Assembly (NCBI RefSeq): GCF_003226565.1
Contig: NZ_QKOE01000002.1
Coordinates: 124,001 to 188,000 of the forward strand
Direction of reading: 5' to 3'
DNA length: 64,000 bases
DNA from: Parazoarcus communis SWub3 = DSM 12120
Lineage (GTDB): Bacteria > Pseudomonadota > Gammaproteobacteria > Burkholderiales > Rhodocyclaceae
Part shown: one piece after another, positions 1 through 64,000 of the stretch
Layout of the letters: every line of letters begins with the position of its first letter
How positions within the stretch are numbered: position 1 is the stretch's first letter
Notes under the pieces: model-generated
Database searches by the model: none
Told to the model about the DNA's origin: nothing
What the model saw: only the letters and a program-made list of their open reading frames with translations
Program-made: the position numbers and the translations under genes

Positions 1-683
1 TCAGCCGGCAGGGCGAGTTCATCGACCGCGACCTGTATGTTTACGCCATGGCCATGGATGGGCGTTTTCTCGCCAGTGGTGGCTCGTCGGCTGCATTGAT
101 CGGGCAGAACGTGGCCGAGCGTACCGATGCAGCCGGCAAGCCCTTCTTTCGCGAACTGCTGGACAAGGCTGCCGCACAAGGCGGTGGCCGGGTGGAATAC
201 CGCTGGCTGAACCCGGTGCAGAACCGCGAGGAGCCCAAGGTCACGCTGTTCCGCAAGGTGGGCGACACCGTGGTGGCGGTGGGTTTCTACGCACCGCGGG
301 CAACGGCGGCCCAGGCCCAGGCCATGCTGGAGCAGGCGGTGGCGGCACTGGCGCTGGATGCCAATGCCGCGCTGGCCGATTTCCAGAAAATCGGCGGCAA
401 CTACACCCAGGACGACCTGTATGTGTTCGTCGTCGACATGAAGGACGGACGCTTCCTTGCTCACGGCGCCACGCCCGCACTGGTCGGCCGCAATGGCCAC
501 GAACTGCGCGATCCCAAGGGTAAGGCGATCATCACCGACATGATCAATGTGGCCAGCCGCAAGGGGGCGGGCGAGATCGACTACGCCTGGCGCAACCCCA
601 CCACGTCCAAGGTGGAAAGCAAGCATACGTATTTTCGAGCGGTCGACGGCAAGCTGGTTGGTGTAGGCTACTACATTCGCTGA
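1..683 (+). CDS. Tandem single-Cache (sCache_2-type) sensory protein, 5'-truncated
   Basis: The open frame runs in from the window edge (first full codon at position 3) to TGA at 681-683, so the N-terminus is missing. The visible 226 residues contain two copies of a module of about 95 residues. Each copy opens with D-LYV followed by MDGRFLA or KDGRFLA, continues with G-A-L-G-N, and ends with a VxVGxY strand. This is the pattern of the Cache_2 extracellular ligand-binding fold. No transmembrane segment, HAMP or output domain follows; the protein ends right after the second module. It is therefore more likely a periplasmic Cache-only protein than a chemoreceptor. Such stand-alone proteins are usually of unknown ligand. 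tpx follows 49 bp downstream on the same strand. The fold is fairly sure, the role unknown. Confidence 0.75.
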
Positions 684-732
684 CCGGTCCCGCCTTCAGA
701 GTGCCGGCAGCTTCATCCCTCGGAGGAAGACA

Positions 733-1233
733 ATGAGCACAGTAACCCTGGGTGGAAACCCGATCGAAGTCGCCGGCCGCTTTCCGCAACAGGGCGCGGC
801 CGCACCCGCGTTCTCGCTGACCGCAGCCGACCTGAAGGATGTGGGGCTGGAGGCCTTTGCCGGCAAGCGCAAGGTGCTGAACATCGTGCCCAGCCTGGAT
901 ACTCCCACCTGCGCAACGTCCACCCGCAAGTTCAACGCCGAGGCTGCCGGCCTGACCGATACCGTGGTGCTGGTGGTATCGGCCGACCTGCCGTTTGCCG
1001 CCAAGCGCTTCTGCGTAGCCGAAGGCCTGGAGAACGTGCACACCCTGTCCACCTTCCGCAGTCTGGGTTTTGCCACCGATTACGGTGTGGCCATTACGGC
1101 CGGCCCGCTCGCTGGCCTGACCGCGCGTGCGGTGGTGGTGCTCGATGTCGACGACAAGGTGCTGCACGCCGAACTCGTGCCCGAGATCAAGGACGAACCC
1201 AACTACGCCGCTGCGCTCGCGGCGCTGGGCTGA
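733..1233 (+). CDS. tpx: Thiol peroxidase (2-Cys peroxiredoxin, Tpx)
   Basis: The 166-residue protein has the usual Tpx length. The peroxidatic cysteine is Cys60 in the PTCATSTR context, and the resolving cysteine is Cys94 in KRFCVAEG. Both match the C61/C95 pair of E. coli Tpx in position and spacing. Members of the family reduce hydrogen and organic peroxides in the periplasm or cytoplasm using thioredoxin. A purine-rich ribosome binding site (GGAGGAAG) lies just before the ATG. The gene stands alone between the Cache gene and a 311-bp gap. I see no regulatory site for OxyR. Confidence 0.95.
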
Positions 1234-1544
1234 GCCGGTCAACCGGCGACACCCGCCGCGATGACCCGCCGTCCTTCCGCCTGCACCGGCCGTCCGGCCC
1301 GGCTACCGGTTTCCGGCCGTTGCCTGATCTTCATCGGTGATCACCTCGCGCGCAGCACGCGCGGGGTGCCGGGGGCGCCTCCGCCGCAGACGGTGTCAGC
1401 GGAGGCGGTCAGGCTCGCCTGATCGACGCATGTCCTGCGGGCAACCGGGCCAAGGCCTGACCCGCAGCGTCCTGCCGTCGACGGTGGGTCGGGCGGTCTC
1501 CTGCCTTTCGTGTCTGTTCCCTTACCGAAATCAGGAGTGCCAAG
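1234..1544. other. Intergenic gap upstream of hpd
   Basis: This 311-bp stretch holds no credible gene. It contains an inverted repeat with 9-bp arms, CGCCTCCGC at 1376-1384 and GCGGAGGCG at 1399-1407, separated by 14 nt. It is followed by the hpd ribosome binding site (AGGAG at about 1532). The hairpin could terminate tpx transcription or belong to the hpd leader, but it lacks a T-tract. Confidence 0.4.
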
Positions 1545-2621
1545 ATGGCTGATCTGTTTGAAAATCCCATGGGGCTGATGGGCTTCGAGTTTGTCGAGTT
1601 CGCATCGCCCGTTCCCAATACGCTCGAACCGGTGTTCGAGATGCTCGGTTTCACGCTGGTGGCCCATCATCGCTCCAAGCGGGTAAAGCTGTACCGCCAG
1701 GGCGAGATCAACTTCATTCTCAACGAAGAACCGCGCAGCAATGCCGCCTACTTTGCCGCCGAGCACGGCCCTTCGGCCTGCAGCATGGGTTTCCGGGTGC
1801 GTGATTCGCATATTGCCTATGACCGCGCGCTGGAACTGGGCGCCCAGGCGGTGGAGATTCCAACCGGGCCGATGGAGTTGCGGCTGCCGGCCATCAAGGG
1901 CATTGGCGGTGCGCCCTTGTACCTGATCGACCGCTTCGAGGACGGCCAGTCGATCTATGACATCGATTTCCGCTTCATCGACGGGGTGGATCGCCGTCCG
2001 GTCGGTCATGGACTGAAGTTCATCGACCACCTGACCCACAACGTCTATCGGGGCCGTATGGCGTACTGGGCCAACTTCTACGAAAGACTGTTCAACTTCC
2101 GCGAACTTCGCTATTTCGACATCAAGGGCGAATATACCGGCCTCACCTCCAAGGCGATGACCGCACCCGATGGCCGCATCCGCATCCCGCTCAACGAGGA
2201 GGCTTCGGGCAAGACCGGGCAGATCGAGGAGTTCCTGATGCAGTTCAACGGCGAGGGCATCCAGCACATTGCCCTGTACACCGACGACCTCATCGCCACC
2301 TGGGATGGGCTCAAGCGTGCGGGTCTGCCGTTCATGAGTGCCCCGCCCGCCACTTACTACGAGATGCTGGCCGAGCGCCTGCCAGGCCATGGCCAGCCGG
2401 TGGCCGAGTTGCAATCGCGCGGCATTCTGCTTGATGGCAGCACCGAGGGCGGCCATCCGCGTCTGTTGTTGCAGATTTTCTCTGGCACCTTGCTGGGCCC
2501 GGTGTTCTTCGAGTTCATCCAGCGCAAGGGCGACGAAGGCTTTGGCGAAGGCAATTTCAAGGCCTTGTTCGAGTCCATCGAGCGCGACCAGATCCGCCGT
2601 GGGGTCATCACCCCGTCCTGA
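1545..2621 (+). CDS. hpd: 4-hydroxyphenylpyruvate dioxygenase
   Basis: The 358-residue protein has the length and hallmark sequence of bacterial HPPD. It starts [22 protein letters not shown], very close to the pseudomonad enzyme. The enzyme converts 4-hydroxyphenylpyruvate to homogentisate in tyrosine catabolism, using Fe(II). The three metal ligands are visible as a His in the DHLTHNV segment, a His in [10 protein letters not shown], and a Glu in the C-terminal [10 protein letters not shown] segment. The final [18 protein letters not shown] block is the family's C-terminal signature. AGGAG sits 7 nt before the ATG. No other tyrosine catabolic genes are adjacent, so the gene appears to be isolated from hmgA and fahA here. 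Confidence 0.97.
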
Positions 2622-2766
2622 TCGCAGTCGTCCGCAAGCCGTCCCGCCTGGGGCGGTTTGCGGGAACGGATCGACCCGGGTTCCGGAACGCACCCGACCG
2701 GTGGCGGTCATACCGCCCGGTAGCTGCCCCAAGATGCAGTGCCGACCTTCCACGTCGGAGCCCCGC

Positions 2767-3993
2767 ATGCCCCAGATCGTCCCACCTTCCCGTCTTTGCC
2801 TGCGCCTGTGCGCGGCCTTCGCCCTGACCTTCAGCCTGACTGCACCCGTGGCCGCAGATCCCCAGTGGCAGGGCGCGGCCTTCGAAGGCAGCCGCGCCTC
2901 CCTGCAGCAACTGGCCGATGCCGGCGCCAAGGTGATCCGGGTGTATCGCGAATCCGATGCCTGGGTGCTGGACGAAGCACGCCGGCTGGGCCTCAAGGTG
3001 GTCATGGGGCTGTGGCTGGAGCACCCACGCCATGGTTTCCGGCTGGATGACGCCAAGGCCTTGCGCGAGCAGGAGTCGCGCATCCGCGCATTCGTCAGAC
3101 AGCACCAGAGTCACCCGTCCATTGTTGCCTGGGGGGTCGGCAATGAGGTGGAAACCGACCAGCGTGATCCGCGCCCCGCCTGGCGGGAAGTCGACCGCAT
3201 GGCGGCCGTGGTCAAGCAACTCGACGCCACGCGCCCCACGCTGATGGTGGTGGCTGATACCAGTCTGGACCATCTCAAGCAGTTGGCCGACTGCTGCGCC
3301 CATGTCGACATGATCGGCATCAATCTCTACGCCGGTGCGGTATTTGACCTGCCCCAGCGCCTGCGCGATGCCGGCATCCGCAAGCCGGTGGTGGTCACCG
3401 AGCTGGGCCCGCTGGGGCAATGGCAGGCCGGGCGCAAGCCCTGGGGCGCGCCGGTGGAGCTGACCAGCCGGCAAAAGGCCGACTTCTTCCGTGCGGCGCT
3501 GCCTTTTCTGCGCGATCAGCCACAGATTCGCGGCGTGTTTCCCTTTTTGTGGGGTGCCAAGCAAGAGCAGACTGCCACCTGGCATGGCTTGCTGCTGGCC
3601 GACGGCAGCCTGACCGAAATGACCGACGCGCTGAGCGCAAGCTGGGGGCAGCCGGTATCCAGCCCGGCGCCCACGATCATGGGCATCGGCATCTCTGCCG
3701 ATGTATTTGCGCCCGGCAGTCTGGTATCGGCTGGCGTCGATGCGCGCAGCCACAACGGCACCCGCTTGCGCACCGAATGGCAGGTTCATGGCGAAGCCAC
3801 CGACCTGCGTCTGGGGGGGGACGCCGAACCCCCCCCGCCCAAGGTCGAAGTGCCACTGCTGGCGGCTGACGCCGGGCACATCCGCTTTCACGCGCCCCGG
3901 CAGCCCGGCGCCTACCGCCTGTTCATTACCGTGCGCGACGAAAACGGCAAGGCCGCCACCGCCAACCTGCCCTTTCTGGTCAAGGCCGATTGA
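2767..3993 (+). CDS. Secreted glycoside-hydrolase-like (TIM-barrel) protein
   Basis: I place the start at ATG 2767, which gives 408 residues beginning with a clear Sec signal peptide (MPQIVPPSRL... ending AAD near residue 31). The open frame extends further upstream, but that part overlaps hpd. The mature protein looks like a clan GH-A TIM barrel related to the catalytic part of GH2/GH5 enzymes. The putative acid/base is Glu127 in GVGNEVE and the putative nucleophile is Glu212 in VVTELGP. The last 100 residues or so look like an Ig-like beta domain. The substrate cannot be read from sequence. The gene is monocistronic, 145 bp after hpd and convergent with the DUF533 gene. Confidence 0.75.
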   Translation: MPQIVPPSRLCLRLCAAFALTFSLTAPVAADPQWQGAAFEGSRASLQQLADAGAKVIRVYRESDAWVLDEARRLGLKVVMGLWLEHPRHGFRLDDAKALREQESRIRAFVRQHQSHPSIVAWGVGNEVETDQRDPRPAWREVDRMAAVVKQLDATRPTLMVVADTSLDHLKQLADCCAHVDMIGINLYAGAVFDLPQRLRDAGIRKPVVVTELGPLGQWQAGRKPWGAPVELTSRQKADFFRAALPFLRDQPQIRGVFPFLWGAKQEQTATWHGLLLADGSLTEMTDALSASWGQPVSSPAPTIMGIGISADVFAPGSLVSAGVDARSHNGTRLRTEWQVHGEATDLRLGGDAEPPPPKVEVPLLAADAGHIRFHAPRQPGAYRLFITVRDENGKAATANLPFLVKAD

Positions 3994-4026
3994 CCGAAGG
4001 GCTGTGTCGGCGTGCTGACGTCAGGG

Positions 4027-4881
4027 TCAGACCTGAGGTGCGCCGGTAATCTGATGCAGGCGGCTGATCGTGGGCGCATCCAGCCCCAGTCCGTTGCCCA
4101 ACTGGCGCAGGTAGGCTGCCTCGGCTGGCGTGTCCAGTTCAATGGCGAGCAGGCTGGCCGCATAGACTTCGGCGGCCACCACCGGGTTGGGCACATCGGC
4201 AATCAGGCCGGCCATGTCCAGCGGTTGGCGCAGCGCTTCGATCAGGAAGCGTTTTTCGTCTGCACTGACACCATCGTCGTCGATCTTGCCAATAATGCGC
4301 TGAATCTCATCCTCGCTGACCTGTCCGTCGGCCTTCGCCGCCGAGACCATCGCCCGCAGGATCAGCTGTTCGGTTTCGGGGGCACTGACCGCAGCCAGCT
4401 CCTGCGCTGAAAAGCCGCTCTCCTTGCCGGCAAATGCCGCCTGCGCCCGCTGGCCGTCGGTCCAGTTCTTCAGCGCGGCCATCGCGATCGTGGCCAGGAT
4501 GGCCATGCCGGTATTGCCCTGCCCCCGGCTGGCACTGGCTCCGCCACGTCCGCCAAGGGTGCCGCCCAGCGCACCACCCAACAGGTCGCCCAGCGGGTTG
4601 CCGCCGGCCCGGCCACCACCGCCCAGCATCCCGCCTAGCAGATCGCCCAGGCCACCCGTGGCCGCTGCCCCACCCCCAGCCCGGCTAGCGCCGCCCAGCA
4701 AACCACCCAAGGCATCGGCCAGCCCGCCCGCCGCGGCGCCACGGCCACCCGTCTGACCACCCAGCACTGCGCCCAGCAGGTCGCCAATGCCGCCTGCACT
4801 GGCTGCGTGTTCCAGCCGCTGCCGTCCCTGTTGCGCCATACCTTGCTGCAGGATCTGTCCCAGCAGATTGCCAAAACTCAT
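4027..4881 (-). CDS. DUF533 (YebE-like, TerB-fold) protein
   Basis: The 284-residue protein has three parts. The N-terminal helix (MSFGNLLGQILQQGMAQQGR) is followed by a very glycine-rich low-complexity tract from about residue 30 to 115 (GGLGDLLGG, GGALGG). A helical C-terminal domain of about 130 residues contains LILRAMVSAAKADGQVSEDE. That last motif is typical of DUF533/YebE proteins, which share the TerB fold. The function is not known. The gene lies 33 bp downstream of amn on the same strand and is probably cotranscribed. GAGGAG is well placed before the ATG. Confidence 0.85.
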   Translation of the reverse strand: MSFGNLLGQILQQGMAQQGRQRLEHAASAGGIGDLLGAVLGGQTGGRGAAAGGLADALGGLLGGASRAGGGAAATGGLGDLLGGMLGGGGRAGGNPLGDLLGGALGGTLGGRGGASASRGQGNTGMAILATIAMAALKNWTDGQRAQAAFAGKESGFSAQELAAVSAPETEQLILRAMVSAAKADGQVSEDEIQRIIGKIDDDGVSADEKRFLIEALRQPLDMAGLIADVPNPVVAAEVYAASLLAIELDTPAEAAYLRQLGNGLGLDAPTISRLHQITGAPQV

Positions 4882-4914
4882 GGTTGATTCTCCTCGTCCT
4901 GTTGTGTCTGCGCC

Positions 4915-6423
4915 CTACTGGAACGCCACCTCGGCAAAGCTGCGCAGCTTGCGGCTGTGCAGCTTGTCGACTCCTTGCTGGCGCAGGCGCTCGATGGCGC
5001 GAATGCCAATGCGCAAGTGCTGGTCGACGCGCTCGCGGTAAAACTGGTTGGCCATGCCGGGCAGCTTGATTTCGCCATGCAGCGGCTTGTCGCTGACGCA
5101 CAGCAAGGTGCCATACGGTACGCGAAAACGAAAACCGTTGGCGGCAATGGTGGCGGATTCCATGTCCAGCGCAATCGCCCGGCTCTGGCTGAAGCGTCGC
5201 TCGGGGCTGCTGGCGCCCTGCGAGGGCAGCAGCTCCCAGTTGCGGTTGTCGGTGCTGGCCACGGTGCCGGTGCGCATCAGGCGCTTCAGCTCGTAGCCCG
5301 ACAATTGGGTGATGTCCGCCACCGCGGCCTCGAGCGCAAGCTGCACTTCGGCCAGCGGCGGAATCGGCACCCACAGCGGCAGCTCCTCGTCCAGCACGTG
5401 GTCCTCGCGCACATAACCGTGGGCCAGCACATAGTCGCCCAGTTCCTGGGTGTTGCGCAGGCCAGCGCAGTGACCCAGCATGATCCACGCATGTGGGCGC
5501 AGTACCGCGATGTGGTCGGTAATGGTCTTGGCATTGGCCGGGCCCACGCCGATATTCACCATGGTGATGCCGCTGCGGTCGTCGCGGGTCAGGTGGTAGG
5601 CCGGCATCTGCGGCAGGCGGGGCGGGGCGCTGCCCAGCTCATCGCCCGGCTGCGGCGGATCCCCCACCCAGCGGCTGATCACATTGCCCGGCTCGACGAA
5701 GGTGGTGTAGCCATGGTCGGCCTTGGCATCCTCCATCAGGGTATGCCCCAGCTTGATGAACTCGTCGATGTAGAACTGGTAGTTGGTGAACAGCACGAAA
5801 TTCTGGAAATGCTCTGGCGCGGTGCCCGTGTAGTGGCGCAGCCGGTGCAGCGAATAATCCACCCGCGGCGCGGTAAACAGCGCCAGTGGATGCGGCTCGC
5901 CCGGCAGCGGCTCGCACGTGCCGTTGGCAATGCCGTCGTCCATCGCGCCAAGGTCCGGCAGGTCGAACACATCGCGCAGGCGCTGGCGCTGCGCGGCATC
6001 CAGCTGGCCTTCTACGTGGTCATGATCCTTCAGCGAAAAATGCACCGGTATCGGCTGCGTACTGCTACCGATCTCCAGCGAAACCCCATGGTTCTGCAAC
6101 AACAGGCGGAACTGTTCGGGATAGTAGTCGGCAAACAGATCCGGCCGTGTCAGCGTGGTCTCGTAAATGCCCGCCCCGGCCACAAAGCCATAAGACAGAC
6201 GCGAATCCGCCCGTGCCACGGTGTCGGTGCGCACGCGTACAAAAGGATAGCAGGCGCGCACATGGCGCCCCACATCCTCGCCAGCAACATAGCGCTGCAG
6301 CGCCTGGCGCAGGTAATCGACGCTGCTCTGGTAGATGTCCCGCACCCGCGCCATCGCAGCGTCGGCGTCGTCAAAACGGGTCGGGGCAAAATAAGGGGCG
6401 TCGGTGGAGATGTCTGGGGGCAT
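4915..6423 (-). CDS. amn: AMP nucleosidase
   Basis: The 502-residue protein matches full-length bacterial AMP nucleosidase (about 480-500). It has the N-terminal regulatory part (YPFVRVRT, SYGFV.GAGIYETTLTRP) and a C-terminal nucleoside-phosphorylase-type core with GVGPANAKTITDH and MLGHCAGLRNTQ. It hydrolyses AMP to adenine and ribose 5-phosphate in purine salvage. AGGAG is 6 nt before the ATG. The gene is divergent from the toxin-antitoxin module and likely forms a two-gene unit with the DUF533 gene. Confidence 0.95.
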   Translation of the reverse strand: MPPDISTDAPYFAPTRFDDADAAMARVRDIYQSSVDYLRQALQRYVAGEDVGRHVRACYPFVRVRTDTVARADSRLSYGFVAGAGIYETTLTRPDLFADYYPEQFRLLLQNHGVSLEIGSSTQPIPVHFSLKDHDHVEGQLDAAQRQRLRDVFDLPDLGAMDDGIANGTCEPLPGEPHPLALFTAPRVDYSLHRLRHYTGTAPEHFQNFVLFTNYQFYIDEFIKLGHTLMEDAKADHGYTTFVEPGNVISRWVGDPPQPGDELGSAPPRLPQMPAYHLTRDDRSGITMVNIGVGPANAKTITDHIAVLRPHAWIMLGHCAGLRNTQELGDYVLAHGYVREDHVLDEELPLWVPIPPLAEVQLALEAAVADITQLSGYELKRLMRTGTVASTDNRNWELLPSQGASSPERRFSQSRAIALDMESATIAANGFRFRVPYGTLLCVSDKPLHGEIKLPGMANQFYRERVDQHLRIGIRAIERLRQQGVDKLHSRKLRSFAEVAFQ

Positions 6424-6507
6424 CGCGGGCTCCTGGCTATGCGCTCAGCCATCAGCGTAACCCAGAATAATGGACGTAGCGCTGCTCGAGCGCCTTCATT
6501 ACGCACC

Positions 6508-6536
6508 TTGAATTCGTGCTGCACGAAAATTATAAT
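6508..6536 (+). promoter_or_regulatory. Sigma70-type promoter of the toxin-antitoxin operon
   Basis: TTGAAT at 6508-6513 and a perfect TATAAT at 6531-6536 are separated by exactly 17 bp. The first codon of the antitoxin lies 27 bp after the -10 box. The promoter is covered by the operator described next. Confidence 0.8.
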
Positions 6537-6544
6537 TTCGTGCA
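6513..6544. promoter_or_regulatory. Toxin-antitoxin operator with three GCACGAA half-sites
   Basis: TTCGTGC-T-GCACGAA (6513-6527) is a perfect palindrome. TGCACGAAA (6520-6528) and TTTCGTGCA (6536-6544) form a second perfect inverted repeat around the -10 box. The same half-site therefore occurs three times in alternating orientation across the spacer and -10 element. This arrangement fits autorepression by antitoxin or toxin-antitoxin complexes. Confidence 0.7.
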
Positions 6545-6562
6545 TTGTGACCAAGGAGCCTC

Positions 6563-6847
6563 ATGATGGCCATCACTGCACACTCTCCCACCGTCAAGGT
6601 CGTTGGCGCCAACGGCCAAATCTCGCTGGGCAAGCAGTACGCTGGTCGCCAGGTACTGGTGGAAGAATACGAGCCTGGCGTCTGGCTGGTGCGCACGGCC
6701 ACCGTCGTTCCTGACAACGAGCGCTGGTTGCACGCGCCCCAGGCCGCCACCGATCTGCAAGCGGCCATGGCCTGGTCCGTGGCCCATGCCGCATCGGATG
6801 CCGATACCGAAGACACGCTCAAACGTCTTGGCCATGGCGAGCGTTGA
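6563..6847 (+). CDS. Antitoxin of a type II toxin-antitoxin pair (AbrB/MazE-like N-terminus)
   Basis: The 94-residue protein begins with a short swapped-hairpin-like segment (VVGANGQISLGKQYAGRQV, then VWLVRTATVV). This resembles AbrB/MazE/VapB-type DNA-binding antitoxins. An Ala-rich acidic helix near the C-terminus would bind the toxin. AAGGAG at 6553-6558 favours the second ATG at 6566 (7-nt spacing) over the first at 6563. The gene overlaps the downstream toxin by 14 bp, typical of coupled toxin-antitoxin pairs. The DNA-binding subfamily is an inference; the pairing is more secure. Confidence 0.75.
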   Translation: MMAITAHSPTVKVVGANGQISLGKQYAGRQVLVEEYEPGVWLVRTATVVPDNERWLHAPQAATDLQAAMAWSVAHAASDADTEDTLKRLGHGER

Positions 6848-7154
6848 AGCCAAGGTCAGGCTCGACCTGAACAACCCGGTGTTTCAGGACAACTTGCTCA
6901 CGCTGCAAAAGCCCGAACGTCATGCAGCCCTGGATACGCTGCACAAGATCCGCCAGCTAAGCTGGAACCAGCTGTACCGCGACCAGGGCCTGAAATGGGA
7001 GAAGATCACCAGCATCAGGCCGTCCCAGGGCATCGACGCGATCTACTCCCTTCGCATCACCCAGGCACGCCGGGCGACCGCATACCGTGATGGGGATTTC
7101 ATCCGTCTGCTCACCATCGCGCCCGATCACGATGCCACCTATGGCAGGAAGTGA
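6834..7154 (+). CDS. RelE/ParE-like toxin
   Basis: I chose ATG 6834, inside the end of the antitoxin gene, giving 106 residues. The sequence carries WNQLYRDQGLKWEKI, then YSLRITQARRATAYRDGDFIRLLTIAPDHD. This is the C-terminal core of the small RelE/ParE-fold toxins often annotated as cytotoxic translational repressors. The basic Arg cluster (RITQARRATAYR) sits where RelE-type toxins carry functional residues. Whether it is an mRNA interferase or gyrase-directed cannot be told. It is followed by a hairpin terminator at 7259. Confidence 0.8.
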   Translation: MASVEAKVRLDLNNPVFQDNLLTLQKPERHAALDTLHKIRQLSWNQLYRDQGLKWEKITSIRPSQGIDAIYSLRITQARRATAYRDGDFIRLLTIAPDHDATYGRK

Positions 7155-7258
7155 GCGGGCAGCGCTCAGGGTCAATGGGGTCAGACTCCATCGATTTCGC
7201 CATCGACTCCCCGCTCCGGCCCTTAACTTCCGTGCCCTGCGCGGATGGCCGACGACAT

Positions 7259-7280
7259 GGCACCCCGGCCTCGGGGTGCC
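7259..7280. terminator. Hairpin between convergent genes
   Basis: GGCACCCCG and CGGGGTGCC form a perfect 9-bp stem with the 4-nt loop GCCT. It lies between the toxin gene and the convergent PEP-CTERM gene and could terminate both. No T-tract is present. Confidence 0.55.
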
Positions 7281-7322
7281 GAGGTGGTCAGTCCGCGCAG
7301 GGATGGTGACCAGGGATGCGGA

Positions 7323-7874
7323 TCAGCCTCGGCGGCGCACCGCCAGCGACAGCAGGCCGAGGCCAGCCAGCATCATTGCGTAGCTGCCGGGTTCCGGCAC
7401 GGCAAGCGCCAGTGCATGGGTAGCCTGTATGTCCAGCGTGGGTGACATCTGGTAGATGAGCCCTTGATCGAAGCTGTTTGCCGAAAGACCGGACAGACCG
7501 ACCGAGGTGCTACCCGCCCCCAGCACTTCGAAAGACAGGGTGGCCAGTGTCAGCGAGGTCTGGCCGTTATCGGCCACGCCGGGGAAGGCCGAACCGGACA
7601 GAATGAGGCCGGTGAAGGCCGAATCGTCGTCCCAGCCTGACCCGAGAGAGACTCCCAGCAACTTCAGCAGTCCGCTATCGAAGGACAGGTCCATGCCGAA
7701 AGTCAGTAGTTCGTCACCGGCACGCTCGCCGTCGAAGGGTTGGAGCAGCAGCACATCCAGCGTGAAGGTCTGGCCGATCGAGGCGACCGCGCTGCCTGAC
7801 AGTTCCACAGTGGCGGCTTGTGCCGACAGGGTGCTGGCGGCAAACAGCGCGGCGAAGAGGGTTTTGATCATCAT
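7323..7874 (-). CDS. Cohesin-like PEP-CTERM protein
   Basis: The 183-residue protein has a Sec signal peptide (MMIKTLFAALFAASTLSAQA). A beta-rich domain at about 21-155 follows, with the pattern of cohesin folds (VELSGSAVASIGQTFTLDVLL, then LLTFGMDLSFDSGLLKL, and LATLSFEVL). The C-terminal sorting signal has VPEPGSY at 159-165, a hydrophobic helix, and RRR at 180-182. PEP-CTERM proteins are processed by exosortase and displayed on or released from the cell surface. The gene lies 58 bp downstream of a dockerin-bearing phosphoesterase on the same strand, so the two products probably bind each other. AAGGAG precedes the ATG. Cohesin assignment is by pattern only. Confidence 0.8.
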   Translation of the reverse strand: MMIKTLFAALFAASTLSAQAATVELSGSAVASIGQTFTLDVLLLQPFDGERAGDELLTFGMDLSFDSGLLKLLGVSLGSGWDDDSAFTGLILSGSAFPGVADNGQTSLTLATLSFEVLGAGSTSVGLSGLSANSFDQGLIYQMSPTLDIQATHALALAVPEPGSYAMMLAGLGLLSLAVRRRG

Positions 7875-7932
7875 GTGATTCTCCTTGTGGGGCGGTGCCT
7901 TCAGGCCCCGCCCTCATTCGTTTATCGGCTGC

Positions 7933-10887
7933 TTACTGCTTGACGAACAGTGCGTACCAGAGCTTGTAGTCGGCCTGGGTGATGCAGTGGTCGTTGTCGA
8001 AATCGGCCAGCGGCTGATACCGCGCGTCGCCGTCACAACTGCCCAGCGCGGCGCGCTGGGTGTCGCGGTCGGCCACGTTGATGATGCCGTCACCGTTGAT
8101 GTCGCCACGCTTACGCACCGAGAAGGGCACTCGGGTGGCTGCCTCCTCGTAGCCGTCGTTCAGCAGGAAGGCGACGTAGTATTCGCCGACAGCCAGGCCG
8201 CTGAACGACGCAGTGCCCGCGGCTCCACCCGCATAACGCCACTGCACTGACGGGCTGCTGCTGCCCGGCGTCTGAGTCGAGCGGTAGATGCCTAACCAGT
8301 CTTTCGCATTGCCGGGCATGCCCGACCAAGTCACCTCCAACGCGTCGCCGGTGCGGATGAGATTGAGGGTGACCCCCAGTGCGCGCGGATCCGGTTCGGG
8401 CGTGTTGCCGGCACCCACTGTGAATTCGACGCGGTTCGACACTTCGGTGTAGGAATCATTGATGTAGAGCGCGAGGAAGTACTCACCATCAGGAAGTGCT
8501 TCCAGCGGCGACAGGCTGCCGCTGGCGCGGCCATCGACGTAGTAGTAGTTCACCAGCAGGTCGATGCCCGGCACAGCGCCTTTGCGGAATACGCCGATGT
8601 AGTCCTTCGCCGTAGCGGGACCGTCGGAGAAGCGGATGTCCAGACGCTCGCCGCTGGCCAGTGCGGTGTTGACCAGACTGACGCTCGCGATCTCGCTACC
8701 CACCGCGAAGGGCACGCGGTCGGAAATTTCGAAGTAGGCGTCGTTGATGAAGAAGGCCGCGTAGTAATAACCCTTGTTCAGCGCGCCGAGCGTGACCGTC
8801 CCGGATTCGGTCGGCGTGTAGGCCCAGGTGGTGGAACCGATCCCGCCCGGTGTCTGGCCGACGCGATACACACCGATCCAGTCCTTGCTGCCGGCTGGTG
8901 CGCCGCTCCAGTTGAAGGTGGGGCGTTCGCCGACATTGAACTGGGTCTTGTTGACTGCAAGTTCGGGCATATTGCCGACATAGAAAGCCAGGCGTGGCGC
9001 GATTTCGACATAGCTGTCGTCGGTCAGGAAGGCCGCGTAGTACTCGACGCCCGCGGCCAGCCCCGTAAATGCCATCTGCCCGCTTACGCCCGACACATAA
9101 GCCCACTTGATGGACGGCGTGGCAGAACCCGGCGTCTGCCCCTTGCGATAGATGGCGACCCAGTCCTTCGCCTTGCTGCGGCCGTTCAGATACTCGACGG
9201 TGACCGGTTCATTTGGTGCCCAGACCTTTTTCGCCATGCGTAGGGCCGGGTCTCCGTCGGCGCTGCCTTCGACCTTGAAGCTTCGAGCGTCCGACCACGA
9301 AGACCATTCGGCATTGGCGTCGCGGTGGCGGGCACGGATGTAGTAGCTGCCGTTGTTCAGACCGTACTGCTGCACGGTATAGGTTTCGATATCCACGCCG
9401 GCGTGGATGTCCACCGGTTCATAGTCTGGCGAGCCGGTATCGCCGTAAAGGTTCTCGACGTCGCGGATCAGGTCGACCACGGTGCTGGAGAAGGCTGCAT
9501 CACGCGAGATCTGGAATTGCGTACTATTCATCGCCATGCCCGATGTCGACATGAAGGGCGACAGGCTGAAGGACTGAGGCAGCGTGACGGTTGCACCAGA
9601 GGCCGCACCATTCAGCTCGGGTTTTTCCGGCGCGGCGGCGTCCAGGCGGCGTTCGAATTCGTCGATCAGGCGGCTGTTGTAGGCGAAGCCCAGTTTCGGG
9701 TGGCCTTCGGCATAGGTTGACACTTTCATCGAACCGGCGTCGAGATCGAATTCGATCAATTGCCAGGTCCAGTTCGCGATGGTTTTTTGCACGTCATCCA
9801 TGTCGCGTTCGGTCGACTGGCCCCAGAACTGGTCCCAGGCGGTACCGCCGCTGATGATGTGGTAGATCGGCCAGTCGCGAGTCTGCCCGCGTGCGTACAG
9901 GTGGTGATGGGCTCCGATGTTCAGCACATGCTTGCGGGTGCCGGCCAGTATCGGCATCGCCGTGTCGCGGAACCACTGAGAGATGTCACCGACGTACTGC
10001 TCGGCCTGATATGGACGATGCACGACGCTGATCACCCAGTCGACGTCCGGATCGGTGTTGGCCGCAGCCACTACCTTGCGCAGCCATTCGGCCTGCGCCG
10101 AAAAGCCCGACTCGGAGTTCAGATACACCAGCAGCACACGGCCGACCTGGTGCGCATAATAGGTTTCGTCGGCTGCAGCGGCGATGCCCTTGTAGCTGAT
10201 CTGGTCGTAGAAGTTGTGCGCGCGCCAGTTGACCAGGCCAGGGTCGTAATACGTTTCGTGGTTGCCCAGCGCCGTCATGATGGCCAGATTGCCGGATACC
10301 ACGGCGGACGGCTTCATGTGCACGAATTCGTAGTGGTCCAGTGTGCCGACGTCGACCTGGTCGCCGTTGTTCAGCATCAGCTGCACCGACTCTTCCAGCG
10401 GCAGGCCGGTCAGGGATTCGATCTTGGCCTTGGCTGCCTGCAGCAGCGGCGTGTGGCGATCGTCGTTGCGCAACTGGTGGTCACCAGTCACCAGGATGCG
10501 GAAGTGCCCGCTCTTGCGTGCCGCAGTGGGCTGGGTTCGGAAGCGGAACACCGGCGACACCTGGCTGCCGGTGCGCACGCGGTAGGTGTATAGCGTTTCC
10601 GGTTGCAGGCCTGTGAGTTGTACGCCGTGCAGGCGGTAGTTCGATGCCAGTGTCTGCGTCGCACCGGACGCCGTTCGGTCCAGCGGTTCGCCATCTACGC
10701 CGTACTCGACGATGGATGCGTCGCCTTCGGCGGTTTTCCAGCTGACCCAGATCGAGTTCGCGGTGGGGGTTTGCAGATAGGGTGTAATATCTTCAGCGCT
10801 GGCGTTCAATGCGGCGCAGCCGCATACCAGCGCCGCAGCGGCGACGCGAAGCCGTCGCGCGATAGCGGCAGGCAAAGTCATGATCAC
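7933..10887 (-). CDS. Secreted metallophosphoesterase with four Ig-like repeats and a C-terminal dockerin
   Basis: The 984-residue protein has a signal peptide (1-31) and a purple-acid-phosphatase-type fibronectin-like domain (32-120). The calcineurin-like phosphoesterase core follows, with GDHQ 135-138, GDQVD 175-179, GNHE 208-211, His290 in VVHRPY, and GAHHH 325-329. A fibronectin-like segment (about 420-540) comes next. Four tandem repeats of about 92 residues span roughly 546-925, each with a KDWxGxYRxGQTPG-type motif. The C-terminus (928-984) is dockerin-like, with two calcium loops, DINGDGIINVAD (929-940) and DFDNDHCITQAD (962-973). The second GHxH motif is altered to GAHHH. Location should be extracellular. 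It is probably cotranscribed with the downstream cohesin-like gene, its likely docking partner. Substrate unknown. Confidence 0.85.
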   Translation of the reverse strand: MIMTLPAAIARRLRVAAAALVCGCAALNASAEDITPYLQTPTANSIWVSWKTAEGDASIVEYGVDGEPLDRTASGATQTLASNYRLHGVQLTGLQPETLYTYRVRTGSQVSPVFRFRTQPTAARKSGHFRILVTGDHQLRNDDRHTPLLQAAKAKIESLTGLPLEESVQLMLNNGDQVDVGTLDHYEFVHMKPSAVVSGNLAIMTALGNHETYYDPGLVNWRAHNFYDQISYKGIAAAADETYYAHQVGRVLLVYLNSESGFSAQAEWLRKVVAAANTDPDVDWVISVVHRPYQAEQYVGDISQWFRDTAMPILAGTRKHVLNIGAHHHLYARGQTRDWPIYHIISGGTAWDQFWGQSTERDMDDVQKTIANWTWQLIEFDLDAGSMKVSTYAEGHPKLGFAYNSRLIDEFERRLDAAAPEKPELNGAASGATVTLPQSFSLSPFMSTSGMAMNSTQFQISRDAAFSSTVVDLIRDVENLYGDTGSPDYEPVDIHAGVDIETYTVQQYGLNNGSYYIRARHRDANAEWSSWSDARSFKVEGSADGDPALRMAKKVWAPNEPVTVEYLNGRSKAKDWVAIYRKGQTPGSATPSIKWAYVSGVSGQMAFTGLAAGVEYYAAFLTDDSYVEIAPRLAFYVGNMPELAVNKTQFNVGERPTFNWSGAPAGSKDWIGVYRVGQTPGGIGSTTWAYTPTESGTVTLGALNKGYYYAAFFINDAYFEISDRVPFAVGSEIASVSLVNTALASGERLDIRFSDGPATAKDYIGVFRKGAVPGIDLLVNYYYVDGRASGSLSPLEALPDGEYFLALYINDSYTEVSNRVEFTVGAGNTPEPDPRALGVTLNLIRTGDALEVTWSGMPGNAKDWLGIYRSTQTPGSSSPSVQWRYAGGAAGTASFSGLAVGEYYVAFLLNDGYEEAATRVPFSVRKRGDINGDGIINVADRDTQRAALGSCDGDARYQPLADFDNDHCITQADYKLWYALFVKQ
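8113..9252 (-). repeat. Four tandem Ig-like repeats inside the phosphoesterase gene
   Basis: Residues 546-638, 639-729, 730-825 and 835-925 align as one module. Each has KDWVAIYRKG, KDWIGVYRVG, KDYIGVFRKG or KDWLGIYRST, followed by W/Y-Y at about +20. Each ends with YY.AF or YF.AL, then ND.Y.E...R..F.V. DNA identity between copies is visibly reduced, so the duplication is not recent. The KDWIGIY motif recalls SKICH-type beta domains, which is only a resemblance. Confidence 0.8.
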
Positions 10888-11365
10888 TGAATCCAGGAGG
10901 AGAGGGCTGGATTACAGCGAAATCGCGTTACATCCTGATGCGCGGGTGGCGCAGGTTTCGTAGGCTGTTTGGCTTACTGGACCGACAAGATGGGGCGATT
11001 CAATCTCGGGATATCCATTCGATGATGAAAAGGTGATGGGTTAGCCCTGGCCTGCCAAGAGGTTGCATATAAAATCAAGTAGTAAGCCTGCATCGTACCC
11101 AGCGTCAGGAATGTTTCGTATTCTTCAGGTTAAGGGCGGTTGGCATGGCGACCCTCAATGCAAGAAGAACGATTGCATGGTGGGACATCCCGACGCCGTG
11201 GGCAATCGCATGTGGCCTGACGTCATGGTCAAGCGAATACCGACAAAAATAATGCGATTGGTATTATCATGGCCCTTATCGGTGTCCTTCACTTGCTGTT
11301 TTCCTTCCGGTGCCGCTTACCTTGGGCTGATGTAGTAGTTGGCACCCGTCGACTGAGGATGAGAA
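10888..11365. other. Lower-GC intergenic stretch
   Basis: These 478 bp upstream of the phosphoesterase gene contain no gene that I can support. GC content is visibly lower than in the neighbours. A 90-codon open frame (11063-11335, +) has no family resemblance and no ribosome binding site. The 5' leader and promoter of the phosphoesterase (minus strand) must lie near 10888-11050, but I could not define boxes. Confidence 0.4.
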
Positions 11366-11812
11366 TTGAAATCTGATGGCAATACCTTGCTGCTCGCTGC
11401 TGCACTTTCGTGCTCGTTGGCAGCACTTGCTCACCTGGGTTGTATCGTGTTCGGCGGAGACTGCTACCGTTTTCTTGGGGCGGGTGAGCAGATGGCCCAG
11501 ATGGCTGACCAAGGTCTCTGGTACCCCACGATGGTGACTTCTACCATTGTTGCCGTGCTGCTGATCTGGACCCTTTACGCTCTTTCCGGGGCCGGCGTGA
11601 TAAGGCGTTTGCCGCTAACACGGTATATCCTGATCGCCATTGCAGCCGTGTTTCTGGCCCGGGGAGCCGCATTTGTGAGTTTGATGCCGCTGTTCCCGGA
11701 GAACAGCCTGACGTTCTGGATCGTCAGCTCAGGTATTTGTCTGTTTATTGGTGGGTTATTTTCTGTTGGTACGTTTCAGCAATGGTCAAGCTTGGGTTCC
11801 CGGGTAGCGTGA
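11366..11812 (+). CDS. Small four-helix membrane protein, conserved hypothetical
   Basis: The 148-residue protein has four predicted membrane segments, at about 8-28, 52-72, 85-108 and 115-135. A loop motif with GAGEQMAQMA lies between the first two, and ALSGAGVIRRLPLTR lies between the second and third. I have seen this architecture in uncharacterised proteobacterial proteins but know no function. The best start is TTG 11366, preceded by GAGGATGA; the first in-frame ATG would remove the first membrane helix. It sits in a lower-GC patch with the acetyltransferase gene that follows, suggesting acquisition by transfer. Confidence 0.65.
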   Translation: MKSDGNTLLLAAALSCSLAALAHLGCIVFGGDCYRFLGAGEQMAQMADQGLWYPTMVTSTIVAVLLIWTLYALSGAGVIRRLPLTRYILIAIAAVFLARGAAFVSLMPLFPENSLTFWIVSSGICLFIGGLFSVGTFQQWSSLGSRVA

Positions 11813-11915
11813 TGCGGCACTGATCCTTGATTCTGTTCGCTTGACACCCTTCAAGCTGTGCGACGGGGCGACCCTTGCCCTGTACATTCGCAACTCTCAA
11901 CATCAGGAACGCAGG

Positions 11916-12389
11916 GTGAGCATCACTATTCGGCAGGCAGGCACAGCTGACGTAGCCGCGGTGGCATCGCTGTTCGATCTGTATCGGCAGTTCTATGAGC
12001 AGCGGCCTGATCCAGAGCTGTCTCGGCAGTTTATCTTCAATCGCTTAAGCGGTAGAGAGTCTGTCGTGCTGATGGCGGAGTCGTCATCATCTGGCTTGCT
12101 CGGCTTCTGCCAGTTGTACCCGACATTCTGCTCGGTCGAGGCTCAACCGATCTATTCGCTCTACGACCTGTTCGTTATTCCATCCGCCCGACGCTCCGGG
12201 CTTGGCCGCATGCTTCTGTTGGCTGCTGAAGAGAACGCTGCTCGTGAGGGCAAGGTACGCATGGACCTCACCACAGCGCGCACAAATAAGGCCGCCCAAT
12301 TGCTGTACGAGTCCTTGGGATGGATTCGTGACGACGTTTTCTTGGCCTACAGCCGTCGGGTTGGCGAGCTTGCGCGCAGCGGTCTTTAA
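11916..12389 (+). CDS. GNAT-family N-acetyltransferase
   Basis: I start the gene at GTG 11916, preceded by AGGAA, giving 157 residues (VSITIRQAGTADVAAVASLFDLYRQFYEQ). The longer open frame upstream has no supporting signal. The acetyl-CoA binding motif A is visible as LYDLFVIPSARRSGLGRMLL, with the R-x-x-G-x-G loop, followed by DLTTARTNKAAQLLYESLGW at the C-terminus. The acceptor substrate is unknown. The neighbours are an uncharacterised membrane protein and an alcohol dehydrogenase. Confidence 0.85.
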   Translation: MSITIRQAGTADVAAVASLFDLYRQFYEQRPDPELSRQFIFNRLSGRESVVLMAESSSSGLLGFCQLYPTFCSVEAQPIYSLYDLFVIPSARRSGLGRMLLLAAEENAAREGKVRMDLTTARTNKAAQLLYESLGWIRDDVFLAYSRRVGELARSGL

Positions 12390-12646
12390 TGGCTGCTGAT
12401 TGTTCATAAGCGTGTGTGGTGTCGGTATTGGGTCGAACTGACGACAACGACGTTTTGACCGATGGTCGTTAGATGTTTCCGTCGCGACTCTTGTTGATCC
12501 TCTGAAATGCATCGATTGACTTGAGCTCCTGCGGAGTCGCGTTGACGCCGGAACCATGTGGCGTCGCGTCCGCCTCCACACCTGTTCAGCCTCTCCATGC
12601 ATCGCGCGTATCATCTACACACCGGGTTTCCTCAAGGGGCTTCGAA

Positions 12647-13651
12647 ATGCGCGCCATGGTGCTTGATGTACCCAACAATCCGCTACGCCTGACCGAGCGT
12701 GCGGTGCCCAGGCCGGGTGCCGGGCAGATGCTGATTCGGGTGGAGGCCTGTGGGGTGTGCCGCACGGATCTGCATCTGGTCGATGGCGAGTTGCCGTCGC
12801 CGATGCTGCCAGTGATTCCCGGGCACGAGATCGTTGGCCGGGTGGCGGCGCTGGGTGAAGGGGTGGTGGGTTTTGCGGTGGGCCAGCGGGTGGGTGTGCC
12901 CTGGTTGGGGTGGACCTGCGGCGAGTGTGAGTACTGCCTGTCCGGGCAGGAGAACCTGTGTGATGCGGCCCGTTTTACCGGCTACACGCTGGATGGTGGC
13001 TATGCGGAATTCACCGTGGCCGATCAGCGTTACTGCTTTGCCCTGCCCGATCCATTGCCCGCTGCCGAGCTGGCGCCGCTGCTGTGTGCGGGCCTGATCG
13101 GTTACCGGGCGCTGGCGATGGCGGGTGATGCGCGCCGTGTCGGTATCTACGGTTTTGGTGCGGCGGCACATATTGTGGCCCAGGTACTGCGCCATCAGGG
13201 GCGGGCGTTCTATGCCTTTACCCGGCGTGGTGACGATGCCAGCCAGGCGTTTGCGGCTGAGCTGGGGGCGGCGTGGTGTGGAGCGGCGGACGAATTACCG
13301 CCCGTGGCGCTGGATGCGGCCCTGATCTTTGCGCCGGCTGGCGAGCTGGTGCCGGCGGCCTTGCGTGCGGTGCGCAAAGGGGGAACGGTGGTGTGTGCCG
13401 GCATCCACATGAGCGATATTCCGGCCTTTCCCTACGATCTGTTATGGGGTGAGCGGGTGTTGCGCTCGGTGGCCAACCTGACCCGTGCCGATGGTGATGC
13501 CTTCTTGCGCATTGTGGCGGAATCGCCGGTGCGCACGCATGTCACCCCGTTTGCACTCGAGCAGGCCAACGATGCGCTGGATGCCTTGCGCGCCGGGCGT
13601 TTGCAGGGCGCAGCGGTGCTGCTGCCGGGGTGGGATGGGCGCTACGGTTAG
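12647..13651 (+). CDS. Zinc-dependent alcohol dehydrogenase
   Basis: The start at ATG 12647 (or 12656) gives 334 residues; the longer frame upstream is not supported. The catalytic zinc ligands are Cys38 (ACGVCRTD), His60-Glu61 (PGHEIVG) and Cys148. The structural zinc lobe is Cys91, Cys94, Cys97 and Cys105. The nucleotide-binding loop is GFGAAAH at 169-175. This is a medium-chain zinc dehydrogenase close to AdhP/AdhA-type enzymes, which oxidise short-chain alcohols or reduce aldehydes with NAD(P). It is monocistronic and convergent with the ABC transporter operon. Confidence 0.9.
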   Translation: MRAMVLDVPNNPLRLTERAVPRPGAGQMLIRVEACGVCRTDLHLVDGELPSPMLPVIPGHEIVGRVAALGEGVVGFAVGQRVGVPWLGWTCGECEYCLSGQENLCDAARFTGYTLDGGYAEFTVADQRYCFALPDPLPAAELAPLLCAGLIGYRALAMAGDARRVGIYGFGAAAHIVAQVLRHQGRAFYAFTRRGDDASQAFAAELGAAWCGAADELPPVALDAALIFAPAGELVPAALRAVRKGGTVVCAGIHMSDIPAFPYDLLWGERVLRSVANLTRADGDAFLRIVAESPVRTHVTPFALEQANDALDALRAGRLQGAAVLLPGWDGRYG

Positions 13652-13672
13652 CGTACGGGGTGGCGTGACGAC

Positions 13673-13714
13673 GATGCCATCCGTTCGGGCCGCAAGACCC
13701 GCCCGGACGGCATC
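13673..13714. terminator. Bidirectional hairpin between convergent genes
   Basis: GATGCCATCCGTTCGGGC and GCCCGGACGGCATC pair with two small bulges around a 10-nt loop. The hairpin separates the alcohol dehydrogenase gene from the ABC ATPase gene. There is no clear T-tract. Confidence 0.55.
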
Positions 13715-13735
13715 GCCAAGGTGCGCTGTGCGGGA

Positions 13736-14530
13736 TCAGCCCAGCAGCAGGGCGTCGTCGTCGAGTGCCTCGCCACGCACCTTCTCGAACATTTCCAGCA
13801 GGTGATGCACGTCCATCCCCTCGCGCTCCTTGCCGGAGACGTCCAGCACCACACGGCCCTGGTGCAGCATCACCGTGCGTTCGCCCACGTCCAGCGCCTG
13901 ACGCATGCTGTGCGTCACCATCATGGTGGTGAGCTTGTGTTCGGCAACGATGCGGGCGGTCAACTGGATGACGAAATCAGCGGTGCGCGGGTCGAGCGCG
14001 GCGGTATGCTCGTCGAGCAGCAGCAGGCGTGAGGGCTGCAGTGCGGCCATCAGCAGGCTGACGGCCTGGCGCTGGCCACCGGACAACAGGCCGATGCGGT
14101 CCGAGAGGCGGTTTTCCAGGCCCAGGCCCAGCGTGGCGATCTGTTCGCGAAACGCCTCGCGCAGTGCCGGTTTGACCGCAAACGAAAAGCCGCGCCGTTG
14201 GCCGCGCATCTTGGCCAGGGCCATGTTCTCTTCGATGGTCAGGTCTTCGCAGGTGCCGGCGAGCGGGTCCTGGAACACACGCGCAACGTGACGTGCCCGG
14301 ACCCAGACCGGTTGCCGGGTCATGTCGATGCCGTCGATCTCGATGCTGCCGCTGTCGACACGCTGTTCGCCCGATACCGCATTGAGAAAGGTGGATTTGC
14401 CGGCGCCATTGGAGCCGATCACGGTGACGAACTGACCGGACGGGATCTCCAGCGACAGGCCGCGCAGGGCCTGTGTTTCGATCGGCGTGCCGGGGTTGAA
14501 GGTCAGGCGCAGGTCTTGGGCTTTCAGCAT
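13736..14530 (-). CDS. ABC transporter ATP-binding protein
   Basis: The 264-residue protein carries Walker A (GSNGAGKST), the signature LSGGQRQA, Walker B (LLLLDEHTAAL) and the H-loop (MMVTHSM). Together with the permease and PF04392-type binding protein upstream on the same strand, it forms an importer of the TrpXYZ type. Some members of that type carry aromatic amino acids; the substrate here is not proven. It is the last gene of the three-gene operon, 50 bp after the permease. Confidence 0.92.
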   Translation of the reverse strand: MLKAQDLRLTFNPGTPIETQALRGLSLEIPSGQFVTVIGSNGAGKSTFLNAVSGEQRVDSGSIEIDGIDMTRQPVWVRARHVARVFQDPLAGTCEDLTIEENMALAKMRGQRRGFSFAVKPALREAFREQIATLGLGLENRLSDRIGLLSGGQRQAVSLLMAALQPSRLLLLDEHTAALDPRTADFVIQLTARIVAEHKLTTMMVTHSMRQALDVGERTVMLHQGRVVLDVSGKEREGMDVHHLLEMFEKVRGEALDDDALLLG

Positions 14531-14580
14531 GTCAGGTCTCCCGCCGGGTGACGAACGAGGTGAGCGTGGGGGGCGTCACT

Positions 14581-15471
14581 CTAGCCTCCCTTCTTGCCGG
14601 CGTTGCGCTGGCGCAGCCTGGGCAGGACCAGGGCGACGGTGACCAGCAGCGCGGTGACCAGGTTCAGGTCCTGCGCCTGCAGTCCGATGAAGTCGGAGTT
14701 GAGCGCAAGCGCGATGAAGAAGCGATAGACGATGGCGCCTAGGATGACGGCAAGCGTCGCCAGGTAGAGTTTGCGCGAAGGCAGCAGGCTTTCGCCGACG
14801 ATGACCGCAGCCAGGCCAATGACGATGGTGCCGACGCCCATCGAGATGTCGGCGCCCCCCTGAGTCTGGGCAAACAGCGCGCCGGCCAGGCCGACCAGTG
14901 CATTGGACAGCGCCATGCCGGCCAGCACCGCCAGCCCGGTATTGACGCCCTGGGCACGCGCCATGCGTGCGTTGGAGCCAGTGGCGCGGATTGCCAGCCC
15001 GGTCTGGGTGGCAAAGAAGCCGTCCAGCAGCAGCTTGACCGCCAGCACGACAAACACCAGCAGCAGGGGGCGGAAGACATAGTCCACCAGCATCTCGGGC
15101 TGCAGCAGGTTGAACACGGTGGGTTCGGCGATCAGCGGGACGTTGGGCTTGCCCATGATGCGCAGGTTGATCGAGTACAGTGCGATCATCATCAGGATGC
15201 TGGCGAGCAGGTCCATGATCTTCAGCCGCACATTGAGCCAGCCGGTGATGAAGCCGGCACAGGCGCCGGCCACGGTGGCGGCGATGGTGGCGGTGAAGGG
15301 GTCGCTGCCGCTGGCGATCAGCGTGGCGGCGACGGCACCGCCCAGCGGAAAACTGCCATCAACGGTCAGGTCCGGAAAGCGCAGCAGGCGGAACGAGATG
15401 TAGACGCCAAGGGCGACCAGGCTGAAGATCAGCCCGATTTCCAGCGCCCCGAGCAGGGTGTAGGTGGACAT
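14581..15471 (-). CDS. ABC transporter permease
   Basis: I place the start at ATG 15471 (MSTYTLLGALEIGLIF), 296 residues; a TTG three codons upstream is the alternative. No strong Shine-Dalgarno is visible. There are eight to nine hydrophobic segments. The FPDLTVDGSFPLGGAVAATL motif is typical of the permease partner of PF04392 binding proteins (related to branched-chain-type permeases). It forms the membrane pore with the ATPase gene downstream. Confidence 0.9.
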   Translation of the reverse strand: MSTYTLLGALEIGLIFSLVALGVYISFRLLRFPDLTVDGSFPLGGAVAATLIASGSDPFTATIAATVAGACAGFITGWLNVRLKIMDLLASILMMIALYSINLRIMGKPNVPLIAEPTVFNLLQPEMLVDYVFRPLLLVFVVLAVKLLLDGFFATQTGLAIRATGSNARMARAQGVNTGLAVLAGMALSNALVGLAGALFAQTQGGADISMGVGTIVIGLAAVIVGESLLPSRKLYLATLAVILGAIVYRFFIALALNSDFIGLQAQDLNLVTALLVTVALVLPRLRQRNAGKKGG

Positions 15472-15567
15472 GGGGAACAACCGGTTGGCGGCGGGACATC
15501 CGCCCCGCCCTTACGGACGTACGGCGCTTGTGGCGCCGCACGCGAATCACGAGAGGTGCTGGACGGC

Positions 15568-16539
15568 TTACTGCACCACTTTGGAGGCCGACTTGACCAG
15601 CTCGTCGGACAGGGTGATGCCCTGCTTCTGCGCGGCCGACGGATTGACGTGAAGCTCGAGCTTCGAGCTGGTTTCCGACGGGATGGTGCCGGGCTGTTCG
15701 CCTTTCAGGATGCGGGCGACGATCTGCCCGGTCTGCACGCCCAGCGAGCGATAGTCGATGCCGTAGGCGGCCACGGCGCCGCGCGCGACGCTGTCGGTGT
15801 CGGCGGCGACCAGGGGAATCTTGGCATCCATGCCCACCTTGACCAGCGACTCATAGGCCGACACCACATTGTTGTCGGTGTTGGTGTAGAACACGTCGAC
15901 CTTGCCGATCAGGCTGCGCGCGGCCGAGCCGACGTCCACCGAACGCGGCGCGGCGGCTTCTACCAGACTCATGCCGTGCTTGGGCAGCAGCTCGCGCAGT
16001 TGCTGGATCACCACCACCGAGTTGGCTTCGCCCGGGTTGTAGACGATGCCGACGCGCTTGGCGTTGGGGCTGACGCGCTTGATCAGGTCGACCTGCTTGT
16101 CGAGTTCGAGCATGTCGGAGACGCCGGTGACATTGGTGCCGGAGGCGGCCATCGACGGCACCAGCTTGGCGGCCACCGGGTCGGTGACAGCCGAATACAC
16201 CAGCGGAATGTTCTTGGTGGCGGCGACCACGGCCTGTGCCGAGGGGGTGGCGATGGCGACGATGACGTCCGACTTGTCGCCAACGAACTTGCGCGCGATC
16301 TGTGCGGCCGTGCCGGTGTTGCCCTGGGCGCTCTGGTACTGCCACTTGAGGTTCTTGCCCTCCTCGAAGCCGGCGCTGGCCAGGCCTTCCTTGACGCCGT
16401 CGCGTACCGCGTCGAGCGCCGGGTGCTCGACGATGGCGGTGATCGCCACGGACTTTTGTTGCGCCATGGCTGGCGGCACCAGTGCGCAGGCCAGGGCCAT
16501 CGCACCAATCAGCATCTTGGGTGACTTGATGAAATTCAT
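15568..16539 (-). CDS. ABC transporter substrate-binding protein (PF04392-type)
   Basis: The 323-residue protein begins with a signal peptide (MNFIKSPKMLIGAMALACALVPPAMA). It shows the family pattern VAITAIVEHPALDAVRDGVKEGL, NPGEANSVVVIQQL and VFYTNTDNNVVSAYESL. Members bind aromatic amino acids or related ligands in the periplasm. It is the first gene of the operon. The 263-bp gap to the divergent DUF900 gene should hold the promoter. I found no T-box or other leader RNA there. Confidence 0.9.
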   Translation of the reverse strand: MNFIKSPKMLIGAMALACALVPPAMAQQKSVAITAIVEHPALDAVRDGVKEGLASAGFEEGKNLKWQYQSAQGNTGTAAQIARKFVGDKSDVIVAIATPSAQAVVAATKNIPLVYSAVTDPVAAKLVPSMAASGTNVTGVSDMLELDKQVDLIKRVSPNAKRVGIVYNPGEANSVVVIQQLRELLPKHGMSLVEAAAPRSVDVGSAARSLIGKVDVFYTNTDNNVVSAYESLVKVGMDAKIPLVAADTDSVARGAVAAYGIDYRSLGVQTGQIVARILKGEQPGTIPSETSSKLELHVNPSAAQKQGITLSDELVKSASKVVQ

Positions 16540-16802
16540 TGTTCTCTCCTCTTTTTGCCGTGGTGGCTGTATGCGGTGCTCGAGACCGGCATTGTGCCGG
16601 CAAGCTGCCTAGCGGGGGCGAGTTTAAAGCGTCCCCGGGATTTCGGCGACTGGGGCAGCCCCGTATGCGGTTCATGGCACCTGTTGTCTTCTCCGGCAGT
16701 GCTTGAATGTGCGGCCCGCTACGCTATATTGCATTCATCCTGCATGCGCGAGTGCGAGTCCTTGAGTGTGCCGGAGCCGATACCAACAGGGAGGAGACAA
16801 GC

Positions 16803-17924
16803 ATGTTCATCGTGACCAATCGCGAGGTGGACGAAGCCCGGACCACCGTCAAGGATGCCTTCAAGTCGCAAGCCAACGCACGTGGCCCCAATGAGTTGCG
16901 GCTGGCCGAGGCAGTGCGCGAAGGCGGCAAATGGAAGGTGCGCATCCTGCCCGACCAGATCACCGACAAGATGGCCAAGGAGGTGGGGCTGGAGCCCACG
17001 CTCGATGCGGCAGGCAAGCCGCAGCCGATCTTTGCCAGCAGCTATGTGGCGCGCCGCATCCTGGCGCGGGTCAACCCGAAGATGGCCGGTGGCACAGGCA
17101 AGGGTCGCAACCTGCTGTTTTTCGTGCATGGTTTCAATAACAACGTCGAGGCGGTGCTGGACCGCGCCGAGCAGCTTGAACAGACCTATGGGGTGGAAGT
17201 GTTGCCCTTTACCTGGCCGGCCAATGGTGGCGGCGTGCACGGGGTGGTCAGCTACAAGAGCGACAAGCGTGACGCGCTGGCTTCCACTGGCGCGTTCGAC
17301 CGCTGCCTGGGGCGGCTCGAGCAGATCCTGCATGCCATTCACGAAGAGCATGTGCAGCGTGTCGAGGCACTGGCCAACAAGCGCTACGGTAGCGGCGACA
17401 AGATCGATGCCGAGCAGTGGGATCGTTTCTTTACCGAGCAGTCGCAGAAATGGTGCCCGTTCAGCGTCAGCATGATGACCCACAGCATGGGCAACTACCT
17501 GTTCAAGCATCTGCTGAAATCGTCCATCTACCGCGGCGACCGCCTGTTGTTCGACAACGTCGTCATGGTGGCAGCCGACACCAACAACGAGGGCCATGCC
17601 GAGTGGGTGGACAAGATCCAGTGTCGCAACCGGGTCTATATCACCCTCAACGAGCGCGACAGCGCACTCAGCGCATCACGCATGAAGCTGGGGGAACAGC
17701 AGCTGGCCAGGTTGGGGCATTACCCGCACAAGCTGGATTCCCGCCAGGCGGTCTATGTGGATTTCACCGGCCAGCCGAGCGTGGGTACTTCGCATGCCTA
17801 TTTCGAGGGCGAGCCGCTGAAGAACGAGCGGGTCAAGCGTTTCTTCCAGGCCGCCTTCAATGGCGAAACGGCCGAGGACGGCCTGCGCTTCGAGGCTGCG
17901 CGCAATCTGTACCGGCTGAAATAG
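16803..17924 (+). CDS. DUF900-type alpha/beta hydrolase
   Basis: The start at ATG 16803, behind GGGAGGAG, gives 373 residues. The hydrolase features are LLFFVHGFNNNV (oxyanion strand and loop), PFTWPANG, and the nucleophile elbow MMTHSMGNYL. A later VVMVAADTNNEGH segment carries the acid position. It has no signal peptide, so it is probably cytoplasmic. DUF900 members are mostly uncharacterised esterase-like proteins. It is monocistronic and followed by a palindromic repeat pair. Confidence 0.8.
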   Translation: MFIVTNREVDEARTTVKDAFKSQANARGPNELRLAEAVREGGKWKVRILPDQITDKMAKEVGLEPTLDAAGKPQPIFASSYVARRILARVNPKMAGGTGKGRNLLFFVHGFNNNVEAVLDRAEQLEQTYGVEVLPFTWPANGGGVHGVVSYKSDKRDALASTGAFDRCLGRLEQILHAIHEEHVQRVEALANKRYGSGDKIDAEQWDRFFTEQSQKWCPFSVSMMTHSMGNYLFKHLLKSSIYRGDRLLFDNVVMVAADTNNEGHAEWVDKIQCRNRVYITLNERDSALSASRMKLGEQQLARLGHYPHKLDSRQAVYVDFTGQPSVGTSHAYFEGEPLKNERVKRFFQAAFNGETAEDGLRFEAARNLYRLK

Positions 17925-17975
17925 CACCCGCATTACTTGTCGAGCTTCTGCTCGTTGATGTGTGATACCGATGCC

Positions 17976-18048
17976 GGCGGGGTTGGCACCCCACCCTTCG
18001 TGGGGCTGTTGGGTGGTGTTGCTGGGAAGGGCGGGATGGAATCCCGCC
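17976..18048. repeat. Paired extragenic palindromes (REP/BIME-like), copy A
   Basis: Two palindromes about 50 bp apart fill most of the gap after the DUF900 gene. The first is GGCGGGGT-TGGC-ACCCCACC (17976-17995) and the second is GGCGGGAT-GGA-ATCCCGCC (18030-18048). A near-inverted copy of the same pair occurs at 29967-30063. The rest of the 307-bp gap before the antiporter gene shows no other feature. Confidence 0.7.
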
Positions 18049-18231
18049 GGTGGTTGTGATCGCGCTTGCTTGCGGGATGGCGCATGGACAAGGGGGCTTT
18101 TTTGACCGGTTGGGGACGTTGTGGCGCCTGCGGCGGCCGGCCGGTCCTGCTGGCCTGAGGCATTGTGCGATGCAAAAAAGTGTGCATACTGGCACTCCGA
18201 GCGCCTTGCGCAAGCCCGTACCACGACGCCC

Positions 18232-20274
18232 ATGATCGATCATCTGCCGATCAGCAACCCGGTTCTCGTCTTCGCCATTGTTGCGTTGTTGATACTGCTC
18301 GCCCCTATCGTCATGGGGCGCTGGCGCCTGCCCGGCATGATCGGGCTGCTGCTTGCGGGCGCCTTGCTGGGGCCGAATGCCCTGGGCGTGCTCGAGCGCG
18401 ATTCGTCCTTCGTGCTGTTCGGCACCGTGGGTCTGCTCTACATCATGTTCAGCGCTGCGCTCGAGATCGACATGACGGTGCTCAAGCGTTACGGTGTGCA
18501 CAGTGTGGTGTTCGGCCTGCTGACCTTCACCATTCCGATGGGGGTTGGCCTGGTTGTGGCGCGTCATCTGCTGGGTTTCGAGTGGCCGGGGGCGATCCTG
18601 CTGGCCAGTACCTTTGCCTCGCATACCTTGCTGACGTATCCGATCGCCAGTCGTCTGGGCATCACCCGCAACCGCGCGGTGACGGCCGCGGTGGGCGGTA
18701 CCATTGTTACCGACACGCTGGCACTGCTGGTGCTGGCGGTCATTGCCAGCTCCACCCGGGGGGAGATCGATGAGTTCTTCTGGTATCGCCTGGGGGCCAG
18801 CCTGCTGGTTTATGTGCTGGCGATCCTGATCGGATTGCCGATCATGGCGCGCTGGTTCTTCCGCAATGTGGCGCGCGATGGGGTGGCCGAATTCGTCTTT
18901 GTGCTGGCGGCGGTGTTTGCGGTGGCGGCAGCGTCCCACCTGGCGGGGTCCGAGCCCATTGTTGGCGCTTTCCTTGCGGGTCTGGCGCTCAACCGCTTGA
19001 TTCCGCACCACGGCACGCTGATGAACCGCATTCAGTTCACTGGCGAGGCGATCTTCATCCCCTTTTTCCTGCTGTCGGTGGGCATGCTGCTGGACCTGCA
19101 CATCTTCCTCAGCGGTCCGCGTGCATGGGCGGTGGCGTTTGCCATGGTCGCGACGGTGCTGGTGACGAAATGGCTGGCCGCCGAGGCCACCCGCGTGTTG
19201 CTGCGTTACAGCAAGGACCAGGCGCGGCTGGTGTTCGGCCTGAGCGTGCCGCAGGCGGCGGCGACGCTGGCCGCCACCATTGTTGGCTACGATCTGGGCC
19301 TGTTCGATGATGCGGTGGTCAATGGCGCGATCCTGATGATCCTGGGCAGTTGCCTGATTGCACCGATCATGGTCGATCGCCACGGCCGCGCCCTGGCGCT
19401 GGCGGCCGAGGCCGAGCCGGTGGAGGCAGTCGGGCCGCAGCAGCGCATCGTCGTGGCGTGCTCCACGCTGGCGTCGGCGCGACCCTTGCTGGAGCTGGCG
19501 ATGCTGACCCGGGATACGGCCCAGCAACAGCCGGTGTTTCCGTTGACCGTGGTTGAGGACGGGCGCAGCAGCATGGAGGACGTGGCCCGTGCCGAAGCCG
19601 AACTTGGCAAGATGGTGGCAATGCTGTCGGCTGCTGCGGTGCCGGCCCAGCCGGTGACGCGGATCGCGTTCAACGTGACCTCCGGCATCCTGCGGGCACG
19701 GCGTGAGCTGCGGGGCAGCGATGTGATCATCGGCTGGCGTGGGCGGTCCACGCCGCATGAGTTGTTCTTTGGCTCGCTGATGGAGCAGATGCTGCGCGAC
19801 CGCCACTTCAACCTCACCATCGCCCGTCTGCCCGAGCCGCTCAACACCAATCACCGCATTGTGGTCGCTGTGCCGCCCAACGCCGAGCGTGAGGAGGGTT
19901 TCGTTCAGGCTGCCGGCACGATCAAGCGGCTTGCCCAGCAACTGGGGGCGCCGGTGGTGCTGGTGGGGGCGCAGGCGGGTGAGGCGCGGGTGCAGCGCGC
20001 ATTCGAACGCATCAAGCCGGCCTGCGACGTACGGCTGCAGTCGTTGCCGCAGTGGAAGTCGGTGCTCGAGGCCCTGCCGGGGCTGGTGGGCGATGGCGAT
20101 CTGCTGGTGGTGTACGGCGTGCGTGCCGGTGGCCTGGCCTGGGATGCGCGGGCAGCGATGCTGCCCGAGCGCCTGGCCGAACAGCGGCCGCGCTTGAACC
20201 TGCTGGTGATGTATCCGGCCGAACGGGTGCCCGAGCTCGAGGGTGAAGAGCCGATGACCGAGATCCGTCTTTGA
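18232..20274 (+). CDS. KefB-like cation:proton antiporter with C-terminal USP-like region
   Basis: Starting at ATG 18232, the protein has 680 residues. Residues 10-390 form a CPA2-type Na+/H+ exchanger domain with about twelve membrane helices. They include GLLLAGALLGPNALGVLERD, the LLASTFASHTLLTYPI segment and FIPFFLLSVGMLLDL. The remaining 290 residues are soluble. They show two halves resembling universal stress protein folds (RIVVACSTLASARPLLELA and HRIVVAVPPNAEREEGF). There is no TrkA-N domain, unlike classical KefB/KefC. Probable role is monovalent cation or pH homeostasis at the inner membrane. A LysR gene follows 95 bp downstream on the same strand. Confidence 0.85.
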   Translation: MIDHLPISNPVLVFAIVALLILLAPIVMGRWRLPGMIGLLLAGALLGPNALGVLERDSSFVLFGTVGLLYIMFSAALEIDMTVLKRYGVHSVVFGLLTFTIPMGVGLVVARHLLGFEWPGAILLASTFASHTLLTYPIASRLGITRNRAVTAAVGGTIVTDTLALLVLAVIASSTRGEIDEFFWYRLGASLLVYVLAILIGLPIMARWFFRNVARDGVAEFVFVLAAVFAVAAASHLAGSEPIVGAFLAGLALNRLIPHHGTLMNRIQFTGEAIFIPFFLLSVGMLLDLHIFLSGPRAWAVAFAMVATVLVTKWLAAEATRVLLRYSKDQARLVFGLSVPQAAATLAATIVGYDLGLFDDAVVNGAILMILGSCLIAPIMVDRHGRALALAAEAEPVEAVGPQQRIVVACSTLASARPLLELAMLTRDTAQQQPVFPLTVVEDGRSSMEDVARAEAELGKMVAMLSAAAVPAQPVTRIAFNVTSGILRARRELRGSDVIIGWRGRSTPHELFFGSLMEQMLRDRHFNLTIARLPEPLNTNHRIVVAVPPNAEREEGFVQAAGTIKRLAQQLGAPVVLVGAQAGEARVQRAFERIKPACDVRLQSLPQWKSVLEALPGLVGDGDLLVVYGVRAGGLAWDARAAMLPERLAEQRPRLNLLVMYPAERVPELEGEEPMTEIRL

Positions 20275-20369
20275 TTCCGGGCTTGGCTTCGCTGCGGCCC
20301 CGCTCCTAGAATGCGGAGCCCGACCGGGCCACGGGTGCCGGTCTGCCGCGTTCAACGGAATGATCGACG

Positions 20370-21296
20370 ATGGAACTCAAATGGCTGGAGGATTTCCTCA
20401 GTCTCGCCGAGACCGGCAGCTTTTCGCGCTCGGCCGAGCAGCGCCATGTCACCCAGTCGGCGTTCTCGCGCCGGATCCGCGCACTTGAGGCCTGGCTTGG
20501 GGTGGCGGTGGTCGATCGAAGTACCTACCCTACCCGGCTGACGGCGGCGGGCGAGGCCTTCAAGGGACCGGCGGCGGATCTGGTCAGCCGTCTGCATGCA
20601 GCCCGTACCCTGGCGCGTGGCCAGCAGCCGGCCGCGGGTGATGCGCTGGTGTTTGCAGTGCCGCACACCCTGGCGTTTGCCTTCTTTCCTGCCTGGCTGG
20701 GCCGGCTCAAACGGACTTTCGGCGAGGTGCCGACACGCCTGATGGCCGGCAATGTGCACGATGTGGTGACCACCCTGGTCGAGGGTGGCTGTGATCTGTT
20801 GCTGTGTTATCACCACCCTTCCCATCCGGTATGGCTGGATCCAGCACGTTTCGAGGGTCTCAGCCTGGGGGTGGAGCAGGTGCGCCCCTTCATTCCGCGG
20901 CAGATGGCCGACAATCCGCGCTGGCAGTTGCCAGGCCGTCCCGATGCGCCGATTCCCTTCCTGCGTTATGGACCCAATACCTATCTGCGGCGCATGACCG
21001 ACATCATCCTTGATCGTGCGAGTCCGCCCGCCGAACTGGCGCTGCAGTACGAGTCGGACATGGCCGAGAGCCTGAAAGCCATGTTGCTGGCCGGCCATGG
21101 TCTGGCCTTTCTGCCGACAAGTGCGGTGGCACGCGAACTGGAGCGGGGCGAGGTGGTGAGCGGCGGTGGGGCAGCGTGGTCGCTGCAGATGGAGGTGCGC
21201 CTCTATCGCGACCGCGCCAACATGCGTCCTGGCCTGCTGCGCTTGTGGCAGCACCTGATCACGGCGGGTGCTGCTGATAAGGCGCCCGACGCGTGA
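20370..21296 (+). CDS. LysR-family transcriptional regulator (HypT/YjiE-like)
   Basis: The 308-residue protein opens with MELKWLEDFLSLAETGSFSR and continues with HVTQSAFSRRIRALE and VDRSTYPTRLT. This helix-turn-helix block is very close to the HypT (YjiE) branch of LysR regulators, which sense hypochlorite in E. coli. The effector domain follows from about residue 90. Its stop codon overlaps the start of the histidine kinase gene by 4 bp (GTGA), so the two are translationally coupled. Assignment to LysR is firm; the HypT resemblance rests on the N-terminus only. Confidence 0.88.
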   Translation: MELKWLEDFLSLAETGSFSRSAEQRHVTQSAFSRRIRALEAWLGVAVVDRSTYPTRLTAAGEAFKGPAADLVSRLHAARTLARGQQPAAGDALVFAVPHTLAFAFFPAWLGRLKRTFGEVPTRLMAGNVHDVVTTLVEGGCDLLLCYHHPSHPVWLDPARFEGLSLGVEQVRPFIPRQMADNPRWQLPGRPDAPIPFLRYGPNTYLRRMTDIILDRASPPAELALQYESDMAESLKAMLLAGHGLAFLPTSAVARELERGEVVSGGGAAWSLQMEVRLYRDRANMRPGLLRLWQHLITAGAADKAPDA

Positions 21297-23194
21297 GCAT
21301 GCGCCAGCCCTTTTCGGTCGATGAACTGCGTGCCGGGCGCATGCGCCTGCTGCGTCTGGTGGGTGTCGTACTGGTGTTGCTGGTGCTTGCGGTGACCACC
21401 TATCGCTACAGCGAATCGCGCGCCATGCAGTTGGCGCGTGTAGAAGCCGGCCACCGGCTGGAGCTGTTTGCGGCGGCGGTCGATGGGGTGATCCGCCGCC
21501 TGGAGCACGTGCCGTCAACGGTCGAGCTGAACCCGGATGTGCGTGCCCTGCTGGTGGCGCCTGAAGTCGTCACCCGCATGCGTGTCAATGCCTATCTCGA
21601 GGTCATGAGCCGGCAGGTGGGCGCGATTGCGATCTTCGTGCTCGATCACGATGGCGTTGTGGTGGCAGCGTCGAACTGGAACGATGTCACCAGCTTCATG
21701 GGGCTGGACCTGTCCTACCGCACCTATTTCCGCTGGGCCTATGCCGGCCTGACCGGACGCCACTTTGCCGTTGGCACCGCGCAGGGCGAGCCGGGGTACT
21801 ACGTATCGCGTCCTGTACGCGACAGCGAGGGCGTGGTGGTCGGTGTCACCGTGGTCAAGATCGGGCTGGGTGACATCGATCTGGCGCTGGGCGCACTCAG
21901 CGAGCCGGCCCTGGTTGCCGACAGCAATGGCGTGGTGATCATGAGCCCGCGGGAAGACTGGCGGTATACCGCGCTCGAGCCGATGCGCCCCTCGCTGCAG
22001 GCCGACATCGAACGCAGCCGTCTGTACGACAACCGGCCGATCCGGCCGTTTCCGGTGGCGGTACCGTTCCGCAACTGGTCGGCGGACGCCACCGTCAGCC
22101 TGCCGGTGCCAGCCTTGCACCCGCCGCGTGGCCGGACGCAGATGGTGCGTCATCAGATGGTGTCGCGCCCGCTGGAGCGGGTGGGTTGGTGGCTGGTGTT
22201 GTTCTCCGATCTGTCGGCGGTGCATCGTCAGGCGCTGGCGCATGCCGCGCTGGCCGTGACGATGGGCGGCTTGCTGCTGATGCTGTCGCTCTATCTGGCA
22301 CAGCGGCGGCGCATCGTGCGCCAGAAGCTGGAAAACCAGGCCATGCTGGAGCAGGCCAACCTTGAACTGGAGGAGACCGTGCAGCGGCGCACGCAGGATC
22401 TGTCCACCACCAATGCCCGCCTGCGCGAGGAGATCGTCGAGCGTCGCAATGCCGAACGCACACTGCGTGCGGCACAGGACGAGCTGGTGCAGGCAGCCAA
22501 GCTTGCGGTGCTGGGGCAGCTCGCCACCGGCATCACTCATGAGCTGACCCAACCGCTGGGGGCGATCCGCACCTTGTCCGGCAATGCGGCCGAGTTCCTG
22601 CGGCGGGGCAGCGTGGAGACCACCGCGAAGAACCTGTCGATCATCAGCCGGCTGGCCGACCAGATGGGCGCCATCATTTCGCCGCTGCGCACCTTTGCAC
22701 GCAAGTCGCCTGCGGTGCCGGCACGGGTGGATGTGGCGCACGCCGTTGCCAATGCGCTGTTGCTGCTCGATCAGAAGTTGCAGCGTAACGCGATTGAGCT
22801 GGACAACCGGGTGGCGGCGGAGACGGCGATTGCCTGGTGCGACCCGATCCGGCTCGAACAGGTGCTGGTGAATCTGATCGGCAACGCTGCTGACGCCATG
22901 GCCAGCCAGGCGGGTGAGCGCCGGCTGGTGTTGAGTACGCACACCGATGACGCCGGGCGGCTGTTGTTGTGCGTGACCGACAATGGTCCCGGGCTGGCGC
23001 CAGAAGTACTGGCTCGTGTGTTCGAGCCCTTCTTTACCACCAAGCCGGTCGGTGAGGGCCTGGGCCTGGGTCTGCCGATCTCGCGCGATATCGTGCGTGA
23101 ATTTGGCGGCGAACTGAGCGCGTCGAATGCGCCCGGTGGCGGCGCCTGTTTCTGCATCACCTTGCCGGTGCCACACCTGGAGACTCCGACATGA
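21293..23194 (+). CDS. DctB-like sensor histidine kinase
   Basis: The frame starts with GTG 21293 (ATG 21299 is the alternative) and encodes 633 residues. Two membrane helices (about 17-37 and 317-340) flank a periplasmic double-Cache domain of about 270 residues (FVLDHDGVVVAASNW, SYRTYFRWA, GEPGYYVSRPV). A coiled coil, a HisKA box with phosphoacceptor His416 (ITHELTQPLGAIR), and an HATPase domain with N box (LIGNAADAM) and G box (GEGLGLGLPIS) follow. This is the architecture of DctB, the C4-dicarboxylate sensor. It overlaps the response regulator gene by 4 bp. The likely ligand is a carboxylate or amino acid taken up by the adjacent TRAP system. Confidence 0.92.
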   Translation: MSMRQPFSVDELRAGRMRLLRLVGVVLVLLVLAVTTYRYSESRAMQLARVEAGHRLELFAAAVDGVIRRLEHVPSTVELNPDVRALLVAPEVVTRMRVNAYLEVMSRQVGAIAIFVLDHDGVVVAASNWNDVTSFMGLDLSYRTYFRWAYAGLTGRHFAVGTAQGEPGYYVSRPVRDSEGVVVGVTVVKIGLGDIDLALGALSEPALVADSNGVVIMSPREDWRYTALEPMRPSLQADIERSRLYDNRPIRPFPVAVPFRNWSADATVSLPVPALHPPRGRTQMVRHQMVSRPLERVGWWLVLFSDLSAVHRQALAHAALAVTMGGLLLMLSLYLAQRRRIVRQKLENQAMLEQANLELEETVQRRTQDLSTTNARLREEIVERRNAERTLRAAQDELVQAAKLAVLGQLATGITHELTQPLGAIRTLSGNAAEFLRRGSVETTAKNLSIISRLADQMGAIISPLRTFARKSPAVPARVDVAHAVANALLLLDQKLQRNAIELDNRVAAETAIAWCDPIRLEQVLVNLIGNAADAMASQAGERRLVLSTHTDDAGRLLLCVTDNGPGLAPEVLARVFEPFFTTKPVGEGLGLGLPISRDIVREFGGELSASNAPGGGACFCITLPVPHLETPT

Positions 23195-24525
23195 ACACGC
23201 TGAACGTCCTGCTGGTGGAGGACGACCCCAATATGCGCCTGGGGTGCGAACAGGCTTTTGAACTGTCTGGCATCCCGGCGGCCTCGGTGCCGTCGGCAGA
23301 GGCGGCGCAGCGCGAGATCGAGCACAACCCGCCCGCGGTCATCGTGACCGATATGCGCCTGGGTGGGGCAGATGGCCTGCACTTGCTGCGCTGGAGCCAG
23401 GCCCGCGATGCCAATCTGCCGGTGATCATGGTCACCGGGCATGGTGATGTCACCCTGGCGGTGGAGGCGATGCGCAGCGGTGCCTACGATTTCATCACCA
23501 AACCGTTTGCGTCCGACCACCTGGTGGAGGTGGTGCGGCGGGCGCTGGAGAAACGCAGCCTGACGCTGGAGGTGGCCGAGCTGCGTCGCCGCCTGGCCCA
23601 GCGCGAGGGGGCGGAAGCCAGCCTGATTGGCCGTTCGCCGCAGATGGCGCGGGTGCGTCAGCTGGTGGCGGATGTGGCGGGCAAGGCGGTGGATGTGTTG
23701 ATCCACGGCGAGACCGGCACGGGCAAGGAGCTGGTGGCGCGCTGCCTGCATGACCTGGGTCCGCGTGCCAAGGGCAATTTTGTCGCACTCAATTGCGGCG
23801 GCCTGCCCGACAACCTGATCGACAGCGAACTGTTCGGCCATGAGCCGGGGGCGTTTACTGGCGCGACACGGCGTCGTGTGGGCAAGGTGGAGCATGCCCA
23901 CGGTGGCACGCTGTTTCTCGACGAGGTCGAGAGCATGCCGGTGGGGGTGCAGGTCAAGTTGCTGCGGGTGCTGCAGGAGCGGGTGGTGGAACGTCTGGGG
24001 GGCAACCAGCAGGTGCGGGTCGATACCCGGGTGGTGGCGGCCACCAAGGATGATCTGAAGCAAAGGGCCGAGGCGCAGCAGTTTCGTGCCGACCTGTACT
24101 ACCGCTTGAACGTCGTCACCATTGAGCTGCCGCCCCTGCGTGAGCGTCGCGAGGACATCCCCTTGCTGCTTGAGAACTTCATGCAGCAGGCGGCGCGCCG
24201 GCATGAGCTGCCCTTGCCCGAGCTGTCGCCGGCCGATCTGCGCCACCTGATGGCGCAGGACTGGCCAGGCAATGTACGCGAGCTGCGCAATGTCGCCGAC
24301 TGCATGGTGCTGGGCATTCCCCATGCGCGGGTCGACGCGGCCTGCGGTGAAGGCCCTTCGCTGGCGGAGGCGGTGGAGGCTTTCGAGCGTAGCCTGATCG
24401 GCGAGGAACTGCGCCGCCAGGGCGGTAATCTGACCCGTGCGGCTGAACGTCTGAGGGTGGCCAAGACCACCTTGCACGACAAGGTGCGCAAGTATGGGTT
24501 GGGTGGACGGCTGGGTGAAGTTTGA
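23191..24525 (+). CDS. DctD-like sigma54-dependent response regulator
   Basis: The 444-residue protein has a receiver domain with phosphoacceptor Asp54 (VTDMRLGG). A AAA+ domain follows, with Walker A (GETGTGKE), an intact GAFTGA loop (EPGAFTGA) for contacting sigma54, and Walker B (TLFLDEVESM). A Fis-type helix-turn-helix ends the protein (GGNLTRAAERLRVAKTTLHDKVRKYG). It should activate the promoter in the gap just downstream, which carries twin palindromes and a -24/-12 element in front of the TRAP genes. It is the third gene of a tightly overlapping regulatory trio. Confidence 0.94.
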   Translation: MNTLNVLLVEDDPNMRLGCEQAFELSGIPAASVPSAEAAQREIEHNPPAVIVTDMRLGGADGLHLLRWSQARDANLPVIMVTGHGDVTLAVEAMRSGAYDFITKPFASDHLVEVVRRALEKRSLTLEVAELRRRLAQREGAEASLIGRSPQMARVRQLVADVAGKAVDVLIHGETGTGKELVARCLHDLGPRAKGNFVALNCGGLPDNLIDSELFGHEPGAFTGATRRRVGKVEHAHGGTLFLDEVESMPVGVQVKLLRVLQERVVERLGGNQQVRVDTRVVAATKDDLKQRAEAQQFRADLYYRLNVVTIELPPLRERREDIPLLLENFMQQAARRHELPLPELSPADLRHLMAQDWPGNVRELRNVADCMVLGIPHARVDAACGEGPSLAEAVEAFERSLIGEELRRQGGNLTRAAERLRVAKTTLHDKVRKYGLGGRLGEV

Positions 24526-24533
24526 GCCTGTTT

Positions 24534-24581
24534 GTTCGGATTTCCGAACGCGAATTCGGCCGGAAATCCGGTTTTCCGAAC
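24534..24581. promoter_or_regulatory. Twin enhancer sites for the DctD-like activator
   Basis: GTTCGGATTTCCGAAC (24534-24549) is a perfect inverted repeat of 7-bp arms. A second copy, ATCCGGTTTTCCGAAC (24566-24581), matches 13 of 16 positions. The two start 32 bp apart, about three helical turns. They lie about 60-110 bp upstream of the sigma54-type promoter, as expected for a DctD-like enhancer. Confidence 0.7.
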
Positions 24582-24643
24582 ATCTTGCCGATAAGCGAGG
24601 CATTTTTTATCGACGATTCAAAGCGTTACTGATTGTTACCGGC

Positions 24644-24659
24644 TGGCGTGCTTCGTGCT
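24644..24659 (+). promoter_or_regulatory. Sigma54 (-24/-12) promoter of the TRAP operon
   Basis: TGGCGTGCTTCGTGCT has the invariant GG and GC dinucleotides at the required spacing (compare TGGCACG-N4-TTGCW). Transcription would start near 24670, leaving a leader of about 85 nt before the TAXI gene. An A/T tract at 24603-24610 lies between enhancer and promoter and could assist bending. Confidence 0.75.
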
Positions 24660-24754
24660 GAAGGATGACGGACTGCTGACAGCGCGCCAAGGTATCTGCG
24701 CTGGGGTGGTAGCCTTGTTTACACCTTCGTGTTGTATGTCCAGGAGACGAGAGA

Positions 24755-25720
24755 ATGATCAAGCTTGGTGCAATCGCGGCGATGCTGGCCGTTGTCGGTG
24801 GTGGTTTTTCCGGGGCGGCGCATGCCCAGCAGAAGTTCGTCACCATCGGTACGGGTGGCGTCACCGGCGTGTATTACGCCGCAGGCGGGGCGATCTGCCG
24901 GCTGATGAACAAGGACCGCGCCCAGCACGGTATCCGCTGTTCGGTCGAGAGCACCGGCGGTTCGGTATACAACATCAACACCATCAAGGCGGGTGAGCTC
25001 GACTTTGGCGTTGCCCAGTCCGATGCCCAGTTCAACGCGATCAAGGGCCTGGCCCAGTTCAAGGATGGTGCGGTGTCCGATCTGCGTGCCGTGTTCGCGC
25101 TGCATCCCGAGCCGCTGACCGTGCTGGCACGCAAGGAAGCCGGCATCACCAGGTTTGAAGACTTCAAGGGCAAGCGCTTCAACGTCGGCAACCCGGGCTC
25201 GGGCACCCGCGCCACCATGGACCAGTTGCTGGCCAGCCTGGGCATGAAGACCGCCGATTTCTCGCTGTCGTCCGAACTCAAGCCTGACGAGCATGGCGCT
25301 GCCCTGTGCGACAACAAGATCGACGGCTTTGCCTATGTGGTCGGCCACCCGGCTGCCAACATCCAGGACCCGACCACCACCTGCGGTGCCAAGCTGGTGT
25401 CGATCACCGGCCCGGCAGTGGACAAGCTGATTGCCGAATACCCCTACTACGCCACCGCCACCATCCCCGCTAGCATGTACGCAGGCAACCCGGATGCGAC
25501 CAAGACCTTCGGCGTCGTGGCCAGCTTCGTGACCTCGGCCAAGGTGGGCGACGACGTGGTCTACACCATGGTGAAGGCGGTCTTCGACAACTTCGAGGAC
25601 TTCAAGAAGCTGCACCCGGCCTTTGCCAACCTCGAGCCCAAGGACATGATCAAGGGCGGCCTGTCGGCGCCGCTGCACAATGGTGCGGTGAAGTACTACA
25701 AAGAAAAGGGCTGGATGTAA
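24755..25720 (+). CDS. TAXI-family TRAP transporter solute-binding protein
   Basis: The 321-residue protein has a Sec signal peptide ([24 protein letters not shown]). The TAXI pattern follows: [52 protein letters not shown] and [18 protein letters not shown]. It delivers substrate to the fused permease encoded next. Characterised TAXI proteins bind glutamate/glutamine or dicarboxylates; a glutamate-like substrate fits the dehydrogenase gene downstream. AGGAG precedes the ATG. Confidence 0.95.
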
Positions 25721-25734
25721 TCCTGCACGGGGCG

Positions 25735-25751
25735 GGGCCGTCCGTCGGCCC
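25735..25751 (+). terminator. Intercistronic hairpin between TAXI and permease genes
   Basis: GGGCCG-TCCGT-CGGCCC forms a 6-bp GC stem between the two TRAP genes. There is no T-tract. Such hairpins often protect the upstream binding-protein mRNA and lower permease expression; that role is inferred. Confidence 0.4.
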
Positions 25752-25802
25752 TGTCCTGATCGAGATGGGCTCGGAAAATACTAAAATACGGAGATCCGGC
25801 AC

Positions 25803-28418
25803 ATGGCTTCAGCGGACCAGGCAAAACCCGTACATGAACTGACCGACGAACAGCTCAAGCAGATCGTCGCCGAAGCGGACACTGGTGGCCGCAAACCCAC
25901 CGGCTTTGCAGCCGGACTGCTGCTGATGGTGGCGCTGGCGTGGTCGCTGTTCCAGCTCTGGATCGCCTCGCCGCTGCCGTTCTCGCTGGGCATCTTCGTA
26001 CTCAACGACACCGAGTCCAGGGCCATTCACCTGGCTTTTGCGGTGTTCATGGCGTATGCCGCCTATCCCGCCTTCAAGCGTTCGCCACGGGCCTATGTGC
26101 CGATTGTGGACTGGGTGTTTGCGCTGGTTGCGGCGTTCTGCGCGGCTTATCTCTTCCTGTTCTACCGCGAGCTGGCTTCCCGGCCCGGCTCTCCCACCGA
26201 TTTCGACCTTGCCATTGCCGTGGTCGGCCTGGCCTTGCTGCTGGAAGCGGCACGTCGTGCATTGGGTCTGCCGATGGTGATTCTTGCGGTGGTCTTCCTG
26301 GTGTATATCTTCTTCGGCCAGTACATGCCGGATGTCATCGCCCACCGTGGAGCCTCGCTGTCCAAGGGCATGAGCCATCTGTGGCTGACGACCGAGGGGG
26401 TGTTCGGGGTGGCCCTGGGCGTGTCGGCGAGTTTCATCTTCCTGTTCGTGCTGTTTGGCGCCTTGCTCGAGACGGCCGGGGCGGGCAACTACTTCATCAA
26501 GTCGGCCATTGCGCTGCTGGGCCACATGAAGGGTGGTCCGGCCAAGGCGGCCGTGGTGGCGTCGGCCAGTACCGGGGTGATCTCGGGCTCGTCGATTGCC
26601 AACGTGGTGACGACGGGTACCTTCACCATTCCGCTGATGAAGAGCGTGGGCTACCGCGCCGACAAGGCCGCCTCGGTCGAGGTGGCCTCCTCGGTCAATG
26701 GCCAGTTGATGCCGCCGGTGATGGGCGCTGCAGCCTTCCTGATGGTCGAATATGTGGGTATCAGCTACATCGAGGTCATGAAGCATGCCATTGTGCCGGC
26801 CTTGATTTCGTATATCGCACTGTTCTACATCGTGCACCTTGAAGCGCTCAAGATGAACCTGCAAGGTCTGCCGCGACGCGAACCGCTGCCCTGGCAGCGC
26901 GCGATGATCAGCACCTTGATGACGGTGTCCGGGGTGATCATCCTGGCTGCCATCGTGTACTGGGGCTTTGGCTGGATCAAGACCTTGGTGGGCGATTACG
27001 CCTTTGCCGTGGTGGGCCTGCTGATGCTCGGTGCCTATATCGCCATCGTGCGCTATGCGGCCAACTACCCCGAACTGCACATGGATGCACCGGGCGAGAA
27101 GATGGAATACCTGCCCGAGATCGGCGCCACGCTGAAGTCCGGCCTGCATTACCTCTTGCCGGTCGCGGCCTTGATCTGGAACCTGATGGTCGAGCAGCTC
27201 TCGCCTGCGCTGTCGGCGTTCTGGGCCACGCTGTTCCTGATCTTCATCCTTGTCACCCAGCGTCCGCTGTTTGCGCTGTTCCGCGGTACGGGCGCCTTCG
27301 CGCCGGCGCTGCGTCAGGGCTTCCGCGATCTGTTCGACGGTCTGGTGACCGGGGCGCGCAACATGATCGGCATCGGCATCGCCACAGCGACCGCCGGTGT
27401 CATCGTCGGCACGGTGACGCTGACTGGCATCGGTCTGGCAATGACCGAACTGGTCGAAGTGCTGTCGGGCGGCAACCTGATGGTGATGCTGTGCCTGGTG
27501 GCGGTGATCTGCCTGATCCTGGGCATGGGCCTGCCAACCACGGCGAACTACATCGTGGTGTCCACGCTGATGGCGCCGGTGATCGTCGAGCTGGGCGCGC
27601 AGACCGGCTTGCTGGTGCCCTTGATTGCGGTGCATCTGTTCGTGTTCTATTTTGGCTTGATGGCGGATGTGACGCCGCCTGTGGGGCTGGCGTCCTATGC
27701 CGCCGCCGGCATCGCCAAGAGCGATCCGATCAAGACGGGCTTCACGGCCTTCGGCTATAGCGCGCGGACGGCGATCCTGCCCTTCATGTTCATCTTCAAC
27801 ACCCAGTTGCTGCTGATCGGGATCACGGACATCTTCCATCTGGTGCTGACCATCGGCAGTGCAACCTTGGCCAGCCTGATGTTTGCCGCGGCGACCCAGG
27901 GCTTCTTCGTGACCCGCAACCGCATTCACGAGACCCTGATCCTGTTGCTGGTGACCTTCAGCCTGTTCCGGCCCGGTTTCTGGATGGACATGCTCTATCC
28001 GCCCTATCAGGAATTGCCGGCGACCGAACTGACCCGCATGGTCGAGGAGGCGCCACGCAATGCCAATCTGCGCGTGTGGGTCGAAGGCACCACGATTGAA
28101 GGCCGTGACATTGCCAAGGGCGTGCTGCTGCCGCTGGGTGACACGGCGGGCAGTGCGCGTGAACGCCTGGCGGCGATGGGCTTGACGGTGATGGCATTGG
28201 GCGATGATGTGCAGATTGCTGCCGTGCGCTTTGGCAGCCGGGCCGAGAAGCTGGGGCTGGAGCAGGGCTTCACCTTTACCGCGATCGAGATACCGTCGCC
28301 GGAGCGTCCGGACAAGGAGTGGATCTTCATCCCCACCCTGGCCTTGCTGGCCCTGGTGTGGTTCACGCAGCGAGCCCGGCGTCAGCGTGAGCTGGCGAGC
28401 AAGCCGGCTGCCGTCTGA
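25803..28418 (+). CDS. TRAP transporter fused permease (DctQM) with DUF3394 domain
   Basis: The 871-residue protein has about 18 membrane helices. The first 200 residues or so correspond to the small DctQ subunit and about 210-720 to the large DctM subunit. Visible DctM motifs are GAGNYFIKSAIALLGHMKGGPAKAAVVASA, SSVNGQLMPPVMGAAAFLM and GMGLPTTANYIV. The last 150 residues match the DUF3394 tail found on such fusions and end in one more helix. It uses an ion gradient for uptake with the TAXI protein. GGAG precedes the ATG. The gene is followed by a strong terminator. Confidence 0.95.
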   Translation: MASADQAKPVHELTDEQLKQIVAEADTGGRKPTGFAAGLLLMVALAWSLFQLWIASPLPFSLGIFVLNDTESRAIHLAFAVFMAYAAYPAFKRSPRAYVPIVDWVFALVAAFCAAYLFLFYRELASRPGSPTDFDLAIAVVGLALLLEAARRALGLPMVILAVVFLVYIFFGQYMPDVIAHRGASLSKGMSHLWLTTEGVFGVALGVSASFIFLFVLFGALLETAGAGNYFIKSAIALLGHMKGGPAKAAVVASASTGVISGSSIANVVTTGTFTIPLMKSVGYRADKAASVEVASSVNGQLMPPVMGAAAFLMVEYVGISYIEVMKHAIVPALISYIALFYIVHLEALKMNLQGLPRREPLPWQRAMISTLMTVSGVIILAAIVYWGFGWIKTLVGDYAFAVVGLLMLGAYIAIVRYAANYPELHMDAPGEKMEYLPEIGATLKSGLHYLLPVAALIWNLMVEQLSPALSAFWATLFLIFILVTQRPLFALFRGTGAFAPALRQGFRDLFDGLVTGARNMIGIGIATATAGVIVGTVTLTGIGLAMTELVEVLSGGNLMVMLCLVAVICLILGMGLPTTANYIVVSTLMAPVIVELGAQTGLLVPLIAVHLFVFYFGLMADVTPPVGLASYAAAGIAKSDPIKTGFTAFGYSARTAILPFMFIFNTQLLLIGITDIFHLVLTIGSATLASLMFAAATQGFFVTRNRIHETLILLLVTFSLFRPGFWMDMLYPPYQELPATELTRMVEEAPRNANLRVWVEGTTIEGRDIAKGVLLPLGDTAGSARERLAAMGLTVMALGDDVQIAAVRFGSRAEKLGLEQGFTFTAIEIPSPERPDKEWIFIPTLALLALVWFTQRARRQRELASKPAAV

Positions 28419-28436
28419 GCCTGCCCGGACAGCGAC

Positions 28437-28475
28437 CCCCGAACCCTCCGCACGGCGGGGTGTTCGGGAGTTTTT
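28437..28475 (+). terminator. Rho-independent terminator of the TRAP operon
   Basis: CCCGAAC and GTTCGGG form the outer stem and GC-rich arms the inner stem, followed directly by TTTTT at 28471-28475. It ends transcription about 20 bp after the permease stop codon. Confidence 0.85.
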
Positions 28476-28549
28476 CATTTACACGGTGATATCGTGAAGC
28501 TCATCTCGAGCGGGTGAAAACCGGACCCATGTCGAGGTATGGCAAGGTT

Positions 28550-28564
28550 ATGCGTGCAACGCAT
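28550..28564. promoter_or_regulatory. Palindrome upstream of the dehydrogenase gene
   Basis: ATGCGT-GCA-ACGCAT is a perfect 6-bp inverted repeat about 75 bp before the start codon of the glutamate dehydrogenase-like gene. It could be a regulator binding site. The regulator is unknown. Confidence 0.35.
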
Positions 28565-28640
28565 GACCCGATGAGGCAACAGCATCATGCTGCAGCGCAC
28601 GGGCTCGCAGAATGCGTCATCGCCAACACGGAGACCCGCG

Positions 28641-29951
28641 ATGACTGCACTGCCCAATACCGATCAAGCGTCTGCCCGCCTTGCCGGCTTGTCCTATCTC
28701 AATCCGGCTGCGCCCGAACCGTGGGCGAGTTTTGTTGAGCAGATCGAGCGCGTCCGCCCCCATCTCGGCGCGCTCGAACGCTGGATCGAAACCCTCAAGC
28801 ACCCCAAGCGCACCTTGATCGTCGACGTGCCGATCGAACGCGATGACGGCACCATTGCCCACTACGAGGGCTATCGCGTGCAGCACAACCTGTCGCGCGG
28901 CCCCGGCAAAGGCGGTATCCGCTTTCACCCGGCTGTCACCCTCAACGAGGTGATGGCGCTGGCGGGCTGGATGACGGTGAAGAATGCTGCCGTCGGCCTG
29001 CCTTTTGGTGGCGCCAAGGGGGGCATCCGGGTTGATCCGAGCAGCGTCAGCAAAGGCGAGCTGCAGCGCATCACCCGCCGCTTCACTTCCGAGATCGGCA
29101 TCATCATCGGCCCCGATCGCGACATTCCGGCACCGGATGTCGGCACCAACGAGATGACCATGGCGGTGATGATGGATACCTTCTCGATGAACCGAGGCGG
29201 CACCGCCACCGGTGTGGTCACCGGCAAGCCCATTGCACTGGGCGGTAGCCTGGGGCGCAAGGAGGCGACCGGTCGCGGGGTGTTCATCGCCGCACGCGAG
29301 GCGGGTCGGCACCTGAAGCTGCCGATCGAGGGCGCAAGGGTGGTGGTACAGGGTTTTGGCAATGTGGGCGGTATCGGTGCCCGCCTGTTTCACGAGGCCG
29401 GTGCGAAGGTGATCGCGGTGGCCGACCACACAGCCACGCTGGTCAACGAAGCAGGGATCGATATTCCGGCTGCGCTGGCGCATGTGGCGGCAACCGGCGG
29501 GCTGGCCGGCTTTGGCGGTGCTGCGTCGATCGACATCGAGGATTTCTGGCAGCTGGCGTGCGATTTTCTGGTACCGGCCGCGCTCGAGGGCCAGATCACC
29601 GAAGCCCGCGCCAACGGCATCCGTGCGAAGGTGGTGGTGGAAGGCGCCAACGGCCCGACGACGCCGGCAGCAGACGACATCCTGCGCGAGCGTGGCATCC
29701 TGGTGGTACCGGACGTGCTGGCCAATGCTGGCGGCGTGACCGTGTCCTACTTCGAGTGGGTGCAGGATTTCTCCAGCTTCTTCTGGACCGAGGACGAGAT
29801 CAACGCTCGCCTGGAGCGCATCATGGTCAGTGCCTTCGATGCGATCTGGCAGGTTGCTGCGGACAAGCGCATCTCCTTGCGCACCGCCGCCTTTGTCATC
29901 GCCTGCCACCGGGTGCTGGAAGCACGCGCCGAGCGCGGTCTGTACCCCTGA
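28641..29951 (+). CDS. Glu/Leu-type amino acid dehydrogenase (NAD(P)-dependent glutamate dehydrogenase)
   Basis: I start at ATG 28641, 7 nt after GGAG, giving 436 residues; the frame extends 18 codons further upstream without support. Motifs are [11 protein letters not shown], the catalytic lysine segment PFGGAKGGI, the glycine-rich [20 protein letters not shown] of the Rossmann domain, and [14 protein letters not shown]. These identify the Glu/Leu/Phe/Val dehydrogenase family, most likely a glutamate dehydrogenase. It would deaminate glutamate to 2-oxoglutarate and ammonium. Its position after a TAXI-TRAP operon suggests use of imported glutamate, though a terminator separates them. Confidence 0.93.
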
Positions 29952-29966
29952 GGCCTGTATGTTGTA

Positions 29967-30063
29967 GGCGGGATGGCATCCCGCCGGGGTGGTGGTGTTG
30001 ATGGGGCGGGGTGTGTGGCCTTGTCGGGTGAGGTGCCGGGGCCGGCGGGGTTGTCACCCCGCC
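29967..30063. repeat. Paired extragenic palindromes (REP/BIME-like), copy B
   Basis: The perfect palindrome GGCGGGATGGCATCCCGCC (29967-29985) and GGCGGGGT-TGTC-ACCCCGCC (30044-30063) form a pair that is nearly the reverse complement of copy A at 17976-18048. The second palindrome overlaps the 3' end of ilvE and supplies its stop codon. Confidence 0.7.
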
Positions 30064-30986
30064 CTACTGGGTGTCAGCCAGTCCGGATGGCCGTTACCCG
30101 GTTCGCCACGCACGCAGGCAAAGAAGCGTCTTTGCAGTTCTCGGGTCACCGGGCCTGGTCTGCCATTGCCGATCCGTCTGCGGTCCAATTCGATCACCGG
30201 TGTCAGTTCGGCCGCCGTACCGGTAAAGAACACTTCGTCGGCGACATAGAGTTCGTCGCGGGTGATGCGGCGGGTGCGGATCTCGAAGCCGGCGTCGGCG
30301 GCGAGGGTATGCAGCGTGCGACGGGTGATGCCGTCGAGTGCGGAGGTGATCTCGGGTTCGTGGATCACCCCGCGTTTTACCAGGAACACATTCTCGCCCG
30401 GCCCCTCGGCGACAAAGCCGTCGGTGTCCAGCAACAGGGCTTCGTCGTAGCCTTCGGCGCGGGCCTCGCGGCAGGCGAGGATGGAGTTGGTGTAGGTCGA
30501 CACCGACTTTGCCCGGCACATCTGCACATTGACGTGATGTCGGGCAAAACTCGAGACCTTGACCCGGATGCCGCGGTTCAGGCCATCCTCACCGAGGTAG
30601 GCGTTCATCACCCAGGCGGCCACCATCACATGGGTGGCCGCCCCCAGTGGGTCGATACCGGCTTTTTCCGCGCCCAGGAACACCAGTGGGCGAATGTAGG
30701 CCTGCCGCAGGCCGTTGCGGTGCACCGCCGACATGCAGGCCTGCTTCAGCGTGGGGCGATCGAATGGCATGTCCAGGCCGAGGATGTGAGCCGAGTCGAA
30801 CAACCGCTCGATGTGTTCGTCCAGCCGGAAGATGGCTGGACCGGCCGGGGTGTCGTAGGCGCGGAGGCCTTCGAAGCAGCCCAGGCCGTAATGCAGGGTG
30901 TGGGTCATTGCGTGGACGGTGGCGTCGCGCCAGGGCAACCATTGCCCGTCCATCCAGATCCAGCCGTCGCGGTTTGCCATGCTCAT
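30054..30986 (-). CDS. ilvE: Branched-chain amino acid aminotransferase
   Basis: ATG 30986, with GAGGAA 6 nt upstream, gives 310 residues, the usual IlvE length. The frame continues upstream to 31073 without support. Motifs are HTLHYGLGCFEGLRAY near the N-terminus, the AKSVSTYTNSILA segment with the PLP lysine, and AEGPGENVFLVK. It interconverts leucine, isoleucine and valine with their keto acids. The last residues (PSRAG) and the stop codon are encoded by a palindromic repeat element, so the original C-terminus was probably replaced. Confidence 0.95.
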   Translation of the reverse strand: MSMANRDGWIWMDGQWLPWRDATVHAMTHTLHYGLGCFEGLRAYDTPAGPAIFRLDEHIERLFDSAHILGLDMPFDRPTLKQACMSAVHRNGLRQAYIRPLVFLGAEKAGIDPLGAATHVMVAAWVMNAYLGEDGLNRGIRVKVSSFARHHVNVQMCRAKSVSTYTNSILACREARAEGYDEALLLDTDGFVAEGPGENVFLVKRGVIHEPEITSALDGITRRTLHTLAADAGFEIRTRRITRDELYVADEVFFTGTAAELTPVIELDRRRIGNGRPGPVTRELQRRFFACVRGEPGNGHPDWLTPSRAG

Positions 30987-31199
30987 GGTGTGTTCCTCAG
31001 TCGATCGATAGGGCGCTGATCCGGCGATGCCGGGCGTCGTGGCACACCACGGTTGGCGGTGCGTTCGATCCACGTGACGAAACGGCTATGGGTTTCAGCG
31101 GCGGGGCGAGGGTGGTCGCGTGGCCGTGTGGAAATCGAGCAGTGCGTATGGAGGCAGATTGCCGATTGGCGTCCGCTGGCTCAAACGAAAACAGTGGGG

Positions 31200-31226
31200 T
31201 TTGAGGTGAACGTGATTCACTTCAAA
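31200..31226. repeat. Inverted repeat between lysR and ilvE
   Basis: TTTGAGGTGAA and TTCACTTCAAA match in 10 of 11 positions around the 5-nt spacer CGTGA. It lies just past the 3' end of the LysR gene (minus strand) and about 215 bp upstream of ilvE. It may be a weak terminator or an operator. Confidence 0.4.
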
Positions 31227-31247
31227 TGCGACCCTGCTGTGCACCGC

Positions 31248-32129
31248 TCAGGTGCTGCTGTCCTCGCGTGCGCGTACCTGCAACCAGCGGACGAACTGCC
31301 GGATCCACGCTTGGGCATAGGCTTCCGGGCGCAAGACTGCATGGAAACCCTTGCCGGCGATGGTCGTGTCGAAGGGCCGGACCAGCGTGCCGTCGGCCAG
31401 GTACCCGCGTGCTAGCAGGCCCACTGTCAGCGCAATGCCGACGCCGGCGGCGGCGGCTTCGAGCATCAGCATCGAATCCTCGAACAACAGGCCGTCGGCG
31501 GGTTCGGCGCGCTTCAGGCCAGCGGCCTCGAACCAGGGTTGCCATTGCAGCAAGGGGTGGCGCAACAGCGCGAGGGTGTCGAGTCTGGCCGGATCGGGTG
31601 GCGTGCCCAGACGGGCGGCAAGTGCCGGGCTGCAGACGGGAAAGACGCTTTCCTGGCGCAGGGCATAGGCCTCCAGCCCGGGCCATGGAGGGTCGCCATA
31701 ATAGATGGCGACATCGGCGCGACCGCTGGCGACCGGTTCCAGGGTGGAGGCGGAGGACAGCACGAATTCGATGCCGGGCTGGGTTGCGCGATAGTCGGCC
31801 AACTGAGCGACGAACCATTTTGCGCCCAGGGCGGGTGCCACCGACAGGCGCAGGCTGCGGGTGTGGGTGCCGCGCAGGCGGGTGCTGGCATGCGTCAGCC
31901 GCCCCAGTGCGGCCTGTACCTCGGCCAGATAGGCGCGTCCGGTCTCGGTCAGCACAACCTCACGGTGGCGGCGTTCGAACAAGGGCTGGCCCAGCCAGTT
32001 TTCCAGCGTCTTGATGCGGTGGCTGATTGCCGATGGGGTCAGGTTCAGCGTCTGTGCCGCGGCCAGGAAGCTGCCGCAGCGCGCGGCGGCCTCGAACGCC
32101 GCCAGGGTGTGAAGCGGAGGCAGATCCAC
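31248..32129 (-). CDS. LysR-family transcriptional regulator (GcvA-like)
   Basis: The 293-residue protein has the N-terminal helix-turn-helix PLHTLAAFEAAARCGSFLAAAQTLNLTPSAISHRIKTLE and the LFERRHREVVLTETGRAYL wing of GcvA-type LysR proteins. The effector domain follows. It lies 16 bp downstream of a small membrane protein gene on the same strand and upstream of ilvE, which is also on this strand. The target is unknown; ilvE is one candidate by proximity. Confidence 0.9.
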   Translation of the reverse strand: MDLPPLHTLAAFEAAARCGSFLAAAQTLNLTPSAISHRIKTLENWLGQPLFERRHREVVLTETGRAYLAEVQAALGRLTHASTRLRGTHTRSLRLSVAPALGAKWFVAQLADYRATQPGIEFVLSSASTLEPVASGRADVAIYYGDPPWPGLEAYALRQESVFPVCSPALAARLGTPPDPARLDTLALLRHPLLQWQPWFEAAGLKRAEPADGLLFEDSMLMLEAAAAGVGIALTVGLLARGYLADGTLVRPFDTTIAGKGFHAVLRPEAYAQAWIRQFVRWLQVRAREDSST

Positions 32130-32145
32130 TGTAGCCGAGCGGTGC

Positions 32146-32487
32146 TTAGCGCCCGCAAGGCCGGCGCTCGGCCCCGCAGCGGTCGAACTCGCCCAATGGG
32201 CGGTCGAAGGTGTACTCCAGCGGATCGCCGATCCACTCTTTGGCGGTTTCGCCGACGGTGCCGGTGGGCAGCGTGAAAGGCAGCGCGAGAATGAAGCCGG
32301 CGGTGCCGATCACGGTGGCAACCAGCCCGAGCGGGCGCACCACGATCAGATCCACCGCCATGTCGCTGCCACGGTCGCCAGTCACCGGCTCGCCATGCTG
32401 GGCCGCGGCGGGCAAGCTGCCCGCAAGGGTCAGGCTGGTAACGAGTACCAGGCGGAGGAGTCTTGCGTGAAGGGTGGGTGTCGGCAT
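32146..32487 (-). CDS. Small exported or membrane protein, conserved hypothetical
   Basis: The 113-residue product starts at ATG 32487 behind GGAGGC. It has a signal peptide (MPTPTLHARLLRLVLVTSLTLAGSLPAAAQ) and a second hydrophobic segment (VVRPLGLVATVIGTAGFILALPF, about 49-71). The polar tail contains EWIGDPLEYTFDRPLGEFDRCG. I recall this architecture in uncharacterised proteobacterial proteins, sometimes loosely called multidrug-transporter-like. No function can be given. The open frame upstream of 32487 is not supported. Confidence 0.7.
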   Translation of the reverse strand: MPTPTLHARLLRLVLVTSLTLAGSLPAAAQHGEPVTGDRGSDMAVDLIVVRPLGLVATVIGTAGFILALPFTLPTGTVGETAKEWIGDPLEYTFDRPLGEFDRCGAERRPCGR

Positions 32488-32913
32488 CGATGGCGCCTCC
32501 GATACGGACGGAACAGTCGTGATGTTACGCGCAATCGGTGCAGTGGGGGGGCTGGAAGCGCGCCTGTCAATTGCGTGATGTTTGACACAGTCCGGCGTCG
32601 TTCTGCGGCACAAGGTGGAATTTCTGCCCGAACGGACGTGTCTCAGCGCGGCAAACCGCGCACAAGTCGCGATACACTGCGTATCGGCAACGGCTGATGC
32701 GGCACCGCAATGTAACGGTATCAGTGTACGGACATTCCTCAGCATCCAGAGCTGGATGGGGAGAGGGCGTTCGTTGATTAGGACCGGAAGATTGCCGGAA
32801 CCAGGTGAGGGTCGCGTGCCGGGCGGGAAACAGCGGAATGAGGGCGTGTTTCTTGACAGGTGCGGCAGATCGCCGGTTTGACGGCCTTCTGGCATGACCA
32901 GATGACAGGCAAC
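32488..32913. other. Leader and promoter region of the light-sensing operon
   Basis: This stretch of 426 bp lies between divergent genes and has no other gene. It contains the inverted repeat CGATAC-ACTGC-GTATCG (32670-32686), overlapping a possible -10 box TACACT (32673-32678) with no convincing -35. A GCGCGG-CAAA-CCGCGC hairpin lies just upstream, near 32645. I looked for PpsR-type TGT-N12-ACA sites and found no good match. Confidence 0.4.
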
Positions 32914-35900
32914 ATGAAGAACAAGAAAAATCCGCATCCTGTGCCGCCGACGCCGGCTGGCCGCAAGACCTTCATTGCCGGTATCGGCGCTTCCGCTGGC
33001 GGCCTGGAGGCGTTGACGCAGCTGATCGGCCAGTTGAGGCCGGGTCTGTCCTGTGCGTATGTGGTCCTGCAGCATCTGTCCCCCAGCTATCGCAGCATGA
33101 TGGCGGAGATTCTCGGTCGTGAGACCGATCTCAGGGTGAAGGAGCTGGAACAGGGTGACGTGCCTGAGCCGGGGGTGGTGTATGTGGTGCCGTCCAACGC
33201 CAATGCCTTGCTCAAGGACGGACGTCTGGTGCTGGTCCATGCGCCACCCGAAGTCGTGCCCAAGCCCTCGATCAATCAGTTCTTCATCTCCCTTGCTGCA
33301 GAGGAAGGCGAGTCGGCCATTGGCGTGATCCTTTCAGGCACCGGGTCGGACGGGGTTGCGGGCTTGCGTGCGATACAGGCAGCCGGCGGCTTCACGCTGG
33401 TGCAGCAGCCGGACACCGCCAAGTACGACGGTATGCCACGTGCGGCGATCGAGGCCGGGGTGGCCGATCACGTGCTGGCCCCGGATGACATCGCGGCACA
33501 GATCGCCCGTTTGCTTGAGTTGCCAGCCGAGCACAATGACGTGGAGGCGCCTGTCGATCTGCTTGCGAGCCTGTTCAAGCAGTTGCGCGAACGGCTGGAT
33601 TTCGATTTTTCCGGCTACAAGATGGGGACGCTGATGCGACGCATCCGGCGTCGTCAGTTTGCCACTGGCTGTTCGGACATGCCGGCCTATCTGAAGTGGG
33701 TGGAGTCCAACCCCGAGGAGCTCGACCACCTCGCACGCGACATCCTGATCTCGGTGACGGCTTTCTTCCGTGATCGCGATGCCTTTGTTGCACTGCGCCA
33801 GAGCGTCGCCGACATCGTGGCGCGCAAGCCGGCGGGCAGCGAGATTCGTGTCTGGGTAGCGGGTTGTGCAAGTGGCGAGGAAGCGTACTCGATCGCGATG
33901 CTGTTCGCCGAGGCACTGGGTGACCGGCTGATGCTCTACCGCATCCAGATCTTTGCGACCGATATCGACGACGACGCACTCAATGTGGCACGCCGCGGCG
34001 TGTACCCTGCGGCATCGACCACCGAGGTGCCGGCCGAGTTGCTGGAGCGTTTCTTCCGCCATACCGGCAATACCTATGAGGCGGGCAAGCAGTTGCGCGA
34101 CATGATCGTGTTTGCGCGCCACAACCTGGTGAGTGATCCGCCCTTCCTGCGGCTCGATCTGGTCTCATGCCGCAATGTGTTGATCTACTTCGATGCCCCC
34201 CTTCAGGCCAAGGTCCTGCAGACCTTCCACTTTGGCATGAACAAGGAGGGCGTCCTGTTTCTCGGCCGGTCCGAGAGCATTGCGCAAGCCGAACAATTGT
34301 TTGTGCCGCTCAATCGCCGGGAGCGCTTGTTCCATGCTTCGGGTGAGGTCGCGGCCAGGTCGCCACAGGCGACAGTGGCACTGGCCTCGAGACCGCGCGA
34401 AAAGCGCCGCGAATCGCAGCACGAGATCCTGCTGAAGGGGCTGGTGTCGGGTCTGGGTGTGACCGTGGTGATGTGTGATCGCCATGCCAACGTGCTGCAT
34501 GCCGCTGGGGATACCGAGCGCTTCCTGCATTTTCCTGCGGGGGCCTCACGCTTGAGCCTGCCGGATCTGGTTTCCCCCGCCTTGCGGGCCGAAGTCATTG
34601 CCCTGATGCGGCGCTGCGATCAGCAGGCACAGGTCCAGTGCAGCCGGCCGCGACGCGTCGGCGAGCACTGGATCAAGCTCGTGGCCGAGCGTGTGTCGAG
34701 CGCGGACGAAGTGTTCTACCTGTTCATCTTCTGCCCCGAGCCGGAGGTGGCGCCGGTTCCGGGCGGTGCTGCCGACGTCCATGCCGGCGAGACCGACGCC
34801 CGTGGTGAACAGGCGCTCGCCGATGAGTTGATGGCCACGCGTGAGCATCTGCAGGCGCTGATCGAGGAGATGGCCACGGCCAATGAGGAGATGCAGGCCC
34901 TCAATGAAGAAGCCCAGGCATCGAATGAGGAACTGCAGGCCACCAATGAGGAGCTCGAGGCCGCCAACGAGGAAATGCAGGCGACCAACGAGGAACTCGT
35001 CAGTCTCAACGAAGAGCTCAATGTCAAGACCGTCGAGCTGTCCGGACTGTATGAGGAGTATGCCCATCTTTACGATGCGCTCGAGTTTCCAGTGCTGGTG
35101 TTCGACCGTGAACTGCAGCTGACCCGCTTCAATGCGCCTGCGGCGCGGCGCTTCGACCTGCGCACCACGGCGCTGCGTCAGCACCTTGCGCGCCTGAAGC
35201 TGCCGGTTCCCCTACCGGTGCTCGAAACCTTGCTGGGCCGGGCAATGGCTCATGGTGACCGCGAGCAGGAGATGGTCATGGTCGAGGATCGGCACTTGCG
35301 CATCATCGTCACCCCCGGGCTGAACAAGCGTGGTGATGTCCGGTCCCTGGTAGCCAGCTTCATCGATGTCAGCGACATTGTCCGTACCCAGGTTGCTTTG
35401 TCGGAATCGGAGCAGCGGCTGCATGCCCTGATGGACAAGACAACGGTGATGTTTGCGATGCGCAATCTGGCGGGTCAGTACCTGTATGTCAATCGCCGCT
35501 TTGTCGAGTTTTTTGGCCTGGAGGGCAGGGAGGTCGTCGGCGCCAATGATTTCAGCCTGTTCGATAAAACCCTGGCCGGTGATATCTGGGGGGCAACCGT
35601 CGAGTCCATGCGCACGCGTAGCAACATCGTCGTCGACCATCGCCTGGAACGGGAAGCGGAAACACGCTACCTGCGCGCCGTCCATCAGACACTGAGTGAT
35701 GAGGCGGGGCAACCTGTTGCGCTGATCTTCGAGGCCGAGGATGTCACTGCCAGCCGGCATGCGGAGGAACAGCTGCGGATCACCGCCAAGGTGTTCGACC
35801 ATGCCGGTGAGGCCATTGTGGTGACTGATCCGGACGGCTTCATCCAGACCGTCAATAGCGCTTTCTGCCGCATTACCGGTTACGGGGTTGGCGATGCGAT

Positions 35901-37446
35901 GGGCCGGCAGATCGGCCGCCTGTTGCGTTCTGGCCGTCATAGTCGCGAGTTCTACGAGGCGATGTGGCAGGCCCTGAAGGGTAACGGCTTCTGGCAAGGA
36001 GAAATCTGGAACAAGCGCAAGAATGGCGAGATCTTTCCCGAGTGGCTGACCATCAACCGGGTGGAGGGTGCCGAAGGTCAGATCGAGCATTTCGTTGCGG
36101 TGTTTTCGGACATCAGCGACATCAAGAATGCCCAACGTCGTGCAGAGTATCTGGCCACTCACGATCCGCTGACCCGCCTGCCCAACCGTTCCCTGTTTCA
36201 GGACCGTCTCCGTCAGTCACTCGCGCATGCACGCCGGCATGGTGCGCGCGTGGCGCTGATGTTCATCGATCTGGACAATTTCAAGACCATCAACGACACG
36301 CTGGGCCACGATATCGGCGACGAGTTGCTGAAGGCGGCTGCATTGCGCCTGCAACAGGTGGTGCGTGATTTCGATACCGTGGCTCGTCTGGGGGGTGACG
36401 AATTCACCGCCATCCTGGGTGACTGCGACGCAGATGGCGCAAGCCTGGTCGCCAAGCGGGTTGTCGACGAGTTGTCCACCTCGTTCGACATCGAGGGGCG
36501 CAAGCTCTTCGTGTCGGCCAGTGTCGGGATCGCCTTCTATCCGGAAGACGGGCAGGACAGCAACACCCTGGTGAAAGCGGCTGATACCGCGATGTACCGT
36601 GCCAAGGAGCTGGGGCGCAACCGGGTGGAGTTCTTCGTGCCCGATCTGCATGTGCGCCTGCTCAAGCGCGCGACGCTGGAGAGTGCGCTGCGTGCGGCGC
36701 TGGAGCAGAAGCGCTTGCGTCTGGTGTTTCAGCCCCAGTTCACGGCCTGTAGTGAGCGCCGTCTGATTGGTGCCGAGGCGCTGGTGCGCTGGAAGGATCC
36801 GGTGCTCGGTGAAGTGTCGCCGGCGGAGTTCATTCCGATGAGTGAGAGCAGCGGGCTGATTCTGGAGGTGTCGAAGGAAGTCGAACGCCTGCTGATCGAG
36901 CATCTGCACCTGTGGATCACCGCCGGGATGTCACCGCCACCGATCTCGCTGAACTGCTCGCCGCGCAGTATGCGCGAGCCGGATATGGCGCTGCGCCTGA
37001 TCTCTGCGCTCAAGCGTGCGGCGGTGCCGGCCGAATTGCTGTGTATCGAGATTACCGAAGGGGCTCTGCTCGAGAACACGCAGCACGTTACCGACAACCT
37101 CGGCACCCTTGCACGGCATGGCATCAGGATCAGTGTCGATGACTTTGGTACTGGCTACTCGTCATTGATCTACCTGAAGCGTCTGCCCTTGTCCGAACTC
37201 AAGGTCGATAAGAGTTTTGTCGATGGGCTGGGTGAAGATCAGGATGACGAGGCGATTGCCGAGGCCATTCTCGGGCTGGCCCACTCGCTTGGACTGGATA
37301 CCGTTGCCGAGGGGGTGGAGACCGAGCGTCAGCTCGAATGGCTGCGTCGGCATGGCTGCAAGGCGGTGCAGGGATATCTGTTCTCCAGACCGCTGGAGGC
37401 GGGAAGTTTCGAAGCCATGATGGAACAACGACATCACGATGAATAA
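32914..37446 (+). CDS. CheB-CheR-PAS-GGDEF-EAL multidomain signalling protein
   Basis: Starting from ATG 32914 the protein has 1510 residues; GTG 32860 and ATG 32902 are alternatives, none with a strong ribosome binding site. Order: CheB methylesterase (about 15-185; catalytic GIGASAGG, QHLSPSY, GTGSDGV), CheR methyltransferase (about 205-470; AGCASGEEAYS), a coiled coil of NEE(L/M)QA repeats (about 642-711), and three PAS-like domains (about 715-1075). A GGDEF domain follows, with intact RLGGDEF near residue 1160 and an I-site RDFD five residues before it. An EAL domain (GAEALVRW, DDFGTGYSSL) ends the protein. CheB lacks a receiver domain. It overlaps bphP by 8 bp, so it is probably the output partner of that photoreceptor. 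Confidence 0.93.
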   Translation: MKNKKNPHPVPPTPAGRKTFIAGIGASAGGLEALTQLIGQLRPGLSCAYVVLQHLSPSYRSMMAEILGRETDLRVKELEQGDVPEPGVVYVVPSNANALLKDGRLVLVHAPPEVVPKPSINQFFISLAAEEGESAIGVILSGTGSDGVAGLRAIQAAGGFTLVQQPDTAKYDGMPRAAIEAGVADHVLAPDDIAAQIARLLELPAEHNDVEAPVDLLASLFKQLRERLDFDFSGYKMGTLMRRIRRRQFATGCSDMPAYLKWVESNPEELDHLARDILISVTAFFRDRDAFVALRQSVADIVARKPAGSEIRVWVAGCASGEEAYSIAMLFAEALGDRLMLYRIQIFATDIDDDALNVARRGVYPAASTTEVPAELLERFFRHTGNTYEAGKQLRDMIVFARHNLVSDPPFLRLDLVSCRNVLIYFDAPLQAKVLQTFHFGMNKEGVLFLGRSESIAQAEQLFVPLNRRERLFHASGEVAARSPQATVALASRPREKRRESQHEILLKGLVSGLGVTVVMCDRHANVLHAAGDTERFLHFPAGASRLSLPDLVSPALRAEVIALMRRCDQQAQVQCSRPRRVGEHWIKLVAERVSSADEVFYLFIFCPEPEVAPVPGGAADVHAGETDARGEQALADELMATREHLQALIEEMATANEEMQALNEEAQASNEELQATNEELEAANEEMQATNEELVSLNEELNVKTVELSGLYEEYAHLYDALEFPVLVFDRELQLTRFNAPAARRFDLRTTALRQHLARLKLPVPLPVLETLLGRAMAHGDREQEMVMVEDRHLRIIVTPGLNKRGDVRSLVASFIDVSDIVRTQVALSESEQRLHALMDKTTVMFAMRNLAGQYLYVNRRFVEFFGLEGREVVGANDFSLFDKTLAGDIWGATVESMRTRSNIVVDHRLEREAETRYLRAVHQTLSDEAGQPVALIFEAEDVTASRHAEEQLRITAKVFDHAGEAIVVTDPDGFIQTVNSAFCRITGYGVGDAMGRQIGRLLRSGRHSREFYEAMWQALKGNGFWQGEIWNKRKNGEIFPEWLTINRVEGAEGQIEHFVAVFSDISDIKNAQRRAEYLATHDPLTRLPNRSLFQDRLRQSLAHARRHGARVALMFIDLDNFKTINDTLGHDIGDELLKAAALRLQQVVRDFDTVARLGGDEFTAILGDCDADGASLVAKRVVDELSTSFDIEGRKLFVSASVGIAFYPEDGQDSNTLVKAADTAMYRAKELGRNRVEFFVPDLHVRLLKRATLESALRAALEQKRLRLVFQPQFTACSERRLIGAEALVRWKDPVLGEVSPAEFIPMSESSGLILEVSKEVERLLIEHLHLWITAGMSPPPISLNCSPRSMREPDMALRLISALKRAAVPAELLCIEITEGALLENTQHVTDNLGTLARHGIRISVDDFGTGYSSLIYLKRLPLSELKVDKSFVDGLGEDQDDEAIAEAILGLAHSLGLDTVAEGVETERQLEWLRRHGCKAVQGYLFSRPLEAGSFEAMMEQRHHDE

Positions 37447-38899
37447 GCGATTTCTGGCCGAGTGCGAACGTGAACGCCTGCATCTTTCCGGCCACATTCA
37501 GCCACACGGGGCCTTGCTGGTGGTGGATCAGGCCGCGCGGATAACGCATCGCTCGTGCAATTTCCCGGCTGTCCTGGGGGATGAGATCCTTGCCCCGGGT
37601 GATCTGTTGCCGCCGGTGCTGGCTGCGCACTGCGATACGCTGCCCGGGCAGGCCGGCGCCCGCCTGCACGTCCGTCACGCCCTCAGTAGTGCCGGCCTGT
37701 CGTTCGATCTGACCATCAGTCGTAATGCGGCAGGCGAGCGGGTGCTTGAACTGACGCCTGCACCGGACGACGACCTGGACTGGCAGGGCTTGCCGGCAAA
37801 GGTTGTCGGCCAGCCCCGGGATCATGACGAACTGGCCGCGCGCAAACAGGCGCTGGTCGAGCGGATCGCCGGAATTACGGGATTCTGCCGGGTGATGTAT
37901 TACCGTTTCCGCCAGGATGGGGATGGTGAGGTGATCGCAGAGGCGCGCAATCCCGATGTATATGGTAGCTATCTTGGCTTGCGTTTTCCTGCGAGCGATA
38001 TTCCCCAGATCGCGCGCGAGCTGTATCGGCAGAGCCCCTGGCGTTTGATTCCCGATGCCAGTGCGGCGCCGGTGGCCGTGGAGGGCATTGACGGTGTGCC
38101 GGATCTGGGGCTGGCCGATCTGCGCAGCGTGTCGCCGGTGCATCTGGTCTATCTTGCGAACATGGGGGTGCAGGCTTCGTTGTCGTTGCCGGTGATGGTA
38201 GCCGGTCACCTGCATGGCCTGATTGCCTGTCATCACCATCAGCCCCGGCTGTTGTCGCTGGCCGTGCTTGAGGCTGCGGCCGGAGAGGTACGCACGCATG
38301 GTCTGGTTCTGACCGCCTTCATTGCCCAGCACCGGATCCGGCTGGTGGATGGTCTGGTCCGGCGGTTTTCGGGGATCGAGGATATTGTCACCCGGGCGGG
38401 AGGGCTGCTCGCCGCCTGGGACACGCTCGGCCCCTTGCTCGCGGACGAACTGGAGAGCGAAGGGGTGCATCTCTTGCTCGATGCTGAGCAGGTGGCGTTT
38501 GGAGAAACCTTTGAACCTGAGGCGTTGGCCCGCGTCGATGAGTGGTTCTGCGATGAGCTGGCCGACGCCCTGTGGTTGTCCGATACCTTGAGTAGCGAGT
38601 TGCCTGGCATGCCGATGAGCCGGATTGCCGGCATGGTGGCAATCAAGGGGCGAGCCGCCGATGGCCGCATGTTGCGGGTGTATCTGACCCGCCAGGAACA
38701 CATTCACGAGGTGGCCTGGGGAGGCAATCCCGACAAGCCGGTCGAGCATCATGATGGCCAGCTGGGGATTGCGCCGCGGCGGTCCTTCGAGAAGTGGATT
38801 GAAAAACGCATGGGGCACAGCCGGCCCTGGGAAAACGAAACCCGCCTGCTTGGGTTGCGTCTGCGGGAGATGCTGCTGGATGTCGCCAACCGATATTGA
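37439..38899 (+). CDS. bphP: Bacteriophytochrome photosensory core (PAS-GAF-PHY) without histidine kinase
   Basis: The 486-residue protein contains only the photosensory module. The biliverdin-binding cysteine is Cys9 (AECERERLHLSG), followed by the IQPHGAL motif. The GAF pocket shows PASDIP at 184-189, Tyr196, His235 (VSPVHLVYLANMG) and CHHHQP at 264-269. The PHY tongue carries PRRSF at 446-450. The chain ends about 36 residues later in a helix; there is no HisKA, GGDEF or PAS output. It should bind biliverdin and sense red/far-red light, acting on a partner in trans. The ATG lies inside the stop region of the CheB-CheR-GGDEF-EAL gene, and its end overlaps bphO by 20 bp. Confidence 0.93.
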   Translation: MNKRFLAECERERLHLSGHIQPHGALLVVDQAARITHRSCNFPAVLGDEILAPGDLLPPVLAAHCDTLPGQAGARLHVRHALSSAGLSFDLTISRNAAGERVLELTPAPDDDLDWQGLPAKVVGQPRDHDELAARKQALVERIAGITGFCRVMYYRFRQDGDGEVIAEARNPDVYGSYLGLRFPASDIPQIARELYRQSPWRLIPDASAAPVAVEGIDGVPDLGLADLRSVSPVHLVYLANMGVQASLSLPVMVAGHLHGLIACHHHQPRLLSLAVLEAAAGEVRTHGLVLTAFIAQHRIRLVDGLVRRFSGIEDIVTRAGGLLAAWDTLGPLLADELESEGVHLLLDAEQVAFGETFEPEALARVDEWFCDELADALWLSDTLSSELPGMPMSRIAGMVAIKGRAADGRMLRVYLTRQEHIHEVAWGGNPDKPVEHHDGQLGIAPRRSFEKWIEKRMGHSRPWENETRLLGLRLREMLLDVANRY

Positions 38900-39494
38900 T
38901 CCTGTGCAGGTGCTGCGCGAGCGCACACGCGATGCGCATCGCGCCCTGGAGACCACGCCACCGGTGCGGCGCCTGATGGCCGCTACCGTCGGTCTTGGCG
39001 ATGTCGATGCATTTCTCTGCTTGTCTTATCGCTTCTTCACCGGGCTGGAGCGGGCGCTCGGTCATGCCCTGAGTGCTTCGCCGCTCTATCGTACCCGCAG
39101 TCTGGCCCTTGGGGAGGCATTGACTGCGCGCGGCCTGGTCTTGCCGTCTGCTGCCGACACCGGAAACTGGATGGAGGATGAGGCCGCCTTGCTCGGTGTG
39201 ATCTATACCGTCGAAGGCTCGTCGCTGGGGGCGGCGGTCATCGATCAGCATCTGCGTGCCAGACTGGGTGCCGAGGCCGGGCCTGCGCTCGAGTACTTCC
39301 GCCGTTTCGGGCGGGACAGCCGGGAGCACTGGATGCATGTCGTCCATGCGCTGAGGTGCTCGCTCAGGGATGAGGCGCAGATCGGGCGCGCCTGTGACGG
39401 AGCCATCCGTGTCTTTGATGGCATGCATGCCTTGTTCGAGCGTGATGTTGCGCATTGCCTGCCGTCTTGCCAGAGGGCGTCCGCACCCTGCTGA
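38880..39494 (+). CDS. bphO: Biliverdin-producing heme oxygenase
   Basis: ATG 38880, inside the 3' end of bphP, gives 204 residues. The proximal heme ligand is His20 in RTRDAHRALE. The distal helix contains YTVEGSSLGAAVI. These are the marks of the BphO/HmuO heme oxygenase family, which cleaves heme to biliverdin, iron and CO. Coupling to bphP means chromophore and apoprotein are made together. It is the last gene of the operon. The C-terminus (CLPSCQRASAPC) is Cys-rich for this family. Confidence 0.93.
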   Translation: MSPTDIDPVQVLRERTRDAHRALETTPPVRRLMAATVGLGDVDAFLCLSYRFFTGLERALGHALSASPLYRTRSLALGEALTARGLVLPSAADTGNWMEDEAALLGVIYTVEGSSLGAAVIDQHLRARLGAEAGPALEYFRRFGRDSREHWMHVVHALRCSLRDEAQIGRACDGAIRVFDGMHALFERDVAHCLPSCQRASAPC

Positions 39495-39758
39495 CATGGT
39501 TCATTCCGTGACACGCTGTTCAGAGTTGAATCGCTCGATCCGCCGGGGTGCGTACAGGCGACGCATGCTGCACTGCAGGTGAACTGCCGCTTCTGCAGAG
39601 TGCGATGGCATGGAAACGCTTGATGATAAGCGGATGATGCGATGCACTATGCCTAGTTGATTGAGTCTTTTGGCATGCATTGTGCAAATGCTGGTGTTGA
39701 TTTGGGGGCCGGGAGTTGACTGCCCTCCGTGTCATCGGCTGCAGGAGCGTGTCGAAAG

Positions 39759-40502
39759 ATGAATGATGAACGTAGTGTCTGGTGCAGGCTGCTGGGCGTC
39801 GGGGCGCCGTGGACGGTTGTCGAGTCTCGAGTGGATGAAGCCCGCCGACAGTGTGAGGTGTCAATTGCGCTTGAAGCGCCGCGTGGGTGGTTCGGCCTGT
39901 CGAAGCGAATTCAGCCGGCGACGCGTGAACTGTCCTGGCGGCACGTCAACTTTGGTAACTGGGACGTGCGTGTCAGCCTGATGGCGCCGGCAGATGTCAC
40001 CCTGCCTACCCTGTCTTGGGCGGGTGAGCCGGATCTGCCCTTTACCCGCGAACTGAGCCAGCAGGTTTTTGCCTACCTGCGTGAAGGGTGCAGCCTGCAG
40101 AGTATCTGTACCCTGTTGCGTCTTCCGATTGCCGAACTCTGGCGCTTCCGCTATGCCATCGACAATGGTCGCTGGCTGGCGGGTGACGTCGTGGCCGCCC
40201 CGAGCCCTGTGGCTGCAGTATCTGGTGAGTCCGGCCTGGATGCCGCTGCCGGCACGGTGTCAGCTACGGGAGGTGGGGTGCCGGATGTGAGCGATCCGGT
40301 CTGGCTGGATCTGGTGCATGGTTCGCGGGCGCTGGATATCCGGGTGCTGGGGCTCAGGTTGTTGCTGAGCCGCTTGCGCACCCAGTTCGAAGTGATTGCC
40401 GATGACGAGGTGCGCCTGCTCAAGCTGCAGGAACTGCATCGCTATTTCGTCAAGAACCGGCGCCTGCTGACGCATGAGTTGGCGCAACTGGAGGAGGCAT
40501 GA
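39759..40502 (+). CDS. Uncharacterised protein resembling an ISL3 transposase N-terminus
   Basis: I start at ATG 39759, giving 247 residues; GTG 39729 is possible. The first 130 residues follow the layout of ISL3-family transposases: LLGVGAPWTVVESRVD, an EVSIALEAPRG strand, LSWRHVNFGNWDVRV, LPFTRELSQQVFAYL, and a helix-turn-helix-like CSLQSICTLLRLP. The zinc-finger cysteines are missing, and there is no catalytic DDE domain. Instead a low-complexity linker and a helical C-terminus follow (about 190-247). It may be a domesticated DNA-binding protein. It overlaps the next gene by 4 bp (ATGA). Function unknown. Confidence 0.6.
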   Translation: MNDERSVWCRLLGVGAPWTVVESRVDEARRQCEVSIALEAPRGWFGLSKRIQPATRELSWRHVNFGNWDVRVSLMAPADVTLPTLSWAGEPDLPFTRELSQQVFAYLREGCSLQSICTLLRLPIAELWRFRYAIDNGRWLAGDVVAAPSPVAAVSGESGLDAAAGTVSATGGGVPDVSDPVWLDLVHGSRALDIRVLGLRLLLSRLRTQFEVIADDEVRLLKLQELHRYFVKNRRLLTHELAQLEEA

Positions 40503-41515
40503 ACATGCTGCTGACCGAACCATCACCCGTGCGGCCGCAGGGCGGGCAGCTGATGAGCGTGGCCGAGGCGGCGCGCCGGATCGAGCAGGGTGGCTTCTTC
40601 AGCATCGCGGGTGACGAAGCGCTGTTGCGTCAGTTGCCGCGCGGCAACTGGATTGGCGGGACGATCTGTTACTTCATGGCGCAGCAGGGTGGGCAGCATA
40701 GCCGCGATCAGGTGTTCGTGTGTGAGGCGGAGGTGCTGGATGCCCGTCCGCAGGTCCGCTTTTATGATCTGGGCTCGATCGGGCAGGTGTGTGTTGACGC
40801 GCCGGACAATGGCTATTCGATCATCATTCTGCCGGCGTTTTCGGCGATTCATGCCCACTATGCGCAGCATGCGCCCGAGTTCGACGACATGTTCGTCAAG
40901 CCTCTGGTTGGCTGGGTGTCGGGCACGGAGCCGGGTGCGCGTGACGCCGGTTTGCCGGCTGTCATCAACGGCCAGACGGGCGAGCTGGATCACGATCGTG
41001 CCATCGTCATGCATGTGCCCTTGCCGGAGGAGTGTTATGCAGCGGTGGAGATCATCAACCTGCAGCGACCGGGCGAGGGTGATCGTTTCCGCTTCGATGA
41101 GACCGGCTTTTCCGCCGGCGAATGCTGGGTGAATGGCACCAGGGCGCGACTGGCCGAGTATCTGGAACGCGCGGGGACGGATCTGAGTCTGCCGCTGGTG
41201 GCCGATTACGCCGGGGCAATGATCAACGTCTCGTTCAAGGGCATTGACCAGACACATGGGCGGGTGGATTTCTTTGCCCCTGTGTTTGCCGGCGTCGACT
41301 ATCGGCTGGCGGCCCCTCAGCGGCTTGGTGGTGCGGCGCTGCAGGATGGGCGCGCCGTCGCCTTTTCGTGCAACTGTATCCTCAACTACATCAACGACAA
41401 GCTGGAGGGGCGGCGCACCGGTCGTTTCACCGGGCCGATGACGTTTGGCGAGATTGCCTGGCAGTTGCTCAACCAGACCCTGGTGTACCTGACGATCGAA
41501 CGTGTGGAGGGTTGA
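40499..41515 (+). CDS. Conserved hypothetical protein coupled to the ISL3-like gene
   Basis: The 338-residue protein has no signal peptide or membrane segment and no catalytic motif that I recognise. It shows long conserved-looking blocks such as GGFFSIAGDEALLRQLPRGNWIGGT, then IILPAFSAIHAHYA and FSCNCILNYINDKLEG. The second block resembles the glycine/cysteine-containing C-terminal strand of FIST-type sensory domains only weakly. The start overlaps the preceding stop, so the two proteins are probably made together. GGAGG precedes the ATG. Function unknown. Confidence 0.7.
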   Translation: MNMLLTEPSPVRPQGGQLMSVAEAARRIEQGGFFSIAGDEALLRQLPRGNWIGGTICYFMAQQGGQHSRDQVFVCEAEVLDARPQVRFYDLGSIGQVCVDAPDNGYSIIILPAFSAIHAHYAQHAPEFDDMFVKPLVGWVSGTEPGARDAGLPAVINGQTGELDHDRAIVMHVPLPEECYAAVEIINLQRPGEGDRFRFDETGFSAGECWVNGTRARLAEYLERAGTDLSLPLVADYAGAMINVSFKGIDQTHGRVDFFAPVFAGVDYRLAAPQRLGGAALQDGRAVAFSCNCILNYINDKLEGRRTGRFTGPMTFGEIAWQLLNQTLVYLTIERVEG

Positions 41516-41607
41516 TCGCTCACTGCACCCGGAAGCGCATCGTTTGCGCAGGTCGATAGCGGCCTTGCCCGCCTGACCCGTGCGCGACGATGCGTTCACA
41601 CACCCGC

Positions 41608-43305
41608 TCAGGCAGCCTGTCCCAGGTTCATGCCACGGAATACCGCGCAACGGTCGAACACCGCCAGGCTGGGGGCCACCTGTTTGTGGCCGCAGTACTT
41701 GGCGACCAGCTTGGCCAGGCCCTTGATGTCGCGACCGGTGGCCTGCGGAAACCGTCGGGCAAGTTCGGACAGGTGTGCCGCATCCACGTCCAGGCCGAAC
41801 TGCGCTGCCATGACCCCCCAGATGCGGGTGCGTTCGGTCTCGGAGGGTGGGGTGTAGCGGATCATTGCGATGCAGCGCGATACCACCGCTTCGTCGATGT
41901 CGTCCATGCGGTTGGTGGTGAGGAAAAGCAGGCCGTTGAAGTATTCCAGCACACGCAGGAAGACGCCGACCACCGCATTGGTAGTGAGCTGGTCGTCACG
42001 GCGGCGGATGTAGACGTCGGCCTCGTCGATCAGCATTACGGCGCCCCAGCGCTGGGCACGGATCAGTGCTTCGCGCAGGATGCGCTCCATGTCGGCCACA
42101 TTCAGCCCGAGCTGGCCGGAATGTACGCGGTAGAGCGGGCGCTGGATGATTTCGGCGTAGACCTCGGCCGTCAGTGTCTTGCCGACCCCCGCCGGGCCGG
42201 TGCACAACACGGTGGTGCCGCCGGACTTGCCTTCGACGATGTCGTCCATCAACACATCCATCTCGGCGGTGAGGATGTCGATCAGGTCCACCTGCTCGGA
42301 CGGTAATACCAGCTTGTCCTTGAGTTCGGGCTGGTAGCGGTAGGGCTGCATCTGATCCACATCCACCCAGACGTGGTGATGCAGTTCAAGATGGAACATC
42401 AGCACATAACCGTGGATCGGCACCTGGGAGAACAGCTGTGGCGACAGGGATTCGGCGATGCGGTCCAGGGCCTGTTCGACCGGGCGGGTGAACATCGACT
42501 TGCGCTCGGCGCGTTTGAGCAACTGAACCAGTGGGTTGCCGGCGATCTCGAGGGTGAGCTCGCGGTTCTGCAGGATGGCTTCGTCGTTGACCAGGCGCGC
42601 CGGTTGGCCGCTGGTGGAGAGCACGACCACGTTCTTGCGCGCCCAGTCGGTGTTGCGGTGGCTGGCATTGGGGTCTTCGGCGAGCAGGCCGGTGCCGATG
42701 GCGGAGAACTGCGCGGAGTAGTCACCGCGCCACTGGTGATAGCGCGCCAGTGATTCGTCGTAGGCGGCGATCAGGGTCGGGGTTTCGGCCAGATAGCCCT
42801 TGGCGGCGAGGATGCGTGCAATCGAGCGTCCGCCCAGGTCGCGTTCGGAAATGAAAACGTTGGTATGGGCCACCTTGCCGCAGCTGTTGGCCTTGAGGTC
42901 GATGACGATGCGTGCACGCTCTTCGGTGCCGGCGGGGGTGTAGTCGATGCGTGACACGACATAAGGCTTGAGCATGCCACCGGGGTCGAGATGGAACAGC
43001 CAGCCGCGGCTGCCGCGCGACAGCCAGTCGACCAGGGCTGGAATCATCGGCTCGATCTCGCTTTCCTCGAACGTCGGTGCGTTGCAGTCGAAAAGCGGCT
43101 GCAGCGCCTCGAGCATGGCCACTCGGGCGGAGTTGTTCGGGCGCTGGCGGGTCAGTCCGATCAACGCGTCCAGCCGCGCTGCGTCAAGCGCCTCGACCGG
43201 CACTTCCATGCGGTTGGCGATCTTGAGCTGTTCCAGGTAAACCTGCCAGGCGGGAAAGCGGGCACACATCGCTTCGGCGACCACACGTTCGATCTGCAGC
43301 TTCAT
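41608..43305 (-). CDS. AAA-family ATPase, uncharacterised
   Basis: ATG 43305 behind GGGAGAAG gives 565 residues; the frame continues upstream without support. The N-terminal 330 residues or so are unique. The C-terminal AAA module has Walker A (GPAGVGKT), Walker B (AVMLIDEADVYI), sensor 1 (LLFLTTNRMDDID) and an arginine-finger region (VVSRCIAMIRY). Fold and motifs resemble the FtsH/CDC48-like AAA class rather than MoxR. It ends 92 bp from the convergent hypothetical gene. An AT-rich promoter region with two inverted repeats precedes it. Role unknown. Confidence 0.85.
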   Translation of the reverse strand: MKLQIERVVAEAMCARFPAWQVYLEQLKIANRMEVPVEALDAARLDALIGLTRQRPNNSARVAMLEALQPLFDCNAPTFEESEIEPMIPALVDWLSRGSRGWLFHLDPGGMLKPYVVSRIDYTPAGTEERARIVIDLKANSCGKVAHTNVFISERDLGGRSIARILAAKGYLAETPTLIAAYDESLARYHQWRGDYSAQFSAIGTGLLAEDPNASHRNTDWARKNVVVLSTSGQPARLVNDEAILQNRELTLEIAGNPLVQLLKRAERKSMFTRPVEQALDRIAESLSPQLFSQVPIHGYVLMFHLELHHHVWVDVDQMQPYRYQPELKDKLVLPSEQVDLIDILTAEMDVLMDDIVEGKSGGTTVLCTGPAGVGKTLTAEVYAEIIQRPLYRVHSGQLGLNVADMERILREALIRAQRWGAVMLIDEADVYIRRRDDQLTTNAVVGVFLRVLEYFNGLLFLTTNRMDDIDEAVVSRCIAMIRYTPPSETERTRIWGVMAAQFGLDVDAAHLSELARRFPQATGRDIKGLAKLVAKYCGHKQVAPSLAVFDRCAVFRGMNLGQAA

Positions 43306-43377
43306 TTGGCTTCTCCCGGTTCTCGACCATGACCCCGATGGGCTGGGTCGGACCGGGATCTGCAAGTGTCGTACCAG

Positions 43378-43408
43378 ATTAAATATCCATTTAATTCAAT
43401 GTATTGAA
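43378..43408 (-). promoter_or_regulatory. Two abutting AT-rich inverted repeats upstream of the AAA gene
   Basis: ATTAAA-TATCCA-TTTAAT (43378-43395) and TTCAAT-GT-ATTGAA (43395-43408) are both perfect and share one base. They lie about 75-105 bp before the AAA start codon, in the only AT-rich patch of the gap. This is a likely promoter/operator region. Confidence 0.5.
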
Positions 43409-43485
43409 ACATTCACGAGTGTTGGCTTCGCGACAACGCTGTTACGGCGGGGTCTTGTGCCGACACGGGTGTCACTCTGCCTGCG

Positions 43486-44448
43486 TCAGCTCGCTTCAGC
43501 GCGTTTCCGCGCCGAATACCACAGACTGGCAAAAACGGCGCAGGCCAGCAGGGTAGCGACCACTGCAAGCGACACCATCACCGGAATCTTCACCCAATCG
43601 ACGATCAGCATCTTGGTGCCGATGAACACCAGGATGGCGGCAAGGCCGTACTTGAGCAATTCGAACCGGTCGCCAAGGTCGGCGAGCAGGAAGTACATCG
43701 CGCGCAGCCCGAGGATGGCGAACAGGTTGGAGGTGAGCACGATGAACGGATCAGTGGTGATGGCGAAGATCGCAGGGATGCTGTCGACCGCAAAGATCAC
43801 GTCGGAGATCTCGACCAGTACCAGGGCAAGGAACAGTGGCGTCATCATCCTCACGCCGTCGCGCATGACGAAGAAGCGTTCTCCTTCCAGACGTTCGGTG
43901 ATCGGGTAGTGGTTGCGGATCCAGCGGATCAAGGGGTTCTTTTCGAGATCCGGATCGTGTTCGGCAAACCAGACCATCTTGATGCCGGTGACGATGAGGA
44001 AGGCGCCAAACACGTAGAGCAGCCAATGGAACTCCGAGATCAGCCAGCTGCCGGCGAAGATCATGACCGTACGCAGCACGATTGCGCCGACGATGCCATA
44101 CAGCAGTACGCGGCGCTGTAGTTCAAGCGGTACTGCGAAGAAGCTGAAGATCATCATCCAGACGAAGACGTTGTCCACCGCCAACGATTTCTCGACCAGG
44201 TAGCCGGTCAGAAAGGCAATGGTCTTGTCGTTGGCGATCGTACGGCCGAACTCCGCGTCCAGGTACCACCACAAGCCGCCAGCGAACATCAGGGCCACAC
44301 TGACCCAGGCGATCGACCAGGCGCCGGCTTCCTTCAACGAGACCCGGTGCTGCTGTCCCCCCTTGAAGACCAGCAGATCCAGCAACAACATCACGACCAC
44401 AATGGCTGCAAACGCCACCCATAACCACCACGTACCAATCGATTCCAC
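43486..44448 (-). CDS. TerC/Alx-type membrane protein
   Basis: The start is GTG 44448, 6 nt after GGAG, giving 320 residues, matching Alx length. About nine membrane helices are visible. Family motifs are EKSLAVDNVFVWMMIFSFF, SDVIFAVDSIPAIFAIT and YFLLADLGDRFELLKYG. The acidic membrane residues in these motifs are thought to handle metal ions. Alx/TerC proteins export Mn2+ or help metallate exported proteins. The gene sits behind a yybP-ykoY riboswitch and an intrinsic terminator, so Mn2+ should control it. Confidence 0.93.
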   Translation of the reverse strand: MESIGTWWLWVAFAAIVVVMLLLDLLVFKGGQQHRVSLKEAGAWSIAWVSVALMFAGGLWWYLDAEFGRTIANDKTIAFLTGYLVEKSLAVDNVFVWMMIFSFFAVPLELQRRVLLYGIVGAIVLRTVMIFAGSWLISEFHWLLYVFGAFLIVTGIKMVWFAEHDPDLEKNPLIRWIRNHYPITERLEGERFFVMRDGVRMMTPLFLALVLVEISDVIFAVDSIPAIFAITTDPFIVLTSNLFAILGLRAMYFLLADLGDRFELLKYGLAAILVFIGTKMLIVDWVKIPVMVSLAVVATLLACAVFASLWYSARKRAEAS

Positions 44449-44469
44449 GAAACGCTCCGCATAGAAGGC

Positions 44470-44501
44470 AAAAAGGGCCTGTTCCCGAAGGACACAGACC
44501 C
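44470..44501 (-). terminator. Riboswitch-linked intrinsic terminator
   Basis: On the minus strand GGGTCTGTGTCC, a UUCG-type loop and GGAACAGGCCC pair with one bulge, followed by TTTTT. It lies between the aptamer and the terC start codon, as an expression platform would. Confidence 0.85.
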
Positions 44502-44502
44502 T

Positions 44503-44656
44503 TGCATGCGCACTACGCACGGACCTTGCCCATCGGGCAAGGTCTCGCTTGCAATCCGTACCGCTGGAACGGACTGCCCGCAACACCGGGTACGACATGG
44601 CTGCATGTCGTGGCCGTGATGACGATGATGCGGCGTGAAAAGCTACTCCCCTTGAT
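44503..44656 (-). promoter_or_regulatory. yybP-ykoY (Mn2+) riboswitch upstream of terC
   Basis: Read on the minus strand, the leader starts with CAAGGGGAGTAGC (44654-44642), the conserved 5' element. It later carries GCAAGCGAGACCTTGCC followed by GGGCAAGGTCC (about 44557-44519), the conserved 3' hairpin of this class. The same elements precede alx in E. coli. Mn2+ binding would stabilise the aptamer and, given the terminator just downstream, probably allow read-through. The class is recognised from consensus motifs, not a covariance model. Confidence 0.88.
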
Positions 44657-44663
44657 GGAAGCG

Positions 44664-44691
44664 AGTGTAGGCGGTCGCTCGGCAAAGTCAA
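44664..44691 (-). promoter_or_regulatory. Promoter of the riboswitch-terC transcript
   Basis: On the minus strand TTGACT (44691-44686) and TACACT (44669-44664) are separated by 16 bp. The predicted start near 44657 lies at the first base of the conserved riboswitch element. Confidence 0.7.
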
Positions 44692-44776
44692 GGTCGTAAT
44701 GGAAGCCGGGAGACACACATCGTGACAAAACTGGAGTTGTGCGGCATGCTTGCATTTGTCACAACAAATAAAGGAT

Positions 44777-44904
44777 GCGGCGGGGTCCCCTGACTCCGCG
44801 CTATGAGTTGTCTTTGCCTATCATCTGCCCACATCGAGCCGCCTTCAGGCGACGATGAGGCGCCCCTGGCGGGAGATGAATCCCCGGACCGATGTTGGGC
44901 CGGG
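44777..44904 (+). other. Possible structured leader upstream of the CNNM/CorC gene
   Basis: The gap before the 45052 gene contains GC-rich hairpins on the plus strand. One uses GCGG (44777) with CCGC (44799). Another is CCCGGACC-GATGTT-GGGCCGGG (44883-44904). I could not match a known riboswitch class. The rest of the gap (to 45051) shows no gene. Confidence 0.35.
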
Positions 44905-45051
44905 TCGTATCGCTCCCCCTTCGATGCAGCCGGTGGTCATTCACCTTTCCGGCTCCCATCGCGTTTTCTGCATGTTCCTGCGCTTTTTTCTGGCGATGCC
45001 TTGTGGCAGGCCGGCGCACGTCCCTATGCCTTGCCCTGAATTCACGACACC

Positions 45052-46395
45052 ATGGAAATCCTTGTTCTTGTTGCCCTGATCATCCTGAACGGCCTCTTCG
45101 CCATGTCGGAGATTGCCCTTGTCACCGCGCGGCGGGCCCGCCTGGCCCGTCTTGCCGAGGATGGAGACGGTGCTGCGGAGGTGGCGATCAAGCTTGGTGA
45201 AGATCCCACCCGCTTTCTGTCCACCATCCAGATCGGCATTACCTCGATTGGCATCCTCAACGGTATCGTTGGTGAAGCGGCGCTGGCCGGGCCGCTTGCA
45301 CTCTGGTTGCAAGGCCTGGGACTGGAGCAGCGTTTCAGCGAGATCGGCTCGACCGTGCTGGTCGTGGTAGTGATCACCTATGTGTCCATCGTGGTCGGCG
45401 AACTGGTGCCCAAGCGCATTGGGCAGATCAACCCGGAAGGCATTGCCCGTCTGGTGGCGCGGCCGATGAACATGTTGTCGATCGCCTCACGTCCCTTTGT
45501 GCACCTGCTGGCCGGGTCAACGGCGCTGTTGTTGCGCGTGATGGGACAGCGCGAGGTCAATGGGCCGAGCGTGACCGAGGAAGAGATCCACGCCATGCTG
45601 ACCGAAGGGTCGGAGGCCGGTGTGATCGAGAAGAGCGAGCATGAGATGGTGCGCAATGTGTTCCGTCTCGACGACCGCCAGATCGGCTCGTTGATGGTGC
45701 CGCGTTCGGATATCGTCTGGCTCGACCTGAACCGGCCGATGGCGCAGAACCTCGCACTGATGGCCGAATCCGACCACTCGCGCTTTCCGGTCTGCCGTGG
45801 CGGGCTGGATGACATCCTGGGTATTGTCGGATCGAAGCAACTATTCAATCAGACGCTGCGCGGCACCGAGGTCGATCTGACCGAGGCCTTGCAGGCGCCG
45901 GTCTACGTGCCCGAATCGCTGACGGGCATGGAGCTTCTCAGCCAGTTTCGCAGCAGCGGCACACACATGGTTTTCGTCATCGACGAGTATGGCGAGGTGC
46001 AGGGTATGGTGACGCTGCAGGACTTGATCGAGTCGGTCACAGGCGAGTTCCAGACCCAGGATCTGGATGAAGCCTGGGCGGTGCAGCGTGAGGATGGCTC
46101 GTGGTTGCTCGATGGCCTGATTCCCATCCTCGAACTCAAGGACCGGCTGGGTCTGAAGGCGGTTCCGGAGGAGGAAAAGGGCCGTTATCACACCCTGTCC
46201 GGCATGGTGATGTGGTTGCTCGGTCGCTTGCCGGGCACGGGCGATATCGCCACCTGGGAGGGCTGGCGCTTCGAAGTCGTCGATCTCGACGGCAAACGCA
46301 TCGACAAGGTGCTGGCCAGCCGTCTACCGGAACCCGAAGCCGAATTTCCCGTCGAAGCCGACCGGACAGCCGATGTGTCGGATCGTCCCCAATAA
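45052..46395 (+). CDS. CNNM/CorC-type (hemolysin-family) transporter or regulator
   Basis: The 447-residue protein has a DUF21/CNNM membrane domain with four helices (LVALIILNGLFAMSEIALVTARRARLARLA is the signature). Two CBS domains at about 215-345 (SLMVPRSDIVWLDL, FVIDEYGEVQGMVTLQDLIES) and a C-terminal CorC_HlyC domain (GSWLLDGLIPILELKDRLGL) follow. The family takes part in Mg2+/Co2+ efflux or related divalent ion handling. It is divergent from the Mn2+-controlled terC gene, which suggests a metal-homeostasis locus. htpX follows 33 bp downstream. Confidence 0.92.
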   Translation: MEILVLVALIILNGLFAMSEIALVTARRARLARLAEDGDGAAEVAIKLGEDPTRFLSTIQIGITSIGILNGIVGEAALAGPLALWLQGLGLEQRFSEIGSTVLVVVVITYVSIVVGELVPKRIGQINPEGIARLVARPMNMLSIASRPFVHLLAGSTALLLRVMGQREVNGPSVTEEEIHAMLTEGSEAGVIEKSEHEMVRNVFRLDDRQIGSLMVPRSDIVWLDLNRPMAQNLALMAESDHSRFPVCRGGLDDILGIVGSKQLFNQTLRGTEVDLTEALQAPVYVPESLTGMELLSQFRSSGTHMVFVIDEYGEVQGMVTLQDLIESVTGEFQTQDLDEAWAVQREDGSWLLDGLIPILELKDRLGLKAVPEEEKGRYHTLSGMVMWLLGRLPGTGDIATWEGWRFEVVDLDGKRIDKVLASRLPEPEAEFPVEADRTADVSDRPQ

Positions 46396-46428
46396 CGGCA
46401 CCCCATCCCCGCTTTACACGGAGTCAAG

Positions 46429-47304
46429 ATGAAACGTATCGCCCTTTTCCTGATGACCAACCTGGCCATCGTGCTGGTGTTGGGCATTGTGGCCAACCTG
46501 CTTGGCGTCAACCGATTCATGAGTGCCAATGGGCTGAACTTTGGCGCCTTGCTTGGCTTTGCTGCGATCATGGGTTTTGGTGGCGCCTTCATCTCGTTGC
46601 TGATGTCCAAGATGATCGCCAAGTGGAGTACCGGCGCGCAGGTCATCGAGCAGCCGCGCAATGCCACCGAGCAGTGGTTGGTGGATTCGGTGGCCCGTCT
46701 GTCCAAGGCCGCCGGCATTCCGATGCCTGAGGTGGCAATTTATGAGGGTGAGCCCAATGCCTTCGCCACCGGCCCGAGCAAGCGCAACTCGCTGGTGGCG
46801 GTGTCCACCGGCCTGCTGCAGTCAATGTCACGCGAAGAGGCCGAGGCCGTGCTGGCCCACGAGGTGGCACACGTCGCCAATGGCGACATGGTGACGCTGA
46901 CCCTGATCCAGGGGGTGGTCAACACCTTCGTGGTCTTCCTGTCGCGTGTGGTCGGCTACCTGGTGGATTCCTTCCTGCGCCGCAACGATCAGGAGTCCAG
47001 CGGTCCCGGTATCGGTTACTTCGTCACCACCATCGTCTGTGACATCCTGTTCGGCGTGCTGGCCAGCATCATTGTGGCCTGGTTCTCGCGTCAGCGTGAG
47101 TTTCGGGCGGATGCCGGTGCTGCGCAGCTGATGGGGAGTGCGCAACCCATGGTAGGCGCCTTGCGTCGTCTGGGTGGCATGCAGGCAGGCGAACTGCCGA
47201 ACAACGTCGCGACTGCCGGTATCAACGGTCGTCCGGGCTGGATGGCGCTGTTTTCCAGCCATCCGCCGATCGAGCAGCGCATCGCTGCATTGCAGGGGCG
47301 TTGA
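46429..47304 (+). CDS. htpX: Zinc metalloprotease HtpX
   Basis: The 291-residue protein has two N-terminal membrane helices (7-25 and 38-58). The zinc-binding HEVAH motif is at 144-148, two more helices follow (about 155-175 and 197-215), and the third ligand is in [12 protein letters not shown]. Length and layout match HtpX, an inner-membrane protease that degrades misfolded membrane proteins with FtsH. GNAT or cell-wall genes are absent; the partner here is the CNNM/CorC gene. A strong hairpin follows the stop codon. Confidence 0.96.
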
Positions 47305-47306
47305 CG

Positions 47307-47335
47307 GTCTGTCCGGGCTGGACGCCCGGACAGAC
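47307..47335 (+). terminator. Hairpin terminator after htpX
   Basis: GTCTGTCCGGGC-TGGAC-GCCCGGACAGAC is a perfect 12-bp stem 2 bp after the htpX stop. It has no T-tract but is strong enough to act with Rho or to protect the 3' end. Confidence 0.65.
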
Positions 47336-47501
47336 GAAAGACCGTCTCGTGACCATCCTGCACGAGCACAGGTGTCAGATCGGGAGCTTCAGGGTGGATT
47401 GTCGCGCTGAGCAAGCGCCCGCCGGAGACGGTGGCCGATGGGGCTGACCTGCGGATGGGCCTGGCGCCGGATCGTCACGGCGCTTGGCTCTGAATAGGTA
47501 T

Positions 47502-47586
47502 TGGTGCCTTGGGCGAGACTCGAACTCGCACGTCTTGCGACACTACCCCCTCAAGATAGCGTGTCTACCAATTTCACCACCAAGGC
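47502..47586 (-). tRNA. tRNA-Leu(GAG)
   Basis: On the minus strand the sequence begins GCCTTGG and ends CCAAGGC-A-CCA, giving a 7-bp acceptor stem and an encoded CCA. The D stem is GTG/CAC, the anticodon stem CTATC/GGTAG with loop TTGAGGG (anticodon GAG). A long variable arm (GTC-GCAA-GAC) and T stem GCGAG/CTCGC with TTCGAGT follow. The long variable arm fits leucine tRNA. Confidence 0.97.
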
Positions 47587-47640
47587 ATCGGCATCGATTG
47601 ATGCACGTAGAGCACGTGCAAATGATGCGAAAGGGCGCGG

Positions 47641-47671
47641 ATTATAGCCGGAAACCCTTGCTGCGGGTCAA
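47641..47671 (-). promoter_or_regulatory. Putative promoter of tRNA-Leu
   Basis: On the minus strand TATAAT (47646-47641) lies 54 bp upstream of the tRNA, with TTGACC (47671-47666) at a rather long 19-bp spacing. Confidence 0.55.
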
Positions 47672-47777
47672 GTCCGTTGCTGGGCCGGGGGTTTGGGCGA
47701 GGTGGTTGCGGGCGGATCGTGTTTGTGGCCGAGTGGATGTGCGTTGTCCGTGCCCAACGCGGGCATAATGGTTTGCC

Positions 47778-48488
47778 ATGTCTTCACGCCCCTCCCATCC
47801 GGTCGGTCGCTTGCAGCCCGATCATCCGCCGACGGCTGCCTTGCCAGGCTTTCTGGCTTTTTTGCAGACGGAGGCAGGCCGCGGCTTTCTGCAGGGCTTC
47901 GAACGTGTGTCCTACGCCAAGGGGCAGTTGATTGCGACCCCGGGTAGCAGTCTGGACCGCGTGTTCATTGTGCTGAGCGGGCGGGTGCGGGCCTATCTGG
48001 CCAATGATGAGCGTGAGCTGACCTTGTCCTTTCTCGAGCCCGGGGACATCTTCAGTACGCATACGCCGACCTATCTGGCCAGTGTGGGGGCATCAAGCAT
48101 TGTCGCGATGGAAACCCGGCGCTTTGCCGAGCGCATGGCATCCCAGCCTGGTCTGACGCCCTTCCTGATGCGTGCCTTGGGCAAACTGCTCAACGACGCA
48201 ATCCACCGCATCGAAAGCTTGTCGCTACAGGATGTGGGCGCTCGGGTGGCCGGATTCCTGGCCGAAGCTACCCGTCAGCGTGGTCGCTTCGACGGTGTGG
48301 TGTGGCAGGTGCCTCTGGGGTTGTCGGCAAGCGATATTGCGCTCCTGCTTGGCACCACCCGGCAGACGGTGTCCTTCCATCTCAGTGCGATGGCGCGGCA
48401 GGGCATTCTCGAACGCAAGGGGCGTCATGGCCTGTGCGTTCATCGCCTGGATCGGCTCGAGGGCTGGCGCAGCAGCGATCCCGGCTGA
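47778..48488 (+). CDS. CooA-like CRP/FNR-family regulator (probable CO sensor)
   Basis: The 236-residue protein has a cyclic-nucleotide-binding fold (about 35-120), a dimer helix, and a helix-turn-helix at 183-208 (ASDIALLLGTTRQTVSFHLSAMARQG). It aligns closely with CooA, the heme-based CO sensor. The block VFIVLSGRVRAYLANDERELTLSFLEPGDIF-S-TH matches CooA's heme-pocket region. His95 corresponds to the CO-state ligand His77, while Cys75 is replaced by Ser93. The recognition helix TRQTVS matches CooA SRQTTS. The N-terminus is about 18 residues longer than CooA, so the Pro2 ligand is not conserved in place. cowN lies 90 bp downstream. No ribosome binding site is clear. Confidence 0.75.
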   Translation: MSSRPSHPVGRLQPDHPPTAALPGFLAFLQTEAGRGFLQGFERVSYAKGQLIATPGSSLDRVFIVLSGRVRAYLANDERELTLSFLEPGDIFSTHTPTYLASVGASSIVAMETRRFAERMASQPGLTPFLMRALGKLLNDAIHRIESLSLQDVGARVAGFLAEATRQRGRFDGVVWQVPLGLSASDIALLLGTTRQTVSFHLSAMARQGILERKGRHGLCVHRLDRLEGWRSSDPG

Positions 48489-48496
48489 TCACGATT

Positions 48497-48512
48497 CGTC
48501 GGCTGGCCGACA
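48497..48512. promoter_or_regulatory. CooA-like operator upstream of cowN
   Basis: CGTCG-GCTGGC-CGACA matches the CooA-type site TGTCA-N6-CGACA with the right half exact and two changes in the left half; GTCGGC/GCCGAC is itself a perfect inverted repeat. It lies 66 bp before the cowN start codon. Confidence 0.6.
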
Positions 48513-48577
48513 GACAGGATGGCGGTCTTGCCGCGAACATCGGGGCCTCTTCAAACCCGAATGGTCACGCCGCCGCC

Positions 48578-48883
48578 ATGAATCCGCAAACTTCCTGCCC
48601 CTGCACCCAGGGCCCCGACCGCTACATCAGCTTCAAGGGCATCGACTGCGATGGCAACGCCCGTCGCATGATGGAGATGCTCGACCGCCTGCAGACCGAC
48701 GATGCCGACGAACGGGCGCTGATCCGGTTGTTGCAGGAGCGGCGGGTGGCCACGCGTGGCGTGCAGTGTGACAACCTGCTGTTGCTGGCGAGCTTCGTCA
48801 ATCCGATCCGCGAGCTGTTCGAGAACCATCGGGACGAGGCGGCACTGGCGCTGCTGGAGCAGCTTGAAGCGGAGTGCTTCTGA
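48578..48883 (+). CDS. cowN: N2-fixation sustaining protein CowN
   Basis: ATG 48578 gives 101 residues. The protein carries the CowN core: DRYISFKGIDCDGNARRMM, a helical middle, and LLLLASFVNPIRELFENHRDEAALALLEQLEAECF. CowN protects nitrogenase from carbon monoxide inhibition so that nitrogen fixation continues when CO is present. The open frame reaches back into the regulator gene but only this part is supported. No nitrogenase genes are in the window; their presence elsewhere is implied. Confidence 0.9.
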   Translation: MNPQTSCPCTQGPDRYISFKGIDCDGNARRMMEMLDRLQTDDADERALIRLLQERRVATRGVQCDNLLLLASFVNPIRELFENHRDEAALALLEQLEAECF

Positions 48884-49078
48884 CCACCCCCGATAGATGA
48901 TCCACATGTTCTTTGATTGGTTGGAGCGTCCGCAGGCCGGTCCCGAGGTTAGGGCAGGATGTGTGCCGGAACAGTGGCATTGTCGGACACGCGTCATTCG
49001 TGCGCGTTGAAGGTGGCTTTGTTTTCAATGGCTTGAGCCTGGCCCTTGATTTGCTTGCCCCTCGGCCTGGAGGCAAGC

Positions 49079-50431
49079 ATGAAACATCATCTCGATTGGT
49101 CATCGTACGAGACCGCCGGCCAGGGCGACGCCTATGCCGGCATTCCCGCCACGGGGGGCGATTTTGCCAAGGCGGTGGCGGTATGCATCAGCGACCGGCT
49201 GTGCCAGCGCAAGCCCAAAGGGGTCATGTGCCCGAGTTTTCGCGTCAGCGACGACGCGGTGCAGTCGCCCGGCGGCCGGGTGCTGGTGCTGAAGGCCGCG
49301 CTCAATGGCGAGTTTGGCCCGACGCCGTTTGCCGACCCGCGGCTGGCTGAGGCCATGGACCTGTGTGTGGGCTGCAAGGGGTGCAAGCGCGAGTGTGCCA
49401 ATCAGGTGGACATGGCGGCGATCAAGATCGAATGGCAGGCCCAGCGTAATGCACTGACGGGTGTGCCGCTGCGCGACCGCCTGTTTGCCGGCCTGCCGCG
49501 CTGGTTGCAGTATCCGCATCTGCTGCGTTGGGGAGTCAAGTTGCGCAACCGGGTGCCATTACTGGCGCGCCTGCTCGAAGCCTATACCGGCATTGCCGCC
49601 GACCGTCGCCTGCCCGAACCTGCAGCCCGGCCTTTTGTCACACCGGCCCGAGCGGCGGATACGGACATGATGGCGGCCGACGGTCGGGATGTGGTGCTGT
49701 TTGTCGATACCTTTGCCCGCCACTTTGAACCCGGAATTGCCGATGCCGCGCTGGCCGTGTTGCGGGCCGCGGGCTACCGGGTGCAGGTGCTTGCCCCCGC
49801 GGCCGACGATGCCGAGCCCGCACGCCCCTTGTGCTGTGGCCGTACCTGGTTGTCGCTGGGACAGGTCGAGGCCGCCCGCAACGAGGCCCGCCGCATGCAG
49901 GCCGCGCTGCGTCCCGCGCTTGCGACCGGCTTGCCCATCATTGGGCTGGAGCCCTCGTGCATCCTGTCCTTGCGCGACGACCACCTGAAGCTTGGTCTGG
50001 GGCCGGAGGCCGAAGTGCTGGCGAAGCAGGTGTGGCTGTTCGAGGAGTTCATCGCTCGCGAGCACGACCGCAAACGTCTCAGCCTGGCACTGAAGCCACT
50101 GGGCGGCGAGAAATTGCTGGTGCACGGGCATTGCCACCAGAAGGCGGTGGGGGCGATGAAGTCCCTGCGTAAGGTGCTGCGACTGATTCCGGATCTCGAG
50201 TTCGAGTTCGTCGAATCCAGTTGCTGTGGCATGGCCGGCAGTTTTGGTCTGGATGCCGAGCATGCCGCGATTTCACGGCAGATGGCGGAACTCGATCTGC
50301 TGCCCGCGCTACGTGCCTTGCCCGATGCGCCGGTGCTGGCCAATGGCTTTTCCTGTCGCCACCAGATTGTCGAAGGGGTGGCGCGGCGGCCGCAGCATGT
50401 GGCAGAACTGATGTGCGCCGCGCTGGCTTGA
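49079..50431 (+). CDS. Orphan CCG-domain Fe-S oxidoreductase subunit
   Basis: ATG 49079 with GGAGG 6 nt upstream gives 450 residues. It has an N-terminal ferredoxin-like region with cysteines in DRLCQRK, VMCPSF and LCVGCKGCKRECAN (about 45-130). Two CCG motifs of the GlpC/HdrB type follow (RPLCCGRTW and ESSCCGMAGSFG). This equals the C-terminal half of YdiJ/D-2-hydroxyglutarate-dehydrogenase-type enzymes, but the FAD domain is absent and not encoded nearby. It may pair with a flavoprotein elsewhere. Expect electron transfer linked to a 2-hydroxyacid. The upstream gene is cowN (195 bp away). Confidence 0.8.
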   Translation: MKHHLDWSSYETAGQGDAYAGIPATGGDFAKAVAVCISDRLCQRKPKGVMCPSFRVSDDAVQSPGGRVLVLKAALNGEFGPTPFADPRLAEAMDLCVGCKGCKRECANQVDMAAIKIEWQAQRNALTGVPLRDRLFAGLPRWLQYPHLLRWGVKLRNRVPLLARLLEAYTGIAADRRLPEPAARPFVTPARAADTDMMAADGRDVVLFVDTFARHFEPGIADAALAVLRAAGYRVQVLAPAADDAEPARPLCCGRTWLSLGQVEAARNEARRMQAALRPALATGLPIIGLEPSCILSLRDDHLKLGLGPEAEVLAKQVWLFEEFIAREHDRKRLSLALKPLGGEKLLVHGHCHQKAVGAMKSLRKVLRLIPDLEFEFVESSCCGMAGSFGLDAEHAAISRQMAELDLLPALRALPDAPVLANGFSCRHQIVEGVARRPQHVAELMCAALA

Positions 50432-50493
50432 GTGTGCCCACCGGCAGGCGGGTTGTCTGAGGTATCGTCTGTGCCATGCGTATGGAGCCCATC

Positions 50494-50907
50494 ATGAACG
50501 ACGAAAGACCGCCAACCGAAGACGAGATCGCGCTGCTGGTGCAACGCTTTTACGATCGTGCCCGTCTGCACGACGAACTGGGACCGGTGTTCAACAATGC
50601 GGTAGGTGACTGGGATCACCACCTCGCGGTCATCCGTGACTTCTGGTCCAATGCGCTGCTCGGGACCCAGCGCTATGGCCGCCACCCCTTTCCGGCGCAC
50701 ATGCGCCTGCCGATCGAGCGTCAGCATTTCGAACAGTGGTTGAGCTTGTTCCGGGAGACGGCGGTGGAGGTGTTGCCGCCGGCCGCTGCGCGTCAGGCGA
50801 TCGGTCGTGCTGAATTCATGGCCGAGAGCTTTCGTGCCGGGCTGTTTCCGTTTGATCCGGTGGGGCGTCCGCGGCAATCGCCGGGCGACGGGGGTGCGCC
50901 CTCCTGA
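50494..50907 (+). CDS. Group III truncated hemoglobin
   Basis: ATG 50494, 6 nt after GGAG, gives 137 residues; ATG 50476 is the alternative. The family pattern is complete: FYDRARLHDELGPVFNN, then FWSNALLGTQRYGRHPFPAHMRLPI, and the proximal histidine in RQHFEQWLSLF. Group III truncated hemoglobins are thought to bind O2, NO or peroxides. The C-terminus has a disordered PRQSPGDGGAPS tail. It follows the Fe-S protein by 62 bp on the same strand. Confidence 0.92.
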   Translation: MNDERPPTEDEIALLVQRFYDRARLHDELGPVFNNAVGDWDHHLAVIRDFWSNALLGTQRYGRHPFPAHMRLPIERQHFEQWLSLFRETAVEVLPPAAARQAIGRAEFMAESFRAGLFPFDPVGRPRQSPGDGGAPS

Positions 50908-50994
50908 GCATGCCTTGTGATGGGTGGGGGCTGTTTGCCGGTGGTATGTAATTTGCGTGACGAGGTGCTCATTTCCTGAATCAGGAGCCTGGTC

Positions 50995-51468
50995 ATGAAG
51001 ATCGATGGTCTGTATGACGGGCGCGCGGTGCAGCGTGCGTCCGGTGCGGTGGCTGCCGGGGCAGCTTCCGGGTTTGCCGCAGCCCTGGACCGGGCACGTG
51101 CCGCTACCCGTGTCGCGCCCGCCGAAGCGTCCCCCGAGGTCAGCACTGAGAAACCGATGACTCGCGCCGAGCGGATCCGCGCGGCCAACGAGGCGGCGTA
51201 CGCCGAATTCCGCGAATACATGGACAAGTCGCCCGCGGAGCGCATGCGCGATGTGATCCTGCGTGAGATGGGGCTGACCGAGGAGCAACTGGAGGCCCTT
51301 CCGCCCGAACAACGGGAAGCCGTCGAGAAGGAGATCGCCGCCCGCATCAGCGAGCGCCTGTTGCTGCAGGCCGAGCGCGAACTCGAGGCGGCCAGCCGAC
51401 GCATCGAGCTGGCCGTTCGCGGCGTCACTGTGCCGCCCGGAGAGGAAGTCCCCTTGCCGCCCCTGTAA
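50995..51468 (+). CDS. Conserved hypothetical helical protein
   Basis: The 157-residue protein starts MKIDGLYDGRAVQRASG, has an Ala/Arg-rich low-complexity N-terminal third, and a helical region MTRAERIRAANEAAYAEFREYMDKSPAERMRDVILREMGLT. Coiled-coil-forming charged helices and a PPGEEVPLPPL end follow. There is no signal peptide or membrane helix. AGGAG precedes the ATG. It resembles small proteins of unknown function in other proteobacteria. It is convergent with the EF-hand gene 26 bp away. Confidence 0.7.
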   Translation: MKIDGLYDGRAVQRASGAVAAGAASGFAAALDRARAATRVAPAEASPEVSTEKPMTRAERIRAANEAAYAEFREYMDKSPAERMRDVILREMGLTEEQLEALPPEQREAVEKEIAARISERLLLQAERELEAASRRIELAVRGVTVPPGEEVPLPPL

Positions 51469-51494
51469 GTGCGTGCAGTGGGCGCGGCGTCCGA

Positions 51495-52199
51495 TCAGGC
51501 GTTGACCGAGATGGCGGCAGCGGGACGGGTGCCCTGTTCGCTGTCGCCGTAGGCCTGCATCAAGCGCATGATCTGCATCATCACCTTCAATCCATCGTCG
51601 CTGCTTGCACCGCTGGCCGCTGCCGTGCTGGTGCCCGTACCTGTCGCCGCGGCGCTGCCGTCCGCGGCCTGCTTGGCGGCCATTGCTTCGGTGAAGCTGA
51701 CCTTGCCATCCCCGTCGGTGTCGGCCGCAGAGAAGTTGTTGAGCACGGTTTCGAGCAAGTCGGCTCGGACATCGTCGGTGTCGCCAATCTCGGCAAGCTG
51801 CGCGTTCAGTTCGTCTTCGGTGAATCCGCTGTCCTGGGCCGGCGGGGGAGGTGGCGGCATGCCGCCCATGCCGCCCATTGCACCCTGCATGCGCAGGCTG
51901 TCGAACTGCTGGTCGAGCTGATCCGACAGGCGCTGCAACGAGTCGGTCAGCTCGGTCTGCGTCAGCTTGCCGTCGCTGTCGGCGTCGAGTTGCGCAAAAA
52001 CCTCGTCCAGCTCGCTTTCGCCTGTGCTGCCGATCTGGCTCAGCGCCGATGCCAGGTCGGATTTCTCGAGATAACCCTGGCCCTGGGTGTCGAGTGCGGA
52101 AAACAGCTTGTTGGCCATGTCGGCGGCACTGGGCCGGCGCATGGCGCTCATGCTTTGCATCATCGCGGCAGTGCTGCCGACGCTTCCTATGCTGCTCAT
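51495..52199 (-). CDS. EF-hand calcium-binding protein (XopAW-like)
   Basis: The 234-residue protein has three canonical EF-hand loops: DTQGQGYLEKSD (37-48), DADSDGKLTQTE (72-83) and DTDGDGKVSFTE (160-171). The middle contains GGMGGMPPPPPP, and an Ala/Thr-rich segment precedes the C-terminal LMQAYGDSEQ. The protein matches the XopAW-like bacterial EF-hand family, but no signal peptide is present. Members bind Ca2+; in plant pathogens one is a type III effector. Here, free-living context makes a calcium sensor or buffer more likely. It is divergent from a CpxR-type regulator with shared repeat sites. Confidence 0.85.
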   Translation of the reverse strand: MSSIGSVGSTAAMMQSMSAMRRPSAADMANKLFSALDTQGQGYLEKSDLASALSQIGSTGESELDEVFAQLDADSDGKLTQTELTDSLQRLSDQLDQQFDSLRMQGAMGGMGGMPPPPPPAQDSGFTEDELNAQLAEIGDTDDVRADLLETVLNNFSAADTDGDGKVSFTEAMAAKQAADGSAAATGTGTSTAAASGASSDDGLKVMMQIMRLMQAYGDSEQGTRPAAAISVNA

Positions 52200-52300
52200 G
52201 AAAATCTCCTGGGTATCGATCCGGTCAGAATGGGTGTGTGCACACCCTCGATATTGAGCAAGATCGCAGCCAGATACCGCGTCGATACAGGGAAAAATGG

Positions 52301-52325
52301 GTAAATCAATGCAAAGTGATGTAAA
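52301..52325. promoter_or_regulatory. CpxR-like triple repeat near the EF-hand gene
   Basis: GTAAA-N5-GCAAA-N5-GTAAA repeats with an exact 10-bp period. CpxR/OmpR-type regulators bind GTAAA-N5-GTAAA boxes. It lies about 100 bp upstream of the EF-hand start codon in the 338-bp divergent gap. Confidence 0.65.
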
Positions 52326-52493
52326 GAAGATATGCCATATGCGCTGATCCGGCAGGTCTGTCCGGTGGCGTGAAGAGCTGGCGGGTCAATTTCGTGATTG
52401 CGCGTCCGGCTGCCGGCAGGATTTGCCGCACGCGGCAGGTCGTGGCGTCCGGTGCGGCAATCATTGCCGACAGGCAGTGTGCTGTTGCAACGC

Positions 52494-52518
52494 GTAAATG
52501 CACGTAAAGGCGTGCAAA
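52494..52518. promoter_or_regulatory. CpxR-like triple repeat near the response regulator gene
   Basis: GTAAA-N5-GTAAA-N5-GCAAA again has an exact 10-bp period, 20 bp before the regulator start codon. The pair of arrays suggests autoregulation and control of the divergent EF-hand gene. The gap between the two arrays has GC-rich inverted repeats but no gene. Confidence 0.7.
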
Positions 52519-52537
52519 AGGCGAGGCATGATCCCCT

Positions 52538-53260
52538 ATGATCAGCGGGATGAACCCGGAAAGCCCCACCGAAACGCCCCCTTGCGTACTGCTTGTCGAC
52601 GACGATGTCGAGCTCGTGGGCTTGCTGCACGACTATCTGGAAGGCGAAGGCTTTGCCGTGACGGCCACCCATGACGGCGAAGCCGGCGCGAATGCGGCAC
52701 TGTCCGGTCACTACGACATTGTCGTGCTTGACGTGATGATGCCAAGGGTCAATGGTTTGCAGGCCTTGACCCGTATCCGCGCGGCCAGCCAGGTCCCGGT
52801 GCTGATGCTGACCGCGCGTGGCGACGATACCGATCGCATCGTCGGACTCGAGCTGGGGGCCGACGACTATGTAGCCAAACCGTGCACACCGCGCGAGCTG
52901 GTCGCGCGCTTGCGCTCCATCCTGAAGCGCGCAGGCGGGCGTCGGGATGCCCCAGCCGCGGTGTTGAGTGCGGGTGGCCTGCAGTTGTGGCCCGGTGCCC
53001 GCCGTGCCGAATTCCTGGGACGCCGGCTGGATCTGACTGGAACCGAATTCAGCTTGCTGGAGGTGCTGGTGCGTAACGCGGGGCGACCGGTCGACAAGGC
53101 GACCTTGTCCGAGCAGGCGCTTGGCAAGCCGCTTTCACCCTACGATCGCAGCATCGATGTACATGTCAGCCGTATCCGCCAGAAGATGGGACCGCTGGCC
53201 GATGGTCGCTCGTCCATCCAGACCGTGGTCCGCAAGGGCTATCAGTTGCTGGTGATCTGA
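52538..53260 (+). CDS. OmpR/CpxR-type response regulator
   Basis: The 240-residue protein has a receiver domain with Asp65 (VVLDVMMPRV), the switch Thr in LMLTARGDD, and the Lys in VAKPCTPREL. A winged helix DNA-binding domain follows (LDLTGTEFSLLEVLVRNAGRPVDK, then YDRSIDVHVSRIRQKM). ATG 52538 and ATG 52550 are both possible starts. The CpxR-like DNA binding repeats nearby support the subfamily. The partner kinase follows. Confidence 0.93.
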   Translation: MISGMNPESPTETPPCVLLVDDDVELVGLLHDYLEGEGFAVTATHDGEAGANAALSGHYDIVVLDVMMPRVNGLQALTRIRAASQVPVLMLTARGDDTDRIVGLELGADDYVAKPCTPRELVARLRSILKRAGGRRDAPAAVLSAGGLQLWPGARRAEFLGRRLDLTGTEFSLLEVLVRNAGRPVDKATLSEQALGKPLSPYDRSIDVHVSRIRQKMGPLADGRSSIQTVVRKGYQLLVI

Positions 53261-53367
53261 GGACGTGTCTTGATGATGAGTTTGCTGCACCGATGGCGGG
53301 ATCGAGCCAGGACCGTCAGGGTGCCTGTCCAGGTGTTGTCACGGGGCTGTCGGGCAGGGAGCTGAAC

Positions 53368-54483
53368 ATGGGCAGACTGTTCTGGAAGTTCTTCGTGTAT
53401 TTCTGGCTGGCGCAGGTGCTGACCTCGATCGGCGTCGGGGCGACGATCTGGCTGACACATCGCGATGATCCCGGACCTCAGCAGGGGCGTGGCGGTCCGC
53501 CGCCCGAGTGGGTGACGCCTGGCGCGGGTCGCGCACCGCCACCTCCGCCGCCCATGCCGCCGCCGGGCGGGCTGCCGTTTCCACTACTGCCGCTGCTTGC
53601 AGGTGGCGTGGTCAGTCTGCTGTTTGCCGCGGCATTGGCGGTTCACTTCGCACGCCCGATCAGGCGGCTGCGTGCGGCCTTCGAGGACCTGGCGGACGGT
53701 CGCCTCGATACCCGGGTGGGGGCCGCCTTTGCTGGGCGTCGCGACGACCTGGCCGACCTGGGCGCTGACTTCGACCGCATGGCCGAGCGCTTGCAGCAAC
53801 TACTGGACAGCCAGCGCAGCCTGTTGCACGACGTCTCTCACGAGATGCGCTCTCCACTGGCCCGTCTTCAGGCCATGGCCGATCTGCTGCGCCAGCGTCC
53901 CGAGCGTTCTGCCGAACTGCTCGAACGGCTTGAGCGTGAGACCGACAGGATGGATCGTCTGGTCGGTGAGTTGTTGAGCCTGGCGAGGTTGGAGGCCGGC
54001 GGGGGCGCTGCGGCCGGTGATCCGCTGGATCTGGTCCAGGTGCTGACGCAGCTGTGCGCGGACGCTGGGGTTGAGGCAGAGCGACTGGCCTGCCATGTCG
54101 AGCTTGATGCGCCACCTCATCTGCCCATGGTGGGGCATGCGGCCCTGCTGCAGCGGGCGGTGGAAAATGTGGTTCGAAACGCCTTGCAGCATTCGCCTTC
54201 GGGCGGGCATGTCCGGGTACGTGCTGCAGTGGTGAGCGCGCATGCCGTGGTCACGGTCGAGGATCAGGGGCCGGGGGTTGCGGTGGATGAGCTGCCCGCG
54301 ATATTCCTGCCCTTTCGCAGGGGTGAGCGGGCAGGTCCGCATGAGGGTTTCGGGCTGGGGCTGGCGATTGCTGCGCGCATCTGTGCCCAGCATGGCGGAG
54401 ATATTCAGGCCAGCAGATTGCCTGACGGCGGCTTGCGGGTGACGCTGCGCTTCAGTGTGCCCTCCGCCGGTGCCGCTGCGTAG
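53368..54483 (+). CDS. CpxA-like sensor histidine kinase
   Basis: ATG 53368, behind AGGGAG, gives 371 residues. Two membrane helices (10-29 and 71-94) enclose a very short Pro/Gly-rich periplasmic loop (about 31-70). A HAMP domain, the H-box with His158 (LLHDVSHEMRSPLARL), and an HATPase domain with N box (VENVVRNALQH) and G box (GFGLGLAIA) follow. The loop is too small for a folded sensor domain, so it may sense membrane or cation changes. Cognate regulator lies 107 bp upstream. Confidence 0.92.
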   Translation: MGRLFWKFFVYFWLAQVLTSIGVGATIWLTHRDDPGPQQGRGGPPPEWVTPGAGRAPPPPPPMPPPGGLPFPLLPLLAGGVVSLLFAAALAVHFARPIRRLRAAFEDLADGRLDTRVGAAFAGRRDDLADLGADFDRMAERLQQLLDSQRSLLHDVSHEMRSPLARLQAMADLLRQRPERSAELLERLERETDRMDRLVGELLSLARLEAGGGAAAGDPLDLVQVLTQLCADAGVEAERLACHVELDAPPHLPMVGHAALLQRAVENVVRNALQHSPSGGHVRVRAAVVSAHAVVTVEDQGPGVAVDELPAIFLPFRRGERAGPHEGFGLGLAIAARICAQHGGDIQASRLPDGGLRVTLRFSVPSAGAAA

Positions 54484-54510
54484 CCCGAACAGGATGAATG
54501 AACGTCAAAA

Positions 54511-54538
54511 GTGACATAATCAATAAATATACTATAAC
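54511..54538 (+). promoter_or_regulatory. Promoter of the hemerythrin-GGDEF-EAL gene
   Basis: GTGACA (54511-54516) and TATAAC (54533-54538) are separated by 16 bp in an AT-rich island. The predicted start near 54545 makes ATG 54551 almost leaderless and favours ATG 54635. Confidence 0.5.
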
Positions 54539-54634
54539 TTTAGGTGTAGAATGGGCTCGTGTGTGCACCCGTCAGCGGTAACAGACGGGTACGATATCTG
54601 CCACGCATGCGAACATGCCGAGCCGAGTCCCTTC

Positions 54635-57600
54635 ATGACTGCCAACCTGCCACATCCCGTCCCCGACGCGTTCGAGATCTTCCCTTGGAGCAGCAATCTT
54701 GAGACGGGTATCCAGGAGATCGACGAGCAGCATCACAAGCTGGTCGATCTGCTCAACCGGCTTGCGCAACAGTATGTCGAAGGTGCTAACGAAGTCGAGG
54801 TGACGCGCATTCTCGATGGGCTTGCCGACTATGCCGATTACCACTTTCGCACCGAGGAAGCGGTATGGCGCAGCGGACTGGAAGGCGATGCCTGGTTCGA
54901 TTCACATGTCGACAGTCACGGCGCCTTCTTTGCCCGGATACAGATCCTGCGTGCCGGGCAGGAGCCCTTCGCTCAGCGGGTCGACAGCCTGTTTGCCTAT
55001 CTGACGCAGTGGCTGGCCTATCACATCCTGGAAAGTGACAACCGCATGGCGACGGCTTTGCGGGCCGTACGCGAGGGGTGCTCCTTCGATGAGGCGCATG
55101 TGCGGGCCGAACAGGCCTTGAGCGGGGCGGCCGGGGTGCTGGTCCGCACCGTGCTGTCGATGTACGAGCGTGTTTCGGCTCAGGCGCTGGCGTTGATGCG
55201 GGAGAAATTTGCACGCAACCGGGCAGAAGCGGCGCTTCAGGACCAGGCCGCATTGCAGCGTGCTCACGACCGGCAGGCGCTGGCGGGGGAGCTTGCCCGG
55301 GGCTTGCTGGCGTGCAAGGGTGAGGCGTTCGATTCCGCCTTGAACGCTGCCCTGCGGCGGGTGGGTGAAACGCTTGCAGTCGACCGGGTGCTGGTCTTCC
55401 TGGTGGCGGACGATGGTCAGTATTTCGGAAACGCCTACGAATGGTGCAGTAGCGGCACGCGTGCCCTGGTTGCCAGCATGGCGCGTCAGCCCCTGTCACG
55501 CATCGGATGGTGGATGGACACCCTGGCGCGGAAAGGCTTGATCGTCTTGTCCGATCCCGAGTCCTTGCCGCCGGAAGCCGCCTACTCCGCCCAGCAGATC
55601 CGGGATGCCCAGGTGAAGTCCCTGTGTGCGGTGCCCTTGCGCCAGGGCAATGACGACATCGGTTTTCTCAGTGTGGATGCGGTTCATCGGGCTCGCGACT
55701 GGAGCGACGATGACATCGAACTGCTGCGTCTGGTCGCCGGCATGGTGACGTCGGCACTGTTGCGCCGACGTTCCGAGCGTGACAGCCAGGCCAGTCTGGC
55801 GCGCTATCAGGCCTTGTTCGAGTCGATTGCGGATGCAGTGATCGTGGCGGACGATGTCTCGGGCCGTGTGACCCAGGTCAATCGGCAGGCCGAGACCTTG
55901 TTCGCCTGTCCTGCCCACGAGTTGGTCGGCCGGCATTTCACTGAACTCCATCCGCCGGCGCGACTCGATGCCGAACGCGCGGATTTCTCCCGTGCCTTGA
56001 ACCAACGTGATGAGCTTTTCGTCCACCGCTCGGTGATCCTGCGTGCCGACGGCCACGAGGTGCCGGTGGAGCTGAGCAGTGGGCGCCGTTTCGAACTGGG
56101 CGGGCGGCGTTTCCATGTCGGCGTCTTTCGCGACATCACCACCAGGCTGCGTGACGAGGCGGATCTGCAGGAGCAGCGCGAGCGACTGCAGAACGCAATC
56201 GATGCGATCGAAGCCGGTACCTGGGACTGGAATGTCGATAGCGGAGAGCTGCGTATTGACGAGCGCTGGGCGGGCATGATCGGTTATCACCTGGATGAGC
56301 TCGCTCCCGCCGATATCGGGACGTGGGAGCGTCTGACCCATCCGGATGATCTGGCCGAGGCCATGCGCCGGCTGTCGCGGCACTTCGATGGGCATGATGA
56401 CCACTATGAGGTCGAGTTCCGCATGCGTCACCGGGCAGGCCACTGGGTATGGGTTCGGGCGCAGGGGCGGGTCATCCGCTGGCATGCGCAGGGGCAACCC
56501 GCGTGGATGGCGGGTGTTCATGTCGATGTGACCGCGGACAAGCTGCACCAGCAGCAACTTGATTTCGTCGCCCATCATGACGTATTGACCCGCCTGCCCA
56601 ATCGCAGCCTGATCACCGACCGCTTGTCGATGGCGCTTGCCGAGTGTCGGCGCACCGGGCAAGCCCTGGCCGTGGCCTATATTGATCTGGATGGTTTTGC
56701 CGACATCAATGCACGTTATGGACGCCATGCGGCCGATGAGTTGTTGATCACGCTGACCGGCCGTTTGCGCGAGCAATTACGCGAGAGCAACAGCCTGGCG
56801 CGCATTGGTGGCGATGAGTTTGCCGTGGTGATCAACGGCCTGATGCGAGCTGACGACTGCTTGCCTGCAGTGGCCAGGCTGCTCGACATCGTGTCCCGCC
56901 CGATGCAGATTGGCAGTGATACCTTGTCCGTGTCGGCAAGCATCGGCGTGTCGACCTTCCCGCAGGTGACCGCGGTGGATGCCGAACAGCTGATCCGCCA
57001 GGCCGACCAGGCGATGTACCAGGCCAAGCTTGCCGGCAAGAACCGGTTTCATGTGTTCGACCCGGAGCACGATCGCACGCTCCGCGGTCGTCACGAGAGT
57101 CTTGAGGCGATCCGCCATGCGCTGGTGGCCGGTGAGTTTGTGCTGCACTACCAGCCCAAGGTCAATATGCATACCGGCGAGTTGCTGGGCTTCGAGGCCC
57201 TGATTCGCTGGCAGCATCCCGAACGCGGCCTGCTGCCGCCCGCGGCCTTCATTCCGGTGATCGAGTCCCACGCGCTGTCGGTGCAGGTGGGTGACTGGGT
57301 GATCGAAACCGCGCTGGCGCAACTGGCACAATGGCGTGCCCAAGGTTTGCGCACGTCGGTCAGTGTCAACATCAGTGGTGAGCAACTGCAGGATCCAGGC
57401 TTTGCCGACCGACTGCAGAGGCAGCTGGCAGCATGCCCCGAGGTCGCACCCACCCAGCTCGAACTCGAGATTCTGGAGACGGGTGCGCTCGAAGACATGG
57501 CGCATGTCTCCTCCCTGATCGAACGCTGTCACAGCTTCGAGGTCGAGTTCGCGCTGGACGATTTCGGTACCGGCTATTCGTCGCTGACCTATCTGAAGCG

Positions 57601-58231
57601 ACTTGGGGCGCAAACAATCAAGATCGACCAGAGTTTCGTCCGCGGCATGCTCGATGACCCCGAACATGTGGCAATCATCGACAGTGTCCTCGGTCTCGCA
57701 AGAACCTTCGGACGTCGTGTGGTCGCCGAGGGCATCGAAACTGAAGCACATGGCGAGATGTTGCTGCAACTCGGCTGTCAGATCGGCCAGGGCTATGGCA
57801 TTGCTCGGCCCATGCCTGCTGCTGCCGTACCCGACTGGATTGCTGCGTGGCAACCGCCTGCATCTTGGGTGCATACCGAAGCCATCCGCCACGATGACGT
57901 TTCCGTGCTGATCGCCGAGGTCGAGCACCGTGCCTGGCTGCTGGCGCTGCAGTCCTACCTCAGGGGTACCCAGTCTCAGCCGCCGGCGCTCGATGGTCAG
58001 CGTTGCCGCTTCAGTCGCTGGTTGGCCAGTACTGCGACGATCAAGCGGCATGGTGACAAGCCGGCATACGCAGAACTGTGTCGTGTGCACGGTGAAATCC
58101 ACCAGCTGGCCGCCTTGCTCGCAAGTGATCCGAAGACTGCACCGGACGACTTGAGCGCGGGGCTCGATCGCTTGTCGGCACTGCGGGATCAGTTGATTGA
58201 CGCCTTGCGCGGCTTGAGGGCTGTAGCCTGA
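54635..58231 (+). CDS. Hemerythrin-GAF-PAS-PAS-GGDEF-EAL-CZB c-di-GMP protein
   Basis: From ATG 54635 the protein has 1198 residues (1226 from ATG 54551). The hemerythrin domain (14-140) keeps all seven di-iron ligands: His33, His70, Glu74, His91, His95, His130 and Asp135. A GAF domain (about 230-400), two PAS domains (about 400-650), GGDEF (ARIGGDEFAVVI) and EAL (GFEALIRW, DDFGTGYSSLTYLKR) follow. The C-terminal 100 residues resemble a zinc-binding CZB domain (CRFSRWL and CRVHGEIHQ). The GGDEF I-site is degenerate (RESN). It likely links O2 or NO to c-di-GMP turnover. No ribosome binding site is strong. Confidence 0.93.
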   Translation: MTANLPHPVPDAFEIFPWSSNLETGIQEIDEQHHKLVDLLNRLAQQYVEGANEVEVTRILDGLADYADYHFRTEEAVWRSGLEGDAWFDSHVDSHGAFFARIQILRAGQEPFAQRVDSLFAYLTQWLAYHILESDNRMATALRAVREGCSFDEAHVRAEQALSGAAGVLVRTVLSMYERVSAQALALMREKFARNRAEAALQDQAALQRAHDRQALAGELARGLLACKGEAFDSALNAALRRVGETLAVDRVLVFLVADDGQYFGNAYEWCSSGTRALVASMARQPLSRIGWWMDTLARKGLIVLSDPESLPPEAAYSAQQIRDAQVKSLCAVPLRQGNDDIGFLSVDAVHRARDWSDDDIELLRLVAGMVTSALLRRRSERDSQASLARYQALFESIADAVIVADDVSGRVTQVNRQAETLFACPAHELVGRHFTELHPPARLDAERADFSRALNQRDELFVHRSVILRADGHEVPVELSSGRRFELGGRRFHVGVFRDITTRLRDEADLQEQRERLQNAIDAIEAGTWDWNVDSGELRIDERWAGMIGYHLDELAPADIGTWERLTHPDDLAEAMRRLSRHFDGHDDHYEVEFRMRHRAGHWVWVRAQGRVIRWHAQGQPAWMAGVHVDVTADKLHQQQLDFVAHHDVLTRLPNRSLITDRLSMALAECRRTGQALAVAYIDLDGFADINARYGRHAADELLITLTGRLREQLRESNSLARIGGDEFAVVINGLMRADDCLPAVARLLDIVSRPMQIGSDTLSVSASIGVSTFPQVTAVDAEQLIRQADQAMYQAKLAGKNRFHVFDPEHDRTLRGRHESLEAIRHALVAGEFVLHYQPKVNMHTGELLGFEALIRWQHPERGLLPPAAFIPVIESHALSVQVGDWVIETALAQLAQWRAQGLRTSVSVNISGEQLQDPGFADRLQRQLAACPEVAPTQLELEILETGALEDMAHVSSLIERCHSFEVEFALDDFGTGYSSLTYLKRLGAQTIKIDQSFVRGMLDDPEHVAIIDSVLGLARTFGRRVVAEGIETEAHGEMLLQLGCQIGQGYGIARPMPAAAVPDWIAAWQPPASWVHTEAIRHDDVSVLIAEVEHRAWLLALQSYLRGTQSQPPALDGQRCRFSRWLASTATIKRHGDKPAYAELCRVHGEIHQLAALLASDPKTAPDDLSAGLDRLSALRDQLIDALRGLRAVA

Positions 58232-58256
58232 TCTTCCGTCGTTCGAAAAAATTCAT

Positions 58257-58283
58257 TCAAGTTTGCTGAAACCGGGTCGTTAG
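58257..58283 (+). promoter_or_regulatory. Sigma28-like promoter of the chemoreceptor gene
   Basis: TCAA-N15-GTCGTTAG has the spacing of flagellar sigma28 promoters (TAAA-N15-GCCGATAA), matching 5 of 8 bases in the -10 part and TCAAGTTT in the -35 part. It lies about 130 bp before the receptor start codon. Confidence 0.5.
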
Positions 58284-58412
58284 CGCGCAATATGCACGCG
58301 TGCTTCGATCTGGGCGGAAAAGGGTTGTCCGCTGCAACCATCCACATAACGAACGTCGGCTACAGCCAGGCCTGCCCAAGAGACCGGACGCAGGCCCAGC
58401 CAGGAGAGCAAC

Positions 58413-60026
58413 ATGACAATCGCCAACAGAATGCAACTGCTGCTGGCCATCCTGATCACCGCCCTGGTGGTGGTCGGGGCGGCAGGCCTGGTTCAGATGA
58501 GCCGTATCAACGGCATGGTGGTGTATCAGGGCGAGAACATCCTGCCCAGTATCGAGACGCTGGCCCTGGCGGATCACCAGGTGCTCAATTTCCGGGGCCT
58601 GGTATTGCTGCATGTGCTGGCGACGGATGCCGAAGCGATGGGCAAGGTCGAGGCCAGGCTCGCCGAGACCCGCAGCGCGGCGGAGCAGGCGCTCAAGGCC
58701 TACGAGCCCCTCATCAGCAACGATGAGGATCGGCGCTTGCTTGAGGCTGACCGGGCGGCGCTCAAGGCCTATCTGGAGTCGGCTGATCGCGCGCTTGCGC
58801 TGTCCCGGGACAATCGCAACGAAGAGGCCCAGGCCCAGGTATTGGGCGATGGTGCGACGCGCGCACGCGAATTGATTGAAACCCTGCGTCGTCATATGGA
58901 TTTCAACGAGAAGATGGCTTCCGACTTCGAGAAAGAGGCAGAGTCAAGCTATCAGTCCAGCTTCATGATGACGGTCGGTCTGGTGCTGGCGGCAGCGATT
59001 GGTGGCGGTGTGTTCGGCATGCTGACCTATCGCCGGGTGGTCGGCTCACTGAAGTCGATGAACGAGGTCATTCAACAGATTGCCTCCTCACTGGACTTCA
59101 CCCGTCGGGTGACGGTGCAAGGTAGTGACGAAGTGGCTGATACAGGGCGTGCCTTCAATCAGCTGATCGAGCGCGTACAGCAAAGCCTGCACGCGATGGC
59201 CGATCATGCGGGCAAGGTGTCCTCGGCTGGCACCAGCCTGGCGACCTCGGCACAGCAGGTTTCGATCGGGTCGAGTGAGCAGAGCGAAGCGGCGTCGGCG
59301 ATGGCTGCGGCGGTCGAGGAAATGACGGTCAGCATCAATCATGTTGCCGAGCGCGCAGCCGACGCCAATAAGCTGGCTACGCGAGCAGGCGAGGATGCGC
59401 ATAGCGGGGCCGAGGTGATTGGACTGACGCTGGCCGATATCCGGCGCATCGACGAAGCGGTGCGCAAGGCGGCAGACCGCGTGCGTCAGCTTGATGCCGA
59501 CAGTGCCAAGGTCAATGCGGTGGTGACGGTGATCAAGGAGGTGGCTGACCAGACCAACCTGCTGGCGCTCAATGCGGCGATCGAGGCGGCACGTGCGGGT
59601 GAGCAGGGACGTGGATTCGCCGTGGTGGCGGACGAGGTGCGCAAACTGGCCGAACGTACTGCGCAGTCGACACAGGAGATCTCCTCCACCATGGAGGCGA
59701 TGCAGTCAGGGGCGCGCAACGCGGTGTCCGGCATGGACCAGGCGGTGGAGCAGGTTGAGCGTGGGGTGGTGCACGCCCAACAGGCGGAAGAGTCGATTCG
59801 CCAGATCGAAGACGGGTCGGCACGTACCGTGGAGATGGTTGCGGAAATCTCGGATGCGATACGCGAACAGAGCGTCGCCAGCTCCAACATTGCACAACAG
59901 GTGGAACGGGTGGCGCAGATGACCGACGAGAACAGCGCCGCGGCGGGCAGTACCTCGGACACCGCTCATGTGCTGACCGGGCTGGCGCGGGAAATGCAAG
60001 CCGAAGTGTCCCGCTACCGGGTGTGA
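58413..60026 (+). CDS. Methyl-accepting chemotaxis protein
   Basis: The 537-residue receptor has an N-terminal membrane helix (9-29), a four-helix-bundle-type periplasmic domain (about 30-185), a second helix (about 188-208), and a HAMP domain. A cytoplasmic signalling domain follows with the hairpin motif [46 protein letters not shown] precedes the ATG. No C-terminal CheR-binding pentapeptide is present. The ligand is unknown. A sigma28-like promoter suggests coexpression with flagellar genes. Confidence 0.95.
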
Positions 60027-60077
60027 TGCCACGGAGGGTGTGGCCCGTCAGTTGCTGGTGGGCACATCCTTGACACT

Positions 60078-61055
60078 TTATCGCAAGGGCTTTCCCTTGC
60101 CCGTCTCCAGCGCTTCGATCAGGGGTTGATCATGCGGAGGCGGCGCATTGGCCTGCTGGAAGTGATCGATGAATACCCGCAGGCGCGCGGGCATCTGTGC
60201 GCGACTGGGAAAGTAGAGGTGGGCGCGGTTCAGGCTGGGGGCGTGTGCATCCAGCACGCTGCGCAGACGGCCATCGCGCAGGTCGTCGACCACCATTGAT
60301 TCGACCACCTGGGCCAGCACCAGATCGCGGCGCACCAGGTGCAGCTCTGCGTCCACGTCGTTGACGATGAAGCGCCCGTCCACCTCCACCTCGATCGACT
60401 CACCATCGCGCTGAAAGTACCAGCGCGACAGCCGGCCGCTGGTCGGGTAGCGAAAGCGGCTGCAGTCATGCTGCGCCAGGTCCTCGAGCGTCTGTGGTGC
60501 GGGATGGCGGGCGAGGTAGGCCGGGGTGGCGACGGTGATCAGGCGTTCGGGCTGGCCGATGGGCACGGCAATCATGTCCGCCTCGATATTGCCGGCGAAG
60601 CGCACCCCGGCATCGAAACCGGCCGCGACAATGTCGCTCAGGCCGTCATCCAGCGCGAATTCCAGACCAATTTCCGGATAGCGTTCGGCAAAACCCGGAA
60701 TGTGCTCGGCGAACAGACGGGCGAAAGCCATCCGTGGCAAGGTGATGCGCACCCGTCCGGTGGGGCGGTCGCGGTGGTCGTCCAGCGCATTGATTGCGCT
60801 ACCCAGTGTGTCCAGCCCGCGGCGCACGCCATCGAGCATGCGGCTGCCTTCTTCGGTCAGGCCCACCCGGCGGGTCGTGCGCGCCAGCAGGCGCACCCCC
60901 AGGCGCTGCTCCAGCGCACGCATCGATTGCGACAGGGCAGAGGTGGAGAGGCCCATCTCGGCCGCCGCGCGGCTGAAGCTGGCGTGGCGGGCGATGCATT
61001 CGAAGGCGGCTAGCGCGGGCAGGAGCGCGGGGTCTATTGTTAAGTATGGCTTCAT
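60078..61055 (-). CDS. LysR-family transcriptional regulator
   Basis: The 325-residue protein begins MKPYLTIDPALLPALAAFECIARHASFSRAAAEMGLSTSALSQSMRALEQRLGVRL, the usual LysR helix-turn-helix. The effector domain includes GRVRITLPRMAFARLF. It is divergent from the molybdenum hydroxylase genes and probably regulates them from the 119-bp gap. It belongs to the DmlR/CrgA-like branch by appearance. Confidence 0.92.
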   Translation of the reverse strand: MKPYLTIDPALLPALAAFECIARHASFSRAAAEMGLSTSALSQSMRALEQRLGVRLLARTTRRVGLTEEGSRMLDGVRRGLDTLGSAINALDDHRDRPTGRVRITLPRMAFARLFAEHIPGFAERYPEIGLEFALDDGLSDIVAAGFDAGVRFAGNIEADMIAVPIGQPERLITVATPAYLARHPAPQTLEDLAQHDCSRFRYPTSGRLSRWYFQRDGESIEVEVDGRFIVNDVDAELHLVRRDLVLAQVVESMVVDDLRDGRLRSVLDAHAPSLNRAHLYFPSRAQMPARLRVFIDHFQQANAPPPHDQPLIEALETGKGKPLR

Positions 61056-61088
61056 GACTTTTCCATCATTACGCGGTCGATCTTAACG

Positions 61089-61114
61089 GAATAAGGGTCT
61101 AGTCTGCTGTATTC
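61089..61114. promoter_or_regulatory. Possible LysR binding site in the divergent gap
   Basis: GAATA and TATTC flank a 16-bp spacer between the LysR gene and the 2Fe-2S subunit gene. The arrangement is typical for LysR control of a divergent operon, but arms are short. Confidence 0.35.
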
Positions 61115-61174
61115 GGTCCGTCTGCCAGATGAGCGGACGATCGCCCCCGCATTTGCCCCTGGGAGATTCTTCGC

Positions 61175-61633
61175 ATGACGTCCTTCACCCTCAATGGCCG
61201 GCCGGTCAGCGCCGACCTGCCCGACGATACCCCGCTGCTGTGGGTGGTCCGCGACCACCTCGATCTCACCGGCACCAAGTTCGGCTGCGGCATGGCCTTG
61301 TGCGGTGCCTGTACCATGCACCTGGACGGCGAGCCCATCCGCTCCTGTTCCACGCCCTTGTCGGCCGCGGCCGGCAAGTCGCTGACCACCATCGAAGGCA
61401 TCGGCGAGGCGCGTATCGGCGCAGCGGTGCAGGCGGCCTGGCAGAAGCTCGATGTGGTCCAGTGCGGCTATTGCCAGTCTGGCCAGATCATGTCGGCGGT
61501 CGCCCTGCTGGCATCCAATCCCAAGCCCAGCGATGCCGACATCGACGCGGCGATGAGCGGCAACCTCTGTCGCTGCGCCACCTATGTGCGCATTCGCGCC
61601 GCCATCCACGAAGCCGCTCAGGCCCTGGCATGA
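61175..61633 (+). CDS. Isoquinoline 1-oxidoreductase-like 2Fe-2S subunit
   Basis: The 152-residue protein carries both [2Fe-2S] clusters of molybdenum hydroxylases. One is plant-ferredoxin type ([21 protein letters not shown], then SC). The other is the helical cluster ([11 protein letters not shown] and GNLCRCATY). GGGAG precedes the ATG. It transfers electrons from the molybdopterin subunit encoded next. The family (IorA type) lacks a FAD subunit and uses a membrane or cytochrome acceptor. The gene is coupled to the large subunit. Confidence 0.93.
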
Positions 61634-61644
61634 AGGAGCGCGAC

Positions 61645-63858
61645 ATGACGAATCTGACCCTGCATAACGTTTCCCGCCGCAACTTCCTGAAGGCCGGCAG
61701 TGGCCTCACCCTGGCCATGGTGCTGCCGCTGGCACACGCGGCGCCAGCCGGTGTCGCCGGCCCGGGCATTGCGGGCAGCGGCCCGCTGGCGGCGGGCAGT
61801 TTCAGCCCCAATGCCTTTGTCGGCATTGGCACCGATGGTGTTGTGACCGTGCTGTCCAAGCATCTGGAGATGGGCCAGGGGGTGTATACCGGACTGGCCA
61901 CGCTGGTTGCGGAGGAGCTTGACGCTGATTGGAGCAAGCTGGTCGTCGAAGGCGCACCGGCCGACGCGGTGCGCTACAACAACCTGTTCTGGGGCGCGGT
62001 GCAAGGCACGGGCGGTAGCACGGCCATTGCCAACTCTTTCGAACAACTGCGTCAGGCGGGTGCGGCGGCACGGGCGATGCTGGTCCAGGCGGCCGCGGCG
62101 CGCTGGTCAGTGCCGGTGGCCGAGATCGTGGTTGCCGAAGGCGTCGTCAGCCACCCGGCCAGTGGGCGGCGCGCCGGTTTCGGTGAGCTGGCCGAGGCGG
62201 CTGGTCGCCTGCCAGTACCCGAAAACGTGGTGTTGAAGGATCCGAAGGATTTCAAACTGATCGGTCGTCGTGCGCCGCGTACCGACAGTGTGGCCAAGAC
62301 CACCGGACGGGCGATGTTCACCCAGGACGTCAAGCTGCCCGGCATGCTGGTCGCCGTCGTTGCCCATCCGCCGCGCTTTGGTGCGGTCGTACGTGAGGTG
62401 GATGACAAGGCGGCGCGCGCCCTTCCCGGGGTCGCCGAGGTGGTGCGGATTCCGTCCGGGGTGGCGGTGCTGGCTGGCGATTACTGGACGGCGAAGCGCG
62501 CCCGTGAGGTGTTGAAGATCGATTGGGACGAATCCAAGGCCTGGCGCGGCAGCTCCGGTCAGATGTTTGCCGATTATCGCAAGCTCGCCGCCGGGCCGGG
62601 TGCGGTGGCGCGCCGCGATGGCGATGCCGACAAAGCACTGGGCAACGCGGCCAGGGTGATTGAGGCAGAGTTCGTTTTTCCCTACCTTGCGCACGCGGCA
62701 ATGGAGCCGCTCAACTGCGTGATGCGGCTGGATGCGAATGGCTGCGAGGTGTGGAACGGCGAGCAGTTCCAGACCGTCGATCAGGCGACGTTGGCGGCGA
62801 TCCTTGGCCTCAAGCCCGAGCAGGTCAAACTGAACATGCTTTATGCCGGTGGCAGTTTCGGCCGTCGTGCCAATCCGCAATCCGACTATCTGGTCGAGAC
62901 TGCCCATATCGTCAAGGCGATTGGTGGGCGGGCGCCGGTCAAGCTGGTGTGGTCGCGCGAGGATGACATGCGTGCCGGCTATTACCGTCCGGCTTACCTG
63001 CACCGTTTGCGTGCGGTACTGGACGAGAAGGGCCGGCCGCTGGCCTGGGCACAACGCATCGTCGGCCAGTCGATTGCGCTGGGCTCGCCCTTTGAGTCGA
63101 TGATGATCAAGGACGGGGTCGATGCGATCTCGGTCGAAGGCGCCGCCAATCTGCCGTATGCGATTCCGAATCTGACCGTGGATCTGCACACCACCAACGC
63201 CACGGTGAAGGTACCGGTGCAATGGTGGCGTTCGGTGGGCTCGACGCATACCGGTTTTTCTACCGAGGTCTTCATTGACGAACTGGCGGCGGCAGCCGGC
63301 GCCGATCCGGTGGCGTACCGGCTGGCCTTGCTGGAATCGCACCCGCGCCATGCCGCGGTGCTGAAGCTTGCGTCCGACAAGGCGGGCTGGTCGCGTCCAT
63401 TGTCAGCGGCAGCCGGCGGCAAGCGGGGTCGCGGCGTGGCAGTGCATGAATCCTTCAGCAGCTTTGTCGCCCAGGTGGTGGAAACCACGGTTGCGGCAGA
63501 TGGCAGCTTCAAGGTTGACCGGGTCGTGTGCGCGGTCGATTGCGGCATCGCCATCAATCCGGATGTGATCCGTGCGCAGATGGAGGGCAGCATCGGCTTT
63601 GCGCTGGCGGCGGCGCTCAGCGGCGAGATCACGCTCAAGGACGGGCAGGTCGAGCAGTCCAACTTTCATGATTATCCGGTGTTGCGCATCAACGAGATGC
63701 CGTTGGTCGAGGTGTATATCGTGCCTTCGGCAGCAAAGCCGTCCGGGGTGGGGGAACCCGGGGTGCCACCGCTGGCACCGGCGCTGGTCAATGCCCTGTT
63801 CGCCGCGACTGGCAAGCGCATCCGGACCTTGCCGATCGGCGAGCAGTTGAAAACCTGA
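61645..63858 (+). CDS. Isoquinoline 1-oxidoreductase-like molybdopterin subunit
   Basis: ATG 61645, 6 nt after AAGGAG, gives 737 residues; ATG 61630 is the alternative and the much longer upstream frame is a shadow of the small subunit gene. The Tat signal SRRNFLKAG lies at the N-terminus, so the enzyme is exported folded. Cofactor-binding blocks are [44 protein letters not shown] and [25 protein letters not shown], the last with the catalytic glutamate. The IorB-type enzymes hydroxylate N-heteroaromatics or oxidise aldehydes. Substrate not determinable. An XdhC-like gene follows. Confidence 0.92.
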
Positions 63859-63953
63859 GTGGCGGGACTGCGTGCAGGCGCCCGGGCTGGCAGGTCCGGT
63901 TCCTGCTTGTCGCGAGGGTGAGTCCAAGGTGAATGCAAGGATGTATCGAGAAC

Positions 63954-64000
63954 ATGGATAGTCTGGATCTGGAAGTGTTGCAGCGCGCTCGCGCCTGGCT
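63954..64000 (+). CDS. XdhC-family cofactor-insertion protein, 3'-truncated
   Basis: The window ends 16 codons into an open frame starting [16 protein letters not shown]. This start is typical of XdhC/CoxI-family proteins, which insert the molybdenum cofactor into hydroxylases. Position right after the molybdopterin subunit gene agrees. Only the first residues are visible. Confidence 0.7.

Follow-up and report, generated by a model that had tools for sequence, protein, structure and literature searches.

What does a bacteriophytochrome signal to when its chain stops with the sensory core? The question is posed by a three-gene locus of Parazoarcus communis SWub3, found within a window of 64,000 nucleotides (the whole stretch of DNA that was analysed), where the gene for a large protein, here called the giant, is followed by those for the bacteriophytochrome BphP and the heme oxygenase BphO (Table 1). 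The sequence-only reading had noted overlaps of 8 and 20 bp among the three genes, and the reading frames, stop codons and coordinates agree: the giant gene overlaps bphP by 8 bp, and the ATG of bphO lies 20 bp inside bphP. A further in-frame GTG is present at 32860, upstream of the giant's ATG at 32914. Profile searches of the genome placed its sole PHY match and its sole heme oxygenase match at this locus, and no MCP is encoded within the three-gene operon.

Table 1. Features of the giant-bphP-bphO locus (positions in the window).
Feature	Position	Strand	Basis
Giant CheB-CheR-coil-PAS-GGDEF-EAL protein, 1510 aa	32914..37446	+	ATG to stop
CheB methylesterase, residues 23-197; Ser27-His54-Asp146 present	32980..33504	+	Pfam and alignment
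CheR_N (218-267) and CheR (281-465), SAM methyltransferase	33565..34308	+	Pfam, conserved positions
PAS-like fold, residues 500-609, in the CheR-to-coil interval	34411..34740	+	AlphaFold2 secondary structure
Coil, one 91-residue helix, residues 631-721	34804..35076	+	AlphaFold2 model, conservation
Heptad repeat NEE-x-x-A-[ST]-like, residues 658-701; candidate methyl-acceptor sites	34885..35016	+	Alignment
PAS_4, residues 842-948	35437..35757	+	Pfam
PAS, residues 960-1067	35791..36114	+	Pfam
GGDEF diguanylate cyclase domain with I-site, residues 1081-1237	36154..36624	+	Pfam
EAL phosphodiesterase domain, residues 1258-1493	36685..37392	+	Pfam
Bacteriophytochrome BphP without kinase, PAS_2-GAF-PHY, 486 aa	37439..38899	+	ORF and Pfam
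Heme oxygenase BphO, 204 aa; predicted biliverdin source	38880..39494	+	Pfam Heme_oxygenase

BphP had been described as having an intact biliverdin pocket and ending after PHY with no output domain, and both Pfam and an alignment of 32 relatives support this description. The PHY match ends at residue 484 of 486, so that the chain stops with PHY, and Pfam finds neither HisKA nor HATPase in the protein. Cys9, Asp187 of PASDIP, His235, His265, and Arg447 and Ser449 of PRxSF, whose roles in the pocket we presume, are invariant among the aligned relatives. With its PAS_2-GAF-PHY core, chromophore Cys, DIP Asp, GAF His and PRxSF motif the protein is by sequence a bacteriophytochrome, and in a sequence search solved bacteriophytochromes of the PDB match residues 6-466 (E 8e-60). 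It falls outside the phytochrome kinase family NF041576, against which it scores 174 of 1040 bits with a match ending at residue 466. Short chains prevail among its closest relatives: the best 120 of 2188 homologs measure 386-511 aa, though proteins of up to 850 aa were eligible.

The upstream protein, expected to have about 1510 residues with CheB, CheR, PAS, GGDEF and EAL domains, is resolved by Pfam into just these parts. Both chemotaxis domains with their catalytic residues are present in one chain, indicating a CheB-CheR fusion in which Ser27, His54 and Asp146 presumably form the CheB catalytic triad. No receiver domain is found by Pfam in the giant, its CheB included, nor is MCPsignal (PF00015), so that by domain content it is not an MCP. 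The GGDEF motif is kept in 35/35 aligned giants, as are the EAL residues except for one Lys (34/35), and the I-site RxxD, placed 5 residues ahead of GGDEF, keeps its Arg in 34/35; the giant is thus a predicted bifunctional GGDEF-EAL enzyme. Residues 500-609 have no Pfam match and are read as PAS-like from the AlphaFold2 model. The Pfam name PAS_10 for residues 495-615 was rejected, since PAS_10 of the relatives comes after the coil.

Several described systems resemble this one in part. PadC and PadC-EAL proteins (BphG1 of Rhodobacter sphaeroides, IsPadC) have the same Cys, DIP and PRxSF sensor and a GGDEF output with or without EAL; as presented in excerpts of PMC9587094, their sensor and output form one polypeptide with a coiled-coil linker, whereas here there are two polypeptides and CheB-CheR in addition. 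BphP is accordingly not of the PadC type, having no GGDEF behind PHY, with GGDEF-EAL sitting on the upstream gene. The pairing of a kinase-less BphP with a heme oxygenase is already published: Cenrod_2641/Cenrod_2642 of Ca. Symbiobacter mobilis place an output-less BphP, with a photocycle in E. coli, beside a heme oxygenase (PMC4053972); for this BphP the excerpts name no partner protein, and the main text never uses the term 'CheB'. In Erythrobacter flavus a heme oxygenase gene immediately precedes that of the bacteriophytochrome BPHP-15570, which reportedly acts on DGC-0450, a diguanylate cyclase on another polypeptide, but in that model the BphP autophosphorylates, and the excerpted text mentions no CheB-CheR-GGDEF-EAL partner (PMC12172448).

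A search of genomes for the three-gene order, suggested by the sequence-only reading, found it to recur. Our survey comprised 79 related BphP loci from named genomes, of which 48 end after PHY (counting L067, whose contig stops there) and 31 carry a C-terminal output. Of the former, 37/48 have a GGDEF-EAL gene as their immediate upstream neighbour in the same orientation; of the latter, 0/31 do. CheR is in the same frame as GGDEF-EAL in 34 of these 37 loci; the upstream gene is cut by the contig end in another two (L016 and L035), and in L025 the giant is divided into two genes, CheB-CheR-coil and PAS-GGDEF-EAL. Among 43 close BphP loci, heme oxygenase adjoins downstream in 26, and the exceptions to the BphP-giant arrangement have other neighbours (L030, L031), a deletion (L042), a frame-broken giant (L036) or a contig end (L008, L014). 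L042, from a Halothiobacillus MAG, was considered as a second split giant and rejected: its CheB-CheR enters the BphP region out of frame, and it is a deletion or an assembly fault. L089 has a frame with the same opening as that of L042. Wider sampling gave a similar picture. In 399 genomes of the order, the three non-own matches of at least 48% identity are all frames ending with PHY, with an EAL frame directly upstream in 3/3, and in 369 genomes of the class the giant is upstream of 2/3 non-own such BphP frames. BphP and the giant are therefore not neighbours by chance. Comparable sets of genes turn up in distantly related bacteria, and the split seen here belongs to a widespread family instead of standing alone.

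The trees of BphP and the giant also agree, with a Mantel r of 0.911 over 38 pairs and 0/2000 permutations as high. By domain, agreement with the BphP tree is best for EAL (r 0.89) and worst for CheB (0.47) and the coil (0.43); since EAL is the giant domain encoded closest to bphP, such a gradient could arise from linkage by itself, and domain-wise agreement was therefore rejected as proof of a docking site.

In chemotaxis, MCPs adapt through a CheB/CheR pair acting on Glu-rich helical sites spaced by 7, with the methyl-acceptor consensus Glx-Glx-x-x-Ala-Ser/Thr. What is new here is that the helix following CheR is the best-conserved window of the giant and carries heptad-spaced sites resembling methyl acceptors. 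Residues 672-701 top all 30-residue windows for conservation (0.92, next best 0.86). In 155 sequences the heptad positions e, f and g (Asn, Glu, Glu) have a variability of 0.31, 0.30 and 0.11 bits, and the presumed core positions a and d one of 0.58 and 0.59. The sites read Glu-Glu-x-x-Ala-Ser/Thr, here the strict motif. Such motifs number 108 in 4557 coil residues versus 7 in 50831 residues elsewhere, all coil spacings being multiples of 7, and shuffled coils contain on average 4.15 motifs (maximum 11 in 300 rounds). The giant's own coil has 3 sites, with spacings of 7 and 14. A heptad-spaced pair occurs in 34/6676 open frames, and 34/34 of these are CheR proteins. Among the MCPs of the same genome, the pair occurs in 1/29 frames, read at 30 loci out of 37 matches, and a second MCP frame with the pair, itself cut, adjoins the CheR of L087; by the control within the genome the strict motif was rejected as a general MCP signature.

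The motifs are scarce where CheB has been lost or is degenerate. Removing 6 duplicate and 9 near-identical rows left 176, of which seven with a missing CheB start were set aside (L022, L019, P0174, P0181, P0189, P0212 and P0247, with 3, 3, 3, 1, 2, 2 and 4 motifs, respectively). At most one strict motif is present in 5/5 giant-family proteins with CheB lost or degenerate, compared with 5/164 with CheB intact, the 5/5 resulting from regrouping of P0247 and P0243 by hand after Pfam had shown that CheB of the former starts late, at profile position 11, whereas the latter is without CheB; with P0247 scored as broken and P0243 as truncated, the counts were 4/5 and 5/164 (Fisher p 1.9e-5). The set came partly from a search seeded with L021, chosen for its degenerate CheB, and the five cases sit in two tree neighbourhoods, so that the losses may represent two events. 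That coil motifs disappear along with CheB suggests a methylation substrate in cis, namely the giant's own coil. A set of 28 more distant CheR-coil proteins (398 phylum genomes, six giants) has NEE heptads in 28/28, and 13/27 with an intact CheB triad carry at most one strict motif; the link between motif number and CheB thus holds only within the close family, and the motif was rejected as an indicator of intact CheB at large.

Taking together the recurrent adjacency, the tree agreement and the near-invariant GGDEF and EAL residues, we consider BphP a likely separate light-sensing subunit that controls the c-di-GMP output of the giant in trans, with a probability of roughly two in three. Light control in trans of c-di-GMP and/or receptor methylation had been put forward beforehand; the coupling of BphP to the giant in trans, still a prediction, has good support in recurrent adjacency and tree agreement, and light control of receptor methylation has become less likely as it was stated. 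BphP and the giant could instead be neighbours only through shared regulation and co-travel, BphP signalling elsewhere, to an orphan kinase or an MCP, and the giant responding to ligands of its own PAS domains. The genome does have 37 MCPsignal matches, Chromatium-type output-less BphPs (L048-L050, L053) have no giant alongside, and among giants found via CheR-coil similarity, hence without using BphP, three of seven inspected (L167-L169) have no adjacent BphP and four have one (frame-broken in L164), the listing holding six further frames of at least 1500 residues. We nevertheless find this explanation unlikely in view of the contrast between 37/48 and 0/31, the gene overlap and the r of 0.91; no other recurrent partner of BphP was noticed, neighbours beyond CheB, CheR, PAS, GGDEF, EAL and heme oxygenase being covered at few loci. 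It is more improbable still that BphP acts on the CheB-CheR half, light setting chemoreceptor methylation and the c-di-GMP domains being a second, separately controlled output. Most giants do keep their CheB and CheR residues, and a CheB without receiver needs another regulator, but BphP stays adjacent and the GGDEF and EAL residues stay intact in L010, L020 and L021, where CheB is lost or degenerate, which favours the c-di-GMP branch. CheB and coil also follow the BphP tree worst, with the linkage caveat. The missing operon MCP and the receiver-less CheB speak against receptor methylation as well, and the coil evidence, though mixed, points to methylation within the giant.

That coil evidence has a competing explanation, towards which we lean slightly: the coil would be a dimerising signalling helix only, its conservation reflecting mechanics and its decay with CheB a degeneration of the whole N-terminal half. 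Signalling domains are commonly joined by long heptad linkers, and the AlphaFold2 model makes the coil one long helix. The few MCPs with a strict pair and the 13/27 distant proteins agree with it, as do the CheR changes alongside CheB loss, Tyr to Cys in P0217 and Tyr425 to His in L020. Methylation in cis better accommodates the Glu and Asn positions, which lie outside the presumed core and are better conserved than it, and the three scored CheR positions, which are unchanged in 4/5 CheB-loss cases.

For the preferred reading, light control of c-di-GMP through BphP, the following sequence of events can be proposed. BphO would convert heme to biliverdin, which would bind Cys9 of BphP, and the intact pocket suggests that red/far-red light would then switch the protein; a photocycle has been published for the output-less BphP of Ca. 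Symbiobacter mobilis (excerpts of PMC4053972). BphP would bind the giant's PAS-GGDEF-EAL half and so alter how much c-di-GMP is made relative to how much is broken down. In the weakest step, the giant's CheR would add methyl groups to Glu residues of the coil in the same protein and its CheB would remove them, adjusting sensitivity in the manner of chemotaxis adaptation, and these domains may let the giant adapt to steady light. The giant would then be a self-adapting second-messenger enzyme with a detachable phytochrome and a chemotaxis-style memory without chemoreceptor or CheA, a view we rate as less likely than not. Compared with chemotactic CheB/CheR and MCPs, it has the enzymes and a candidate substrate in one chain, no MCPsignal and a receiver-less CheB.

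CheB-CheR fusion histidine kinases (P0169, P0181, P0190, P0206-P0208) have the same NEE-heptad coil, with 1-3 strict motifs, and PAS, but their output is HisKA-HATPase-REC instead of GGDEF-EAL. A coil modified in cis may likewise be what CheB-CheR fusion proteins at large methylate, and the coil result narrows that question to a single mass-spectrometry test. Methylation in cis, if it takes place, would make adaptation a module that can be transplanted onto c-di-GMP enzymes and kinases alike. If the proposed control by light is correct, c-di-GMP enzymes of beta- and gammaproteobacteria would have phytochrome cores as detachable subunits for their regulation, which amounts to a naturally occurring optogenetic layout of two proteins.

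The three genes lie where the sequence-only reading had placed them, and reading the open frames confirms their overlaps of 8 and 20 bp. No receiver domain was found by Pfam in the CheB part of the giant protein, and the PHY match of the phytochrome (BphP) stops two residues short of the stop codon. The 5.0 Mb genome has a single PHY match, BphP, and a single heme oxygenase match, BphO. A PHY match was obtained in 0 of 4 other same-genus genomes, and the DUF6976 gene downstream likewise had no match in these four, which suggests a variable region here. Other features of the window are listed in the table.

Features of the operon and its surroundings (window positions; domains by Pfam, with an AlphaFold2 model for the giant)
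Feature	Position	Strand	Description
Giant	32914-37446	+	1510 residues; CheB, CheR_N/CheR, PAS-like fold, 91-residue helix (coil, residues 631-721), PAS domains, GGDEF, EAL
BphP	37439-38899	+	486 residues; PAS_2, GAF, PHY
BphO	38880-39494	+	Heme oxygenase
Predicted protein	39729-40502		257 residues, between operon and DUF6976 gene; no Pfam or NCBIfam match
DUF6976 gene	40499-41515		Downstream of operon
MCP signalling domain	59373-59924 (C155:183373-183924)	+	~20 kb from operon

The same gene order, which the earlier reading had proposed to look for in other genomes, recurs. An alignment of 32 BphPs yielded 79 loci, one genome per species, from the best 80 of 149. In 48 of the 79 the BphP frame ends after PHY, with at most 30 residues beyond the match (in L067 because of a contig end). 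A GGDEF-EAL gene lies directly upstream on the same strand in 37 of these 48, compared with 0 of the 31 loci whose BphP has a C-terminal output, and in 34 of the 37 the same frame carries CheR. By record titles, the positive loci come from Azonexus, other Rhodocyclales and Gallionellaceae, and also from Methylomonas, Halomonas/Vreelandella, Litchfieldella, Shewanella, Nitrincola, Marinobacterium, Idiomarina and Pseudidiomarina. All 37 fall within the 43 closest loci (L005-L047), where the six exceptions are two contig-cut loci (L008, L014), a frame-broken giant (L036), a deletion (L042) and two loci with other neighbours (L030, L031). A heme oxygenase follows BphP in 26 of the 43; in L025 separate CheB-CheR-coil and PAS-GGDEF-EAL genes take the place of the giant, with BphP and BphO still after them.

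Genome samples gave a similar picture. Phytochrome matches occurred in 44 of 399 genomes of the order; the three with at least 48% identity besides our own all stop at the end of PHY, each immediately preceded by an EAL frame. Among 369 genomes of the class, the giant precedes two of three further such BphP frames (L171, L172), the third (L089) showing a deletion of the L042 type. In the reverse direction, a search by CheR-coil similarity found BphP adjoining four of seven inspected giants (L164, frame-broken; L165; L166; L170, in two frames). It did not adjoin the other three, so the giant can exist without this sensor; six other listed frames of at least 1500 residues lie outside this count.

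BphP has 2188 relatives in a search of 5.8 billion proteins, the best 120 of which measure 386-511 residues where up to 850 were eligible. Cys9, Asp187, His235, His265 and the Arg and Ser of PRxSF are invariant across the 32 aligned BphPs. Four Chromatium/Marichromatium frames (L048-L050, L053; 529-536 residues, about 35% identity) also end after PHY; no giant adjoins them and BLAST found no heme oxygenase. A genome from another genus of the same family (G020, locus L004) holds a contig-cut copy of the module, with an EAL fragment, a BphP ending after PHY (38% identity) and a heme oxygenase in a row. In Aquimarina (L064), about 2.3 kb downstream of a BphP with a C-terminal output, the opposite strand encodes a CheB-CheR-coil protein of 1385 residues. 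The records of a kinase-less BphP (P0025) and a CheB-CheR-PAS-HisKA-HATPase-REC protein (P0181) both list a longest contig of 7312 bases, a hint that some kinase-less BphPs adjoin a kinase-type CheB-CheR protein in place of the GGDEF-EAL one.

Cenrod_2641 has no apparent output domain and seems to share an operon with a heme oxygenase; its photoswitching, from about 710 to 754 nm, reverts rapidly in the dark (PMC4053972). An Erythrobacter BphP is reported to act on a separate cyclase (PMC12172448). In PadCs sensor and cyclase are fused (PMC9587094). That the sensor here is a separate subunit, as first read, is likely; the arrangement is recurrent and not singular to this genome.

The BphP and giant trees agree closely (Mantel r 0.911 over 38 pairs, a value reached by 0 of 2000 permutations). 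Taken one domain at a time, agreement with BphP is best for EAL, GGDEF and the PAS that first follows the coil (r 0.89). The second PAS and the PAS-like fold preceding the coil reach 0.84-0.85, CheR 0.80 and the last PAS 0.79; CheB (0.47) and the coil itself (0.43) agree least. This gradient suggests, and does not prove, that BphP acts on the PAS-GGDEF-EAL half, because it partly tracks distance along the DNA.

Of all 30-residue windows of the giant, the best conserved lies in the coil (residues 672-701; mean majority identity 0.92, next window 0.86). The least variable coil position, at 0.11 bits over 155 sequences, is the second Glu in the NEE heptads. The strict motif [EQ][EQ]xxA[ST], the MCP methylation consensus, was counted 108 times inside the coils of 38 proteins against 7 times elsewhere, always spaced within coils by multiples of seven residues. 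Pairs spaced 7, 14, 21 or 28 are found in 34 of 6676 open frames of the loci, all 34 encoding CheR proteins; CheR frames without one are L042 and a fragment of L036, which have no coil, L041, where the spacing is 35, and L010, L020 and L021. These motifs hint at a built-in, testable methylation adaptation, in which the giant's own CheR and CheB would modify Glu residues of its own coil; available portions of the mostly open-access literature on CheB-CheR fusions gave no description of such cis methylation. A mechanical role, the coil being only a dimerising signalling helix, is possible.

We assembled 176 non-redundant sequences from the locus giants, 120 proteins picked by CheR similarity and the hits of a further CheR search that started from L021, chosen for its degenerate CheB. 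At most one strict motif is present in 5 of 164 proteins with intact CheB and in 5 of 5 with CheB lost or degenerate (L010, L020, L021, P0217, P0243; regrouped by hand after a Pfam check, 4 of 5 by script). In a tree computed from the giant minus CheB and coil, these five fall into two neighbourhoods, so the cautious count is two independent losses. Against methylation of the coil stands the rarity of heptad-spaced pairs in receptors, one in 29 own-genome MCP frames read (30 loci of 37 matches); a second, cut MCP frame with a pair lies beside the CheR of L087, and 12 of the 29 carry a site 101 residues beyond the tip. A phylum sample (398 genomes; 29 further CheR-coil loci, 28 read with L138 left out, six being giants) also counts against it: all 28 have 3-7 NEE heptads and 27 an intact CheB triad, yet no more than one strict motif occurs in 13 of the 27. 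L156, whose triad is altered, lacks the motif altogether, as does L163, its relative with an intact triad. Motif number is therefore linked to CheB only within the close giant family.

GGDEF, the metal Asp and the I-site Asp are unchanged in 35 of 35 giants, as are the EAL residues apart from one Lys; that Lys and the I-site Arg each differ in a single giant, L026. L010 has lost CheB, which is degenerate in L020 and L021, and BphP still adjoins all three. The three-gene module, a likely route from light to c-di-GMP, is real and recurrent, and undescribed in the portions available to us of the mostly open-access literature on bacteriophytochromes, CheB, CheR, GGDEF and EAL (including PMC5812497, PMC8846402 and PMC5907407). 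Since GGDEF and EAL are retained beside BphP while CheB is lost or decays, conversion of light into c-di-GMP looks like the core function of the family, with methylation as an accessory.
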